Source: a virus | IMG/VR virus record: IMGVR_UViG_3300029448_000040 | Coordinates: 1-36,857 of that record | DNA length: 36,857 bases | Strand: one strand, 5' to 3' | Part shown: piece after piece, positions 1 to 36,857 of the stretch | Layout of the letters: each line of letters opens with the position of its first letter | Numbering within the stretch: position 1 is the first letter of the stretch | The notes under the pieces: generated by a model | Told to the model about the DNA's origin: nothing | Seen by the model: only the letters and a program-made list of their open reading frames with translations | Database searches by the model: none | Position numbers and translations under genes: made by a program

Positions 1-1498
1 TGCGACCATCATCAAAAACAATCGGGTGGTCACCTTTAAGGTCTACTGCCTTACGGAGTTGGACGATAATGTTCTTGTCTGCTTCACGGTCATCGTCACC
101 TCTCGCACCAACTGCCTCACCGTACATCTGCTTGTACTTTTGAGTGTACTTAGACGGTTTGGTCTTCGCACCCTTATCACCCGGTGCAGTTTTGTATGAT
201 GCAGGATCATTATCTGGTTTATCAGCACCTTTCGCAAACTGCTTTGCTCGTGCCTCTTTCTCTTTATCAGAGAGTCCCTTGTAATACTTTTTGGGTTGTG
301 TGCCAGGTAAATCTTTGACATCTGGGTCTTGTGCAACTTTTTGCTCAAACTGTGCGTTGATGTCAAATGCCTCAAACATTGCGTCGAACGATTCGTTCTT
401 ACCTGAACGTGCCTTTGCCACACGTTCCATTTCTTTCTTACGAACCTTTGGAAGTAAACGTTTTGACAAAGCACCCACAGCAGACTTTTTCTTTTCAAGC
501 ATCTTATCCACCGATATCTTTTGTGTCGTAGACAGGTTTTTATAGTTCGCACCCATTTTGCCCGCAACTTTGCGTCTTAGAATGTTCAGTGCTGCCTTTC
601 GTGCCCGATATGCCAAACGGTCTGGAGGTGCAACACGTTTTGCCTTGATTTTACGGAAACGTGCCAAACGTGGTGCGAGTCGTTTCATCCGACGACCCAT
701 CTTTAGACGTTGCTGAAGTGTCAGTGGTTTGCGTTCTTGGAGGTCTTTCTCCTCTTCATCGTCCTCATCGCCCAATTCGTCATCTGGAATTAGAAAGTCC
801 AAAGCAGGAATGTCGGAGTCTTGAGGATCAAGTTCATCAAACTCATCATCGTCATTGGTGTCGATACCAAACAACTCACGGTCTAGTTCATCATCATCAA
901 CTTCTAGGTCTGCTTCGGTGAGTTGTAATTCTTCTTTTATTATCTCATTCAGTCCCATAGATTTCTTTACGGCATTGAACATTTCTTCAGAATCAATGCC
1001 TTTAGGTGTGCCCTTCTTGAAACTGACCATATCATTATTCTGAACCGCAAGACGCATCTTGCTTGCACTCATGCCAGTAACACCTTCGGAATCAGGGTCT
1101 CTTTCCCCTGCCGATTGGACATCAATGCTATTAAATGTATAATCTTTGCCGTTGTATTTGTTAAGCAAACGGTCAAATTCTGGAACACGGTCTGATCCTG
1201 CTACCATAATGATATCAGTAAAACCTTCTGTTTGAAGTTCTTTTAGCACATTGATAACAGTCTTCGCATCTGATTTGGTCACCATATTACCAAATGCTTG
1301 TTTTGCGAACTTGACTTTCTGATCGTATGAAAGGGGGTCTTTCTTATTTTTTGGATCAATTTGTACAGAGGTATGAGACAAGTAGATTCTTGCAGTGGCA
1401 CGTTCCTTACGAGCGACAGCATTGATTTTGTCTGCGAGTTTCTTATGACCAACAGTCGGAGGGTTCATCCGACCAAAGGCAAATACAATTTTCTTCAC
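1..1498 (-). CDS. Cytidylyltransferase-like nucleotidyltransferase with long charged C-terminal tail (3' end cut by window edge)
   Basis: The reading frame is open to the left edge, so at least 499 codons are present and the C-terminus is missing. I start it at a GTG at 1498, preceded by AAGGA seven bases upstream. Residues 1-150 look like a nucleotidylyltransferase fold: GRMNPPTVGH at 9-18 is the (H/T)xGH-type nucleotide-binding signature, GSDR lies near 101, and SASKMR at 144-149 matches the late (I/S)SxTxIR motif. A very acidic stretch (about 200-251) and then a strongly basic stretch (about 260-310) follow, which suggests nucleic-acid or virion contact. The known family transfers CMP or AMP to a small phosphorylated substrate; the substrate here is unknown. 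It follows the ligase-like gene and has its own TATAAATA late box at 1536-1543, so late expression is likely. Similar tailed nucleotidyltransferases are, to my knowledge, carried by marine T4-like phages. Confidence 0.75.
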   Translation of the reverse strand, partial: MKKIVFAFGRMNPPTVGHKKLADKINAVARKERATARIYLSHTSVQIDPKNKKDPLSYDQKVKFAKQAFGNMVTKSDAKTVINVLKELQTEGFTDIIMVAGSDRVPEFDRLLNKYNGKDYTFNSIDVQSAGERDPDSEGVTGMSASKMRLAVQNNDMVSFKKGTPKGIDSEEMFNAVKKSMGLNEIIKEELQLTEADLEVDDDELDRELFGIDTNDDDEFDELDPQDSDIPALDFLIPDDELGDEDDEEEKDLQERKPLTLQQRLKMGRRMKRLAPRLARFRKIKAKRVAPPDRLAYRARKAALNILRRKVAGKMGANYKNLSTTQKISVDKMLEKKKSAVGALSKRLLPKVRKKEMERVAKARSGKNESFDAMFEAFDINAQFEQKVAQDPDVKDLPGTQPKKYYKGLSDKEKEARAKQFAKGADKPDNDPASYKTAPGDKGAKTKPSKYTQKYKQMYGEAVGARGDDDREADKNIIVQLRKAVDLKGDHPIVFDDGR

Positions 1499-1535
1499 AG
1501 GGTTTTCCTTAGACTTACCTGATTACATTACCATC

Positions 1536-1543
1536 TATTTATA
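1536..1543 (-). promoter_or_regulatory. Late promoter box (TATAAATA)
   Basis: The minus strand reads TATAAATA exactly, the T4 late-promoter consensus recognised by gp55. It overlaps the stop codon of the ligase-like gene and lies about 38 bases upstream of the GTG start at 1498, which fits a leader carrying the AAGGA ribosome site. Confidence 0.7.
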
Positions 1544-2768
1544 CTTTTTGCCATCCCTTGAGGACTTCTGGTGAAAAGTTTGCATAACTAAATTGCAGTC
1601 GATCAACCAGTTTGATTGCATTTCCTGAATGATCAATCGCAACATATCCCTCTTGTTCTGTCACTTTGTATCCATCCTTGGTTTTGAGGAATGTACCAAT
1701 ACTTTTTGTTGTGTCCATTTTTTTGATGAATATTGACTTGACTTTTTGGATATCTTTATAAATCGTGAAAATATCGACAAGTGCTTCTGGTTGTGTTACC
1801 ACCTTTAGCATATCTTCTTTCTTCTGACGAGCAGGTGCTTTGCCTCGTTCAGTCTTCTTTGACTCAATCTGCTCGTCATAATATGTAATCAGATAATCTA
1901 CTAAGTCACGGACAAACGCACGAGGTGACCCGATGTCTTCTTGATCACGGACTTTGCTATTAATAAATGCCTTGATGCGAGTATTTAAATCATTGTTCTC
2001 TGCGATTGCATTCATCACGGATGCATCGACACCTCTGAACTTGCGTCCGATAGTGGACAGCAAACTTGTCACTTCGGTGGTCTCGTCTTCGGTAAAGGTT
2101 GCGACACCAGACACATCACGATAGGTTGCGTTATCCATAAACACCGATGATGTCTTTTTGAGTTTGCCCACAATGTCAGCAGTGAAGTCTGCCTTCATTG
2201 ACTCTAACGACTTACCAGTATACTTGGTGTGCCAAATGACACCAATCTTCGCACGACCAATCTTACCCGCTAAACCAGAACCAACAGGAACCGCATACAC
2301 GATTGTGTTTGGTTGGAACGTCAGGTTCGATTCTCCATCTATTTTTGTTTTCTTGAGATCAGATTTTGTAAATAAGAGATCACCTTGGATAATGTCCGTG
2401 ATACCCAACTTTGAAAATTCAGATAGTGCAATTGCAAACTTTGATTTAAGGTCTGTAGGTAGTTCTTTAGCACTTCGTATTTCGCTTTGAGTTTTGTACA
2501 ATAATGGTTGAACATTGAAGATTCCTTTTTTTGCTACAAAAAATTTCCCATCTCTGGGGTCTATTCCCGCAAATATAGCGGGTGCTCCATCCCACTTCAC
2601 TGTCGTGTTGATCGGTTGCGTTGCCCGACCTGACATCATATCTCGTAATGACTGTAAAAAGTTGATTGCCTGACGAGTGCCATCCACACCCCCATTGAGA
2701 ACCAAATCCTCAAGGTGCTCCATGTGAACATTCTTTTCTTCAGACAGAAATGCTTGTAATCTTTGCAT
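1539..2768 (-). CDS. Putative divergent ligase-like nucleotidyltransferase (phage protein of unknown function)
   Basis: A 409-residue protein that I do not recognise by name. Its motif order resembles the covalent nucleotidyltransferase superfamily (DNA/RNA ligases and capping enzymes). KWDG at 58-61 fits motif I (KxDG) with K58 as candidate nucleophile. QGDLLF at 128-133 resembles motif III. EGYVAID at 373-379 fits motif IV (EGxV), and KLVDR at 386-390 could carry the motif V lysine. A mainly helical region of about 200 residues separates motifs III and IV, longer than in known ligases. If correct, the enzyme would adenylylate itself and act on nucleic-acid ends. The first 30 residues include a segment repeated in the small frame just upstream. 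The ATG at 2768 has only a weak GGAA site. The gene lies between a PD-(D/E)XK-like protein and a cytidylyltransferase-like protein. Function is inferred from motifs only. Confidence 0.6.
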   Translation of the reverse strand: MQRLQAFLSEEKNVHMEHLEDLVLNGGVDGTRQAINFLQSLRDMMSGRATQPINTTVKWDGAPAIFAGIDPRDGKFFVAKKGIFNVQPLLYKTQSEIRSAKELPTDLKSKFAIALSEFSKLGITDIIQGDLLFTKSDLKKTKIDGESNLTFQPNTIVYAVPVGSGLAGKIGRAKIGVIWHTKYTGKSLESMKADFTADIVGKLKKTSSVFMDNATYRDVSGVATFTEDETTEVTSLLSTIGRKFRGVDASVMNAIAENNDLNTRIKAFINSKVRDQEDIGSPRAFVRDLVDYLITYYDEQIESKKTERGKAPARQKKEDMLKVVTQPEALVDIFTIYKDIQKVKSIFIKKMDTTKSIGTFLKTKDGYKVTEQEGYVAIDHSGNAIKLVDRLQFSYANFSPEVLKGWQKV

Positions 2769-2883
2769 CGATACATTTTTCCAATTTATACGAATTGTGA
2801 AATTCTACGCCCACCCCGTTGTCGAGGATCAAATCTTCAATGTGCTCCATATGCACATTTTTTTCTTCAGTTAAATATATCAT
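2740..2883 (-). pseudogene. 47-codon orphan gene head duplicating the N-terminus of the ligase-like gene
   Basis: An ATG at 2883 overlaps the TGA stop of the upstream gene (ATGA) and opens 47 codons ending in TGA at 2740, across the start of the 409-residue gene in another frame. Residues 4-24 carry EEKNVHMEHIEDLIL, nearly identical to EEKNVHMEHLEDLVL near residues 10-24 of the 409-residue protein. After that the similarity stops. The copies differ mostly at third codon positions, so the duplication is not recent. It may be a remnant of a paralogous gene lost by deletion, or a translated leader peptide coupled to the downstream gene. Confidence 0.55.
2783..2790 (-). promoter_or_regulatory. 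Possible variant late box (TATAAATT)
   Basis: The minus strand reads TATAAATT, one base from the TATAAATA consensus, about 15 bases before the ATG at 2768. The leader would be very short, so this is tentative. Confidence 0.25.
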
Positions 2884-3653
2884 TTTATTAAGAACAAGGG
2901 GTCACGGTCTAAATCGTAAGAACTAGCTCTCAGTCTACCGATTTTCAATGCCATGAGGAATGAATACCGTGCCTGAGATTTAGAGTTCGCTTTAATTCGT
3001 ATTCTAATACTACTATCGCCTACCATAGAGGAAAATCTAGGAACACCAAAGTTCATAGGATCGCTTCCAAGATAATATAATCCCTTCCCTTTAATTTGGA
3101 TATAATATGTGCTCTTTGAGTTGTAGTATTTTTCAACTTGCTCTGCCGCAAGAGATCCACCTTTGGCTAAAAAGAAATCTTTGAATCGTGCCAAATCCAA
3201 CTGATATGCGTCTTTTCTTTGTTGTAATCCCGCAGTCGGTGGTAATGTGAATTTTGCAGGTGGGGTTTCTTTTGGTTTCCACTGATCATTTGTCTTTCCA
3301 ATAATATTAAACTCTTCAGCAATACCTATCATTGTCATTGCTGCTTCTTTGGTATTGGAAGATTTTGTCTTATCAATATAGAATTGCTTTAATGTTGTAT
3401 CGAAATCCATATTCAACTGAGCAAAGTCAGCAGATAGTTTTTCCTTCAACTCAAATTTAATAGGGCTAGTTTGACTTGGTAAATATAGTTCCAAATCTGC
3501 CTTTGCGTTGTCTGCACCCGCCGGATCACCTGTGCGAAAACCTTGATCTCGCAATCGCTTGATCAAGTCAATTTCATATTGGAACCCTGCATTCTGGTTA
3601 ATTGGTGCACCAGTGTCGTTTGTAAGGGCTTGGGTATCTTTTATCTTTGCCAT
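2880..3653 (-). CDS. PD-(D/E)XK endonuclease-like protein
   Basis: I start this 257-residue protein at the ATG at 3653 (MAKIKD); a longer frame from 3689 would run deep into the previous gene. Residues 24-70 fit a restriction-endonuclease-like core: Y26 and E27 on the first helix, D53 in ADLELYL, and E68-L-K70 in FELKEK, giving the D-(X)14-ExK pattern. The rest (90-257) has no recognisable domain and is rich in Lys and Tyr. A nuclease acting on DNA or RNA is inferred from this spacing alone. Its stop overlaps the ATG of the 47-codon fragment. The neighbour downstream is ligase-like, which would suit a cut-and-seal or end-processing role. The start has no clear Shine-Dalgarno sequence, and a TATAAATA lies only five bases upstream. 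Confidence 0.5.
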   Translation of the reverse strand: MAKIKDTQALTNDTGAPINQNAGFQYEIDLIKRLRDQGFRTGDPAGADNAKADLELYLPSQTSPIKFELKEKLSADFAQLNMDFDTTLKQFYIDKTKSSNTKEAAMTMIGIAEEFNIIGKTNDQWKPKETPPAKFTLPPTAGLQQRKDAYQLDLARFKDFFLAKGGSLAAEQVEKYYNSKSTYYIQIKGKGLYYLGSDPMNFGVPRFSSMVGDSSIRIRIKANSKSQARYSFLMALKIGRLRASSYDLDRDPLFLIK

Positions 3654-3657
3654 GCAC

Positions 3658-4050
3658 TTATTTATATTCTTCAATGAACCCTTTTGCAAGCACCCCCTCT
3701 AGTTGGTACGCTTCCTTCTCATACCAAAGGTTCAAATACTCCTCTTGTGTTTTGTATTCCATCTTACCGTCAATAGCAAGTTCTTTTCTGGCGTATTGTT
3801 TGATGTGGACGCATTCGTGTGCGAGTGTTTCTATCAGTGTGTAAGTGTCGATGTCTTCTTTGACTTCAATGACAAACTCTCGTGGGGTGACTGCTAAACA
3901 ATAACCAAGTGCATCACAATCACCTTCAATTTGGATGCAAACATCAAGTGTCTTCATTCGGGGCATCAACTTGCCAATGCAGTAGTTGACAACATTCTCT
4001 GCCAAACGGCAAGTCTCTTCGTTTTCACCCCAAGCAGCCACTAGATTCAT
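3658..4050 (-). CDS. Predicted small zinc metallopeptidase-like protein
   Basis: A 130-residue protein starting at the ATG at 4050, which overlaps the previous stop as ATGA and has AAGGTGG upstream. A longer frame to 4119 exists but is less likely. HECVH at 78-82 is an HExxH zincin motif on a helix (ETLAHECVHIKQYA), and a conserved-looking WYEKEAYQLE at about 109-118 could give the third, glutamate ligand. This resembles small SprT- or DUF-type metallopeptidases of marine phages. No signal peptide or membrane segment is visible, so it would act in the cytoplasm; the target is unknown. It is the fifth gene in a tight, translationally coupled run beginning at 5328. Confidence 0.6.
   Translation of the reverse strand: MNLVAAWGENEETCRLAENVVNYCIGKLMPRMKTLDVCIQIEGDCDALGYCLAVTPREFVIEVKEDIDTYTLIETLAHECVHIKQYARKELAIDGKMEYKTQEEYLNLWYEKEAYQLEGVLAKGFIEEYK
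3659..3666 (-). promoter_or_regulatory. Late promoter box (TATAAATA) at the start of the PD-(D/E)XK-like gene
   Basis: A perfect TATAAATA on the minus strand, but it is also the Tyr-Lys-stop end of the upstream gene. Its last base is five bases from the ATG at 3653, so transcription would start at or near the initiation codon and the message would be leaderless. It may be chance. Confidence 0.4.
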
Positions 4051-4265
4051 TTCCACACCACCTTGTTCAAGTCTCTGCCACTCTTGCTCACCACAACAAA
4101 CTGATGGACACCAGTGCAACGATCAACCCACTGAGGTAAAATACAAACATTCTGAGCAACAGTTTGGGCGATCATTGGAAATCCATCATTGAAAAAAAAC
4201 ATTGTATGGCGAACCTGTTTTGCGGGTTTGTGCCACAACTTCACTAAACCACTTGTTTGAATCAT
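4047..4265 (-). CDS. Small hypothetical protein (72 aa)
   Basis: Start ATG at 4265 is chosen because TTAGGAG lies nine bases upstream; an upstream ATG at 4301 lacks such a site. The protein holds a hydrophobic centre, two Cys residues (CILPQW and DRCTGV) and a basic C-terminus. It overlaps the next gene by ATGA. I do not recognise it. Confidence 0.55.
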   Translation of the reverse strand: MIQTSGLVKLWHKPAKQVRHTMFFFNDGFPMIAQTVAQNVCILPQWVDRCTGVHQFVVVSKSGRDLNKVVWK

Positions 4266-4318
4266 AATAACTTCTCCTAACCAACGAGAGAAGTATCTCA
4301 TATGATTTCAACAAAAGA

Positions 4319-4338
4319 TATTAGACATTAGTCTAATA
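4319..4338. repeat. Perfect inverted repeat between two small genes
   Basis: TATTAGAC-ATTA-GTCTAATA is an 8-bp perfect inverted repeat with a 4-base centre. It stands four bases past the stop of the 61-aa gene and about 55 bases before the next start. It could form a weak hairpin in RNA or be a protein-binding operator. No U-tract follows on either strand, so it is not a classical terminator. Confidence 0.5.
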
Positions 4339-4341
4339 CGA

Positions 4342-4527
4342 TCACAGTTCAGTAATCTCGCCCATCGTTTCAAACTTACGAAATCTTTTTGAAAAAGACT
4401 TTGCAACATCAAAAATCTTGACTTGACCGTCTATTGGTTGAAATGCTACCAACTTACCAGACTTCTTGTGGACATAGTAAGTGTGAGGTAGCAAATCCTT
4501 GGTAGTCTCTTTCAAGACTTGAATCAT
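4342..4527 (-). CDS. Small hypothetical protein (61 aa)
   Basis: ATG at 4527 has GGGAGA nine bases upstream and overlaps the previous stop as ATGA. The protein is basic (KSFSKRFRKF near the C-terminus) with a beta-rich centre (TYYVHKKSGKLVAF). No family recognised. It belongs to the coupled small-gene run 5328-3658. Confidence 0.6.
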   Translation of the reverse strand: MIQVLKETTKDLLPHTYYVHKKSGKLVAFQPIDGQVKIFDVAKSFSKRFRKFETMGEITEL

Positions 4528-4703
4528 AACTGATTCTCCCGCTCGACATCTTCTGCCATGATTTTCAAACCCATCAACCCATTGTATGCTTGGGTCAGGT
4601 ATGGATCAATCTCACGTTTCTCAACGTGGTCAGTGAGACTCCACTCAACCTTACGCTCCAACATTGTTTCAATCTCTTCGATTGCTTCAAATACTTCTTT
4701 CAT
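4524..4703 (-). CDS. Small hypothetical protein (59 aa)
   Basis: A 59-residue frame from ATG at 4703 to TGA at 4524. The start shares bases with the previous stop (TAATG), and the stop overlaps the next start (ATGA), so translational coupling is likely on both sides. The protein is helical and acidic (MKEVFEAIEEIETML at the start). Nothing is known to me about its role. Confidence 0.6.
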   Translation of the reverse strand: MKEVFEAIEEIETMLERKVEWSLTDHVEKREIDPYLTQAYNGLMGLKIMAEDVERENQL

Positions 4704-4918
4704 TACTCAACCTCATATAGTCCAGGAAGTCCTGTAAGTTCTGGGTATTCTTTTACAATATCTCTAAGGTCAATACCACTTGGAACAGGCATATCCAATA
4801 CTTCACGGCAAACCATTTCCCATAATTGCTCGTGTCCAATTGCCGTTGGTTTTGCAAATTCACGAATAAAATTTTCAAGTGTTTCTACCCGCAACTGCAA
4901 CTCTTCAATTTCGTTCAT
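4703..4918 (-). CDS. Small hypothetical protein (71 aa)
   Basis: Starts at the ATG at 4918, overlapping the previous stop as TAATG; the frame could also begin nine bases earlier. The first 25 residues form a coiled-coil-like helix (EIEELQLRVETLENFI) followed by a Pro/Gly-rich tail. Not recognised. It is coupled to its neighbours on both sides. Confidence 0.6.
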   Translation of the reverse strand: MNEIEELQLRVETLENFIREFAKPTAIGHEQLWEMVCREVLDMPVPSGIDLRDIVKEYPELTGLPGLYEVE

Positions 4919-5328
4919 TACGCACACTCCTTCATTTCTTTTCGTACCTGAGCAATCTCTTCAATATTTTTGATTGCCCGCATACGAATTTCCATCTCAG
5001 TTGCCTTGATGTTTTCATATTCTGCGACCATCGCAAGTGCAAGTTCTATTTCTGCACGATTGTCACAAGTATCGATCAACTCAACACGACCATCGTAGTC
5101 CATGCTTGTTTCAAAGGGAATGTATGCTTCATCGCCTTCGCGACCAAACTCAGCACCGTCAGTCTCAACTTTGATGGTGTAACCTTCAAACAGATACATG
5201 CCGTTGGTAGGATGGGTAATCGCACCCTTGGCAATCACTTTACCTTCAATGTAAGCACCTTTGCTACCACGGAAATCGTAACCACGGATAACCATTCCAA
5301 CTTCTGCAAGATTTTCATATTTCAACAT
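4918..5328 (-). CDS. Hypothetical protein (136 aa), head of the small-gene run
   Basis: I choose ATG at 5328 (MLKYENL), with GAGAGAAAG just upstream; a longer frame from 5421 would run through a terminator hairpin. Residues 1-75 look like a small beta-barrel (VIRGYDFRGSKGAYIEGKV, GYTIKVETDGAE) and residues 88-136 like a long charged helix. The pattern resembles small conserved proteins of marine T4-like phages, function unknown. It leads a run of at least six coupled genes (5328 to 3658) and has a candidate sigma70 promoter directly upstream. Confidence 0.65.
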   Translation of the reverse strand: MLKYENLAEVGMVIRGYDFRGSKGAYIEGKVIAKGAITHPTNGMYLFEGYTIKVETDGAEFGREGDEAYIPFETSMDYDGRVELIDTCDNRAEIELALAMVAEYENIKATEMEIRMRAIKNIEEIAQVRKEMKECA

Positions 5329-5356
5329 AACTTTCTCTCTCTCAATCAACATGTAC

Positions 5357-5385
5357 ATTATTACAAAAAAAGGGGGTCTTGTAAA
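5357..5385 (-). promoter_or_regulatory. Candidate sigma70 promoter embedded in a terminator
   Basis: TTTACA at 5385-5380 and AATAAT at 5362-5357 on the minus strand are 17 bases apart and each match five of six consensus bases. Transcription would start about 20 bases before the ATG at 5328. The -35 box lies in the loop and stem of the terminator hairpin. No experimental support. Confidence 0.4.
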
Positions 5386-5393
5386 CCCCCTTT
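5365..5393 (-). terminator. Intrinsic terminator after the LpxH-like gene
   Basis: A 9-bp stem (AAAGGGGGT/ACCCCCTTT, 7-base loop) is followed on the minus strand by a run of seven T. It starts 25 bases past the stop at 5418 and closes the helicase/phosphoesterase block. Confidence 0.85.
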
Positions 5394-5417
5394 GCGAAAC
5401 TTTTATTTGTAAGTAAA

Positions 5418-6098
5418 TCAATCAGTTGAAGGATTATTGTAGAGAAGTTCCCAAGTTCCATCTAAATGCTCAACGAGTGCCGTGCAGTTTGTGACCCAAT
5501 CTCCACAGTTCATGTAAGATTCTTTGATCTTGGGCGAATGGGTGTGCCCTGTGATAGCACAGTCATATCCCCGTAAGTTGATATGTTTTTTGATAACGTT
5601 TTCAGTTCCAAAAATTTTATACATCCTATTAGTGAATGAACTATTCTCTTCTTTATGTGGAATATAATCCCAAATATGGGCAAAGAAATTGATTATAAAT
5701 GATGGAACCTTCATTGTAAGATCGTAATGATCCCCATGAGTAACAAGATACTTACGTCCATCAATGCCGAAATAGTCACAAGAATCGACAATTTGGCATC
5801 GACCAAACTGGAAGTCGTATTTGAAAAACGGTCTAATAAACTCGTCGTGATTGCCAGCAATGTAATAAACATTCATCCTCTCCGATAATTTTAGGATTTT
5901 ACGAATGACTTCTGTCTGAGTTTTAGTCCAATAATGTTTGCGTCTGAGTGCCCAACCATCAACAATATCCCCAACCAAATACAAGTTCTCAGCAACAAAT
6001 GAATCTAAGAATGTGTGTAATCGCTTTGCTTTACACGACTTGGTTCCTAGATGCACATCGCTGATGAAAACCGATTTGTATTTAGGTTTTGCTATCAT
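5418..6098 (-). CDS. LpxH-like calcineurin-type metallophosphoesterase
   Basis: A 226-residue protein with the complete metallophosphoesterase motif set: SDVHLG (13-18), GDIVDGW (about 43-49), GNHDE (about 81-85), THGDHYD and GHTHSP (near 181-186), which bind a dinuclear metal centre. The YLVGDIVDGW and YYIAGNHDEFIRP wording resembles the COG2908 family, UDP-2,3-diacylglucosamine pyrophosphohydrolase of lipid A synthesis. A nuclease or nucleotide phosphatase role is equally possible in a phage, because this fold is promiscuous. No signal peptide. The start overlaps the end of the gp41 gene by four bases, so it is co-translated with the helicase, and a strong terminator follows. Confidence 0.75.
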   Translation of the reverse strand: MIAKPKYKSVFISDVHLGTKSCKAKRLHTFLDSFVAENLYLVGDIVDGWALRRKHYWTKTQTEVIRKILKLSERMNVYYIAGNHDEFIRPFFKYDFQFGRCQIVDSCDYFGIDGRKYLVTHGDHYDLTMKVPSFIINFFAHIWDYIPHKEENSSFTNRMYKIFGTENVIKKHINLRGYDCAITGHTHSPKIKESYMNCGDWVTNCTALVEHLDGTWELLYNNPSTD

Positions 6099-7483
6099 AT
6101 TTTCAGAGAACTGAAGTCCCGTCTTTCGTTGTTACCGACTGTATTTAGAGGTTTGTCTGGTATTCCCGCACCTAAAATATCATCCTGTGCACCTTCTTCG
6201 GCATCAAACAATCGCATCTTAGAACGGTCAATCCCAACAACAAACCGCTTATTAGACCCCGGATCAGAATATCTATTTTTGAGTTGCTTGATCATTATTT
6301 GATCAAGGTCTTCCAATTCTTCAGTGCTGATCATTGCCAACATTAGGTCTGCGGTTGCGGGTAGACCGAACGACTCTGAGACATCTTCCATCCCTGGGTC
6401 TGAGTTACTATATCCACTTCTCGTTGTCTGAGTTGCAGAAACAATTGGTATGTTCTTTTCAACTGCGAGTCCTCGCAACTCTTCTGCGATTGCTTTGACA
6501 TAGGTGTATGAGTTGACATTGCTTCCTGCCCGTATTCTTTGACTCATACAGATATTGAGATAGTCAACATAGATGATATCTGGTGTAAAGTTACGCTTCA
6601 GTCCAAGTTCGTTCACCAAATGACGGAAGTGCCCAACGTGTGCTGATGCAGTTGGGTATTCTTTGATAATCAGTTTGCCAAGTGTTTTGTCTCTGACTCG
6701 TTTGACTTTTTTGGTATACATTTCTTTCGGGAGCGACTTGAGATCATCGAGCGAAACGTTGAGCAAGTTTGCATCAATTCGTTCTGCAATTTTCTCCTCT
6801 GACATTTCATTTGTGATATAAAGTACATTCTTCCCATCCATAAGGTTCGCAGATGCCATATGACACATCGCCAAGGATTTGCCAACACCCGTACCAGCAA
6901 GGATAATATTGAGCGACTTGCGTGGTATACCACCTTTAGTAATTTGATTGAGAAGTTCGATATCAAACGGTATCCTTTCCTCTTTTCTGTGATAAAATTC
7001 ATAACGTTCTTCATAGTTCTCAAGAAAGTCGTGACCAATATGTGTGTCAAAAGACACGGACAATGCTTTAGTGAGAATATCAGGTATCGCACCCTTTCCT
7101 TGTTCTTTGTCTTTACCGTCGATAATGTGGATGCTTTCCATGATTGCGTTATAAACTGCTTTCTCTTGACAGAAAGTTTCAGTTTGATCAAGCAACCATT
7201 CTTTTTGGACTTGCTCCTCGATGGTTAGATTTTGAACTATTTTAGTCGCATTCTGAAACTCACCATCAGCAATCTTTTCATCCTTGTCCAACTCAATGAG
7301 TAACGACTCACGAGTAGGAACAGTATTGTATTCGTTGACGAAATCTACAATCTTGTCGAGTAGAAGTCGCTCTGTTGATTCGCTAAAATATTCTGAACTA
7401 AGAAAGGGTATGACCTTGCGGGCATAGTCCTCATCATTGATCAGATGCTTCAGTATCGTCGTTTCTATTCTCGTGGTAATCAA
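6095..7483 (-). CDS. 41: Replicative DNA helicase, DnaB-type (T4 gp41)
   Basis: This hexameric 5'-3' helicase drives the phage replication fork with primase. The protein is about 462 residues (T4 gp41 is 475) and aligns along its length with gp41: N-terminal helical domain, GAIPDILTKALSVSFD linker, Walker A GTGVGKS near 197-203, IIYVDYLN as Walker B, and SATQTTRSG and a C-terminal Arg-rich loop. I choose a TTG start at 7483, which has GAGG six bases upstream; a TTG at 7495 is also possible. It overlaps the preceding 103-aa gene by about 50 bases. It sits with uvsX in one transcription block headed by a consensus promoter, and no gp61-like primase is visible in the window. Confidence 0.93.
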   Translation of the reverse strand: MITTRIETTILKHLINDEDYARKVIPFLSSEYFSESTERLLLDKIVDFVNEYNTVPTRESLLIELDKDEKIADGEFQNATKIVQNLTIEEQVQKEWLLDQTETFCQEKAVYNAIMESIHIIDGKDKEQGKGAIPDILTKALSVSFDTHIGHDFLENYEERYEFYHRKEERIPFDIELLNQITKGGIPRKSLNIILAGTGVGKSLAMCHMASANLMDGKNVLYITNEMSEEKIAERIDANLLNVSLDDLKSLPKEMYTKKVKRVRDKTLGKLIIKEYPTASAHVGHFRHLVNELGLKRNFTPDIIYVDYLNICMSQRIRAGSNVNSYTYVKAIAEELRGLAVEKNIPIVSATQTTRSGYSNSDPGMEDVSESFGLPATADLMLAMISTEELEDLDQIMIKQLKNRYSDPGSNKRFVVGIDRSKMRLFDAEEGAQDDILGAGIPDKPLNTVGNNERRDFSSLKI

Positions 7484-7745
7484 TGGATGCCTCAATCAAT
7501 TCAACTAAAATGTCACCAACCAGTGTCTTGAACTCTTCGTAATCTTTACCCGTCAAGTTCTCGACATCAGTGTCAATTGGCTCCAACACATCATATTCAA
7601 AGGATAGCGTTGCACCCTCATCTTCATTACTCTCGTGGAAATTAATCTTTCCATACTTGTAGACAAGACCTTCGTACTTGCCTTCGGACAACATCACTGC
7701 CCATTGATCTTCAGCATCTTTGTGTTCAATCAGTGTGTACTTCAT
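7434..7745 (-). CDS. Conserved hypothetical protein between uvsX and gp41 (103 aa)
   Basis: ATG at 7745 has GAGGAG eight bases upstream and lies inside the last 20 bases of uvsX. The protein is very acidic with a beta-rich N-terminal half (YTLIEHKDAEDQWAVML, EGLVYKYGKINFHES) and a helical second half ending in an acidic tail. The place between recombinase and helicase suggests a replication-linked role, but I recognise no domain. Confidence 0.7.
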   Translation of the reverse strand: MKYTLIEHKDAEDQWAVMLSEGKYEGLVYKYGKINFHESNEDEGATLSFEYDVLEPIDTDVENLTGKDYEEFKTLVGDILVELIEASIDYHENRNDDTEASDQ

Positions 7746-8772
7746 CTTGCTCCTCTACGATTTCATTGCCATACATGTATTCGTTTCGGGCAGCATCATC
7801 TAATTGCTTCAGTACATCATCGGTGAAATACTTTATGGGTTCCTTCATGATTTGCTTGCCGAATACCTTTGTCCCATCTGGCATCTCGTATCGTGTGGAT
7901 ACCTTTTTGAAGATTCCATACTTCTCTGCCAAGTCAAGCAAACCGTAGTATCGGTCAAGACCCTTGGTGTGAGAGACAAGCACCTGAACTTCCTTGTTCT
8001 CTTGAGTAAATCGTGACTTGTGCATCCTTGCTTTGACGATGTTTCCAATGACTTCTGTACCATCCTTTTCCTTCTTCTTTGACAAGTAGACAACTGTAGA
8101 CGACACATACTTCAGTCCAGAACCACCCGACATTTCTTTTGTTGGGATGTAAGAACCCACAACATCGTACACATGATTGGTCACCAACAGTGGCACATTG
8201 ACTTTTGCTAACTTGAGACCTAGCACACGGAATGTTGCTTTCAGCACTTGTGCCTTGGTCATGTCTCGTGTCTCGCTTCCTGCCGATGTGTCTTCAATCT
8301 CTTTGGTGGTAGACAACTGACCCAAGGAATCTAAGACCATCATCATTGGGGGTGGGTCACTATGCTGTGAATAGTTTTCCACAACTTGAAGTGCGTGGTG
8401 ACGGAACTTCTGAATTGTTTCTGGTTCTGCGATGATGACACGATTGACATCGATGCCTCGTTGTTCCATCATTGACTTTGTGACTGCTGCTTCGGTGTCG
8501 TAATAGAAAACTGCCGCTTCGGGGTTGTCATCCAAAAACTGTTTGACGATACCCATCACAAAGAATGTCTTACCTGTTGCTGACTCACCTGCGAATGTAG
8601 TGATCTTGTTGTTGGGAACTCCCCCAAAGATACTGCCACTGAGTGCGGCATTGAGGATGTATGAACCAGTATCGACTGTACCCGAAAACTCCGATGAGTT
8701 TGACCCATCTGCAGCAATGTGGGTATCGGGATCGCCAATCTGCTTTACCATATCACGAAAGAAACTACTCAT
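7726..8772 (-). CDS. uvsX: RecA-like recombination protein UvsX
   Basis: UvsX forms filaments on single-stranded DNA and carries out strand exchange for recombination-dependent replication. The 348-residue protein has Walker A GESATGKT (62-69), a FYYDTEAAVT segment, Walker B MMMVLDSLGQL, and the L2-like region TNHVYDVVGSYIPTKEMSGGSGL, as in T4 UvsX (about 390 residues). The C-terminus is acidic (EIVEEQDEVHTD). ATG at 8772 has GGAG upstream. A near-perfect sigma70 promoter precedes it, so expression by host RNA polymerase early in infection is likely. Partners uvsY, uvsW, 46 and 47 are all in this window. Confidence 0.95.
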   Translation of the reverse strand: MSSFFRDMVKQIGDPDTHIAADGSNSSEFSGTVDTGSYILNAALSGSIFGGVPNNKITTFAGESATGKTFFVMGIVKQFLDDNPEAAVFYYDTEAAVTKSMMEQRGIDVNRVIIAEPETIQKFRHHALQVVENYSQHSDPPPMMMVLDSLGQLSTTKEIEDTSAGSETRDMTKAQVLKATFRVLGLKLAKVNVPLLVTNHVYDVVGSYIPTKEMSGGSGLKYVSSTVVYLSKKKEKDGTEVIGNIVKARMHKSRFTQENKEVQVLVSHTKGLDRYYGLLDLAEKYGIFKKVSTRYEMPDGTKVFGKQIMKEPIKYFTDDVLKQLDDAARNEYMYGNEIVEEQDEVHTD

Positions 8773-8795
8773 AAAATCTCCATTAAATTTTAGAC

Positions 8796-8824
8796 ATTAT
8801 ACCAATAAGTAATTGTTTTGTCAA
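8796..8824 (-). promoter_or_regulatory. Consensus sigma70 promoter of uvsX
   Basis: TTGACA (8824-8819), a 17-base spacer and TATAAT (8801-8796) on the minus strand: both hexamers are perfect. The -35 box overlaps the stop of the upstream membrane-protein gene. The start of transcription would be about 17 bases before the uvsX ATG, leaving room for its GGAG site. Confidence 0.85.
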
Positions 8825-9780
8825 TCACTTTTTATTTTGACTGTGCCAGTATTACCACTAGAATCTTTATATGTCTGTACTGACCATTTTTGGGGACGTT
8901 TAATTTTTACATCACTTTCAAAGTTGTCGTCAGCATTGGTAGCACTAAACCACTCCTCTGCTTCAACGTCATAATCTGGGTTTGGTTTTGGTTTGGGTGT
9001 AATTGGGGATTTAATTGGTTTTATATCAAGTTCAACAACCTTGCGTTTTTCAAACTCATCACGGAGTGTCATATTTGCCGCAATCACCAATAGAATTGCC
9101 AGTGGGTCAAAAACAAAGATAATCACAATAATAACCCAACGAACCGCACGTTCTAAGTCAGCATCTGTAAACAACAAATCCGCAACATATCGGATCGGTC
9201 CAACCTCAACTTCAAATGCTTTGACTTGTAATTGAAGTTTTGATTGCTCTTCTTGTAACCTTGCAATTTCCTCACCCGATGTAGACACCGCAAGGTTCAG
9301 TGCATCACGTTCTGGTTTTTGCTCTTGCCTTGCTTGTAATCCTTTGGTGACTGCACCCAACTCTGTGTATCTTGCCAAAGCATCATCAAGCAAATCCAAC
9401 GCACCTTGATTTCGTATAATGTCTTTTTGTTCTCTGTCTATCTGAATTTGAATCAATTCAATTTGGTTTTCAATAACGTTCAGGTCACCTGTCTGTTCAA
9501 TGTGTGCTTTTGATAGAAATCCAAAGATACCCATACTTGTAATGAACATCAAAACAAACACCGCAATAGTCAGATACGACTTGAGTAAAAACGGAGTTCT
9601 ACTCCAGTTTTGATACAACCAAGATGCGGTCAATACCTTACCAACCTCAAGCACCCCACCCATAATTGCAATTGCAACTGCTGATGCCGAAAAGATTGCC
9701 ATCAATCCGATAATCGAATACCAAGCAGCAACTGCCGAAATTGCTAAAGCAACAAACAATGTTAGGTATCCAAAAATCAT
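8821..9780 (-). CDS. Membrane protein with coiled-coil middle (319 aa)
   Basis: Three hydrophobic stretches lie in the N-terminal third (about 1-24, 28-52, 68-90), then a long coiled coil (about 100-190, with ENQIELIQIQIDREQKD and GEEIARLQEEQSKLQLQ), then a further membrane span near 214-235 (VIIVIIFVFDPLAILLVI) and a Lys/Pro-rich cytoplasmic tail. The ATG at 9780 overlaps the previous stop. Similar membrane proteins of unknown role occur in marine phages. A function in inner-membrane remodelling, superinfection exclusion or lysis is possible but unsupported. Its pairing with the small coiled-coil gene upstream suggests that they form one complex. Confidence 0.7.
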   Translation of the reverse strand: MIFGYLTLFVALAISAVAAWYSIIGLMAIFSASAVAIAIMGGVLEVGKVLTASWLYQNWSRTPFLLKSYLTIAVFVLMFITSMGIFGFLSKAHIEQTGDLNVIENQIELIQIQIDREQKDIIRNQGALDLLDDALARYTELGAVTKGLQARQEQKPERDALNLAVSTSGEEIARLQEEQSKLQLQVKAFEVEVGPIRYVADLLFTDADLERAVRWVIIVIIFVFDPLAILLVIAANMTLRDEFEKRKVVELDIKPIKSPITPKPKPNPDYDVEAEEWFSATNADDNFESDVKIKRPQKWSVQTYKDSSGNTGTVKIKSD

Positions 9781-10094
9781 TCTCGTGTGATCTCCAACAC
9801 ACGGTCAATCTGTGCCTGAACCTTTTCTGCTCTTCCTGGCCAATAGATGTATTCTTTATCTGCCGTCTTCAAAAGGTTGACGAGAAGTGGCATGATAATC
9901 TTTTCAAGGTCTGTAATCTTTTCCTCAAGATCACCGACCCTCCTATCTTTCTCTGCCTCAATTTCCTGAATCTTTTGTTTTGCTTCAACGGAAATACTCT
10001 GTTCAACTTTTTTGATTTGACCTTGATATTCTTCTTCACTGACTCCAGTGAAACCAAAGTCATAATCAAGGTACTCTGATGGAATGTCCTTCAC
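9777..10094 (-). CDS. Small coiled-coil protein downstream of DNA polymerase
   Basis: I start this 105-residue protein at a GTG at 10094, which overlaps the polymerase stop (GTGA) and has GGAGG ten bases upstream; a TTG at 10136 gives a longer form. The start MKDIPSEYLDYDFGF is followed by a heptad-rich helix (about 30-75, EAKQKIQEIEAEKDRRV). No catalytic motif. It overlaps the membrane-protein gene by ATGA, and the shared coiled-coil character suggests interaction. Confidence 0.65.
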   Translation of the reverse strand: MKDIPSEYLDYDFGFTGVSEEEYQGQIKKVEQSISVEAKQKIQEIEAEKDRRVGDLEEKITDLEKIIMPLLVNLLKTADKEYIYWPGRAEKVQAQIDRVLEITRE

Positions 10095-12595
10095 GAGAAG
10101 AAATCCTCCAATGATGCTGATTTTTCTACCTTCCAATCAATGGTGTCGAGTATGACCTTCATTGGTTCAAGGAATGCCTTCGTAAACTGCGTATCGTAAT
10201 CTATGTATTCCTGAACAGAAAACTCTGGTGGTAATACATTAGGGACTGAAATCACATTCTGCTTCATAGGATTTGGCATACGCAAATAGCAGAACTTGAT
10301 TTTCTCACCCTCGTTTATCAACTCATACTTCTGCGTCAGTTTTTTCTCCGTAATCTGATGATTGAAAATCAAAGAACCTCGCACATGAATTGGTGTGTTT
10401 TTTCTAAAAAGTGTCGCACTATCTCTATATTTATGGATCATACTAACCCCTCTTGGGAATGCTACTTCCTCAAACGGAGACGACGAGAACTTGCGACGAA
10501 ACTCTGCGACAAACTCTTGGAGTTCGGACTCACTACCTTCCATCACAATCTTCAAAGCATCACCAATCGCAGAACGACATATGCCCGGTGTAGATGACTT
10601 GACTGCTTCAATACCCATCATCTTCAACTTGGGTTCTTTGTATTTTACACCCTCGTTGTCCCACACGTTCAGAATGTATCTCTTTTTCGCAGTCCAAATG
10701 CCACGCTCTGCGATTGCTTCTCGCTTCATTGACATCTTCTGCGAGTAGGCATTCATACCTACAGCAAGTTCTTGATAACAATTATCAATAAAAGGTTCAA
10801 TCTTCTGTCGAGCAACCCTATCAAGAAAGTCCACGCATTTCCTCTTATAGTCACTCTCCGATACAAACTTTCCTTTTTCAAGAACCTTAGATACCAACCC
10901 ATCAAAAACAATGTATAACGAATCTGTATCTGACGCAACCACATAGTCCTTACCCTTTGTCTCAAGTATCTTGTTAAGATACTCATTCATCTTGCGCTCA
11001 ATCCAACGAATTGACAACTGCCCACCCATCGTAATCGCAGTTGCTTGTCGGATATCAAAGAAACGGAAGTATTCGTTTCCTAATGCACCGTAGGCAGAGT
11101 TCAACTGTACTTTCTTTGCTAACTGTAAGTTTTTGTACTTACTAATCTCATTGACTAACTTGCGTTTACGTTGTGTGTCAGTTTCTTCTTGAAGAGCAGA
11201 TTCTGCCTCAAGCATTGCCTTCTTTGCAATCACTCGTTCGTCATACATTTTCTGCATCATTTCAGGTAGGAAACCTTGAATGTCTCGACGGAAGCACTGA
11301 CCATTCGCAGTCATCACCTTATCAACATCAATCTTTGGGAACTTACCATTCACCATCTCATCAATGTGTAACGAATATGGAATGTCGTCAATCAATGTTT
11401 CGGGTGAGATGTTATACTGCATAATCAAGTGAGGATACAGAGAGTTCAAGTCAAACGACATAATCCAATCGTGCTTACCCACTTGCGGGTCTTTCACATA
11501 CGCACCCACATACTGTGTGTCTTTGCCAGTAAATCGTTTAGGTGAAACCACAATACCTTTTTTCCACAAATGATTGTGAATGAGCACATCCCACATCCGA
11601 ACTTGAGTGTAGACATCACTATAGTTTACCTTGGCATCATATGCAAGTGCTAGTGCCATGTCAATGAGTTTCATCTTCTCATCAAGTTTGACAACCAACT
11701 CAACATCCTTGATGTTGTACTCAATGAACTTTTGATGGTTCTCAAGATACAATGTCTGTAGTGTGCCGTATTCAGAGTAGTCAATCTTCTTTTCACCCAA
11801 CTCAACAAAACCAATGTGGTCTAGTCGATAGGATTCTTGCTGTGAGTATGTGAACTTACGATACAAGTCGAGATAGTCTAAAGTCGAGACACCGACAATG
11901 TTGTACGACTGTTTCATTCGACCTTGGATTTCTCGTTCGTTCTTATCGAGCAAACCCCACGGAGAAAGTTGTCGTGCCTTCTTGAAACCAAGTTTGTTGC
12001 TGATGCGATTGACCAAATACGGAACATCAAAGAAAGTACAGTTCCAACCAGTAAGAATATCTGGGTCTAGTCGAGTCCACAAGTCACCAAACTTTAATAG
12101 TAAATCAATCTCGTCTTTACAGACAATCTCAACTACATCATCCCGATGTACAACATACTCACCATAGTGCAACACATAATACTTACCATCAACAGTAATT
12201 GTGATTGCCGTAATAGGTTGTTCAGCATCTTCGGGTTTTGGAAATCCTTTGTCACTACCAACCTCGATATCAAGATAGGCAGTAACAATCTGTGACCGTT
12301 CGTAGTCAACACCATCTATCCAAGTTTCGTTAATATAAGCATACTCAAACTTTTCAAGACCGTAGATTTCAAATCCACCAACATCTTTGTATTGCTTAAT
12401 GAAGTTCCGTGCGTCACGGATTGAACCCTGCTCGACAGGTGCGAGTGACTGACCCTCAATAGATTTCCATTCACCTTCGTGTGAGGGAACGAAAAGTTTT
12501 GGGTTGTATTGAACCCTGTGCGAGAATCGCTCACCATTTTTGCGACCTCGCACGAGGATATGATCTCCAATCAAATGTACATTTGTATAAAACAT
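10091..12595 (-). CDS. 43: Family B DNA polymerase (T4 gp43)
   Basis: The replicative polymerase with 3'-5' proofreading. The 834-residue protein has the exonuclease motifs DIE at 109-111 (Exo I), GWNCTFFDVPYL at 183-194 with D190 (Exo II) and YNIKDVEL with D297 (Exo III). Polymerase motifs are DLNSLYP at 382-388 (A), KVQLNSAYGALGNEY (B) and SDTDSLY near 553 (C). T4 gp43 has 898 residues. The C-terminus should bind the clamp gp45, also in this window. No in-frame start exists upstream of the ATG at 12595 before a stop codon. There is no Shine-Dalgarno sequence, and a perfect promoter ends nine bases before the ATG. Confidence 0.96.
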   Translation of the reverse strand: MFYTNVHLIGDHILVRGRKNGERFSHRVQYNPKLFVPSHEGEWKSIEGQSLAPVEQGSIRDARNFIKQYKDVGGFEIYGLEKFEYAYINETWIDGVDYERSQIVTAYLDIEVGSDKGFPKPEDAEQPITAITITVDGKYYVLHYGEYVVHRDDVVEIVCKDEIDLLLKFGDLWTRLDPDILTGWNCTFFDVPYLVNRISNKLGFKKARQLSPWGLLDKNEREIQGRMKQSYNIVGVSTLDYLDLYRKFTYSQQESYRLDHIGFVELGEKKIDYSEYGTLQTLYLENHQKFIEYNIKDVELVVKLDEKMKLIDMALALAYDAKVNYSDVYTQVRMWDVLIHNHLWKKGIVVSPKRFTGKDTQYVGAYVKDPQVGKHDWIMSFDLNSLYPHLIMQYNISPETLIDDIPYSLHIDEMVNGKFPKIDVDKVMTANGQCFRRDIQGFLPEMMQKMYDERVIAKKAMLEAESALQEETDTQRKRKLVNEISKYKNLQLAKKVQLNSAYGALGNEYFRFFDIRQATAITMGGQLSIRWIERKMNEYLNKILETKGKDYVVASDTDSLYIVFDGLVSKVLEKGKFVSESDYKRKCVDFLDRVARQKIEPFIDNCYQELAVGMNAYSQKMSMKREAIAERGIWTAKKRYILNVWDNEGVKYKEPKLKMMGIEAVKSSTPGICRSAIGDALKIVMEGSESELQEFVAEFRRKFSSSPFEEVAFPRGVSMIHKYRDSATLFRKNTPIHVRGSLIFNHQITEKKLTQKYELINEGEKIKFCYLRMPNPMKQNVISVPNVLPPEFSVQEYIDYDTQFTKAFLEPMKVILDTIDWKVEKSASLEDFFS

Positions 12596-12603
12596 GATGT
12601 AGA

Positions 12604-12632
12604 TTATACTTTAGTTAGTGTTCAATGTCAAG
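12604..12632 (-). promoter_or_regulatory. Consensus sigma70 promoter of the DNA polymerase gene
   Basis: TTGACA (12632-12627), 17 bases, TATAAT (12609-12604) on the minus strand. The predicted start point, about seven bases past the -10 box, falls at about 12597, only two bases before the ATG at 12595. The mRNA would be nearly leaderless. Confidence 0.85.
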
Positions 12633-13092
12633 CATTGATTCCAGTTGAGTATTCAGTTTTGCCATTAACACGAGTCGCAGTTAGAATTGACTTACGATTA
12701 GTTCCATCAGTTTTGTATGATACATGAACCCAACCACTATCAGGCACACCAGAAGTGTAAAACTCCAGAATGAGCTGATCAAATTCAAGATTGTCTCTAA
12801 TCCATTCAGCAAGTTCCGCATTAGGAGTCCCTGGCACTTCGATGTCTGCCGCTTCACCTTTGCAATGCTGAGATCGAGATGATCCTCCCACAGCAGTATT
12901 AAGGTCAGGAGAGCGATACCCGGAGTTAATAACAGTAGGACCAAAATGGTCACGAACTGGTTGAACCACCTTTTCAAAAAGTGCAACTGCTGCATCCATA
13001 TGTTCTCCTTTTGGAGCATTATCAATACCTTTGCGTTCCGCAGTTTGTGATTTAGTAAATTCTACCAGTGAGAAATTCTTAGACAGTTTCAT
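12628..13092 (-). CDS. M15-type peptidase, probable endolysin
   Basis: A 154-residue single-domain protein of the peptidase M15 (D-Ala-D-Ala carboxypeptidase/L-Ala-D-Glu endopeptidase) type. Zinc ligands fit H76 and D83 in SQHCKGEAAD and H123 in GWVHVSY; GYRSPDLNTAVGG at 58-70 is the typical preceding loop. It would cut peptide cross-links of peptidoglycan at lysis. There is no signal peptide, so a holin or other membrane route is needed; none is recognised here. ATG at 13092 has AGGAG upstream. A terminator hairpin and a one-mismatch late box lie just before it, so it is probably a separate late unit between early replication genes. Confidence 0.85.
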   Translation of the reverse strand: MKLSKNFSLVEFTKSQTAERKGIDNAPKGEHMDAAVALFEKVVQPVRDHFGPTVINSGYRSPDLNTAVGGSSRSQHCKGEAADIEVPGTPNAELAEWIRDNLEFDQLILEFYTSGVPDSGWVHVSYKTDGTNRKSILTATRVNGKTEYSTGINA

Positions 13093-13104
13093 TTTTTCTC
13101 CTAT

Positions 13105-13128
13105 AAAAAGGGGTGGAAAACCACCCCT
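13105..13128 (-). terminator. Intrinsic terminator after the 79-aa gene
   Basis: Perfect 8-bp stem AGGGGTGG/CCACCCCT with a four-base loop at 13109-13128, followed on the minus strand by TTTTT. It ends the unit before the M15 peptidase gene. Confidence 0.85.
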
Positions 13129-13135
13129 ATTTAGA
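13128..13135 (-). promoter_or_regulatory. Possible late box (TCTAAATA) before the M15 peptidase gene
   Basis: One mismatch to TATAAATA, placed so that transcription would begin at the foot of the terminator hairpin, about 30 bases before the peptidase ATG. The same layout occurs at 17265 with a perfect box. Confidence 0.4.
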
Positions 13136-13139
13136 ACGA

Positions 13140-13379
13140 TTACTGCTTTTTCACAAAGTTGTAAAGTTCCTCTGCCTTTTCCATAATTTCTTTTGGTTGA
13201 TACATCTTTGGAGTGTATTTCTGAATCACTTTCTCAAGTTCTTCACCCGCAAAATGTTCTTGTGCTTGATTTACCATAGTCCAAAAGACTTGTTGCTGTT
13301 GATCGTAGGCACGATCAGCAAGTTCTTTTGCCATAGCAAGTACATCGAAACGCAGTTCATATGGATTTTTATTAGACAT
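13140..13379 (-). CDS. Conserved small phage protein (79 aa)
   Basis: ATG at 13379 with AAGGAG nine bases upstream. The protein is helical and Gln/Glu/Lys-rich (ADRAYDQQQQVFWTMVNQA), with NPYELRFDVL at the start. Short proteins of this look occur beside replication genes in marine T4-like phages, role unknown. It stands alone between a palindrome and a terminator. Confidence 0.7.
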   Translation of the reverse strand: MSNKNPYELRFDVLAMAKELADRAYDQQQQVFWTMVNQAQEHFAGEELEKVIQKYTPKMYQPKEIMEKAEELYNFVKKQ

Positions 13380-13406
13380 AATAGTCTCCTTGTGTGTTTA
13401 TGTGTG

Positions 13407-13422
13407 TGTGATAAAAATCACA
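13407..13422. promoter_or_regulatory. CRP-like palindrome upstream of the 79-aa gene
   Basis: TGTGATAAAAATCACA matches the enterobacterial CRP core TGTGA-N6-TCACA perfectly and overlaps the hsp20 stop codon. It lies about 28 bases before the 79-aa start. It may be an operator, a weak RNA hairpin or chance. Confidence 0.35.
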
Positions 13423-13858
13423 GTGTTTCTTGGAGAAACTCCAAGTCTTTTTGACCAATACCGATTTCAATCATTTTTGGTTTCTTCTCATCTGGCAGTA
13501 CAACTTCCAATTCAATTGAAAGCATACCATCCGACAAATCTGCACCGACTACATCAACATGTTCTGCGAGTCGGAAAATCTTCTCAAATGATTTTGTGCT
13601 GATACCTTTATGTAAGTATTCGGCATCTGTGTTGTTTTCTTTTGATGCCTTGACGATAAGGTCACGGTCTTCCCAGATGATTTCAATATCACCCTTAGAG
13701 AAACCCGCAACCGCAAGTTCAATCGCATACCGATTGTTGCCTTGCTTGATAATATTATATGGGGGGTAGTTTGAATCCTCTCTCCGCAGTTCTAACTCAT
13801 CCATCAACGAGTCAAATCCAACAAAATGGCGAGGGAATATAGAATGTAATCTTGTCAT
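13418..13858 (-). CDS. Small heat-shock protein, Hsp20/IbpA family
   Basis: A 146-residue alpha-crystallin-type holdase chaperone. The start at 13858 is fixed by AAGGAG seven bases upstream; an upstream in-frame codon at 13939 is not needed. The alpha-crystallin domain spans about 30-125: PYNIIKQGNNRYAIELAVAG, the KGDIEIIWEDRDLIVKA strands, the KGISTKSFEKIFRLAEHV segment and the closing GMLSIELEVVLP. It resembles bacterial IbpA. Hsp20 genes near regA and gp62 are common in marine T4-like phages. A perfect late box at 13912 suggests expression during virion assembly, so it may protect capsid proteins from aggregation. Confidence 0.93.
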   Translation of the reverse strand: MTRLHSIFPRHFVGFDSLMDELELRREDSNYPPYNIIKQGNNRYAIELAVAGFSKGDIEIIWEDRDLIVKASKENNTDAEYLHKGISTKSFEKIFRLAEHVDVVGADLSDGMLSIELEVVLPDEKKPKMIEIGIGQKDLEFLQETL

Positions 13859-13911
13859 GTTTATCTCCTTTTCAGCAAGATTGTTGTGCGACCCATTTGG
13901 CATCGCACCAT

Positions 13912-13919
13912 TATTTATA
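13912..13919 (-). promoter_or_regulatory. Late promoter box (TATAAATA) of hsp20
   Basis: Perfect minus-strand TATAAATA 54 bases before the hsp20 ATG, just inside the border with the regA stop at 13923. Confidence 0.75.
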
Positions 13920-13922
13920 CAA

Positions 13923-14321
13923 CTATTTTCTACGTCCAATATTATACTTTGGTTCTAGTGTCCATTCATTTTTATCTTTGTGTGCAATCACCTTGATTTG
14001 AGACAATGGTGCTTGCGGAACAATATATGAGTCCTTGATCATTACATCAACAAGTCCCCACTCTGCAAGTAATTTAACTATTGTATTTCGTCTTGCTTTG
14101 TCTTCATCGGAAAAGTTTGTCGGTTTACCATCGAGTGCAAACAGTTCTTTAAAGTGCACAATGTAATATCTACCTTGCTTATGCAAAATATGACACGACT
14201 GAAACAGCACATTATCTTTCTTTGCGGCAATACCAATTCTAGTCAAGGTTTCTTTTACCTTGAGAAAATCATCCGATTCCTTCAATTGGACTTCAACAAG
14301 TTCATCAATGTTGACAGTCAT
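13923..14321 (-). CDS. regA: Translational repressor RegA
   Basis: RegA binds ribosome-binding regions of early phage mRNAs and blocks their translation; in T4 the targets include genes 44 and 45. The 132-residue protein matches T4 RegA (122 residues) closely: DDFLKVKETLTRIGIAAKKD, then a QSCHILHKQGRYYIVHFKE strand-helix segment, and EWTLEPKYNIG near the end. A roughly ten-residue N-terminal extension (MTVNIDELVE) precedes the region shared with T4. I choose the ATG at 14321, with AAGGTGG upstream; a GTG at 14333 is possible. The order 45-44-62-regA is the T4 order. Confidence 0.95.
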   Translation of the reverse strand: MTVNIDELVEVQLKESDDFLKVKETLTRIGIAAKKDNVLFQSCHILHKQGRYYIVHFKELFALDGKPTNFSDEDKARRNTIVKLLAEWGLVDVMIKDSYIVPQAPLSQIKVIAHKDKNEWTLEPKYNIGRRK

Positions 14322-14322
14322 T

Positions 14323-14712
14323 TCACTTTCCACCTTTTTCTAATTTTTCTCTCATGACCGAAAGCATATCATCTGTCAAAATTCTACCGTACTCTCTTGC
14401 TTTCTGAAGAGAACATTGATGGTATTCCATGATGATTTCTAGGTCATTATCTGTGTTATTTTTCACCCACTTCGCAAATCTTTTGCGAGGTCTAACACTA
14501 TTTAGAAAATACTCATATTGTAGTTTTTTGTCGGCATCTTGACGCATATTCATCTCATTTGCCAACAGTACGGTGTCAATGAAGTAAGACAGAGACCGAT
14601 TGGTCAGAAAGGGTTCGTATGCCCGTTCTGCCAACTCGTCATTTTCTGTATCCCGCATCATATTTTCTTTTGTCTGATTGATGCTCTTCACATAGTCGAA
14701 TGCATCACTCAT
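14323..14712 (-). CDS. 62: Clamp-loader small subunit (T4 gp62)
   Basis: gp62 joins four gp44 subunits to load the gp45 clamp. The protein has 129 residues, well below the 187 of T4 gp62, but its place between 44 and regA and its helical, charged make-up (DNDLEIIMEYHQCSLQKAREYG) fit the short version known from marine relatives. Its ATG overlaps the gp44 stop by four bases, which suggests coupled translation to hold the subunit ratio. No ATPase motifs are expected or seen. Confidence 0.85.
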   Translation of the reverse strand: MSDAFDYVKSINQTKENMMRDTENDELAERAYEPFLTNRSLSYFIDTVLLANEMNMRQDADKKLQYEYFLNSVRPRKRFAKWVKNNTDNDLEIIMEYHQCSLQKAREYGRILTDDMLSVMREKLEKGGK

Positions 14713-15647
14713 TTGAAATCACACTCCACCATGATTTCGGTCAGACAGGCAACCAAGTTGATTTCTTGGTCCACCACAAATGCTGACTTGTATTGGTAGT
14801 CGGCAATGATTGTGACCAGTTGTGGAATCGATTGTGGTTGAAGAAAGTCAGATGCGCTGTCGTAAATCTTACGAAAGATTGTACTCACATCGTTGTGGAT
14901 ATTTGTTGCTACCCACTTTCGCATATTGGTAAACTCTTTATCTCGCAGTGACTTTACCAAGTCGCTGATTGAAACATCACCCACAGAAGAGAGGATACCA
15001 ACATCAATTTGACCACCAGTTCCATAACGCTGAAGTTCATTCAGAATCCTCCGATTGTCAGGGAAATATTTCTTGATGACTTCTGCCAAGACTTGATTGT
15101 CAAACTCGACATTCTCCATCTTGAGAATTTCTTTACATCGCTTGTAAAATTCTGCCGCCATCTCTGTAACTTCCGACTTCGGTATTGTAAAATCTACAAC
15201 CGAACAACGAGAGTGTAGAGGTGCGATGATTCGGTTCTTGAAGTTACATGTCAGAATGAACCCACAGTTCTTTGAGAACTCTTCCATAAAGTTACGGAGT
15301 GCAGGTTGAGTTGACTGTGGGTTGAGATAATCTGCCTCATCCAAAATAACATACTTGCGACCACCTGACAAACTGACAGTAGAGGCAAAGTTCTTTATTT
15401 CGGTTCGCAGAGTATCAATGTTTCCATTCATCGAACCATTGATGGTGATGTAAGTACAACCCATCTCATTCAGCATTGCCTTGGCAATCGTTGTCTTACC
15501 GACACCCGCACCACCACTCAACAGTAGATTGGGAATGTTATCTTGGTTGACAAACTCTTGGAATGTTCTTTTTAGTTCATTCGGTAGAATCGTCTCAGCA
15601 ACAGAGTTGGGGCGGTATTTCTCCACCCATAGAAAATCTTCACGCAT
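14709..15647 (-). CDS. 44: Clamp-loader AAA+ ATPase large subunit (T4 gp44)
   Basis: AAA+ ATPase that opens and loads the sliding clamp. The 312 residues (T4: 319) include Walker A GGAGVGKT (about 45-52), Walker B VILDEADYL, sensor 1 TCNFKN and the SRC motif in PLHSRCSVVDF with the arginine finger. WVEKYRPN at the start is typical of RFC-type clamp loaders. It is translationally coupled to gp62, and gp45 lies 16 bases upstream. In T4 its mRNA is a RegA target, and RegA is encoded just downstream. Confidence 0.95.
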   Translation of the reverse strand: MREDFLWVEKYRPNSVAETILPNELKRTFQEFVNQDNIPNLLLSGGAGVGKTTIAKAMLNEMGCTYITINGSMNGNIDTLRTEIKNFASTVSLSGGRKYVILDEADYLNPQSTQPALRNFMEEFSKNCGFILTCNFKNRIIAPLHSRCSVVDFTIPKSEVTEMAAEFYKRCKEILKMENVEFDNQVLAEVIKKYFPDNRRILNELQRYGTGGQIDVGILSSVGDVSISDLVKSLRDKEFTNMRKWVATNIHNDVSTIFRKIYDSASDFLQPQSIPQLVTIIADYQYKSAFVVDQEINLVACLTEIMVECDFK

Positions 15648-15663
15648 TTCATAATCCTATCAA

Positions 15664-16329
15664 TCAGTTGTCGTAAGTAGAACCCACTTCGTTTGCCACC
15701 CAATACTGAACAGTATCGTCGTCATTAGTGAAGTGTGTAATACCTTTCTCACTGACTGAAACCAAATAATCAGTTAGGATAAGTTTTAGATTTTCTACTT
15801 TGTAAATGAAACGAAACGTCTTGTTTGTTTCGCCAACTTCATACGAGTATGCATTTGAAGTATCGTTCTTGGTGTTCGTCGCACCAACACGGATTGAACT
15901 ACCGTCACCTTGAATGATGACTTCTGGCAGACCCAATACATTTGCTGCTTGAAGCACAGACTTCAATGTCTTTGCTGACAACTTGAATTGAACCTCAACA
16001 CTTGGAAGATTCAAATCCTTTTTGGGGGCAGTCGTAATCATTGACGGATCGGCATAGAAGTACCGAATCGAACCAGAACCATTCTTTGCGGTGAGACTGC
16101 TCTCTCCAAAATCAAAGTCAGGGTCATCAAGTAGAGACACTGAACCCAAGAATTGGTTCAAGTCATAAATCGCAAACTGTCGAGGGAATGATTCATCGAC
16201 TTTTGCTTTCGCAATCAGCGTCTTTCCCTCTGTGACAGTTCGCAAAACACTACCCTCATTGAAGAGTAGTGAGTTATTGATACCTGAGAAATTCTTCAGA
16301 ATCTCATTGGTGCGTTGTGATAATTTCAT
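15664..16329 (-). CDS. 45: Sliding clamp (T4 gp45)
   Basis: The trimeric clamp tethers polymerase to DNA and, in T4, also activates gp55-dependent late transcription. The 221-residue protein (T4: 228) aligns with gp45: LSQRTNEILKNFSGIN at the N-terminus, the FAIYDLNQFLGSVSLL strand, a YFYADPSMIT segment and RFIYKVENLKLILTDY. ATG at 16329 has AGGAAG ten bases upstream. With gp55 in the window and TATAAATA boxes present, the replication-coupled late switch of T4 is probably conserved. Confidence 0.93.
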   Translation of the reverse strand: MKLSQRTNEILKNFSGINNSLLFNEGSVLRTVTEGKTLIAKAKVDESFPRQFAIYDLNQFLGSVSLLDDPDFDFGESSLTAKNGSGSIRYFYADPSMITTAPKKDLNLPSVEVQFKLSAKTLKSVLQAANVLGLPEVIIQGDGSSIRVGATNTKNDTSNAYSYEVGETNKTFRFIYKVENLKLILTDYLVSVSEKGITHFTNDDDTVQYWVANEVGSTYDN

Positions 16330-16344
16330 AATCTAATACTTCCT

Positions 16345-17208
16345 TCACTTTTTACTTTTCAATGATGCGGGATCAGCAGTTGCCGATGCTCCGACAGATG
16401 CGATTGCTTGTAGCGAACCGCCAAATACATAAGAACCAACATGACTCAACTCCATCCACGGGCACATCCAAACAGCAATACCTGCCTTTCTTGCCCACTG
16501 ACAGAACATATAATCTTCTGACAAATAACGTTTTGTATCTTCGTCAATCACGGTATCAAAGTATGCCATGATTTCACGAGAACCATCAAAGTGCTTAGTA
16601 CGAACATGGTCTGGTTTATAACTATACTCTGGATAAGCATTAGCAAATTTCTCAAATGCTGAACGTTGCACCATCATAAATCCAGTGCCACCTTCCATCA
16701 CCTCAACAGGTTCATCAAGACGCATTTCAACTTGACCCGCCACAGGGTTGAACACATAGTCACCAACCAATTGATCTAACTTGTTTGGGTCATCGTCTGC
16801 CCATCCTTTATCCACTGCCATCTTGATTTTTTCCCAAGCAATGGTTTTCTTTGGATAGGGACCGCACATGATTTCTTTCTTTTCACCATCAGGTGCATCT
16901 GGGTCCATCAATGCCATGAGTGCCATGACATCATTTGGGTCAAACCCAATATCAGAGTCAATAAACATCAGGTGCGTACAATCTGATCGCATGAACTCAT
17001 CAACTAGATAATTTCTTGCTCTTGTAATGAGTGATTCGTTGAACAGATAAAAGAAACGAACTGACACACCATACTGTGTTGCCATCATTGCTAGATCAGC
17101 AGTGGACTTTGTGTACATACCTGCACACTGACCACCGTACATTGGAGTTGCAATGAATAGTTTACGCTTTCGCAATTCATCCAATTCAACTGTGACTTCA
17201 ATTGCCAT
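16345..17208 (-). CDS. GT-A fold glycosyltransferase-like protein
   Basis: A 287-residue protein with a nucleotide-sugar transferase layout: KLFIATPMYGG near 16-26 (first beta strand), the FNESLITRARNYLVDEF helix, then MFIDSDIGF near 80-88 with a DxD metal motif. GGTGFMMVQRSAF (about 172-184) and a late EDYMFCQWARKAG acceptor-side segment complete the GT2-like pattern. It could modify phage DNA, a virion protein or host surface sugar; no partner gene identifies the acceptor. Marine T4-like phages often have such a protein beside the clamp gene. ATG at 17208 has GAGGA upstream. A perfect late box and a hairpin precede it, separating it from the CobS-like gene. Confidence 0.75.
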   Translation of the reverse strand: MAIEVTVELDELRKRKLFIATPMYGGQCAGMYTKSTADLAMMATQYGVSVRFFYLFNESLITRARNYLVDEFMRSDCTHLMFIDSDIGFDPNDVMALMALMDPDAPDGEKKEIMCGPYPKKTIAWEKIKMAVDKGWADDDPNKLDQLVGDYVFNPVAGQVEMRLDEPVEVMEGGTGFMMVQRSAFEKFANAYPEYSYKPDHVRTKHFDGSREIMAYFDTVIDEDTKRYLSEDYMFCQWARKAGIAVWMCPWMELSHVGSYVFGGSLQAIASVGASATADPASLKSKK

Positions 17209-17231
17209 TATATATCCTCATTGTATGACAT

Positions 17232-17257
17232 AAAAAAGTGGGGGCATTGCACCCCCA
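17232..17257 (-). terminator. Intrinsic terminator after the CobS-like gene
   Basis: Stem TGGGGG/CCCCCA at 17239-17257 with a 7-base loop, followed on the minus strand by TTTTTT. It stops transcripts from the CobS-like unit 20 bases past its stop. Confidence 0.85.
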
Positions 17258-17264
17258 TGCGGTT

Positions 17265-17272
17265 TATTTATA
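17265..17272 (-). promoter_or_regulatory. Late promoter box (TATAAATA) upstream of the glycosyltransferase-like gene
   Basis: Perfect minus-strand box 57 bases before the ATG at 17208. Transcription would begin at about 17259, at the very foot of the terminator hairpin, so the late message would carry this stem-loop at its 5' end. Confidence 0.65.
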
Positions 17273-17276
17273 CTCA

Positions 17277-18431
17277 TTAGAAGGGAACATCACCAACTTT
17301 TTCTTCTGTTGATTCTTCAACTTCATCTACACCTTCGTCAATCTTGGTGTAGAGTTCACGGAATGCCGACTTGGTTTCTTCATCGAAACGATTGATACAC
17401 ATGTCGATTGACTTCATGCGATCATCAAAGATTGCAAATGCCTTTGAGATGTGAACCAAACGACGAGTCGAAATCAGTTCATCAATCGCACCATCGTAGT
17501 AAGTCTTACGGATGATGTCTGCCCAATCGACCAACTTCTCAGAGAACTCAATGTCAGTGACACCCAAGTCAGCAAAGACACCTTTGAGAATCCTCTTCTC
17601 AATCGTAACCGATGGATATTCTTGCTCGACTGTGATTGGGAAACGCTCAAGGAATGCTTCGTTCATTACGTTAGTTCCGATGAAACGTCCATCGTCAGAA
17701 CCCTTACCCTTGGTGTTCGCAGTGGCAATGATTTGGAATCCTTGCTTTGGTTTGACCAACTCACCTGTCTTCTTGACAAAGTAAGGTTTACCCTCAAGCA
17801 CTGACTGAAGACACATAATCTTCGCAGGGTTTGCAAGGTCAATCTCGTCAAGCAGAAGAACCGCACCTCGCTCCATTGCCTTGATGACGGGACCTTTGGC
17901 ATACTTGGTCTCACCATTGATCAAACGGAAACCACCCATCAAATCATCTTCATCAGTTTCAGCAGTGAGGTTCACACGAATCATTTCACGCTTCGATTCA
18001 GCACAAGACTGTTCAACCATGAACGTCTTACCATTACCTGACAAACCAGTAATGTAGCAAGGATAGAACAGACCAGATTTGATGATCTTCGCAATGTCTG
18101 CATACTGTCCGAACTTGACGTAGAGTGCGTCACGCTCTGGAATCAGAGATGTGCTATCAAACTCTGTCTGTGCGTTTGGATTGAACGGAATCACTTCTGC
18201 TGTCTGTGCCATTGCAACTGTTGCACTTGGTTGAGGTTGTGGTTCAAGACCCAGAACCTCTGGAAGTTTGAACATGCCGTGACCGACACGATACTCTTTT
18301 TGCTTCAACCAGTTTGGTTTCTGCATACCGATTTCATCAGCAAGGGTATCAATCATACCACGACTCATAACAGCACCAACACCGTAACGGGCAGATGCCT
18401 CTTTCACAAATTTCAATTGGGATGGACGCAT
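17277..18431 (-). CDS. cobS: CobS-like AAA+ ATPase (MoxR/CobS type)
   Basis: AAA+ ATPase related to the CobS subunit of aerobic cobaltochelatase and to MoxR chaperones. The protein has 384 residues: an N-terminal helical region (1-90), Walker A GLSGNGKT (129-136), Walker B LLLDEID (192-198), a MGGFRL loop typical of CobS/MoxR, sensor 1 IIATANTKGKG and a C-terminal lid. I choose the ATG at 18431 because AAGGAG lies five bases upstream; an ATG at 18446 is weaker. It lies directly downstream of a CobT-like VWA protein, and such pairs act together. No CobN is present here, so it would need a host CobN or serve another target. CobS genes are known in T4-like cyanophages and pelagiphages. A terminator follows. 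Confidence 0.85.
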   Translation of the reverse strand: MRPSQLKFVKEASARYGVGAVMSRGMIDTLADEIGMQKPNWLKQKEYRVGHGMFKLPEVLGLEPQPQPSATVAMAQTAEVIPFNPNAQTEFDSTSLIPERDALYVKFGQYADIAKIIKSGLFYPCYITGLSGNGKTFMVEQSCAESKREMIRVNLTAETDEDDLMGGFRLINGETKYAKGPVIKAMERGAVLLLDEIDLANPAKIMCLQSVLEGKPYFVKKTGELVKPKQGFQIIATANTKGKGSDDGRFIGTNVMNEAFLERFPITVEQEYPSVTIEKRILKGVFADLGVTDIEFSEKLVDWADIIRKTYYDGAIDELISTRRLVHISKAFAIFDDRMKSIDMCINRFDEETKSAFRELYTKIDEGVDEVEESTEEKVGDVPF

Positions 18432-18472
18432 GGTCACTCCTTTCATAATGTATTTCTCTCAACTCAGACTAG

Positions 18473-18502
18473 ATTGTCTCATGGATTGGGGGTCTGAGTC
18501 AA
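18473..18502 (-). promoter_or_regulatory. Possible sigma70 promoter of the CobS-like gene
   Basis: TTGACT (18502-18497) and GACAAT (18478-18473) with an 18-base spacer on the minus strand. The -10 box is weak (four of six). The -35 region TTGACTCAGACCCCCA resembles that of the CobT-like gene (TTGACTCTACCCCCAT). The same bases form a GGGGGT/ACCCCC hairpin without a U-run. Confidence 0.4.
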
Positions 18503-18527
18503 CCCCCTCGCCATTGTATTTTTCAAT

Positions 18528-20759
18528 CTAAGCAACCTTCTCAATAAAGGAACTCAATATCTTACGAGATGTCTCACGACCTTTGTTTGCCTTGAGGAAT
18601 GCTGACTTGATAGCACCCTTCTTTGCACCCGACTCCACTTTCTCCATTGAAGAGTTCGCAGTGTGAAGTTCGTTGCCACCCGCAATGATGTAGTTCTCAG
18701 TGAACCCTTTATTGCGAATGATCAATGCTTTCTCTTTGGTGAACTGCTTACAAGCAGTCTCAATCTCGTGGTAGCGATCATATGATTCCTGACCACGAAT
18801 GCCGTGACGAGACTTGTAAACACCGTGGAAGTTTCGCTTGTTCTTGTTGATAATGTGGAATCCGATGACTTCTGCCTGAGTGCGGTCACGCAGAATGTTC
18901 AAAAGTGTTTCGGTCTGATTCCACCCACCCGCTTGACCTTTGTATTCTTTGCGAGTCTTAGGATCAACATAGACAATCTGATACCTGTAATCGCTTAGTC
19001 CAGTAATTTTGCCATTTTCATCAAGATATTCACCAACAGGATGACTATCACCATCTGTGATGAACACTGTGTTGACGACTTGAAGATTGTTTGCCTTCTT
19101 GAAGTCTGGAACCAAGTCCAATGCCAACACGATTGCATGGTTCATCGGAGTGCCACCCAACATAAACTGTGTACCGTATGGGGCAGGTGGTGTCTCTGCT
19201 TTGTACCCACGATAGTTTACGAATGACTTGGCAACTAGAAGTAACAACTTGCAAGCAGTGTCCATCTCCCGCTTGTTCATATCAGAAGACAAAAACTCTA
19301 GAAGAGTGATTCTTCGATCAAGATAGAGGTCATGCGGTTTGTAACCAAGTTCTTCAAATTTCACATCACACGCTAATCGATCAGAGAATGCGTACACATG
19401 GAATGGAATGTTCACTTTCTGACAGAACAATGCGAGGTTGATTGCCTGTTCCATCATTCCGTAAATGTGCTCACAGATAGAACCCGACCAATCGAGGAAC
19501 ATCACCAAACCGTGATTCTTACCACCAGTAACATTTGCAACACGGGCAAACACATCGTCACTGAACTTGTAAGAGTGGAGTTTGTTGACATCAAGCACAC
19601 CTGACTTTGCAGTAGAAGTTCGCTTGTATTCATCAGCACGTTTCTTCATCTCAAACTCTTTGGCAAGATATTGAACTGCCTTGGTGTTGTCTCGCTTGAA
19701 TGTTGCCAACAACTTGTCACCCAAGTCGGAGTTTGCCATATCACCACGGATAGTGGTTGGTTGTTTTGAGTAGTAGAACTCAGACAACTCGCTAAACACT
19801 TGCTTATAAGGAACGATGAACTTGCCATATGGAAGTTTTGGAAGATTGACATATTTCCAATCTTTTGCTTCCTCATCAACCAATGCTTCTTCATTCTTGC
19901 GGAATGCTTCATCGGTCTTTGAACTGAGAGCATCCAAACCGAACCCACCCTCTTGACCATTTGTGGTCTTTTCTGCAGGTTTCTCTACTTGCTCTTCTTC
20001 TTCATTCCCAACCTCAGATTCTCCTGAGTCCTCTGCCTCTGCCTTATCGTCTTCAGATTCTTTCTCCTCAGAATCTTGCGTCTCGCCACTTTCAGAACTC
20101 TCATCTTCTTGTTCTCCTTGGTCTTGTGGCATCTCCATCTGCTCACCGTCATCCTCTTCACCACTCTGTGGTTCGTTGAATGATGATTGGTCAGTCTGAG
20201 ACTCTTGCTCTTCTTGCTTCTCTTTCATGAACTCATAAATGCGAGTCGCAAGATCAACAACATCATCAAAGGTTACCAAGTCATCACACGCATCAACAAA
20301 GACTTGCTCTTCAGCATCGAACTTGATGGTGCTGAGTGCACCCAACTTTGTGTGAATATTGATACGGTCAATAAGATTTAGGGTGTCGAGATCAACGTCT
20401 TTGATTCCAAAGAAATCACGGTCGATCAGTTCACGATAACCCTTGTAAAAGTCACGCTTGATACCAGGGAACTTTGCCTTGATCATGCGTTCAATACGAG
20501 CATCTTCGATGACATTCAAGAATCCTTTGAACGTAGCACCCTTCTCGCACACAGCACCGTGCCACCCCTGTTCTGGGGTGTGTAGTGCGTGAGATACCTC
20601 GTGAGCGATTAGAAGGTTGTAGAGTTCGTTGGTCATATCCTTCCAGATAGGAAGGTTGACGATACGATTCTTGAGATCAAAGTATGCGGTAGGAATCTTT
20701 TTGTGCTCAACCCTGACATTCTCAGTGGCAAGCAATTTGGTCAGAATCTCTTTACTCAT
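18528..20759 (-). CDS. cobT: CobT-like protein: zincin-like N-terminus, acidic linker, VWA domain
   Basis: A 743-residue protein with CobT architecture. The N-terminal domain holds HEVSH at 53-57 followed by NVIEDARIERMIKAKFPG, the conserved CobT/VWA-peptidase helix. A highly acidic linker (about 196-277, rich in Glu/Asp/Ser) leads to a C-terminal VWA domain with MIDAS residues DWSGS near 420, GGTPM and FITDGDSH. In aerobic cobalamin synthesis CobT works with CobS to insert cobalt into hydrogenobyrinate diamide through CobN; related MoxR-VWA pairs act as metal-dependent chaperones. The intact HExxH may instead indicate peptidase activity. ATG at 20759 has GAGGAG upstream and a strong sigma70 promoter, so early expression with the CobS-like gene is likely. 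Confidence 0.85.
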   Translation of the reverse strand: MSKEILTKLLATENVRVEHKKIPTAYFDLKNRIVNLPIWKDMTNELYNLLIAHEVSHALHTPEQGWHGAVCEKGATFKGFLNVIEDARIERMIKAKFPGIKRDFYKGYRELIDRDFFGIKDVDLDTLNLIDRINIHTKLGALSTIKFDAEEQVFVDACDDLVTFDDVVDLATRIYEFMKEKQEEQESQTDQSSFNEPQSGEEDDGEQMEMPQDQGEQEDESSESGETQDSEEKESEDDKAEAEDSGESEVGNEEEEQVEKPAEKTTNGQEGGFGLDALSSKTDEAFRKNEEALVDEEAKDWKYVNLPKLPYGKFIVPYKQVFSELSEFYYSKQPTTIRGDMANSDLGDKLLATFKRDNTKAVQYLAKEFEMKKRADEYKRTSTAKSGVLDVNKLHSYKFSDDVFARVANVTGGKNHGLVMFLDWSGSICEHIYGMMEQAINLALFCQKVNIPFHVYAFSDRLACDVKFEELGYKPHDLYLDRRITLLEFLSSDMNKREMDTACKLLLLVAKSFVNYRGYKAETPPAPYGTQFMLGGTPMNHAIVLALDLVPDFKKANNLQVVNTVFITDGDSHPVGEYLDENGKITGLSDYRYQIVYVDPKTRKEYKGQAGGWNQTETLLNILRDRTQAEVIGFHIINKNKRNFHGVYKSRHGIRGQESYDRYHEIETACKQFTKEKALIIRNKGFTENYIIAGGNELHTANSSMEKVESGAKKGAIKSAFLKANKGRETSRKILSSFIEKVA

Positions 20760-20782
20760 ACTTTCTCCTCATTACGATAGTA

Positions 20783-20811
20783 AGTATAAGCGATTATGGG
20801 GGTAGAGTCAA
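20783..20811 (-). promoter_or_regulatory. Sigma70 promoter of the CobT-like gene
   Basis: TTGACT (20811-20806), 17 bases, TATACT (20788-20783) on the minus strand, each five of six. Transcription would begin about 17 bases before the ATG at 20759. It lies in a 116-base AT-rich gap after the ABC-GNAT gene in which I see nothing else. Confidence 0.8.
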
Positions 20812-20875
20812 TCCGTTTGTTTATAATATTTATTTCTTAGAAATCAAATGCTTATAACATTTTGTTCAACAAATT

Positions 20876-21967
20876 CTACCCAATATATTCATGTGCGTAG
20901 CATAATCTTCCAGAGTGTTTCAACAGGTACTCTTTACTGTACTTCTTGCTCTTGCGGGGATTCGGTAACGCATTCTCACGCACCATGTAATCTCCCCGTG
21001 CTTCTTTATTATGTGCAGTCGGTCTCCACTTTGCGGATTGCTCTCGATACTCACCCATCCTTGGATGTGCTGTCTTACTAAAGAACCGTTTATTAGTTTG
21101 GATGTGGATTTCACCTAACGCATCAGAGATTCTAACACCGATGCCCATTCCTTGAAAATCTGGCAACATAACAGTCCTATGCTCTCGCCATGCGTTTCGC
21201 ATCGCATTAGGTTGTGCTATTGAAGAAGCAAATCCAACGGGAGTGTCGTTCCAGACTGCGATCCAACACCGTGCACTTTTATTAATGTCTTGTGTGAGAT
21301 AGTGATGGTGCTTGAACATTTCCCATGCATCGATTGAGCAAGGTAAGATTTCCACCTTGATTTTGGGTCGTTGAAGTGACCCCCTTGGTAACACTTCTTG
21401 TGCCACCGTGTCATATACCCAATCGGGTTGTAACCAATCAATAATATCATAGTGACAAGACGCAAGAGTAATCCGTTGTATATTGTGTTTTCTAACATAC
21501 TTAGAAAATGCTAAAGAACATGACTTCGCAACATTTCGATCTACTACTGAGGTGAACTCATCAATCACTGCACCATCTTTTATCTTTCTAGAAAGGTCTG
21601 CACGAAATGCCTCACCGTTCGACAACACATGGTATGGTCTCATCCAAGATGGTACTGTGTTGAACCCCACCGCACCAAACTTTTCAACTGCATCGTCGGC
21701 ACTATCAAAATGAGATGCCACAGATTTGACCTTTGACCAAAATGGATTTGACGTAGAACCAAACTCTTTGAGTAAACTTGATTTACCAGAACCTGAAGGA
21801 CCCACAATCAATCCGATATTGTATGGTTGATCGATATACATTTGCCTATCAAATGTAGAGATTTGTGGAATATCAAATTTACTGATGCCACTAAACTCAT
21901 AGTCAAACATCCGACTTAGTTCAGTAGTGATTTCATCCGGTGTTACACCAATTTGTTTAGTTTTCAT
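20876..21967 (-). CDS. ABC-type ATPase fused to a GNAT-like acyltransferase domain
   Basis: A 363-residue fusion, matching what is catalogued as ABC-type ATPase fused to a predicted acetyltransferase (COG2401-like). Residues about 30-200 form a compact ABC ATPase: Walker A GPSGSGKS (56-63), signature LSNGE (115-119), Walker B VIDE with D-loop SVVDR (134-144) and H172 as switch histidine. Residues about 205-330 look like GNAT: IAVWNDTPVGFASS as the central strands and QGMGIG (272-277) as the acetyl-CoA loop. No membrane segment exists, so transport is unlikely; the ABC part resembles DNA-handling ATPases. The GNAT part recalls Mu Mom in its HYL and WREHR segments, so base modification is conceivable but unproven. 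Its ATG overlaps the gp46 stop, linking it to recombination genes. Confidence 0.75.
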   Translation of the reverse strand: MKTKQIGVTPDEITTELSRMFDYEFSGISKFDIPQISTFDRQMYIDQPYNIGLIVGPSGSGKSSLLKEFGSTSNPFWSKVKSVASHFDSADDAVEKFGAVGFNTVPSWMRPYHVLSNGEAFRADLSRKIKDGAVIDEFTSVVDRNVAKSCSLAFSKYVRKHNIQRITLASCHYDIIDWLQPDWVYDTVAQEVLPRGSLQRPKIKVEILPCSIDAWEMFKHHHYLTQDINKSARCWIAVWNDTPVGFASSIAQPNAMRNAWREHRTVMLPDFQGMGIGVRISDALGEIHIQTNKRFFSKTAHPRMGEYREQSAKWRPTAHNKEARGDYMVRENALPNPRKSKKYSKEYLLKHSGRLCYAHEYIG

Positions 21968-23673
21968 TTCGCAATCCTACTAAAATTTTTGTGCTTCTCA
22001 AATCGAATGACTGACCTAAACTTGTCATACAAAATGTCACCTTTATGTGATATAACAAACACATTTGTATCATCTAAAGATGAATGTATCAGTTTGAGAA
22101 ACTCGTCACACCCATTGGTATCAAGTGACGCATCAAACACTTCATCAAGAACCAACAGGTTGGTGTTGGTTGAGTTCTTCAGTTTTGATACTGCTCTCCA
22201 AGTAAACAGTAGTGCCAAGTCAATTCGCATCTTCTCACCTTCAGAGAATGATGCATAGGTAAAGTCATCACGATGCCTAGATAGAATCTTCTCGTCAAAG
22301 TTCTCGTCTAGTTCAAACTGCACAAAGAACTCCATTGCCGCTAGATACTTATTCACCAACTTGTTGATGATTGGCACATACTGTTTGATAATGCGTGACT
22401 TAACACCACTGTCTTTCAGTAAAACAGATGCGATGTCTAGGAGTTCCTTTTCCCCTAATAAGGACTCTTTCTGTGTTCGGTAATCTGTGAGTTGTGTCTC
22501 AAGTTCAGCAATCTTTGAATTTTCTGAGTCGAGAACAGTGTTCTGTAGGTTTTCGATTTCATCTTGAACCGTTTGGATGTTTGCATCAATGTCACGAGTT
22601 CGCTTGTATAGTAAGACCCCTTGTTGAGTTTTCTTAGAATGTTCTTCCGCTTTAGTTTCAATCGAGTCAAGTTGTCCCCGAATCGTGTCCCATTCAGATT
22701 TTGTGTCTCTGCTCTGATTCTGTAAATCAATAATCTTGCTCTTTCGTTGGGCGGTATGTGTTGCGGCAACGAGTTCATCCAGTTCTTGCTCACAAGTCGG
22801 GCAGTGGTCGTTATCCTCATAGAACTTTATCTCTTTGTTGAGTCGTTTGATTTCATCTTCTAGACGTTGCTCTGCTCTTTCAACTTCCCGAATCTGATCT
22901 CTAAGTCTTTCTGTGTCTCCAATGTTTTCTGCGAGAACTTTGACTTCTTGTGCCAGTTGCTTTCCTTGTTTGATGATTTCTGTTTTTTCATCTTGATACT
23001 CTTTGATTAGTTCCTGTTTTACCTTTACACCGTCTTTCTGTTGCTGTTGCTTCTCTTTCAGATTCTGCTTTTGAATCTGTAATCTATCATCTGAAAGTTT
23101 GATGTTGTAGTCAACATCGTTGCGCTGACCTTTATTGGTTGCGATACGTTCTTTGAGCAACTGCCCCATCGACGAGAAGATGCCGATGTCGAGCAAGTCT
23201 TCAATCACCATTCGACGGTCTGCTGCTTTGAGTTGCATGAACGGAGTGAATGACGCATTGCCAAGAATCACAATCTGCGTAAACGACTTGAAGTTCAGTC
23301 GTAAAATTTGTCGTTCTAGTGTATCTTGATAATCTCGCTTTGATCCAGGTTGGTTAAGTAGTTTGTTATCCTGATAGATTTCAAACTTAGCAGGTTTCTG
23401 CCCACGCACCACCTTGTATTTCCGATTGCCAATGTGGAACTCAATCTCAACCAAACAATCTCTCTCATTGATTGAGTTAATGAGTTGCCCTTTCTTAACT
23501 TTTCGGAATGGTTTGTCAAACAGAACAAAACAAAGTGCGTCTAGAATAGTGGACTTACCCGCACCGTTCTCACCGATAATCAGTGTGTTTAGTGATCGAG
23601 TAAAGTCAACCTCTGTAAAGTGATTTCCAGTTGAAAGTAGATTCTTCCAACGAATCTTTTCAAAGATAATCAT
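21964..23673 (-). CDS. 46: Recombination nuclease ATPase subunit, SbcC/Rad50-like (T4 gp46)
   Basis: gp46 with gp47 resects DNA ends for recombination-dependent replication and host DNA degradation. The 569-residue protein (T4: 560) has Walker A GENGAGKST (34-42), a long coiled coil (about 180-440) broken by a zinc hook CPTC near residue 290, the ABC signature FSEGEKMR near 478 and Walker B LLVLDEVFD. Its start overlaps the gp47 stop by four bases. The adjacent gene downstream is another ABC-type ATPase, an unusual pairing. Confidence 0.95.
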   Translation of the reverse strand: MIIFEKIRWKNLLSTGNHFTEVDFTRSLNTLIIGENGAGKSTILDALCFVLFDKPFRKVKKGQLINSINERDCLVEIEFHIGNRKYKVVRGQKPAKFEIYQDNKLLNQPGSKRDYQDTLERQILRLNFKSFTQIVILGNASFTPFMQLKAADRRMVIEDLLDIGIFSSMGQLLKERIATNKGQRNDVDYNIKLSDDRLQIQKQNLKEKQQQQKDGVKVKQELIKEYQDEKTEIIKQGKQLAQEVKVLAENIGDTERLRDQIREVERAEQRLEDEIKRLNKEIKFYEDNDHCPTCEQELDELVAATHTAQRKSKIIDLQNQSRDTKSEWDTIRGQLDSIETKAEEHSKKTQQGVLLYKRTRDIDANIQTVQDEIENLQNTVLDSENSKIAELETQLTDYRTQKESLLGEKELLDIASVLLKDSGVKSRIIKQYVPIINKLVNKYLAAMEFFVQFELDENFDEKILSRHRDDFTYASFSEGEKMRIDLALLFTWRAVSKLKNSTNTNLLVLDEVFDASLDTNGCDEFLKLIHSSLDDTNVFVISHKGDILYDKFRSVIRFEKHKNFSRIAK

Positions 23674-24725
23674 TCGATATAAAGTGCCTCAGTATACAAA
23701 TCATTCAACAAACCAGACAGTTTCTTTTTATCAACATCTGATTCTATACCATCAACATACTTGTTGAGAATTGTCAGTGTGTCTTCGGCATCCATAATCT
23801 CTTCATCTTTTTCCAAATCCAAGTTCTTATTATCCTCAACAATTGTCAGATGTGTGGGGTCACACTTATAGAGTTTGTCGAGGAACTGGTCGAACCAATA
23901 TGGGTTCTTTTTGGTCTGAACGATGACTTTAATATACTTACCCTTGAAGTGGTCAAAGTCCAAGTTCATCATCTGATCTAAATCATACTGATCATCGTTA
24001 TACCATACTTTATGGAACATGCGAATCGGATTCTGGATGAACTCCAATTCACGAGTATCTGTATCAAAAATGTGGAAACCACGAGGATCATCATAGTCAC
24101 CCCAAGTTATCTCATATGGATTGCCCAAGTATGTGATATTGCCCTGTGTAGATTTATGATGGAAGTGACCCGACAATACCATATCAAACTTTTGGAAGTG
24201 CTTGATTGGCATCCCGTGGTCACAAGTTTGACCTCGCATCATTTCAAATCCCGCAATCTCAAAGTGACCGAACATCACCTGTGCGTCTGTCTGCTCCATC
24301 TTATTGATTGCGGAGTTGTAGTTGGTGTTGTTTATCCACGGCATCATCAGAATCTTGAGACCGTCAAATGATGCCTCTTGTGTCTCCCAATAAATTTTAC
24401 CTACGGAACTACCAAAGATTTCACGCATTGCATTGATATCATTTGTATTTCGGTAGGGGATGTCGTGGTTACCGACAATACAGTGGAAGTTGATGTTTCG
24501 ATCTGCCATTGGTTGCACAAAATGATCCCTAAATGATCTGAGTGTAACATAAGAAATAAACTTTCTCCGATCAACAATATCTCCCAAGTGAACAATAGTG
24601 TCAATGTCGTGATCATCAATATAAGGAAAAAACACGTTATCATAGAAGTCAGTAAAATAGTCAGTAAATACCTGAGAGTCATTTCTTGCCCCCCAATGCG
24701 TGTCGGTGATCAGTGCGATCTTCAT
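23670..24725 (-). CDS. 47: Recombination nuclease subunit, SbcD/Mre11-like (T4 gp47)
   Basis: The Mre11-type phosphoesterase partner of gp46. In 351 residues (T4: 339) the metallophosphoesterase motifs are complete: TDTHWGARND (7-16), GDIVDRR (about 48-54), GNHD (about 86-89), FGHFEIAG and SGHFHHK. The C-terminal region with an acidic helix should hold the gp46-binding part. It overlaps gp46 and the upstream fusion gene by four bases each, so the four genes from 25504 to 20876 are translationally coupled. Confidence 0.95.
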   Translation of the reverse strand: MKIALITDTHWGARNDSQVFTDYFTDFYDNVFFPYIDDHDIDTIVHLGDIVDRRKFISYVTLRSFRDHFVQPMADRNINFHCIVGNHDIPYRNTNDINAMREIFGSSVGKIYWETQEASFDGLKILMMPWINNTNYNSAINKMEQTDAQVMFGHFEIAGFEMMRGQTCDHGMPIKHFQKFDMVLSGHFHHKSTQGNITYLGNPYEITWGDYDDPRGFHIFDTDTRELEFIQNPIRMFHKVWYNDDQYDLDQMMNLDFDHFKGKYIKVIVQTKKNPYWFDQFLDKLYKCDPTHLTIVEDNKNLDLEKDEEIMDAEDTLTILNKYVDGIESDVDKKKLSGLLNDLYTEALYIE

Positions 24726-25504
24726 CCAATTCCCATCTCTTTACGAATCTTGGTTGCTGAAATTTCTTGGATTTCTTTTGGCAACACAACCTCTTCAATC
24801 TTATAACCAACATCTCGCCCATACACAATATTTGTAATATTAGGCACTTGAATTATTCTAAACCTATCCCCATATAAAGGAAACAACGCATCAATAATTC
24901 TTGACTTGACAAAATCAAAGTCGAATGGATTCTTACCATCGACCCCCTGTACATCCCTTACCATAATCTGAACTTGACCTGCACGTTTCAGAGACTCCTC
25001 AAACAGTGTCTGATGCCCCTTGTGCCACGGTTGCCACCGCCCAAGCATTTGGACTGTCGGTGCTTTGTTGTTCCACACATATGGTTCAATCAAATGTTCT
25101 ACCCTGTACGGATTCACAAAGTCCCATTCAGTCAAACGCAAGTCATACTTGGTTGGTTTTTGGAACAGTAAATTAGTATCATTATACCTACCTTTTTCGA
25201 TGGTGTCAACCCAAATCGTAATATCGGCATTGAATAATTCACGCAATTCATCAGTTGGACACACGAAATCACAAATGACATGATTGCCACCACTCGCAAC
25301 CACTTCTGACATTTGTGCCATTCTTTTTGCTTGACGTTCTCTCCCTTCAGGTGAGAAGTCCCAATCCTCGTACTCCTCACGCACTCTATCGGCATTGAAC
25401 CAAGTCACACGGTCTGACCCCATCAATGAAATCACTTGCTCTGTGAGTGTGGTCTTACCCGCACCCGGTAGACCCATAATCAGAATTCTCTTACCTCGTT
25501 CCAT
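24722..25504 (-). CDS. APS-kinase-like P-loop kinase fused to a nucleotidylyltransferase
   Basis: A 260-residue two-domain protein. Residues 1-120 resemble adenylylsulfate kinase: Walker A GLPGAGKT (11-18), FNADRVREEYEDWDFS (36-51, the place of the APS-kinase DGDxxR loop), and a RQAKRMAQMSEVVASGG helix before VICDFVCP. Residues 150-260 carry a nucleotidylyltransferase with GRWQPWHKGH (155-164) and ISATKIR (248-254), as in NMN adenylyltransferases of the NadM/NadR group. The pairing recalls NadR (NMNAT plus ribosylnicotinamide kinase) in reverse order, so an NAD-salvage-like or small-molecule activation role is one option; sulfate activation is another. The substrate cannot be told from sequence. 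It sits between gp55 and gp47, overlapping both. Confidence 0.75.
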   Translation of the reverse strand: MERGKRILIMGLPGAGKTTLTEQVISLMGSDRVTWFNADRVREEYEDWDFSPEGRERQAKRMAQMSEVVASGGNHVICDFVCPTDELRELFNADITIWVDTIEKGRYNDTNLLFQKPTKYDLRLTEWDFVNPYRVEHLIEPYVWNNKAPTVQMLGRWQPWHKGHQTLFEESLKRAGQVQIMVRDVQGVDGKNPFDFDFVKSRIIDALFPLYGDRFRIIQVPNITNIVYGRDVGYKIEEVVLPKEIQEISATKIRKEMGIG

Positions 25505-26087
25505 CTTCTTCCTCTACAAATTGATCAACAGTCGATTTACGTTTGATTCGTTTTTTACGCTTGTTCTCTTCAAAGTCGAGAATAAACTGATTCATATATT
25601 CTTCTGACCACTCACTTTGCTTGATGCTATCATCATACATTTTGACTCCATCGGAATCGTGTGCTTGAGTTTCAGATGTCTGATCAAACACGTTGACATG
25701 TTCAGTCAGTTTGTATTTGGTGTACAAATGTTTTTTTTCTTTTTGGATTCTTCGTAGGAATGCATAGTAAACAATCTGTGTGAAGTATGCAAATGGGTTC
25801 TTCGACTTTTCTGGATTAAAGTTATCAATGTACTGTAAACAGTTCTCAATGCCATCACTCACCATTTCTTCTTTAAAACTGTAATTCATGAAGTTTGGTT
25901 TGTGTGCGAGGTGAGTTGAAATCTTCATAATACAAGATGCAACATATGTCGGCACAACAGGACGAGGGTTGCCCTTTTCCTTTGCCTCAATAACACTTTC
26001 TTTGTATTCAATCATTGCAACAAGAAACTGTTTATTGTCAACATAATTTTGACGGACTCGTTTCTTTTTTGGTTTTCCGGTTGACAA
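25491..26087 (-). CDS. 55: Late-transcription sigma factor (T4 gp55)
   Basis: gp55 redirects host RNA polymerase to TATAAATA late promoters, with gp45 as activator. The 198-residue protein (T4: 185) shows the sigma region-2-like core: FMNYSFKEEMVSDGIENCLQ, then FNPEKSKNPFAYFTQIVYYAFLRRIQKEKKH, the standard helix pair for -10 recognition. It begins with a rare TTG at 26087, preceded by a strong GAGGAG. Low TTG efficiency may keep its level down. The late boxes found throughout the window are its expected targets. Its end overlaps the kinase/nucleotidylyltransferase gene by 14 bases. Confidence 0.93.
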   Translation of the reverse strand: MSTGKPKKKRVRQNYVDNKQFLVAMIEYKESVIEAKEKGNPRPVVPTYVASCIMKISTHLAHKPNFMNYSFKEEMVSDGIENCLQYIDNFNPEKSKNPFAYFTQIVYYAFLRRIQKEKKHLYTKYKLTEHVNVFDQTSETQAHDSDGVKMYDDSIKQSEWSEEYMNQFILDFEENKRKKRIKRKSTVDQFVEEEDGTR

Positions 26088-26107
26088 AACTTAACTCCTC
26101 GTGTATA

Positions 26108-26138
26108 ATAATAATGTTCCATCGGCAGATAGTATCAA
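26108..26138 (-). promoter_or_regulatory. Weak sigma70 promoter candidate before gp55
   Basis: TTGATA (26138-26133) and TATTAT (26113-26108) on the minus strand, each five of six, but with a 19-base spacer. It lies in the 47-base gap before the TTG start, overlapping the upstream stop codon. Confidence 0.3.
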
Positions 26139-26521
26139 TGTACCGTGTTTGCCGATATTAATTTTTTAGAAATATCTGAGTTTACTTCATTCAAGTATTC
26201 TTCAAGCACTTCATCTTCCTCCCCATCATTAATAATTTCATCATCCGATTCTTCAATAGAACTGAAGTAAAACTTATTCATTTCATCTTGTAGTTTTGAC
26301 ATTGCAATTACATGATCAAAGTAGACAGTCACAACAGAAGATTCAGCAAGAGGAATCCAATAACTCAATCCCATAGACATGCGATTATTTTCTGGAACAA
26401 AGTTATAGTTTACCTTTAAAGGATTACTGATGAAATACATTTGGTTTTCATTATCTTCTTTCTCTATCTTACAAATGATATCTTCACCATTCGTTAATTT
26501 CATATAAAACACATCACTCAT
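26135..26521 (-). CDS. Sm-like (LSm) fold protein
   Basis: A 128-residue protein whose first 80 residues fit a small Sm-like beta barrel: YMKLTNGEDIICKIEKEDNE, YFISNPLKVNYNF, YWIPLAESSVVTVYFDHVI. Such LSm-like proteins are known from T4-like cyanophages in the same place next to uvsW/gp55. The C-terminal 40 residues are strongly acidic (SSIEESDDEIINDGEEDEV). RNA binding would be the family expectation, though the acidic tail is unlike Hfq. The start overlaps the uvsW stop. It may tune mRNA use, but this is inference. Confidence 0.7.
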   Translation of the reverse strand: MSDVFYMKLTNGEDIICKIEKEDNENQMYFISNPLKVNYNFVPENNRMSMGLSYWIPLAESSVVTVYFDHVIAMSKLQDEMNKFYFSSIEESDDEIINDGEEDEVLEEYLNEVNSDISKKLISANTVH

Positions 26522-28034
26522 TGAAGTCTACCTTATAAGTTTTGAATTCAAACATTTCTTCTTGATACATTTTTAATCGAACCGATAGATGCCTGAGAGA
26601 ATGATTCTTTTTCTTTTTATATGACAGGTCATCTGCGATATCATACAATACTGCTTGTTCTTTGTGTTCCGATTTACGCAATCCCCGACCTATAGATTGA
26701 AGATTACGAACACGAGATTTGGAAGGACTAGCAAAAACAATATTGTGCAAATTACGAATATTGATACCTGTACTAAAAGTACCATAGGACGCAACAATAA
26801 TTGCATCCTTTTCGTTTTCTGTGATTTCCCGTATTTTCTCTCTCGTGTCGGCATCTGTCCCACCATGCACAAAGAAGATATGACGACCATCTTTTGCATG
26901 TTCTTGTATATCATTGTACAATATTTTACCGTGTTTGTCAACCAATTTGAACAAAACGAGTGAGTTTCCTTTGAGGGATAATGCGAGGTTTCTGATGAAT
27001 TTATTTCTTTTGTCATGCGAATGTATGAACTCCATCTCATCTTGATACAGCGAGTTACTGTAGTTCTTTCTTGTTTCGATGTCATATCGCAGTGCAATCA
27101 CCTTGATTTTGAAAGGTGACAATGAACCCTTTTCAATCAGTTCCTTTGTCTTGACGACTTGCTTGACAGGACCGAACAGTCCCTCAAGTACAAGTTTGTG
27201 TGTTTGTGCTCCATCTAATGTCCCGGTCAAACCAAACCGATATTCAACATCCACCATCTTATTCATGATATTAGTCAACGATTTTGATTTGAACAGATGT
27301 GCCTCATCACCAATAACACAACCAAAGTGTTGAAACCATGACTTTGGCATCTTGTGTATGGATTGCCAAGTAGTGACAGTCACTGGTTTGACTGTGGATT
27401 TATCTACGCCCGCCATGATACCCTTGAGCATAGAATCTGGCATACCATAGTCGATGAAATCTTTGACCATTTGATGCACAAGAGATACCGTTGGAACAAT
27501 GATAAGGATGCGATCTACTGCTTGTAGGTAATAGGTTGATATTAAGTATGCAATCAAAGATTTACCTGACGCAGTAGGTGAAAGCAGAAGTGCCCTTCTC
27601 TTGCGTATCGCATGGACAAATGCTTTGATTTGATAGTCACGAGGTTTAAGTTTTAGGTTGAGTTTTTGAATATACTCTTCTGCTTCAGCAATAGAAAACT
27701 CATCGTCGTACACTAGGTCATCATGAAAACTTATGGTGTATTTTCTGCTTTCACTAAACTTTGCTATGTACTGGAGTAATCCTTTGGGCAGTGTCTTATT
27801 TATATTATTAAGAAGACGTATCTTACCATCCCACATTTTGTTTCGATATGCGGGCATAAACCGTGCACCTGGGATTTCAAAAGTAAAATAATCGACGAGT
27901 TCACGAAACGTGCCTCCTTCGGCACGAACACGAACAAATGCTTCGTCTATCGGTTCGACCGTGATATCAGTCTTGTGCGAATTTTGTAAGTTCTCGCCAT
28001 TTAATCGCATTATTAATTTGATATCCACGGGCAT
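26514..28034 (-). CDS. uvsW: DNA/RNA helicase UvsW
   Basis: UvsW unwinds R-loops and branched DNA and shifts replication from origin- to recombination-dependent mode. The 506 residues (T4: about 503) align throughout: VDYFTFEIPGARFMPAYR and MWDGKIRLL in the N-terminal domain, Walker A SPTASGKS, DEAH in IGDEAHLFK, then GLTGTLDG, IIVASYGTFSTGI and QSIGRGLRKSE of helicase motifs III-VI. Start choices are ATG at 28034 or 28010, both inside uvsY; neither has a good ribosome site, and T4 similarity begins just after them. Confidence 0.95.
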   Translation of the reverse strand: MPVDIKLIMRLNGENLQNSHKTDITVEPIDEAFVRVRAEGGTFRELVDYFTFEIPGARFMPAYRNKMWDGKIRLLNNINKTLPKGLLQYIAKFSESRKYTISFHDDLVYDDEFSIAEAEEYIQKLNLKLKPRDYQIKAFVHAIRKRRALLLSPTASGKSLIAYLISTYYLQAVDRILIIVPTVSLVHQMVKDFIDYGMPDSMLKGIMAGVDKSTVKPVTVTTWQSIHKMPKSWFQHFGCVIGDEAHLFKSKSLTNIMNKMVDVEYRFGLTGTLDGAQTHKLVLEGLFGPVKQVVKTKELIEKGSLSPFKIKVIALRYDIETRKNYSNSLYQDEMEFIHSHDKRNKFIRNLALSLKGNSLVLFKLVDKHGKILYNDIQEHAKDGRHIFFVHGGTDADTREKIREITENEKDAIIVASYGTFSTGINIRNLHNIVFASPSKSRVRNLQSIGRGLRKSEHKEQAVLYDIADDLSYKKKKNHSLRHLSVRLKMYQEEMFEFKTYKVDFNE

Positions 28035-28410
28035 TGATCATCTTGAGAATCTCTTGCACCACTTCAATCTTTTCCTCTGTATATTCAATTTTCTTATCAA
28101 GTTCAATCATTTCATCATCAGTGTCAATATACTCTCTCACATCTTGCTTCATTACTTTATGAACCCACGGTTGACGATCAATATCAGCAAGGTCTTCTGG
28201 GCTGTTTAGATTTCCAAGATAATACTCACGCAATACCTTTTGCAGATTCTTTCTTTCAATCTTGAGTTTACGCAACGTCAATCTAGATTGAGATAAAATC
28301 TTCAAATACTTATTATGTAAACTTGGAATTTTTAAGGATTCAGAATCAAGATATACATCGTCAAATAGAGCGTCTTTACGCCACTCCTCAATAATCTGGT
28401 CTAATTTCAT
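27967..28410 (-). CDS. uvsY: Recombination mediator UvsY
   Basis: UvsY helps UvsX displace single-strand-binding protein from ssDNA. The 147-residue protein (T4: 137) begins with KLDQIIEEWRKDALFDDVYLD, typical of UvsY, followed by the KIPSLHNKYLKIL segment and a long basic helix (about 45-65), and ends in a coiled-coil region. Its ATG overlaps the previous stop and its 3' end overlaps uvsW by 68 bases, unusually long for this genome. Confidence 0.93.
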   Translation of the reverse strand: MKLDQIIEEWRKDALFDDVYLDSESLKIPSLHNKYLKILSQSRLTLRKLKIERKNLQKVLREYYLGNLNSPEDLADIDRQPWVHKVMKQDVREYIDTDDEMIELDKKIEYTEEKIEVVQEILKMINARGYQINNAIKWRELTKFAQD

Positions 28411-28982
28411 TACAATACTTCAATCTCATATTTTCTATAGGCAAACTGTACCGATGCTTCTAGGTACTCCACATCGGTTAGTGTAGCATCAAATTCTAGT
28501 GCTGTCAATGATGTGGGAAACATATCTAAAAATTTTATGCGAATAGACGGGTTATTAGCACTTGTTAACACTGACAATGCACCATCCGACAGTTGGTTGA
28601 TTACTTCAGATGTCTTTGAAGTTTTGGGTGAATCTTGCGATTTTGCCCAATCTAAAGTCTGTTGAAAACTATCTGGACGACCCAGTGCATGTAACCAGTT
28701 GTAGATTTCAATATAGTTTCTCATATTTTCGTTGACCCGAAATCGAATAACGACAGGTCCAAATCTCAACTTTGACCCTGGGTTTTTGAGTGCAACAAAT
28801 GGTGTTTGTGTTTCAAGTTCATCAATTGACATTTCAGGTAATGTAACTGCCTGACAATAATATATCACGCTAGGTATCCGATTGATTGTCAAACGGAATC
28901 CAAGCGGAGAAAGAAAGTTCAAAGAATCGGGTTGTGATGCCAACGCACCAATCGATACGTTTGCAGATACATTTACTGCCAT
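28410..28982 (-). CDS. Tail-tube-fold (gp19-like) protein between gp23 and uvsY
   Basis: A 190-residue protein with the T4 gp19 pattern: LGFRLTINRIPSVIYYCQAVTLP in the N-terminal sheet, GPVVIRFRVNENMRNYIEIYNWL in the centre and the closing IRIKFLDMFPTSLTALEFDATL followed by VQFAYRKYEI. It is therefore either the tail tube or a tube-initiator/terminator paralogue. By position after gp23, relatives are sometimes named gp3 (tail completion); I cannot decide without comparison. The start at 28982 has GAGGTGA upstream. A terminator separates it from gp23, and a TATAAATA box is lacking (a CTAAATA lies near 29000). Confidence 0.7.
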   Translation of the reverse strand: MAVNVSANVSIGALASQPDSLNFLSPLGFRLTINRIPSVIYYCQAVTLPEMSIDELETQTPFVALKNPGSKLRFGPVVIRFRVNENMRNYIEIYNWLHALGRPDSFQQTLDWAKSQDSPKTSKTSEVINQLSDGALSVLTSANNPSIRIKFLDMFPTSLTALEFDATLTDVEYLEASVQFAYRKYEIEVL

Positions 28983-29008
28983 ATGTCACCTCTATACTAT
29001 TTAGGCAT

Positions 29009-29034
29009 AAAAAAAGGGGGTCTTGCGACCCCCT
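29009..29034 (-). terminator. Strong intrinsic terminator after major capsid gene
   Basis: Perfect 8-bp stem AGGGGGTC/GACCCCCT with a TTGC loop (29015-29034) and seven T after it on the minus strand, 30 bases past the gp23 stop. Confidence 0.9.
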
Positions 29035-29063
29035 CATGCTTGGTGTTCCCAAGTCTTATTATT

Positions 29064-30449
29064 TTACATCAGGTTGGATACTGCAACCAATCTGTAGTAG
29101 ATGTTACGCAGATTTGGAGTTAGACCAGAACCAATTGCACCATTAGCATCAACGGTTGCAAATGGATTTGCTACGATACCATAACGAGTCTTGAATCCAA
29201 TCTTAGGTTGGAAAGTATCTTCACCAACCGCACGAACCATCTGGAGTGGGACGTATGGGCAGTAGAAAAGACCTGCGTCAAATGCTGACGAACCTTTATA
29301 ACCGACTGTAAAGTATTGGTTACCTGCTGAAGAGTCAAAGTACGGATCAACATAGACACGGATACGACCATTCAGTACACCGGCAAATGTGTTGCCTGTG
29401 TCGTCAACGTTCAGGTTGTTTGCAAGAGCAGGAGCATAGTCAAGGACACCTGCCATCTGAAGTGCTGATGCTACATCAGAACCACAAATGAGGATGTTAC
29501 CCTTACCACGACGAGTCTGCTTGGCAATCTCGTTTGCTTCACGTTCGATTTGGAACATGAGACCCTTGAACTTCTCAACCATCCAACGACCGTTTGAATC
29601 AACGTCAAGGTCAAACGTTCCTGCTGTAGTTACGTTGTCTTGAGCACCTGCTTGTGCAGAGAAGTTGATTGTACGAACAACTTCACGGTTGATTTCCGCA
29701 AGGATTTCGGCAGACAGAATGTTTGAAAGTTCTGTCTCTGCGTCAAGACCATGAATTGCTTTTAAGTCTTGAGCAAGTTCCATTGTGTACTCTGCTTTGA
29801 GTGCACGAGAAACCGCAGTTACTGAAACCTTCTCTACTGAGAATGCCATTTCTTGGAATGCGTTAGTCGCAACATCACCTCGTGCTTCTGCTGCTGCGTT
29901 TGTCATACCAGTAGATACGGTGTATCCAGTACCAGTTGCCGCAACAGTACGAGTTGTTGGGTCAGAAGAAGTCTGTGCCTTACCACCAGTTGTGTTTGCA
30001 ACTACGAGACTAGATGCTGTGTTACCTACTGCTGAACGAGAGAACGTAGTGTTCGCTTCATTGTACAGTGCCTCTGTGCCTGACTGTGTAGAGAAACGTG
30101 AACGTAAAGCAAAGATCAATCCAGTAGGACCTGTCATTGGTTGTACGCCACAGATATCATATGCGATCAGATTTGGCATAGAACGACGAACCAGTGAAAT
30201 AAGAACTGGATCGAAAGAATCAATACCTGTAGCACCATCGCCATATGCGTTAGCAGGTGCTGCTTCCCCTAAAAGTCCGGGGGCAGAATATCCACCAGAA
30301 CCTTGTCCCTGCTCACGAGCAGAGTGTTCTTGGTTTTCTAATAGTTGTGCTACTACGGAGCGACGATGAGCATCATTGATCTCTGGGAGATCGGGATGAT
30401 CAAGCACCGGCTTCCACTTTGTAGTGATTGCTTCATTGAGCGAGTGCAT
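29064..30449 (-). CDS. 23: Major capsid protein precursor (T4 gp23)
   Basis: The 461-residue hexameric shell protein (T4: 521). It matches gp23 at TTKWKPVLDHPDLPEI near the start, MPNLIAYDICGVQPMTGPTG, a YTMELAQDLKAIHGLDAETE helix, VAGVLNGRIRVYVDPY-type strands and GFKTRYGIVANPFA. The gp21 cleavage rule (I/L)xE fits LGE at 60-62 followed by AAP, giving a mature chain from about residue 63. ATG at 30449 has GGGAGAA upstream, a perfect late box lies 41 bases before it, and a strong terminator follows, which suits very high late expression as a single-gene unit. Confidence 0.97.
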   Translation of the reverse strand: MHSLNEAITTKWKPVLDHPDLPEINDAHRRSVVAQLLENQEHSAREQGQGSGGYSAPGLLGEAAPANAYGDGATGIDSFDPVLISLVRRSMPNLIAYDICGVQPMTGPTGLIFALRSRFSTQSGTEALYNEANTTFSRSAVGNTASSLVVANTTGGKAQTSSDPTTRTVAATGTGYTVSTGMTNAAAEARGDVATNAFQEMAFSVEKVSVTAVSRALKAEYTMELAQDLKAIHGLDAETELSNILSAEILAEINREVVRTINFSAQAGAQDNVTTAGTFDLDVDSNGRWMVEKFKGLMFQIEREANEIAKQTRRGKGNILICGSDVASALQMAGVLDYAPALANNLNVDDTGNTFAGVLNGRIRVYVDPYFDSSAGNQYFTVGYKGSSAFDAGLFYCPYVPLQMVRAVGEDTFQPKIGFKTRYGIVANPFATVDANGAIGSGLTPNLRNIYYRLVAVSNLM

Positions 30450-30489
30450 TGTGGTTCTCCCTATTTGTTTTGTTCCACATTTACTTGTT

Positions 30490-30497
30490 TATTTATA
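30490..30497 (-). promoter_or_regulatory. Late promoter box (TATAAATA) of gp23
   Basis: Perfect minus-strand box 41 bases before the gp23 ATG, just past the gp22 stop at 30504. The leader would be about 34 bases. Confidence 0.85.
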
Positions 30498-30503
30498 TTA
30501 TTG

Positions 30504-31850
30504 TCACTTTCTAGTAACTTGTCTTGCAATGACAGATGCATATGCAGACATCGTAGGATCAGTTACTTCATCGGTCTCCTCAGTCAAATCAATTGCCTCA
30601 TCAACACCAGTAATTGAGGTTGACTCAGTGAATGCTTCTTTGTCACCAAAATAGGTTTCCTTGATGGTTTCCAATTTTGAAGCAAAGTCGTCTTCGTCAA
30701 CATAATCAACACCCTCAGATAGAGAAGCAAGTTTGTCTGCTTGATTCTCTGAAAGTCCTTTACTCACAGCAGAAACGATCTGCTGACGCTTAGTACCTGT
30801 AAACTCTTTCTTGAGAGAGATATTCTTTTCAATCTCTTCATTTAGAGATGCAGTAAGTTCTTCAACTTTATCTGTTAGTTCTTCAACAACATCAACCTTC
30901 TCTTCTGGAATGTCAATATAGTGTTCTGCAAACAAGTTGCGGAGTCCTGACAAGAAGTCATCTACGAGTTCTGATTTGACACCACGCTCTACTGCGAGTT
31001 TGTTTTCTTCCATCCACTCTTCAACAACATAGTCAAGATATGCGTCAACCTTTTCGGTTAACTCTTCGTTTATCTGATCAATTTGCTCTTGGAGTGCGAT
31101 TTCTGCTTGTGAAGCAAGAAGTTCTACAGATTCGTTAATCTTAGAAACAACTGCTGCTTCAAACAGAGTTGTTGCTTTTTCTGTAAATTCTTCGGAAAGA
31201 TCAGTTCCCTCAAAGATTTTCTTAATATCCTCTCCGACATCAACGTCTTCACGGTTATACTTCATTTCTTTAATTTTTGAATTGCCTTGCATAACAGGAG
31301 TCATGTCACCTTGTGACTTGTCCTGTGGACGAGCAACCTTCTCTTTATGAACACCCTCTGGATGCATACCCTCTGGATGCATAGCGGCATACATACTACC
31401 CATTGCCGCTTTGAGTTCATCAACTTTCATGTCTGCCATTTTATTGACCATTGCGTTGATCATACCAACTTTTGTGCCTGGTATTTTCATTGGTTTCTTG
31501 TCACCCTCGTTATCATCTTGGGGACGGGCAACACTGCCAGTTGCTACAGGGTCTGGCACTTCAGACGGATCACCAAACGATGCTTTCTTAGATGAATTCA
31601 TCATTTTCTTACCATTCTTGTGTATCCCTTCATTATGAGTTTCCATGATATGGATTTCCATATCTTCTGTTGGAACCTCACGCTCAATGCCGTGATCGAA
31701 CTCGACATCATACCAAGCAACATAACCGTTGTCATCTGGAACAGCATGTGATTCGTAAAGTGGTTTGCCCATACCCCACACTGGATGTTCTACAACAACC
31801 GCACAGTCATGGGTCTTTGAGTGGCAAAGTTCCCTTTCCTGATCTGACAT
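30504..31850 (-). CDS. 22: Prohead core scaffold protein (T4 gp22) with extra N-terminal domain
   Basis: The major scaffold of the prohead core, degraded by gp21 after assembly. The C-terminal part (about 220-400) has the long acidic helices of gp22 and many (I/L)xE sites. At 448 residues it is much longer than T4 gp22 (269). Residues 1-75 form an additional compact domain with C9, H10, H14 and C16 and a HPVWGMGKPLYESHAVPDDN beta segment. A low-complexity linker follows with a repeated VARPQD...GD motif (107 and 172) and MHPEGMHPEG. The ATG at 31850 has AGGAG upstream and a late box 34 bases ahead. Confidence 0.85.
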   Translation of the reverse strand: MSDQERELCHSKTHDCAVVVEHPVWGMGKPLYESHAVPDDNGYVAWYDVEFDHGIEREVPTEDMEIHIMETHNEGIHKNGKKMMNSSKKASFGDPSEVPDPVATGSVARPQDDNEGDKKPMKIPGTKVGMINAMVNKMADMKVDELKAAMGSMYAAMHPEGMHPEGVHKEKVARPQDKSQGDMTPVMQGNSKIKEMKYNREDVDVGEDIKKIFEGTDLSEEFTEKATTLFEAAVVSKINESVELLASQAEIALQEQIDQINEELTEKVDAYLDYVVEEWMEENKLAVERGVKSELVDDFLSGLRNLFAEHYIDIPEEKVDVVEELTDKVEELTASLNEEIEKNISLKKEFTGTKRQQIVSAVSKGLSENQADKLASLSEGVDYVDEDDFASKLETIKETYFGDKEAFTESTSITGVDEAIDLTEETDEVTDPTMSAYASVIARQVTRK

Positions 31851-31883
31851 TGTTTTTCTCCTATCAGAATTCATTTATGATAT

Positions 31884-31891
31884 TATTTATA
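31884..31891 (-). promoter_or_regulatory. Late promoter box (TATAAATA) of gp22
   Basis: Perfect minus-strand box about 34 bases before the ATG at 31850 and just after the gp21 stop at 31897. Confidence 0.8.
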
Positions 31892-31896
31892 AAATG

Positions 31897-32556
31897 TTAA
31901 AGTTTCCGCAATTTCTGCAAAAAGTCTTCAAATACCTGCATTGTTGCTTCTTCTTTCTGACGCTTGCGAATAGACTCATTGATTTCGTCACGATAATTGA
32001 CAATATCAACTTCTTTGATGATACCGTTGTCCCAAACCCATTCTTTGCCTTCCATAATGCCTTCTACAAAAGCATTTGGTGCTGATGGGTCAGCAACAAT
32101 ATCACCTGCAGTCGCAAGGTAGAAATCTTTTTGTACTTCGTTCGCTCCATTCTTTGCTTTGAGTGAACCCATACCCCTTGATGATACACCCAATGTCGCA
32201 TCCTCATTCATCAAATTTTTGACGATGTTGCCCATTGGAGTGTCCATAATTTTTGCTTTACCCTTGAAATTGTCACCATCACGATACAACTCTTTGATCA
32301 TATGCGATACACGATCAAGGTTGATGGTTGGACCTTGGGGATGCCCTAACTCACCATACGCACGATTCTTTTGAATATACTCTTTGTTGTAACGATCAAC
32401 TTCACGCTCAAGAACGTCAACAGGATAAATTCGACCGTTGCGGTTCTTTTGATTGCCTTGCATGAAAATGCCTTCGATAAAGTAACTCTTATCACCGTTC
32501 TCTTTTGCTTCGGTAACAACTTGGACTTCTTCAATGACTTCGGTAATAAGTTTCAT
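31897..32556 (-). CDS. 21: Prohead protease (T4 gp21)
   Basis: The assembly serine protease that trims head proteins and destroys the scaffold. In 219 residues (T4: 212) the herpes-protease-like core is clear: YFIEGIFMQG (25-34), RNGRIYP, ELGHP with H72 as catalytic histidine, and GVSSRGMGSL (123-132) with S125 or S126 as nucleophile. The C-terminal tail is charged and may be self-cleaved. ATG at 32556 follows the previous stop within three bases. It lies upstream of its substrates gp22 and gp23, as in T4. Confidence 0.95.
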   Translation of the reverse strand: MKLITEVIEEVQVVTEAKENGDKSYFIEGIFMQGNQKNRNGRIYPVDVLEREVDRYNKEYIQKNRAYGELGHPQGPTINLDRVSHMIKELYRDGDNFKGKAKIMDTPMGNIVKNLMNEDATLGVSSRGMGSLKAKNGANEVQKDFYLATAGDIVADPSAPNAFVEGIMEGKEWVWDNGIIKEVDIVNYRDEINESIRKRQKEEATMQVFEDFLQKLRKL

Positions 32557-32558
32557 TG

Positions 32559-32945
32559 TTATGACCCCGACTGCTTATGGAGTTTGACCGTCAATGTACC
32601 ATTACCAATACCAACCTTTGTAATCACAAGGTTAGACTGTGGATCACCGCCCGACTCTAATCGAATGTTTTCTTCTTGATAATCTGTTGTATTGACACCA
32701 GTAAACGAACCAACTAAGTTCGCACCACGAGAAACGTCAAAACCACAATTATTTGCTGCACAAATAACTTTAGCAATATGCATCGCAGTAACAGTTTCAC
32801 CTATGGCATTTGCCGCAAGATGCACACCCGCAGATGGTCTATTTAGATCAATCGATGCTGTTTGATCAGTGTGAATAGTTACATAACCACTACCGCCATG
32901 ATTAACACCCTTTATTTGATTTGAGGTAAGTCTTGTAATTGCCAT
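32559..32945 (-). CDS. Small virion-type hypothetical protein (128 aa)
   Basis: A beta-rich, Gly/Thr/Ser-rich protein (GSGYVTIHTDQTASIDL, GNGTLTVKLHKQSGS) with two or three Cys in the centre. ATG at 32945 has TAGGT upstream. Its place between head genes and its composition suggest a structural or decoration role; I do not recognise a family. Confidence 0.6.
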   Translation of the reverse strand: MAITRLTSNQIKGVNHGGSGYVTIHTDQTASIDLNRPSAGVHLAANAIGETVTAMHIAKVICAANNCGFDVSRGANLVGSFTGVNTTDYQEENIRLESGGDPQSNLVITKVGIGNGTLTVKLHKQSGS

Positions 32946-32947
32946 CG

Positions 32948-33490
32948 TTATTTACCTACACTAAATGCAAAATCTGCCATTTTCATAAAAGCAGAAGGTC
33001 CCTTATCTAACTGCTGTGCAAAACGTTTCTGATTCGTATCGTTTAGATTATCGTGAACCCGAACCAGAGCATTAGCAGTCGTCATGTCAACTTTTAGTGA
33101 CTTATTATTTTTGAACTTAACTGTCTGTGCTGATTTATCTTTGACAATTTTTCTCAATGTTTCAAGAACACCTTCAGACAAATCAACCTCTTTGTCCATA
33201 AATGCTTCTTTGAACGACTTAGCACTCCCACCTTGTGGAATTGGTTTCATTTCACCCGCAGTGCTTGGGTCAAATCCCTTTTGCGGAACAGAAGAAATCT
33301 TGCTAGAGGAAAACTGTGCATCAGTAGCAACAGGATGATCAGTTTTTATAACTGCATGTTGATCCGCAAAGTCTTGCTCACCCTTTGATCGATACTTTTT
33401 TTTGCGTGTTGCTTCTTCGTCATCGACAGGTTTGTTAACGTAATCGTCTGCTGATCTTTCAGTCATCAGTTGACGGAATGTCTTCGACAT
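32948..33490 (-). CDS. Charged head-region protein, possible prohead core component (180 aa)
   Basis: The start at 33490 is set by AGGAGG five bases upstream; the frame extends to 33532 without a better signal. The protein begins SKTFRQLMTE, is Lys-rich and disordered up to about 90, then helical (LSEGVLETLRKIVKDKSAQTV) with a compact C-terminus. LSE and similar triplets could be gp21 sites. Its function is not recognised; co-location with gp21/gp22 suggests a core or internal head protein. Confidence 0.6.
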   Translation of the reverse strand: MSKTFRQLMTERSADDYVNKPVDDEEATRKKKYRSKGEQDFADQHAVIKTDHPVATDAQFSSSKISSVPQKGFDPSTAGEMKPIPQGGSAKSFKEAFMDKEVDLSEGVLETLRKIVKDKSAQTVKFKNNKSLKVDMTTANALVRVHDNLNDTNQKRFAQQLDKGPSAFMKMADFAFSVGK

Positions 33491-33647
33491 GTGTAACCTC
33501 CTGATCGTTAAACAGTCCAGTAGCAACTTCAACTCTCTTTAATGCCACTGCGTCTTTTATTTTATCCATGAGTGCAACATGCACCTCATCTCTAAACTCT
33601 GTTGTTTCACCATTGACTGCGTGTTGAATTGCTGACTCAATGCTCAT
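33459..33647 (-). CDS. Small prohead core-like protein (62 aa)
   Basis: A 62-residue protein starting at 33647 with AAGGAA upstream. SIESAIQHAVNGETTEFRDEVHVALMDKIKDAVALKRVEVATGLF is a two-helix pattern like small prohead core proteins (gp67/gp68 group) of T4-like phages. It overlaps the next gene by 32 bases. Assignment to gp68 is by pattern and position only. Confidence 0.6.
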   Translation of the reverse strand: MSIESAIQHAVNGETTEFRDEVHVALMDKIKDAVALKRVEVATGLFNDQEVTHVEDIPSTDD

Positions 33648-33657
33648 ATTTTATTCC

Positions 33658-34080
33658 TTACAACGAAAATATTTTAGTTGATGCATTACTGAATGTTACA
33701 GTAATATCACCACCAGATGGCGTAACAGGTAAACCAGTTGCTGAATCAATGTAAGCAATTAGTCGTGAAGATGCCTGATTTGCCAAACTACCTTCAGCAT
33801 TACCAACATTGTGATAAAGCACTAATGCCTCTGATTGATCACCCGTTACGCTAGAAAAAACCGCATCAGTTGCATCAAATATACCACTAGTTGTAGATTT
33901 ACCTGCTAAGTTAGCGGTTGCTACGATAGCAGCATTTGCAATATTCGCACGATTTTCATGAGATGCATTGAAGGTATAATCGCCAGTATCAACAAGACAA
34001 ATTGTAATTGTGTTTGATGACAAGTTCAAATTGCCATTAAGGAAATCTTCTTTTGCCTTAGTGTAAAGTTGATTTGCCAT
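33658..34080 (-). CDS. Putative virion structural protein (140 aa)
   Basis: A 140-residue beta-rich protein (SNTITICLVDTGDYTFN, GDITVTFSNASTKIFSL) rich in Ala/Asn/Ser/Thr, a make-up common in marine phage neck, fibre or decoration proteins. ATG at 34080 has GGAG nine bases upstream, and a late box lies 25 bases before it. A TNF-like or Ig-like fold is conceivable; nothing specific is recognised. Confidence 0.6.
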   Translation of the reverse strand: MANQLYTKAKEDFLNGNLNLSSNTITICLVDTGDYTFNASHENRANIANAAIVATANLAGKSTTSGIFDATDAVFSSVTGDQSEALVLYHNVGNAEGSLANQASSRLIAYIDSATGLPVTPSGGDITVTFSNASTKIFSL

Positions 34081-34104
34081 GCGTAATTCTCCAATTCCTC
34101 ACTC

Positions 34105-34112
34105 TATTTATA
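34105..34112 (-). promoter_or_regulatory. Late promoter box (TATAAATA) before the 140-aa virion gene
   Basis: Perfect minus-strand box 25 bases before the ATG at 34080 and immediately after the collagen-like gene; it heads the 34080-31897 group. Confidence 0.75.
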
Positions 34113-34113
34113 A

Positions 34114-35355
34114 CTAAGAGAAATAGGGCAGTTTATAATTTACACCACCAATATTGAGTGTGATAAACCCTACTGGATTGACTAGTGCCTTATCTTCTAA
34201 ATCAACGTTCTGCTGTGTCGTGGTGATTGAAGAAGCATCTGCTGTAACTGACAGATTTGCAGATTGAAATCGGTCTGTAATCGCTAGATTTGTATTTGCT
34301 AATGCTGCTTGGAATGTTGCATTAGATGCGAATGTTGCTTCAGGATTACTATTAATATTGACAACATTGACACCCGTGTTAGATGCGGTGATTGTTGCAC
34401 CAACAAAGTTTAGTGTTGTTGCAGATGTAACATCCACCCCTTCTTCTTGAATCGTAATTGTGGTGGTTACCGTATTGCCAACAAATTTACCAGACGTTCC
34501 ATCATATTTGAGAAAGAAGTTATCATTGAGTGCCGACTGACGATTGACATCTGATAGTTCACGGATTTGGACAGCACCACCACCACCTGAACCTGATGCT
34601 TGCATCTTCGCACGAGTAACTTGTGCTTCAATCTCAGATTTGAATCCTTTGAGGTTATCTTCAATACTCTTACGAATTTGATCTGTGTCAACTAAAGTGC
34701 CATCACGACCTGATGGACCTTCCGGTCCTTGTTTGCCTTCAATGCCCTGTGGTCCCCGTTCGCCTCGTTCGCCACGATCACCCTTTTCACCTTGTATGCC
34801 TTGGATACCCTGTTCACCTTGGATACCCTGATCGCCCTGATCACCCTGATCACCCTTGGGTCCAATTGGACCTTGGGTTCCTCGTTGACCTTGGATGCCT
34901 TGTTCGCCCTTCTCTCCACGATCACCTTTGTCACCTTTGTCTCCCTTCTCACCTCTGGGACCAATCTCACCTTGCTCACCAATGGGACCTCGGTTGCCCG
35001 GAATACCTTGACCCCCTCTGGGACCAACGACCTGACCGACTTGGATTTCTTCACCATCATTGAATTGAATGAAAAGATTATCTTCATGGATGTATGCTTT
35101 ATCGACAGCACGACCATCGTCACCCTTGTCACCTTTATCCCCAATGGGACCTTTGGATTCAATCGTGACAACTCTGTCGGGACCCGGATCACCCTTCGGT
35201 CCTGGAGGACCAGGCGGACCCTGAACACCCTCTATTAGAGATGTGCGAGTAAACTCTAAAAGTTGTTCCTCAAACTCAACACGAACATTATCAATCTCTC
35301 TTCGTGCGAGTTGAAGTGCTGCTTTTAACAGTTTTGCTTGGTCTATTTCATTCAT
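34114..35355 (-). CDS. Collagen-like fibre/virion protein
   Basis: A 413-residue protein. Residues 1-45 form a helix that could trimerise, and from about 46 to 218 there are many Gly-X-Y triplets in two blocks ([14 protein letters not shown] near 46, and a long block from about 112) broken by a non-collagen stretch near 80-110. The C-terminal 190 residues are beta-rich with GSGGGG near 257 and resemble phage fibre heads. Collagen-like phage proteins form trimeric stalks. The place directly after the portal gene is unusual for a tail fibre, so it may decorate head or neck. The ATG overlaps the portal stop (ATGA). Confidence 0.8.
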
Positions 35356-36857
35356 CGTCTACGGTTTCTTCAAACAAGTCATCGATGCCCGCCTCTTCTA
35401 ATATTTGAGACATACTTTCAACAAGTTCTTTCTCTTCCAGAGTCGGTTCGGTATTCGCAACAAATGGTTCTACGGTGTACTCTTCTCTTTGGTCTTGACC
35501 GACTCCCATATCTGCGAGTTGTTCGTCACCATCACCTTCTTCTGCTTGTTCTTTATCTATCTCTTTATCCATACCCGAAATTTCTTCTTCGGACATACGG
35601 AGAATATTAGAACGAACCCAACGCTGTGAAAAATACTTACCTGTGTACTCATCGATTTCACGGAGTAGAGACAAACGTCCTGTCAGAATTTCTGTCTCTT
35701 TGAGTTCAGAAAAATGGTTGTCTTCAACATAATCGTAACGAATACGCTGACGCATCTTTTTGAATTCTTCACGAGTCACAACACCCTGAAGTGTCAAATG
35801 AATTTCAAGTAGATTGTCAAACAACATTGAGAAACGACTACGCAATCGGTTCACAAACTTGGAAAACTTCAGTTCGTCTCGTGTGATTTCAGACGCACGA
35901 CCTAAATTAAATGCATTATCTTGCTCAATACGAGATGTAGGAACATTAAGTGCTTTATAGAGTTTCTTACGGAAATAATCTACATCATCCATCTCACCCA
36001 AGTTCTGACCACCGGGTAAAGTTGTAATCTCTGTACCCCGACCACCTTCACGACGAGGCAACCAGAAATCCTCCATCATTGTCATCATCTTACGGTCATC
36101 ACGGACTTGCCCTGTTTCCAAATCATATACAAGTTTATTCTTGTGCCGTGTCATCATATCACGCACATATTGCTCTGCCTTCATCTTCGGTAAGTTACCT
36201 ACATCGATATAGAAGATTCGACGTTCGGGTGCACGAGATAAACGATAGATAACAACCGCATCTTCCAACATACGCAGTTGATTTAGTGGTTTGATTGCTT
36301 TGTGTAAATACGATAGTGACATACTGTTTCTCTGATCCATCAGACCAGATGTCACATGACAGATTGAATCTGTAGAAACCTTAATAGCAGTTTGAGTCGT
36401 ACTTGTTAAACCTTTAGGTGCATACAAGTAGTATTCGTTGTATCCGGGATGATTTGCTTTCTGTGTGTCTTTTATGGACTGTTTTTTGTCTCGTTTTGTT
36501 TCACGAACTTTACGAATCTTACGGGGGTCAATATAACGGAGGTCTTTAATACCTTCTCTTGGATTCTTCACGTTGATCATAATGTGGTAATACAATCGAC
36601 CGTCCACATAGAAGTTGCGGAAGATGTCATAAGCACGATCAGCAAAGTCCAAAGTAGAAAGTAATACTTGAAATTCTTGAGAGATACGTTTTTTGATAGC
36701 AGATGATGCGTCTACATCATCTAATACAATTGATACGGGGTCTTTACGCTCATCCATGACAATTGCTTCGTTGATAACATCATCAACTGCCATATCACAT
36801 TCAGGTTGCAGTGACATCTCACGATATTTTGTAACAAGTTCTGCTTCACTTTTTGAA
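35348..36857 (-). CDS. 20: Portal vertex protein (T4 gp20), 5' end beyond the window
   Basis: The dodecameric portal that nucleates the prohead and passes DNA. The frame is open through the right edge; 502 codons are visible, and compared with T4 gp20 (524 residues) fewer than about 100 N-terminal residues are missing. Matching regions include NPREGIKDLRYIDPRKIRKV, KPLNQLRMLEDAVVIYRLSRAPERR, DYWLPRR-like EDFWLPRREGG, TTLPGGQNLGEMDD and FSELKETEILTGRLSLL. The C-terminal 70 residues are very acidic. This gene is the standard g20 marker for marine T4-like phages, so it can place this phage in a tree. Confidence 0.95.
   Translation of the reverse strand, partial: SKSEAELVTKYREMSLQPECDMAVDDVINEAIVMDERKDPVSIVLDDVDASSAIKKRISQEFQVLLSTLDFADRAYDIFRNFYVDGRLYYHIMINVKNPREGIKDLRYIDPRKIRKVRETKRDKKQSIKDTQKANHPGYNEYYLYAPKGLTSTTQTAIKVSTDSICHVTSGLMDQRNSMSLSYLHKAIKPLNQLRMLEDAVVIYRLSRAPERRIFYIDVGNLPKMKAEQYVRDMMTRHKNKLVYDLETGQVRDDRKMMTMMEDFWLPRREGGRGTEITTLPGGQNLGEMDDVDYFRKKLYKALNVPTSRIEQDNAFNLGRASEITRDELKFSKFVNRLRSRFSMLFDNLLEIHLTLQGVVTREEFKKMRQRIRYDYVEDNHFSELKETEILTGRLSLLREIDEYTGKYFSQRWVRSNILRMSEEEISGMDKEIDKEQAEEGDGDEQLADMGVGQDQREEYTVEPFVANTEPTLEEKELVESMSQILEEAGIDDLFEETVDDE

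What the first reader, a model, noticed from the sequence alone, without database searches (positions are those of the whole stretch)
1539..2768. Divergent ligase-like nucleotidyltransferase hidden in an unknown phage gene
The sequence shows KWDG (58-61), QGDLLF (128-133), EGYV (373-376) and a downstream lysine in KLVDR, in the order of motifs I, III, IV and V of covalent nucleotidyltransferases (ligases, capping enzymes). The roughly 200-residue helical insert between III and IV is not typical. A new class of phage RNA/DNA ligase or NMP-transferase is the inference. It sits between a nuclease-like and a cytidylyltransferase-like gene.
Basis: partly seen in the sequence, partly recalled or inferred. 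Interest (0 to 1): 0.75.

Follow-up and report, generated by a model that had tools for sequence, protein, structure and literature searches.

The report
Ligase-like enzyme of marine T4-type phages
A gene of unknown function carried by nearly all T4-like viruses of marine cyanobacteria has the predicted shape and the invariant active-site residues of the enzymes that seal broken DNA or RNA, and could be the ligase these viruses were thought to lack.

Summary
The ORF is real (minus strand, 1539-2768, 409 aa) and belongs to DUF6267 (PF19782, E 8e-102; phrog_455), unknown function. Two independent AlphaFold models (long and short forms) both match RNA/DNA ligases almost exclusively (best Z 8.5-8.6). 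Sequence profiles give only sub-threshold support, but T4 RNA ligase 1 aligns in register at motifs IV-V. The protein lacks an OB domain and the second motif-V lysine, and carries a helical insert of about 125 residues. The gene occurs in about as many cyanophage records as UvsX (371 v 375 named Synechococcus); of 20 DUF6267 phage records scanned, 17 have no DNA- or RNA-ligase match over cut-off. It is followed by, and in two phages fused to, an NMN-adenylyltransferase-like domain. Long forms begin with a peptide resembling T4's capsid-targeting sequence, suggesting delivery with the virion DNA. Best reading: a divergent covalent nucleotidyltransferase acting as a polynucleotide ligase. Substrate unknown; no activity shown.

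The parts
1539..2768 (-). DUF6267 gene, 409 aa: predicted covalent nucleotidyltransferase
   Evidence: (PF19782 E 8e-102)
2739..2768 (-). N-terminal 10 residues MQRLQAFLSE, like the T4 capsid-targeting sequence (cleavage expected after the E)
   Evidence: pattern in 33 of 35 long-form relatives; the same pattern in about 40% of T4 picks two internal proteins (MKTYQEFIAE), gp24 and Alt among 8 hits
2706..2732 (-). Conserved NxHxEHxED motif (residues 13-21), not a canonical ligase motif, role unknown
   Evidence: nearly invariant in 54 relatives
2586..2597 (-). Motif I, KWDG 58-61, candidate adenylylated lysine K58
   Evidence: K in 53/54 (one row truncated), D and G in 54/54; between strands 54-57 and 64-69 in the model
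2526..2528 (-). K81, in the place of R55 of T4 Rnl2 / K119 of T4 Rnl1
   Evidence: 54/54; equivalence by spacing, inference
2370..2387 (-). Motif III, QGDLLF 128-133, acidic residue D130
   Evidence: Q128 and D130 54/54; strand 126-134
2286..2306 (-). Motif IIIa-like TIVYAVP 155-161, Y158
   Evidence: Y158 54/54; strand 156-161
1713..2090 (-). Helical insert 227-352, shorter in short forms
1641..1652 (-). Motif IV, EGYV 373-376
   Evidence: E, G and V 54/54; aligns with EGYV of T4 Rnl1
1599..1613 (-). Motif V-like KLVDR 386-390; K386 = first motif-V lysine, second lysine replaced by V388
   Evidence: K386 and R390 54/54; aligned with K240 of T4 Rnl1
2..1498 (-). Partner gene: N-terminal NMN-adenylyltransferase-like domain (GRMNPPTVGH), cut by the window end
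   Evidence: PF01467 E 5e-5; phrog_3041 5e-54; downstream in 108 of 125 loci; fused in S-PM2 and metaG-MbCM1

Best explanation
DUF6267 is a divergent family of the covalent (lysyl-NMP) nucleotidyltransferase fold and most likely works as a polynucleotide ligase. K58 attacks the alpha-phosphate of ATP (or NAD+) to form a lysyl-AMP. E373, D130, Y158, K81 and K386 hold and orient the nucleotide and metal. The AMP is passed to a 5'-phosphate end and the break is sealed. Shown here: the motifs, their invariance and the predicted fold. Inferred: the nucleotide, the acceptor and the sealing step. In most cyanophages it would be the only phage-encoded ligase-type enzyme. In the long forms, including the window's, it is probably packaged in the head and delivered with the DNA (prediction from the leader peptide). 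It acts next to, and sometimes fused with, an NMN-adenylyltransferase-like domain.
For: Catalytic residues invariant from pelagiphage and Stenotrophomonas phage to cyanophages, down to about 24% identity. Long-form model (pLDDT 84): 49 of the 50 best PDB alignments are RNA or DNA ligases: REL1 Z 8.6 over 189 residues, Naegleria Rnl 8.4, T4 Rnl2 8.2, T4 Rnl1 7.4. Short-form model (pLDDT 85): all 50 listed rows are ligases, Naegleria Rnl Z 8.5, T4 Rnl1 7.8, and most raw Foldseek rows are ligases or capping enzymes. Aligned C-terminal ends place K386 at the motif-V lysine of Rnl1, Rnl2, Naegleria Rnl and LIG1 (read from ranges). PF09511 (T4 Rnl1) weakly hits one member at residues 286-376, E 0.039. 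hhalign puts motifs IV-V in register with T4 Rnl1, E 0.035, comparable to Rnl2 v Rnl1 at 0.019. Gene counts in phages: Synechococcus 371 and Cyanophage 61 records, v UvsX 375 and 62. 17 of 20 DUF6267 phage records lack any PF01068, PF09414 or PF09511 match over cut-off; PF01653, run on 12 of them, found none. The literature states that g30 DNA ligase homologues were not found in cyanomyoviruses and leaves open 'distant homologues' (PMC2984593).
Against: No sequence match to a ligase reaches a curated threshold. hhalign with Rnl2 is not in register, though at shallow depth it also misses Rnl2 v gp30. Structure Z values are middling and Foldseek alone gives no E below 0.02. The second motif-V lysine is a valine and there is no OB domain. 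DLP6 and XG4 carry DUF6267 together with a regular DNA ligase, and S-CREM1 and XG4 carry RNA ligases, so DUF6267 is not simply a replacement. The NMNAT-like partner is unexplained by ligation alone.
Confidence: 0.66

Rival explanations
1. It is a covalent nucleotidyltransferase but not a ligase: it transfers an NMP to an RNA 5' end, a protein or a metabolite (capping- or AMPylation-like), working in series with the NMN-adenylyltransferase-like partner.
For: No OB domain or other nick-binding domain; altered motif V; tight linkage and fusion to an NMNAT-like domain; coexistence with regular DNA ligases in DLP6 and XG4; possible virion packaging, which suits a host-takeover enzyme.
Against: The best structural neighbours are ligases rather than capping enzymes. 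No capping-enzyme Pfam match in the members scanned.
Confidence: 0.25
2. It is specifically the replicative DNA ligase of cyanophages, replacing T4 gp30 on Okazaki fragments. (Overlaps with the best explanation.)
For: gp30-type ligase absent from the cyanophages scanned (PMC2984593); gene sits beside uvsX and gp41; near-universal in T4-like cyanophages.
Against: Host NAD+-dependent ligase could serve instead (host ligase is suggested in PMC2984593). No OB domain. Best fold matches are RNA ligases. Coexists with a regular DNA ligase in DLP6 and XG4. A capsid-targeting-like start in the long forms would point to an early, injected role.
Confidence: 0.28
3. It is an inactive or unrelated protein that only resembles the ligase fold.
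For: Middling Z; no significant sequence match to ligases; V388 replaces a lysine that known ligases need.
Against: Full invariance of the catalytic residues across deep divergence; two independent models agree.
Confidence: 0.07

Closest known systems
T4 RNA ligase 1 (Rnl1, PF09511)
   Same: KxDG with a basic residue about 20 on (FKSKG / FVAKKG), EGYVA...K in motifs IV-V, no OB domain; in-register profile alignment E 0.035; fold Z 7.4-7.8
   Different: No Rnl1 C-terminal tRNA-binding domain, a helical insert between IIIa and IV, KxV in place of KxK; below the Pfam cut-off
Naegleria gruberi RNA ligase, T4 Rnl2 and RNA editing ligase REL1
   Same: Best fold matches, Z 8.2-8.6
   Different: About 11-14% identity; Naegleria Rnl has an N-terminal OB domain and Rnl2 a C-terminal domain, neither of which fits in DUF6267
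T4 DNA ligase gp30 (PF01068)
   Same: Covalent nucleotidyltransferase core, KxDG; possible functional counterpart, as gp30 is missing from cyanophages
   Different: No OB domain, no DNA-binding domain, no sequence match
T4 internal head proteins (IPII, IPIII, Alt)
   Same: N-terminal leader M-x-x-hydrophobic-x-x-aromatic-L/I-x-E
   Different: Only the leader is shared; the rest of the protein is unrelated

Membership tests
Covalent nucleotidyltransferase superfamily (ligases, capping enzymes) | Motif I KxDG with invariant lysine | tested here: met
   53/54 K (one row truncated), 54/54 D and G
Covalent nucleotidyltransferase superfamily (ligases, capping enzymes) | Motif III, IIIa and IV residues in order and in the right strands | tested here: met
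   D130, Y158 and E373-G374-V376 54/54; strands 126-134, 156-161 and 375-378 in the model
Covalent nucleotidyltransferase superfamily (ligases, capping enzymes) | Motif V with two lysines (KxK) | tested here: inconclusive
   First lysine K386 54/54; second position is V in 52 and I in 2; an invariant R390 follows
Covalent nucleotidyltransferase superfamily (ligases, capping enzymes) | Nucleotidyltransferase core fold | tested here: met
   Two independent models, ligases filling the lists; predicted structures, middling Z
Covalent nucleotidyltransferase superfamily (ligases, capping enzymes) | Lysyl-NMP formation | not testable with these tools
   needs protein
ATP-dependent DNA ligase (PF01068) | Profile match over cut-off | tested here: not met
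   no match
ATP-dependent DNA ligase (PF01068) | C-terminal OB domain with motif VI | tested here: not met
   19 residues follow R390; no strands for an OB fold there
T4 RNA ligase 1 family (PF09511) | Profile match over cut-off | tested here: not met
   14.2 bits v cut-off 28.3, in one member only
T4 RNA ligase 2 / RNA_ligase (PF09414) | Profile match over cut-off | tested here: not met
   no match in the members scanned or at their loci
NAD+-dependent DNA ligase (PF01653) | Adenylation-domain profile match | tested here: not met
   no PF01653 match
NAD+-dependent DNA ligase (PF01653) | NMN-binding Ia domain | tested here: inconclusive
   no Ia signature recognised by eye in the N-terminal helix region; not tested by structure
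DUF6267 (PF19782) | Profile match over cut-off | tested here: met
   341.8 bits v 27
T4-type capsid-targeted (internal head) proteins | N-terminal leader ending in a glutamate | tested here: met
   33 of 35 long forms; T4 control
T4-type capsid-targeted (internal head) proteins | Present and processed in virions | not testable with these tools
   no proteome at hand for DUF6267; partner T4-GC190 was detected in S-SM1 virions (PMC3037559)

The most novel reading that the evidence does not exclude
A virion-delivered ligase module: a minimal nucleotidyltransferase without an OB domain that is fuelled by NAD+, with the adjacent or fused NMN-adenylyltransferase remaking NAD+ from the NMN it releases, injected with the phage genome to mend DNA or RNA at the start of infection.
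Probability: 0.1. Interest if true: 0.93.

Novelty: new variant of a known kind. Interest (0 to 1): 0.7.

Why it matters
T4-like cyanophages are among the most abundant viruses in the sea, and a 2010 review noted that they carry the T4 replisome but no recognisable DNA ligase, leaving open an undetected distant homologue (PMC2984593). A near-universal 'hypothetical' gene with an intact ligase active site makes that question directly testable. It would also give a function to Pfam DUF6267 / phrog_455 / T4-GC 71, found in over 460 phage records, and link ligation to an NMNAT-like virion protein of unknown role.

Tried and rejected
Sequence-only routes: phmmer and profile searches of the PDB gave nothing. 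hhalign of DUF6267 against Rnl2 and gp30 families failed or was out of register, and since it also failed for Rnl2 v gp30 this counts neither way. The weak Pfam SWI2_SNF2 hit in 19 members (best E 3e-4) and the TIGR00348 hsdR hit cover only about 20-40 residues around WHTKYTG and are taken as a local chance match. The idea that the flanking nuclease-like gene is part of the system was dropped: a homologue lies upstream in 4 of 145 loci and a close relative has the gene without it. An NAD+-ligase Ia domain was looked for by eye in the N-terminal NxHxEHxED region and not recognised. LigA-type structures appear only low in the Foldseek lists, which excludes nothing. The duplicated start of DUF6267 just upstream of the gene was not seen in the other viral loci searched.

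Full report
WHAT IS THERE. The ORF at 1539-2768 is on the minus strand: 409 aa from ATG at 2768. It is DUF6267 (PF19782, E 8e-102) and phrog_455, unknown function. No paper in the open library mentions DUF6267, PF19782 or phrog_455. The window is a T4-like phage, part of a 58-kb virus record, with UvsX, DnaB-type helicase, family B polymerase, sliding clamp, gp46/47-like, portal and major head genes (identities by eye).

MOTIFS. Eighty relatives of the long form and eighty of a short form (about 300 aa) were fetched from viral contigs, further ones from annotated phages and 36 from genome assemblies, which may be viral contigs or prophages in bins. In 54 sequences under 75% identical, K58 (53; one row truncated), D60, G61, G68, K81, Q128, D130, P153, Y158, H180, N270, K344, E373, G374, V376, K386, R390, F393 and N397 are invariant. 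Motif residues of covalent nucleotidyltransferases in the right order are thus fixed while most of the rest has changed. Against shuffles of the protein the strict motif pattern has a frequency of 5e-5.

FOLD. A model of the window protein from 36 sequences has mean pLDDT 84 and pTM 0.73; K58 sits in the loop between strands 54-57 and 64-69, D130 in strand 126-134, Y158 in 156-161, E373 just before 375-378 and K386 at the end of 384-386. VIA-align ranks RNA editing ligase 1 (Z 8.6, 189 residues, 4.8 A), Naegleria RNA ligase (8.4), T4 Rnl2 (8.2), several DNA ligases and T4 Rnl1 (7.4); one of the 50 rows shown is unrelated. A separate model of the short form (L092, pLDDT 85, pTM 0.78) gives only ligases in its 50 rows, led by Naegleria RNA ligase (8.5) and T4 Rnl1 (7.8). 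Foldseek alone is weak (best E 0.025 and 0.043) but again mostly ligases and capping enzymes for the short form. The individual Z values are middling; the case rests on the consistency of two models, the motif positions and their invariance. The aligned C-terminal ranges put K386 opposite the first motif-V lysine of Rnl1, Rnl2, Naegleria Rnl and LIG1 (inference from ranges and remembered residue numbers).

SEQUENCE LINK. None reaches a curated threshold. PF09511 (T4 Rnl1) touches the DUF6267 gene of S-RIM32 and scores 14.2 bits on its protein, E 0.039, residues 286-376, reaching motif IV. hhalign of the 54-sequence DUF6267 profile with 22 Rnl1 sequences aligns EGYVAIDHSGNAIKL with EGYVAVMKDGSHFKI, E 0.035; the same comparison of the known relatives Rnl2 and Rnl1 gives 0.019. 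Rnl2 itself is not found in register.

DIFFERENCES FROM KNOWN LIGASES. Nineteen residues follow R390, so there is no C-terminal OB domain, and the 57 residues before K58 are mostly one helix, so there is no N-terminal one either. The second lysine of motif V is V388. A helical insert (227-352) separates IIIa from IV. A conserved NxHxEHxED motif precedes the core; its role is unknown.

DISTRIBUTION AND THE MISSING LIGASE. tblastn finds the family in 469 phage records, with 371 named Synechococcus and 61 Cyanophage; UvsX finds 375 and 62. Counts are by name, not matched record by record. Twenty DUF6267 phage records were scanned for ligase families: PF01068, PF09414 and PF09511 for all, PF01653 for twelve. 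Three carry a match over cut-off: DLP6 (DNA ligase), XG4 (DNA and RNA ligases) and S-CREM1 (RNA ligase); the other seventeen carry none. The window's own record, a fragment, has no PF01068 match. A review states that g30 homologues are not found in cyanomyoviruses, that distant homologues may have been missed, and that host ligase may serve (PMC2984593).

PARTNER. The next gene (2-1498, minus) starts with a GRMNPPTVGH nucleotidylyltransferase domain (PF01467 5e-5). A G-R-x-N/Q-P-P-T-x-G-H-type signature follows DUF6267 on the same strand within 4 kb in 108 of 125 loci with enough sequence (many are near-duplicates). In S-PM2 the two are one reading frame (the RefSeq record has a frameshift inside DUF6267, while BFVD lists an intact 591-aa protein), and in metaG-MbCM1 a 728-aa protein joins them. 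The S-PM2 domain scores best with NMN adenylyltransferase models (TIGR00482 8.5e-7, TIGR01526 3.2e-5, below cut-offs).

VIRION DELIVERY. All 35 long forms start with a peptide such as MQRLQAFLSE-E, MKTLKSFIAE-E or MKKFTTYLAE-E; 33 fit a fixed pattern. In the T4 regions tested, the same pattern finds 8 of 421 methionine positions, including MKTYQEFIAE of two internal proteins (IPII/IPIII by sequence, from memory), gp24 and Alt (by position), which are head proteins, and a 274-aa protein taken from memory to be gp2. T4 internal proteins are packaged through such a leader (PMC3012670), and T4 leaders are 10-20 residues and cut after glutamate (PMC5694885). In cyanophages the short DUF6267 (MPNKHLEH...) lacks the leader but the NMNAT-like partner has it (MKKFSAFLSEA...), and that partner, T4-GC190, was detected in S-SM1 virions (PMC3037559). 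Packaging of DUF6267 itself is a prediction.

MECHANISM AND ODDS. Covalent nucleotidyltransferase: about 0.9. Polynucleotide ligase: about 0.66. Replicative DNA ligase in particular: about 0.28. Non-ligase NMP transfer: about 0.25. Inert or unrelated: about 0.07. RNA v DNA substrate cannot be decided; the fold leans to RNA ligases, the gene-content argument to DNA.

VERDICT. This is a new, divergent variant of a known enzyme superfamily in a very common and unexplained gene, with a clear biochemical test.

Noticed in passing
window 2773-3642: An 870-bp stretch with most of the nuclease-like gene (2880-3689, minus; PD-(D/E)xK-like by eye, phrog_26930) is absent from the close relative L001 (DUF6267 99% identical), where DUF6267 directly follows the metallopeptidase-like gene; about 14 bp are repeated at its ends. 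It may be a mobile or homing nuclease.
   Followed up: partly
window 2785-2859 (-): A second, slightly different copy of the start of DUF6267 (EEKNVHMEHIEDLIL) lies just upstream of the gene inside that insert, as if carried in from another phage's allele.
   Followed up: partly
window 24725-25504 (-): P-loop kinase (APS-kinase-like) fused to an NMN-adenylyltransferase-like domain: a second NMNAT-like protein in this phage, with the NadR domains in reverse order.
   Followed up: no
L226 (S-PM2, NC_006820) 4526-6305: The RefSeq sequence has an apparent frameshift inside DUF6267, which splits it and hides the natural fusion with the NMNAT-like domain.
   Followed up: partly
L018, L037, L046, L008 and cyanophage T4-GC190 genes: Several other genes beside DUF6267 also begin with a T4 capsid-targeting-like leader, so this neighbourhood may encode a set of injected proteins.
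   Followed up: partly
window 3658-4119 (-): Small metallopeptidase-like protein with an HECVH motif (DUF6782 E 0.01).
   Followed up: no
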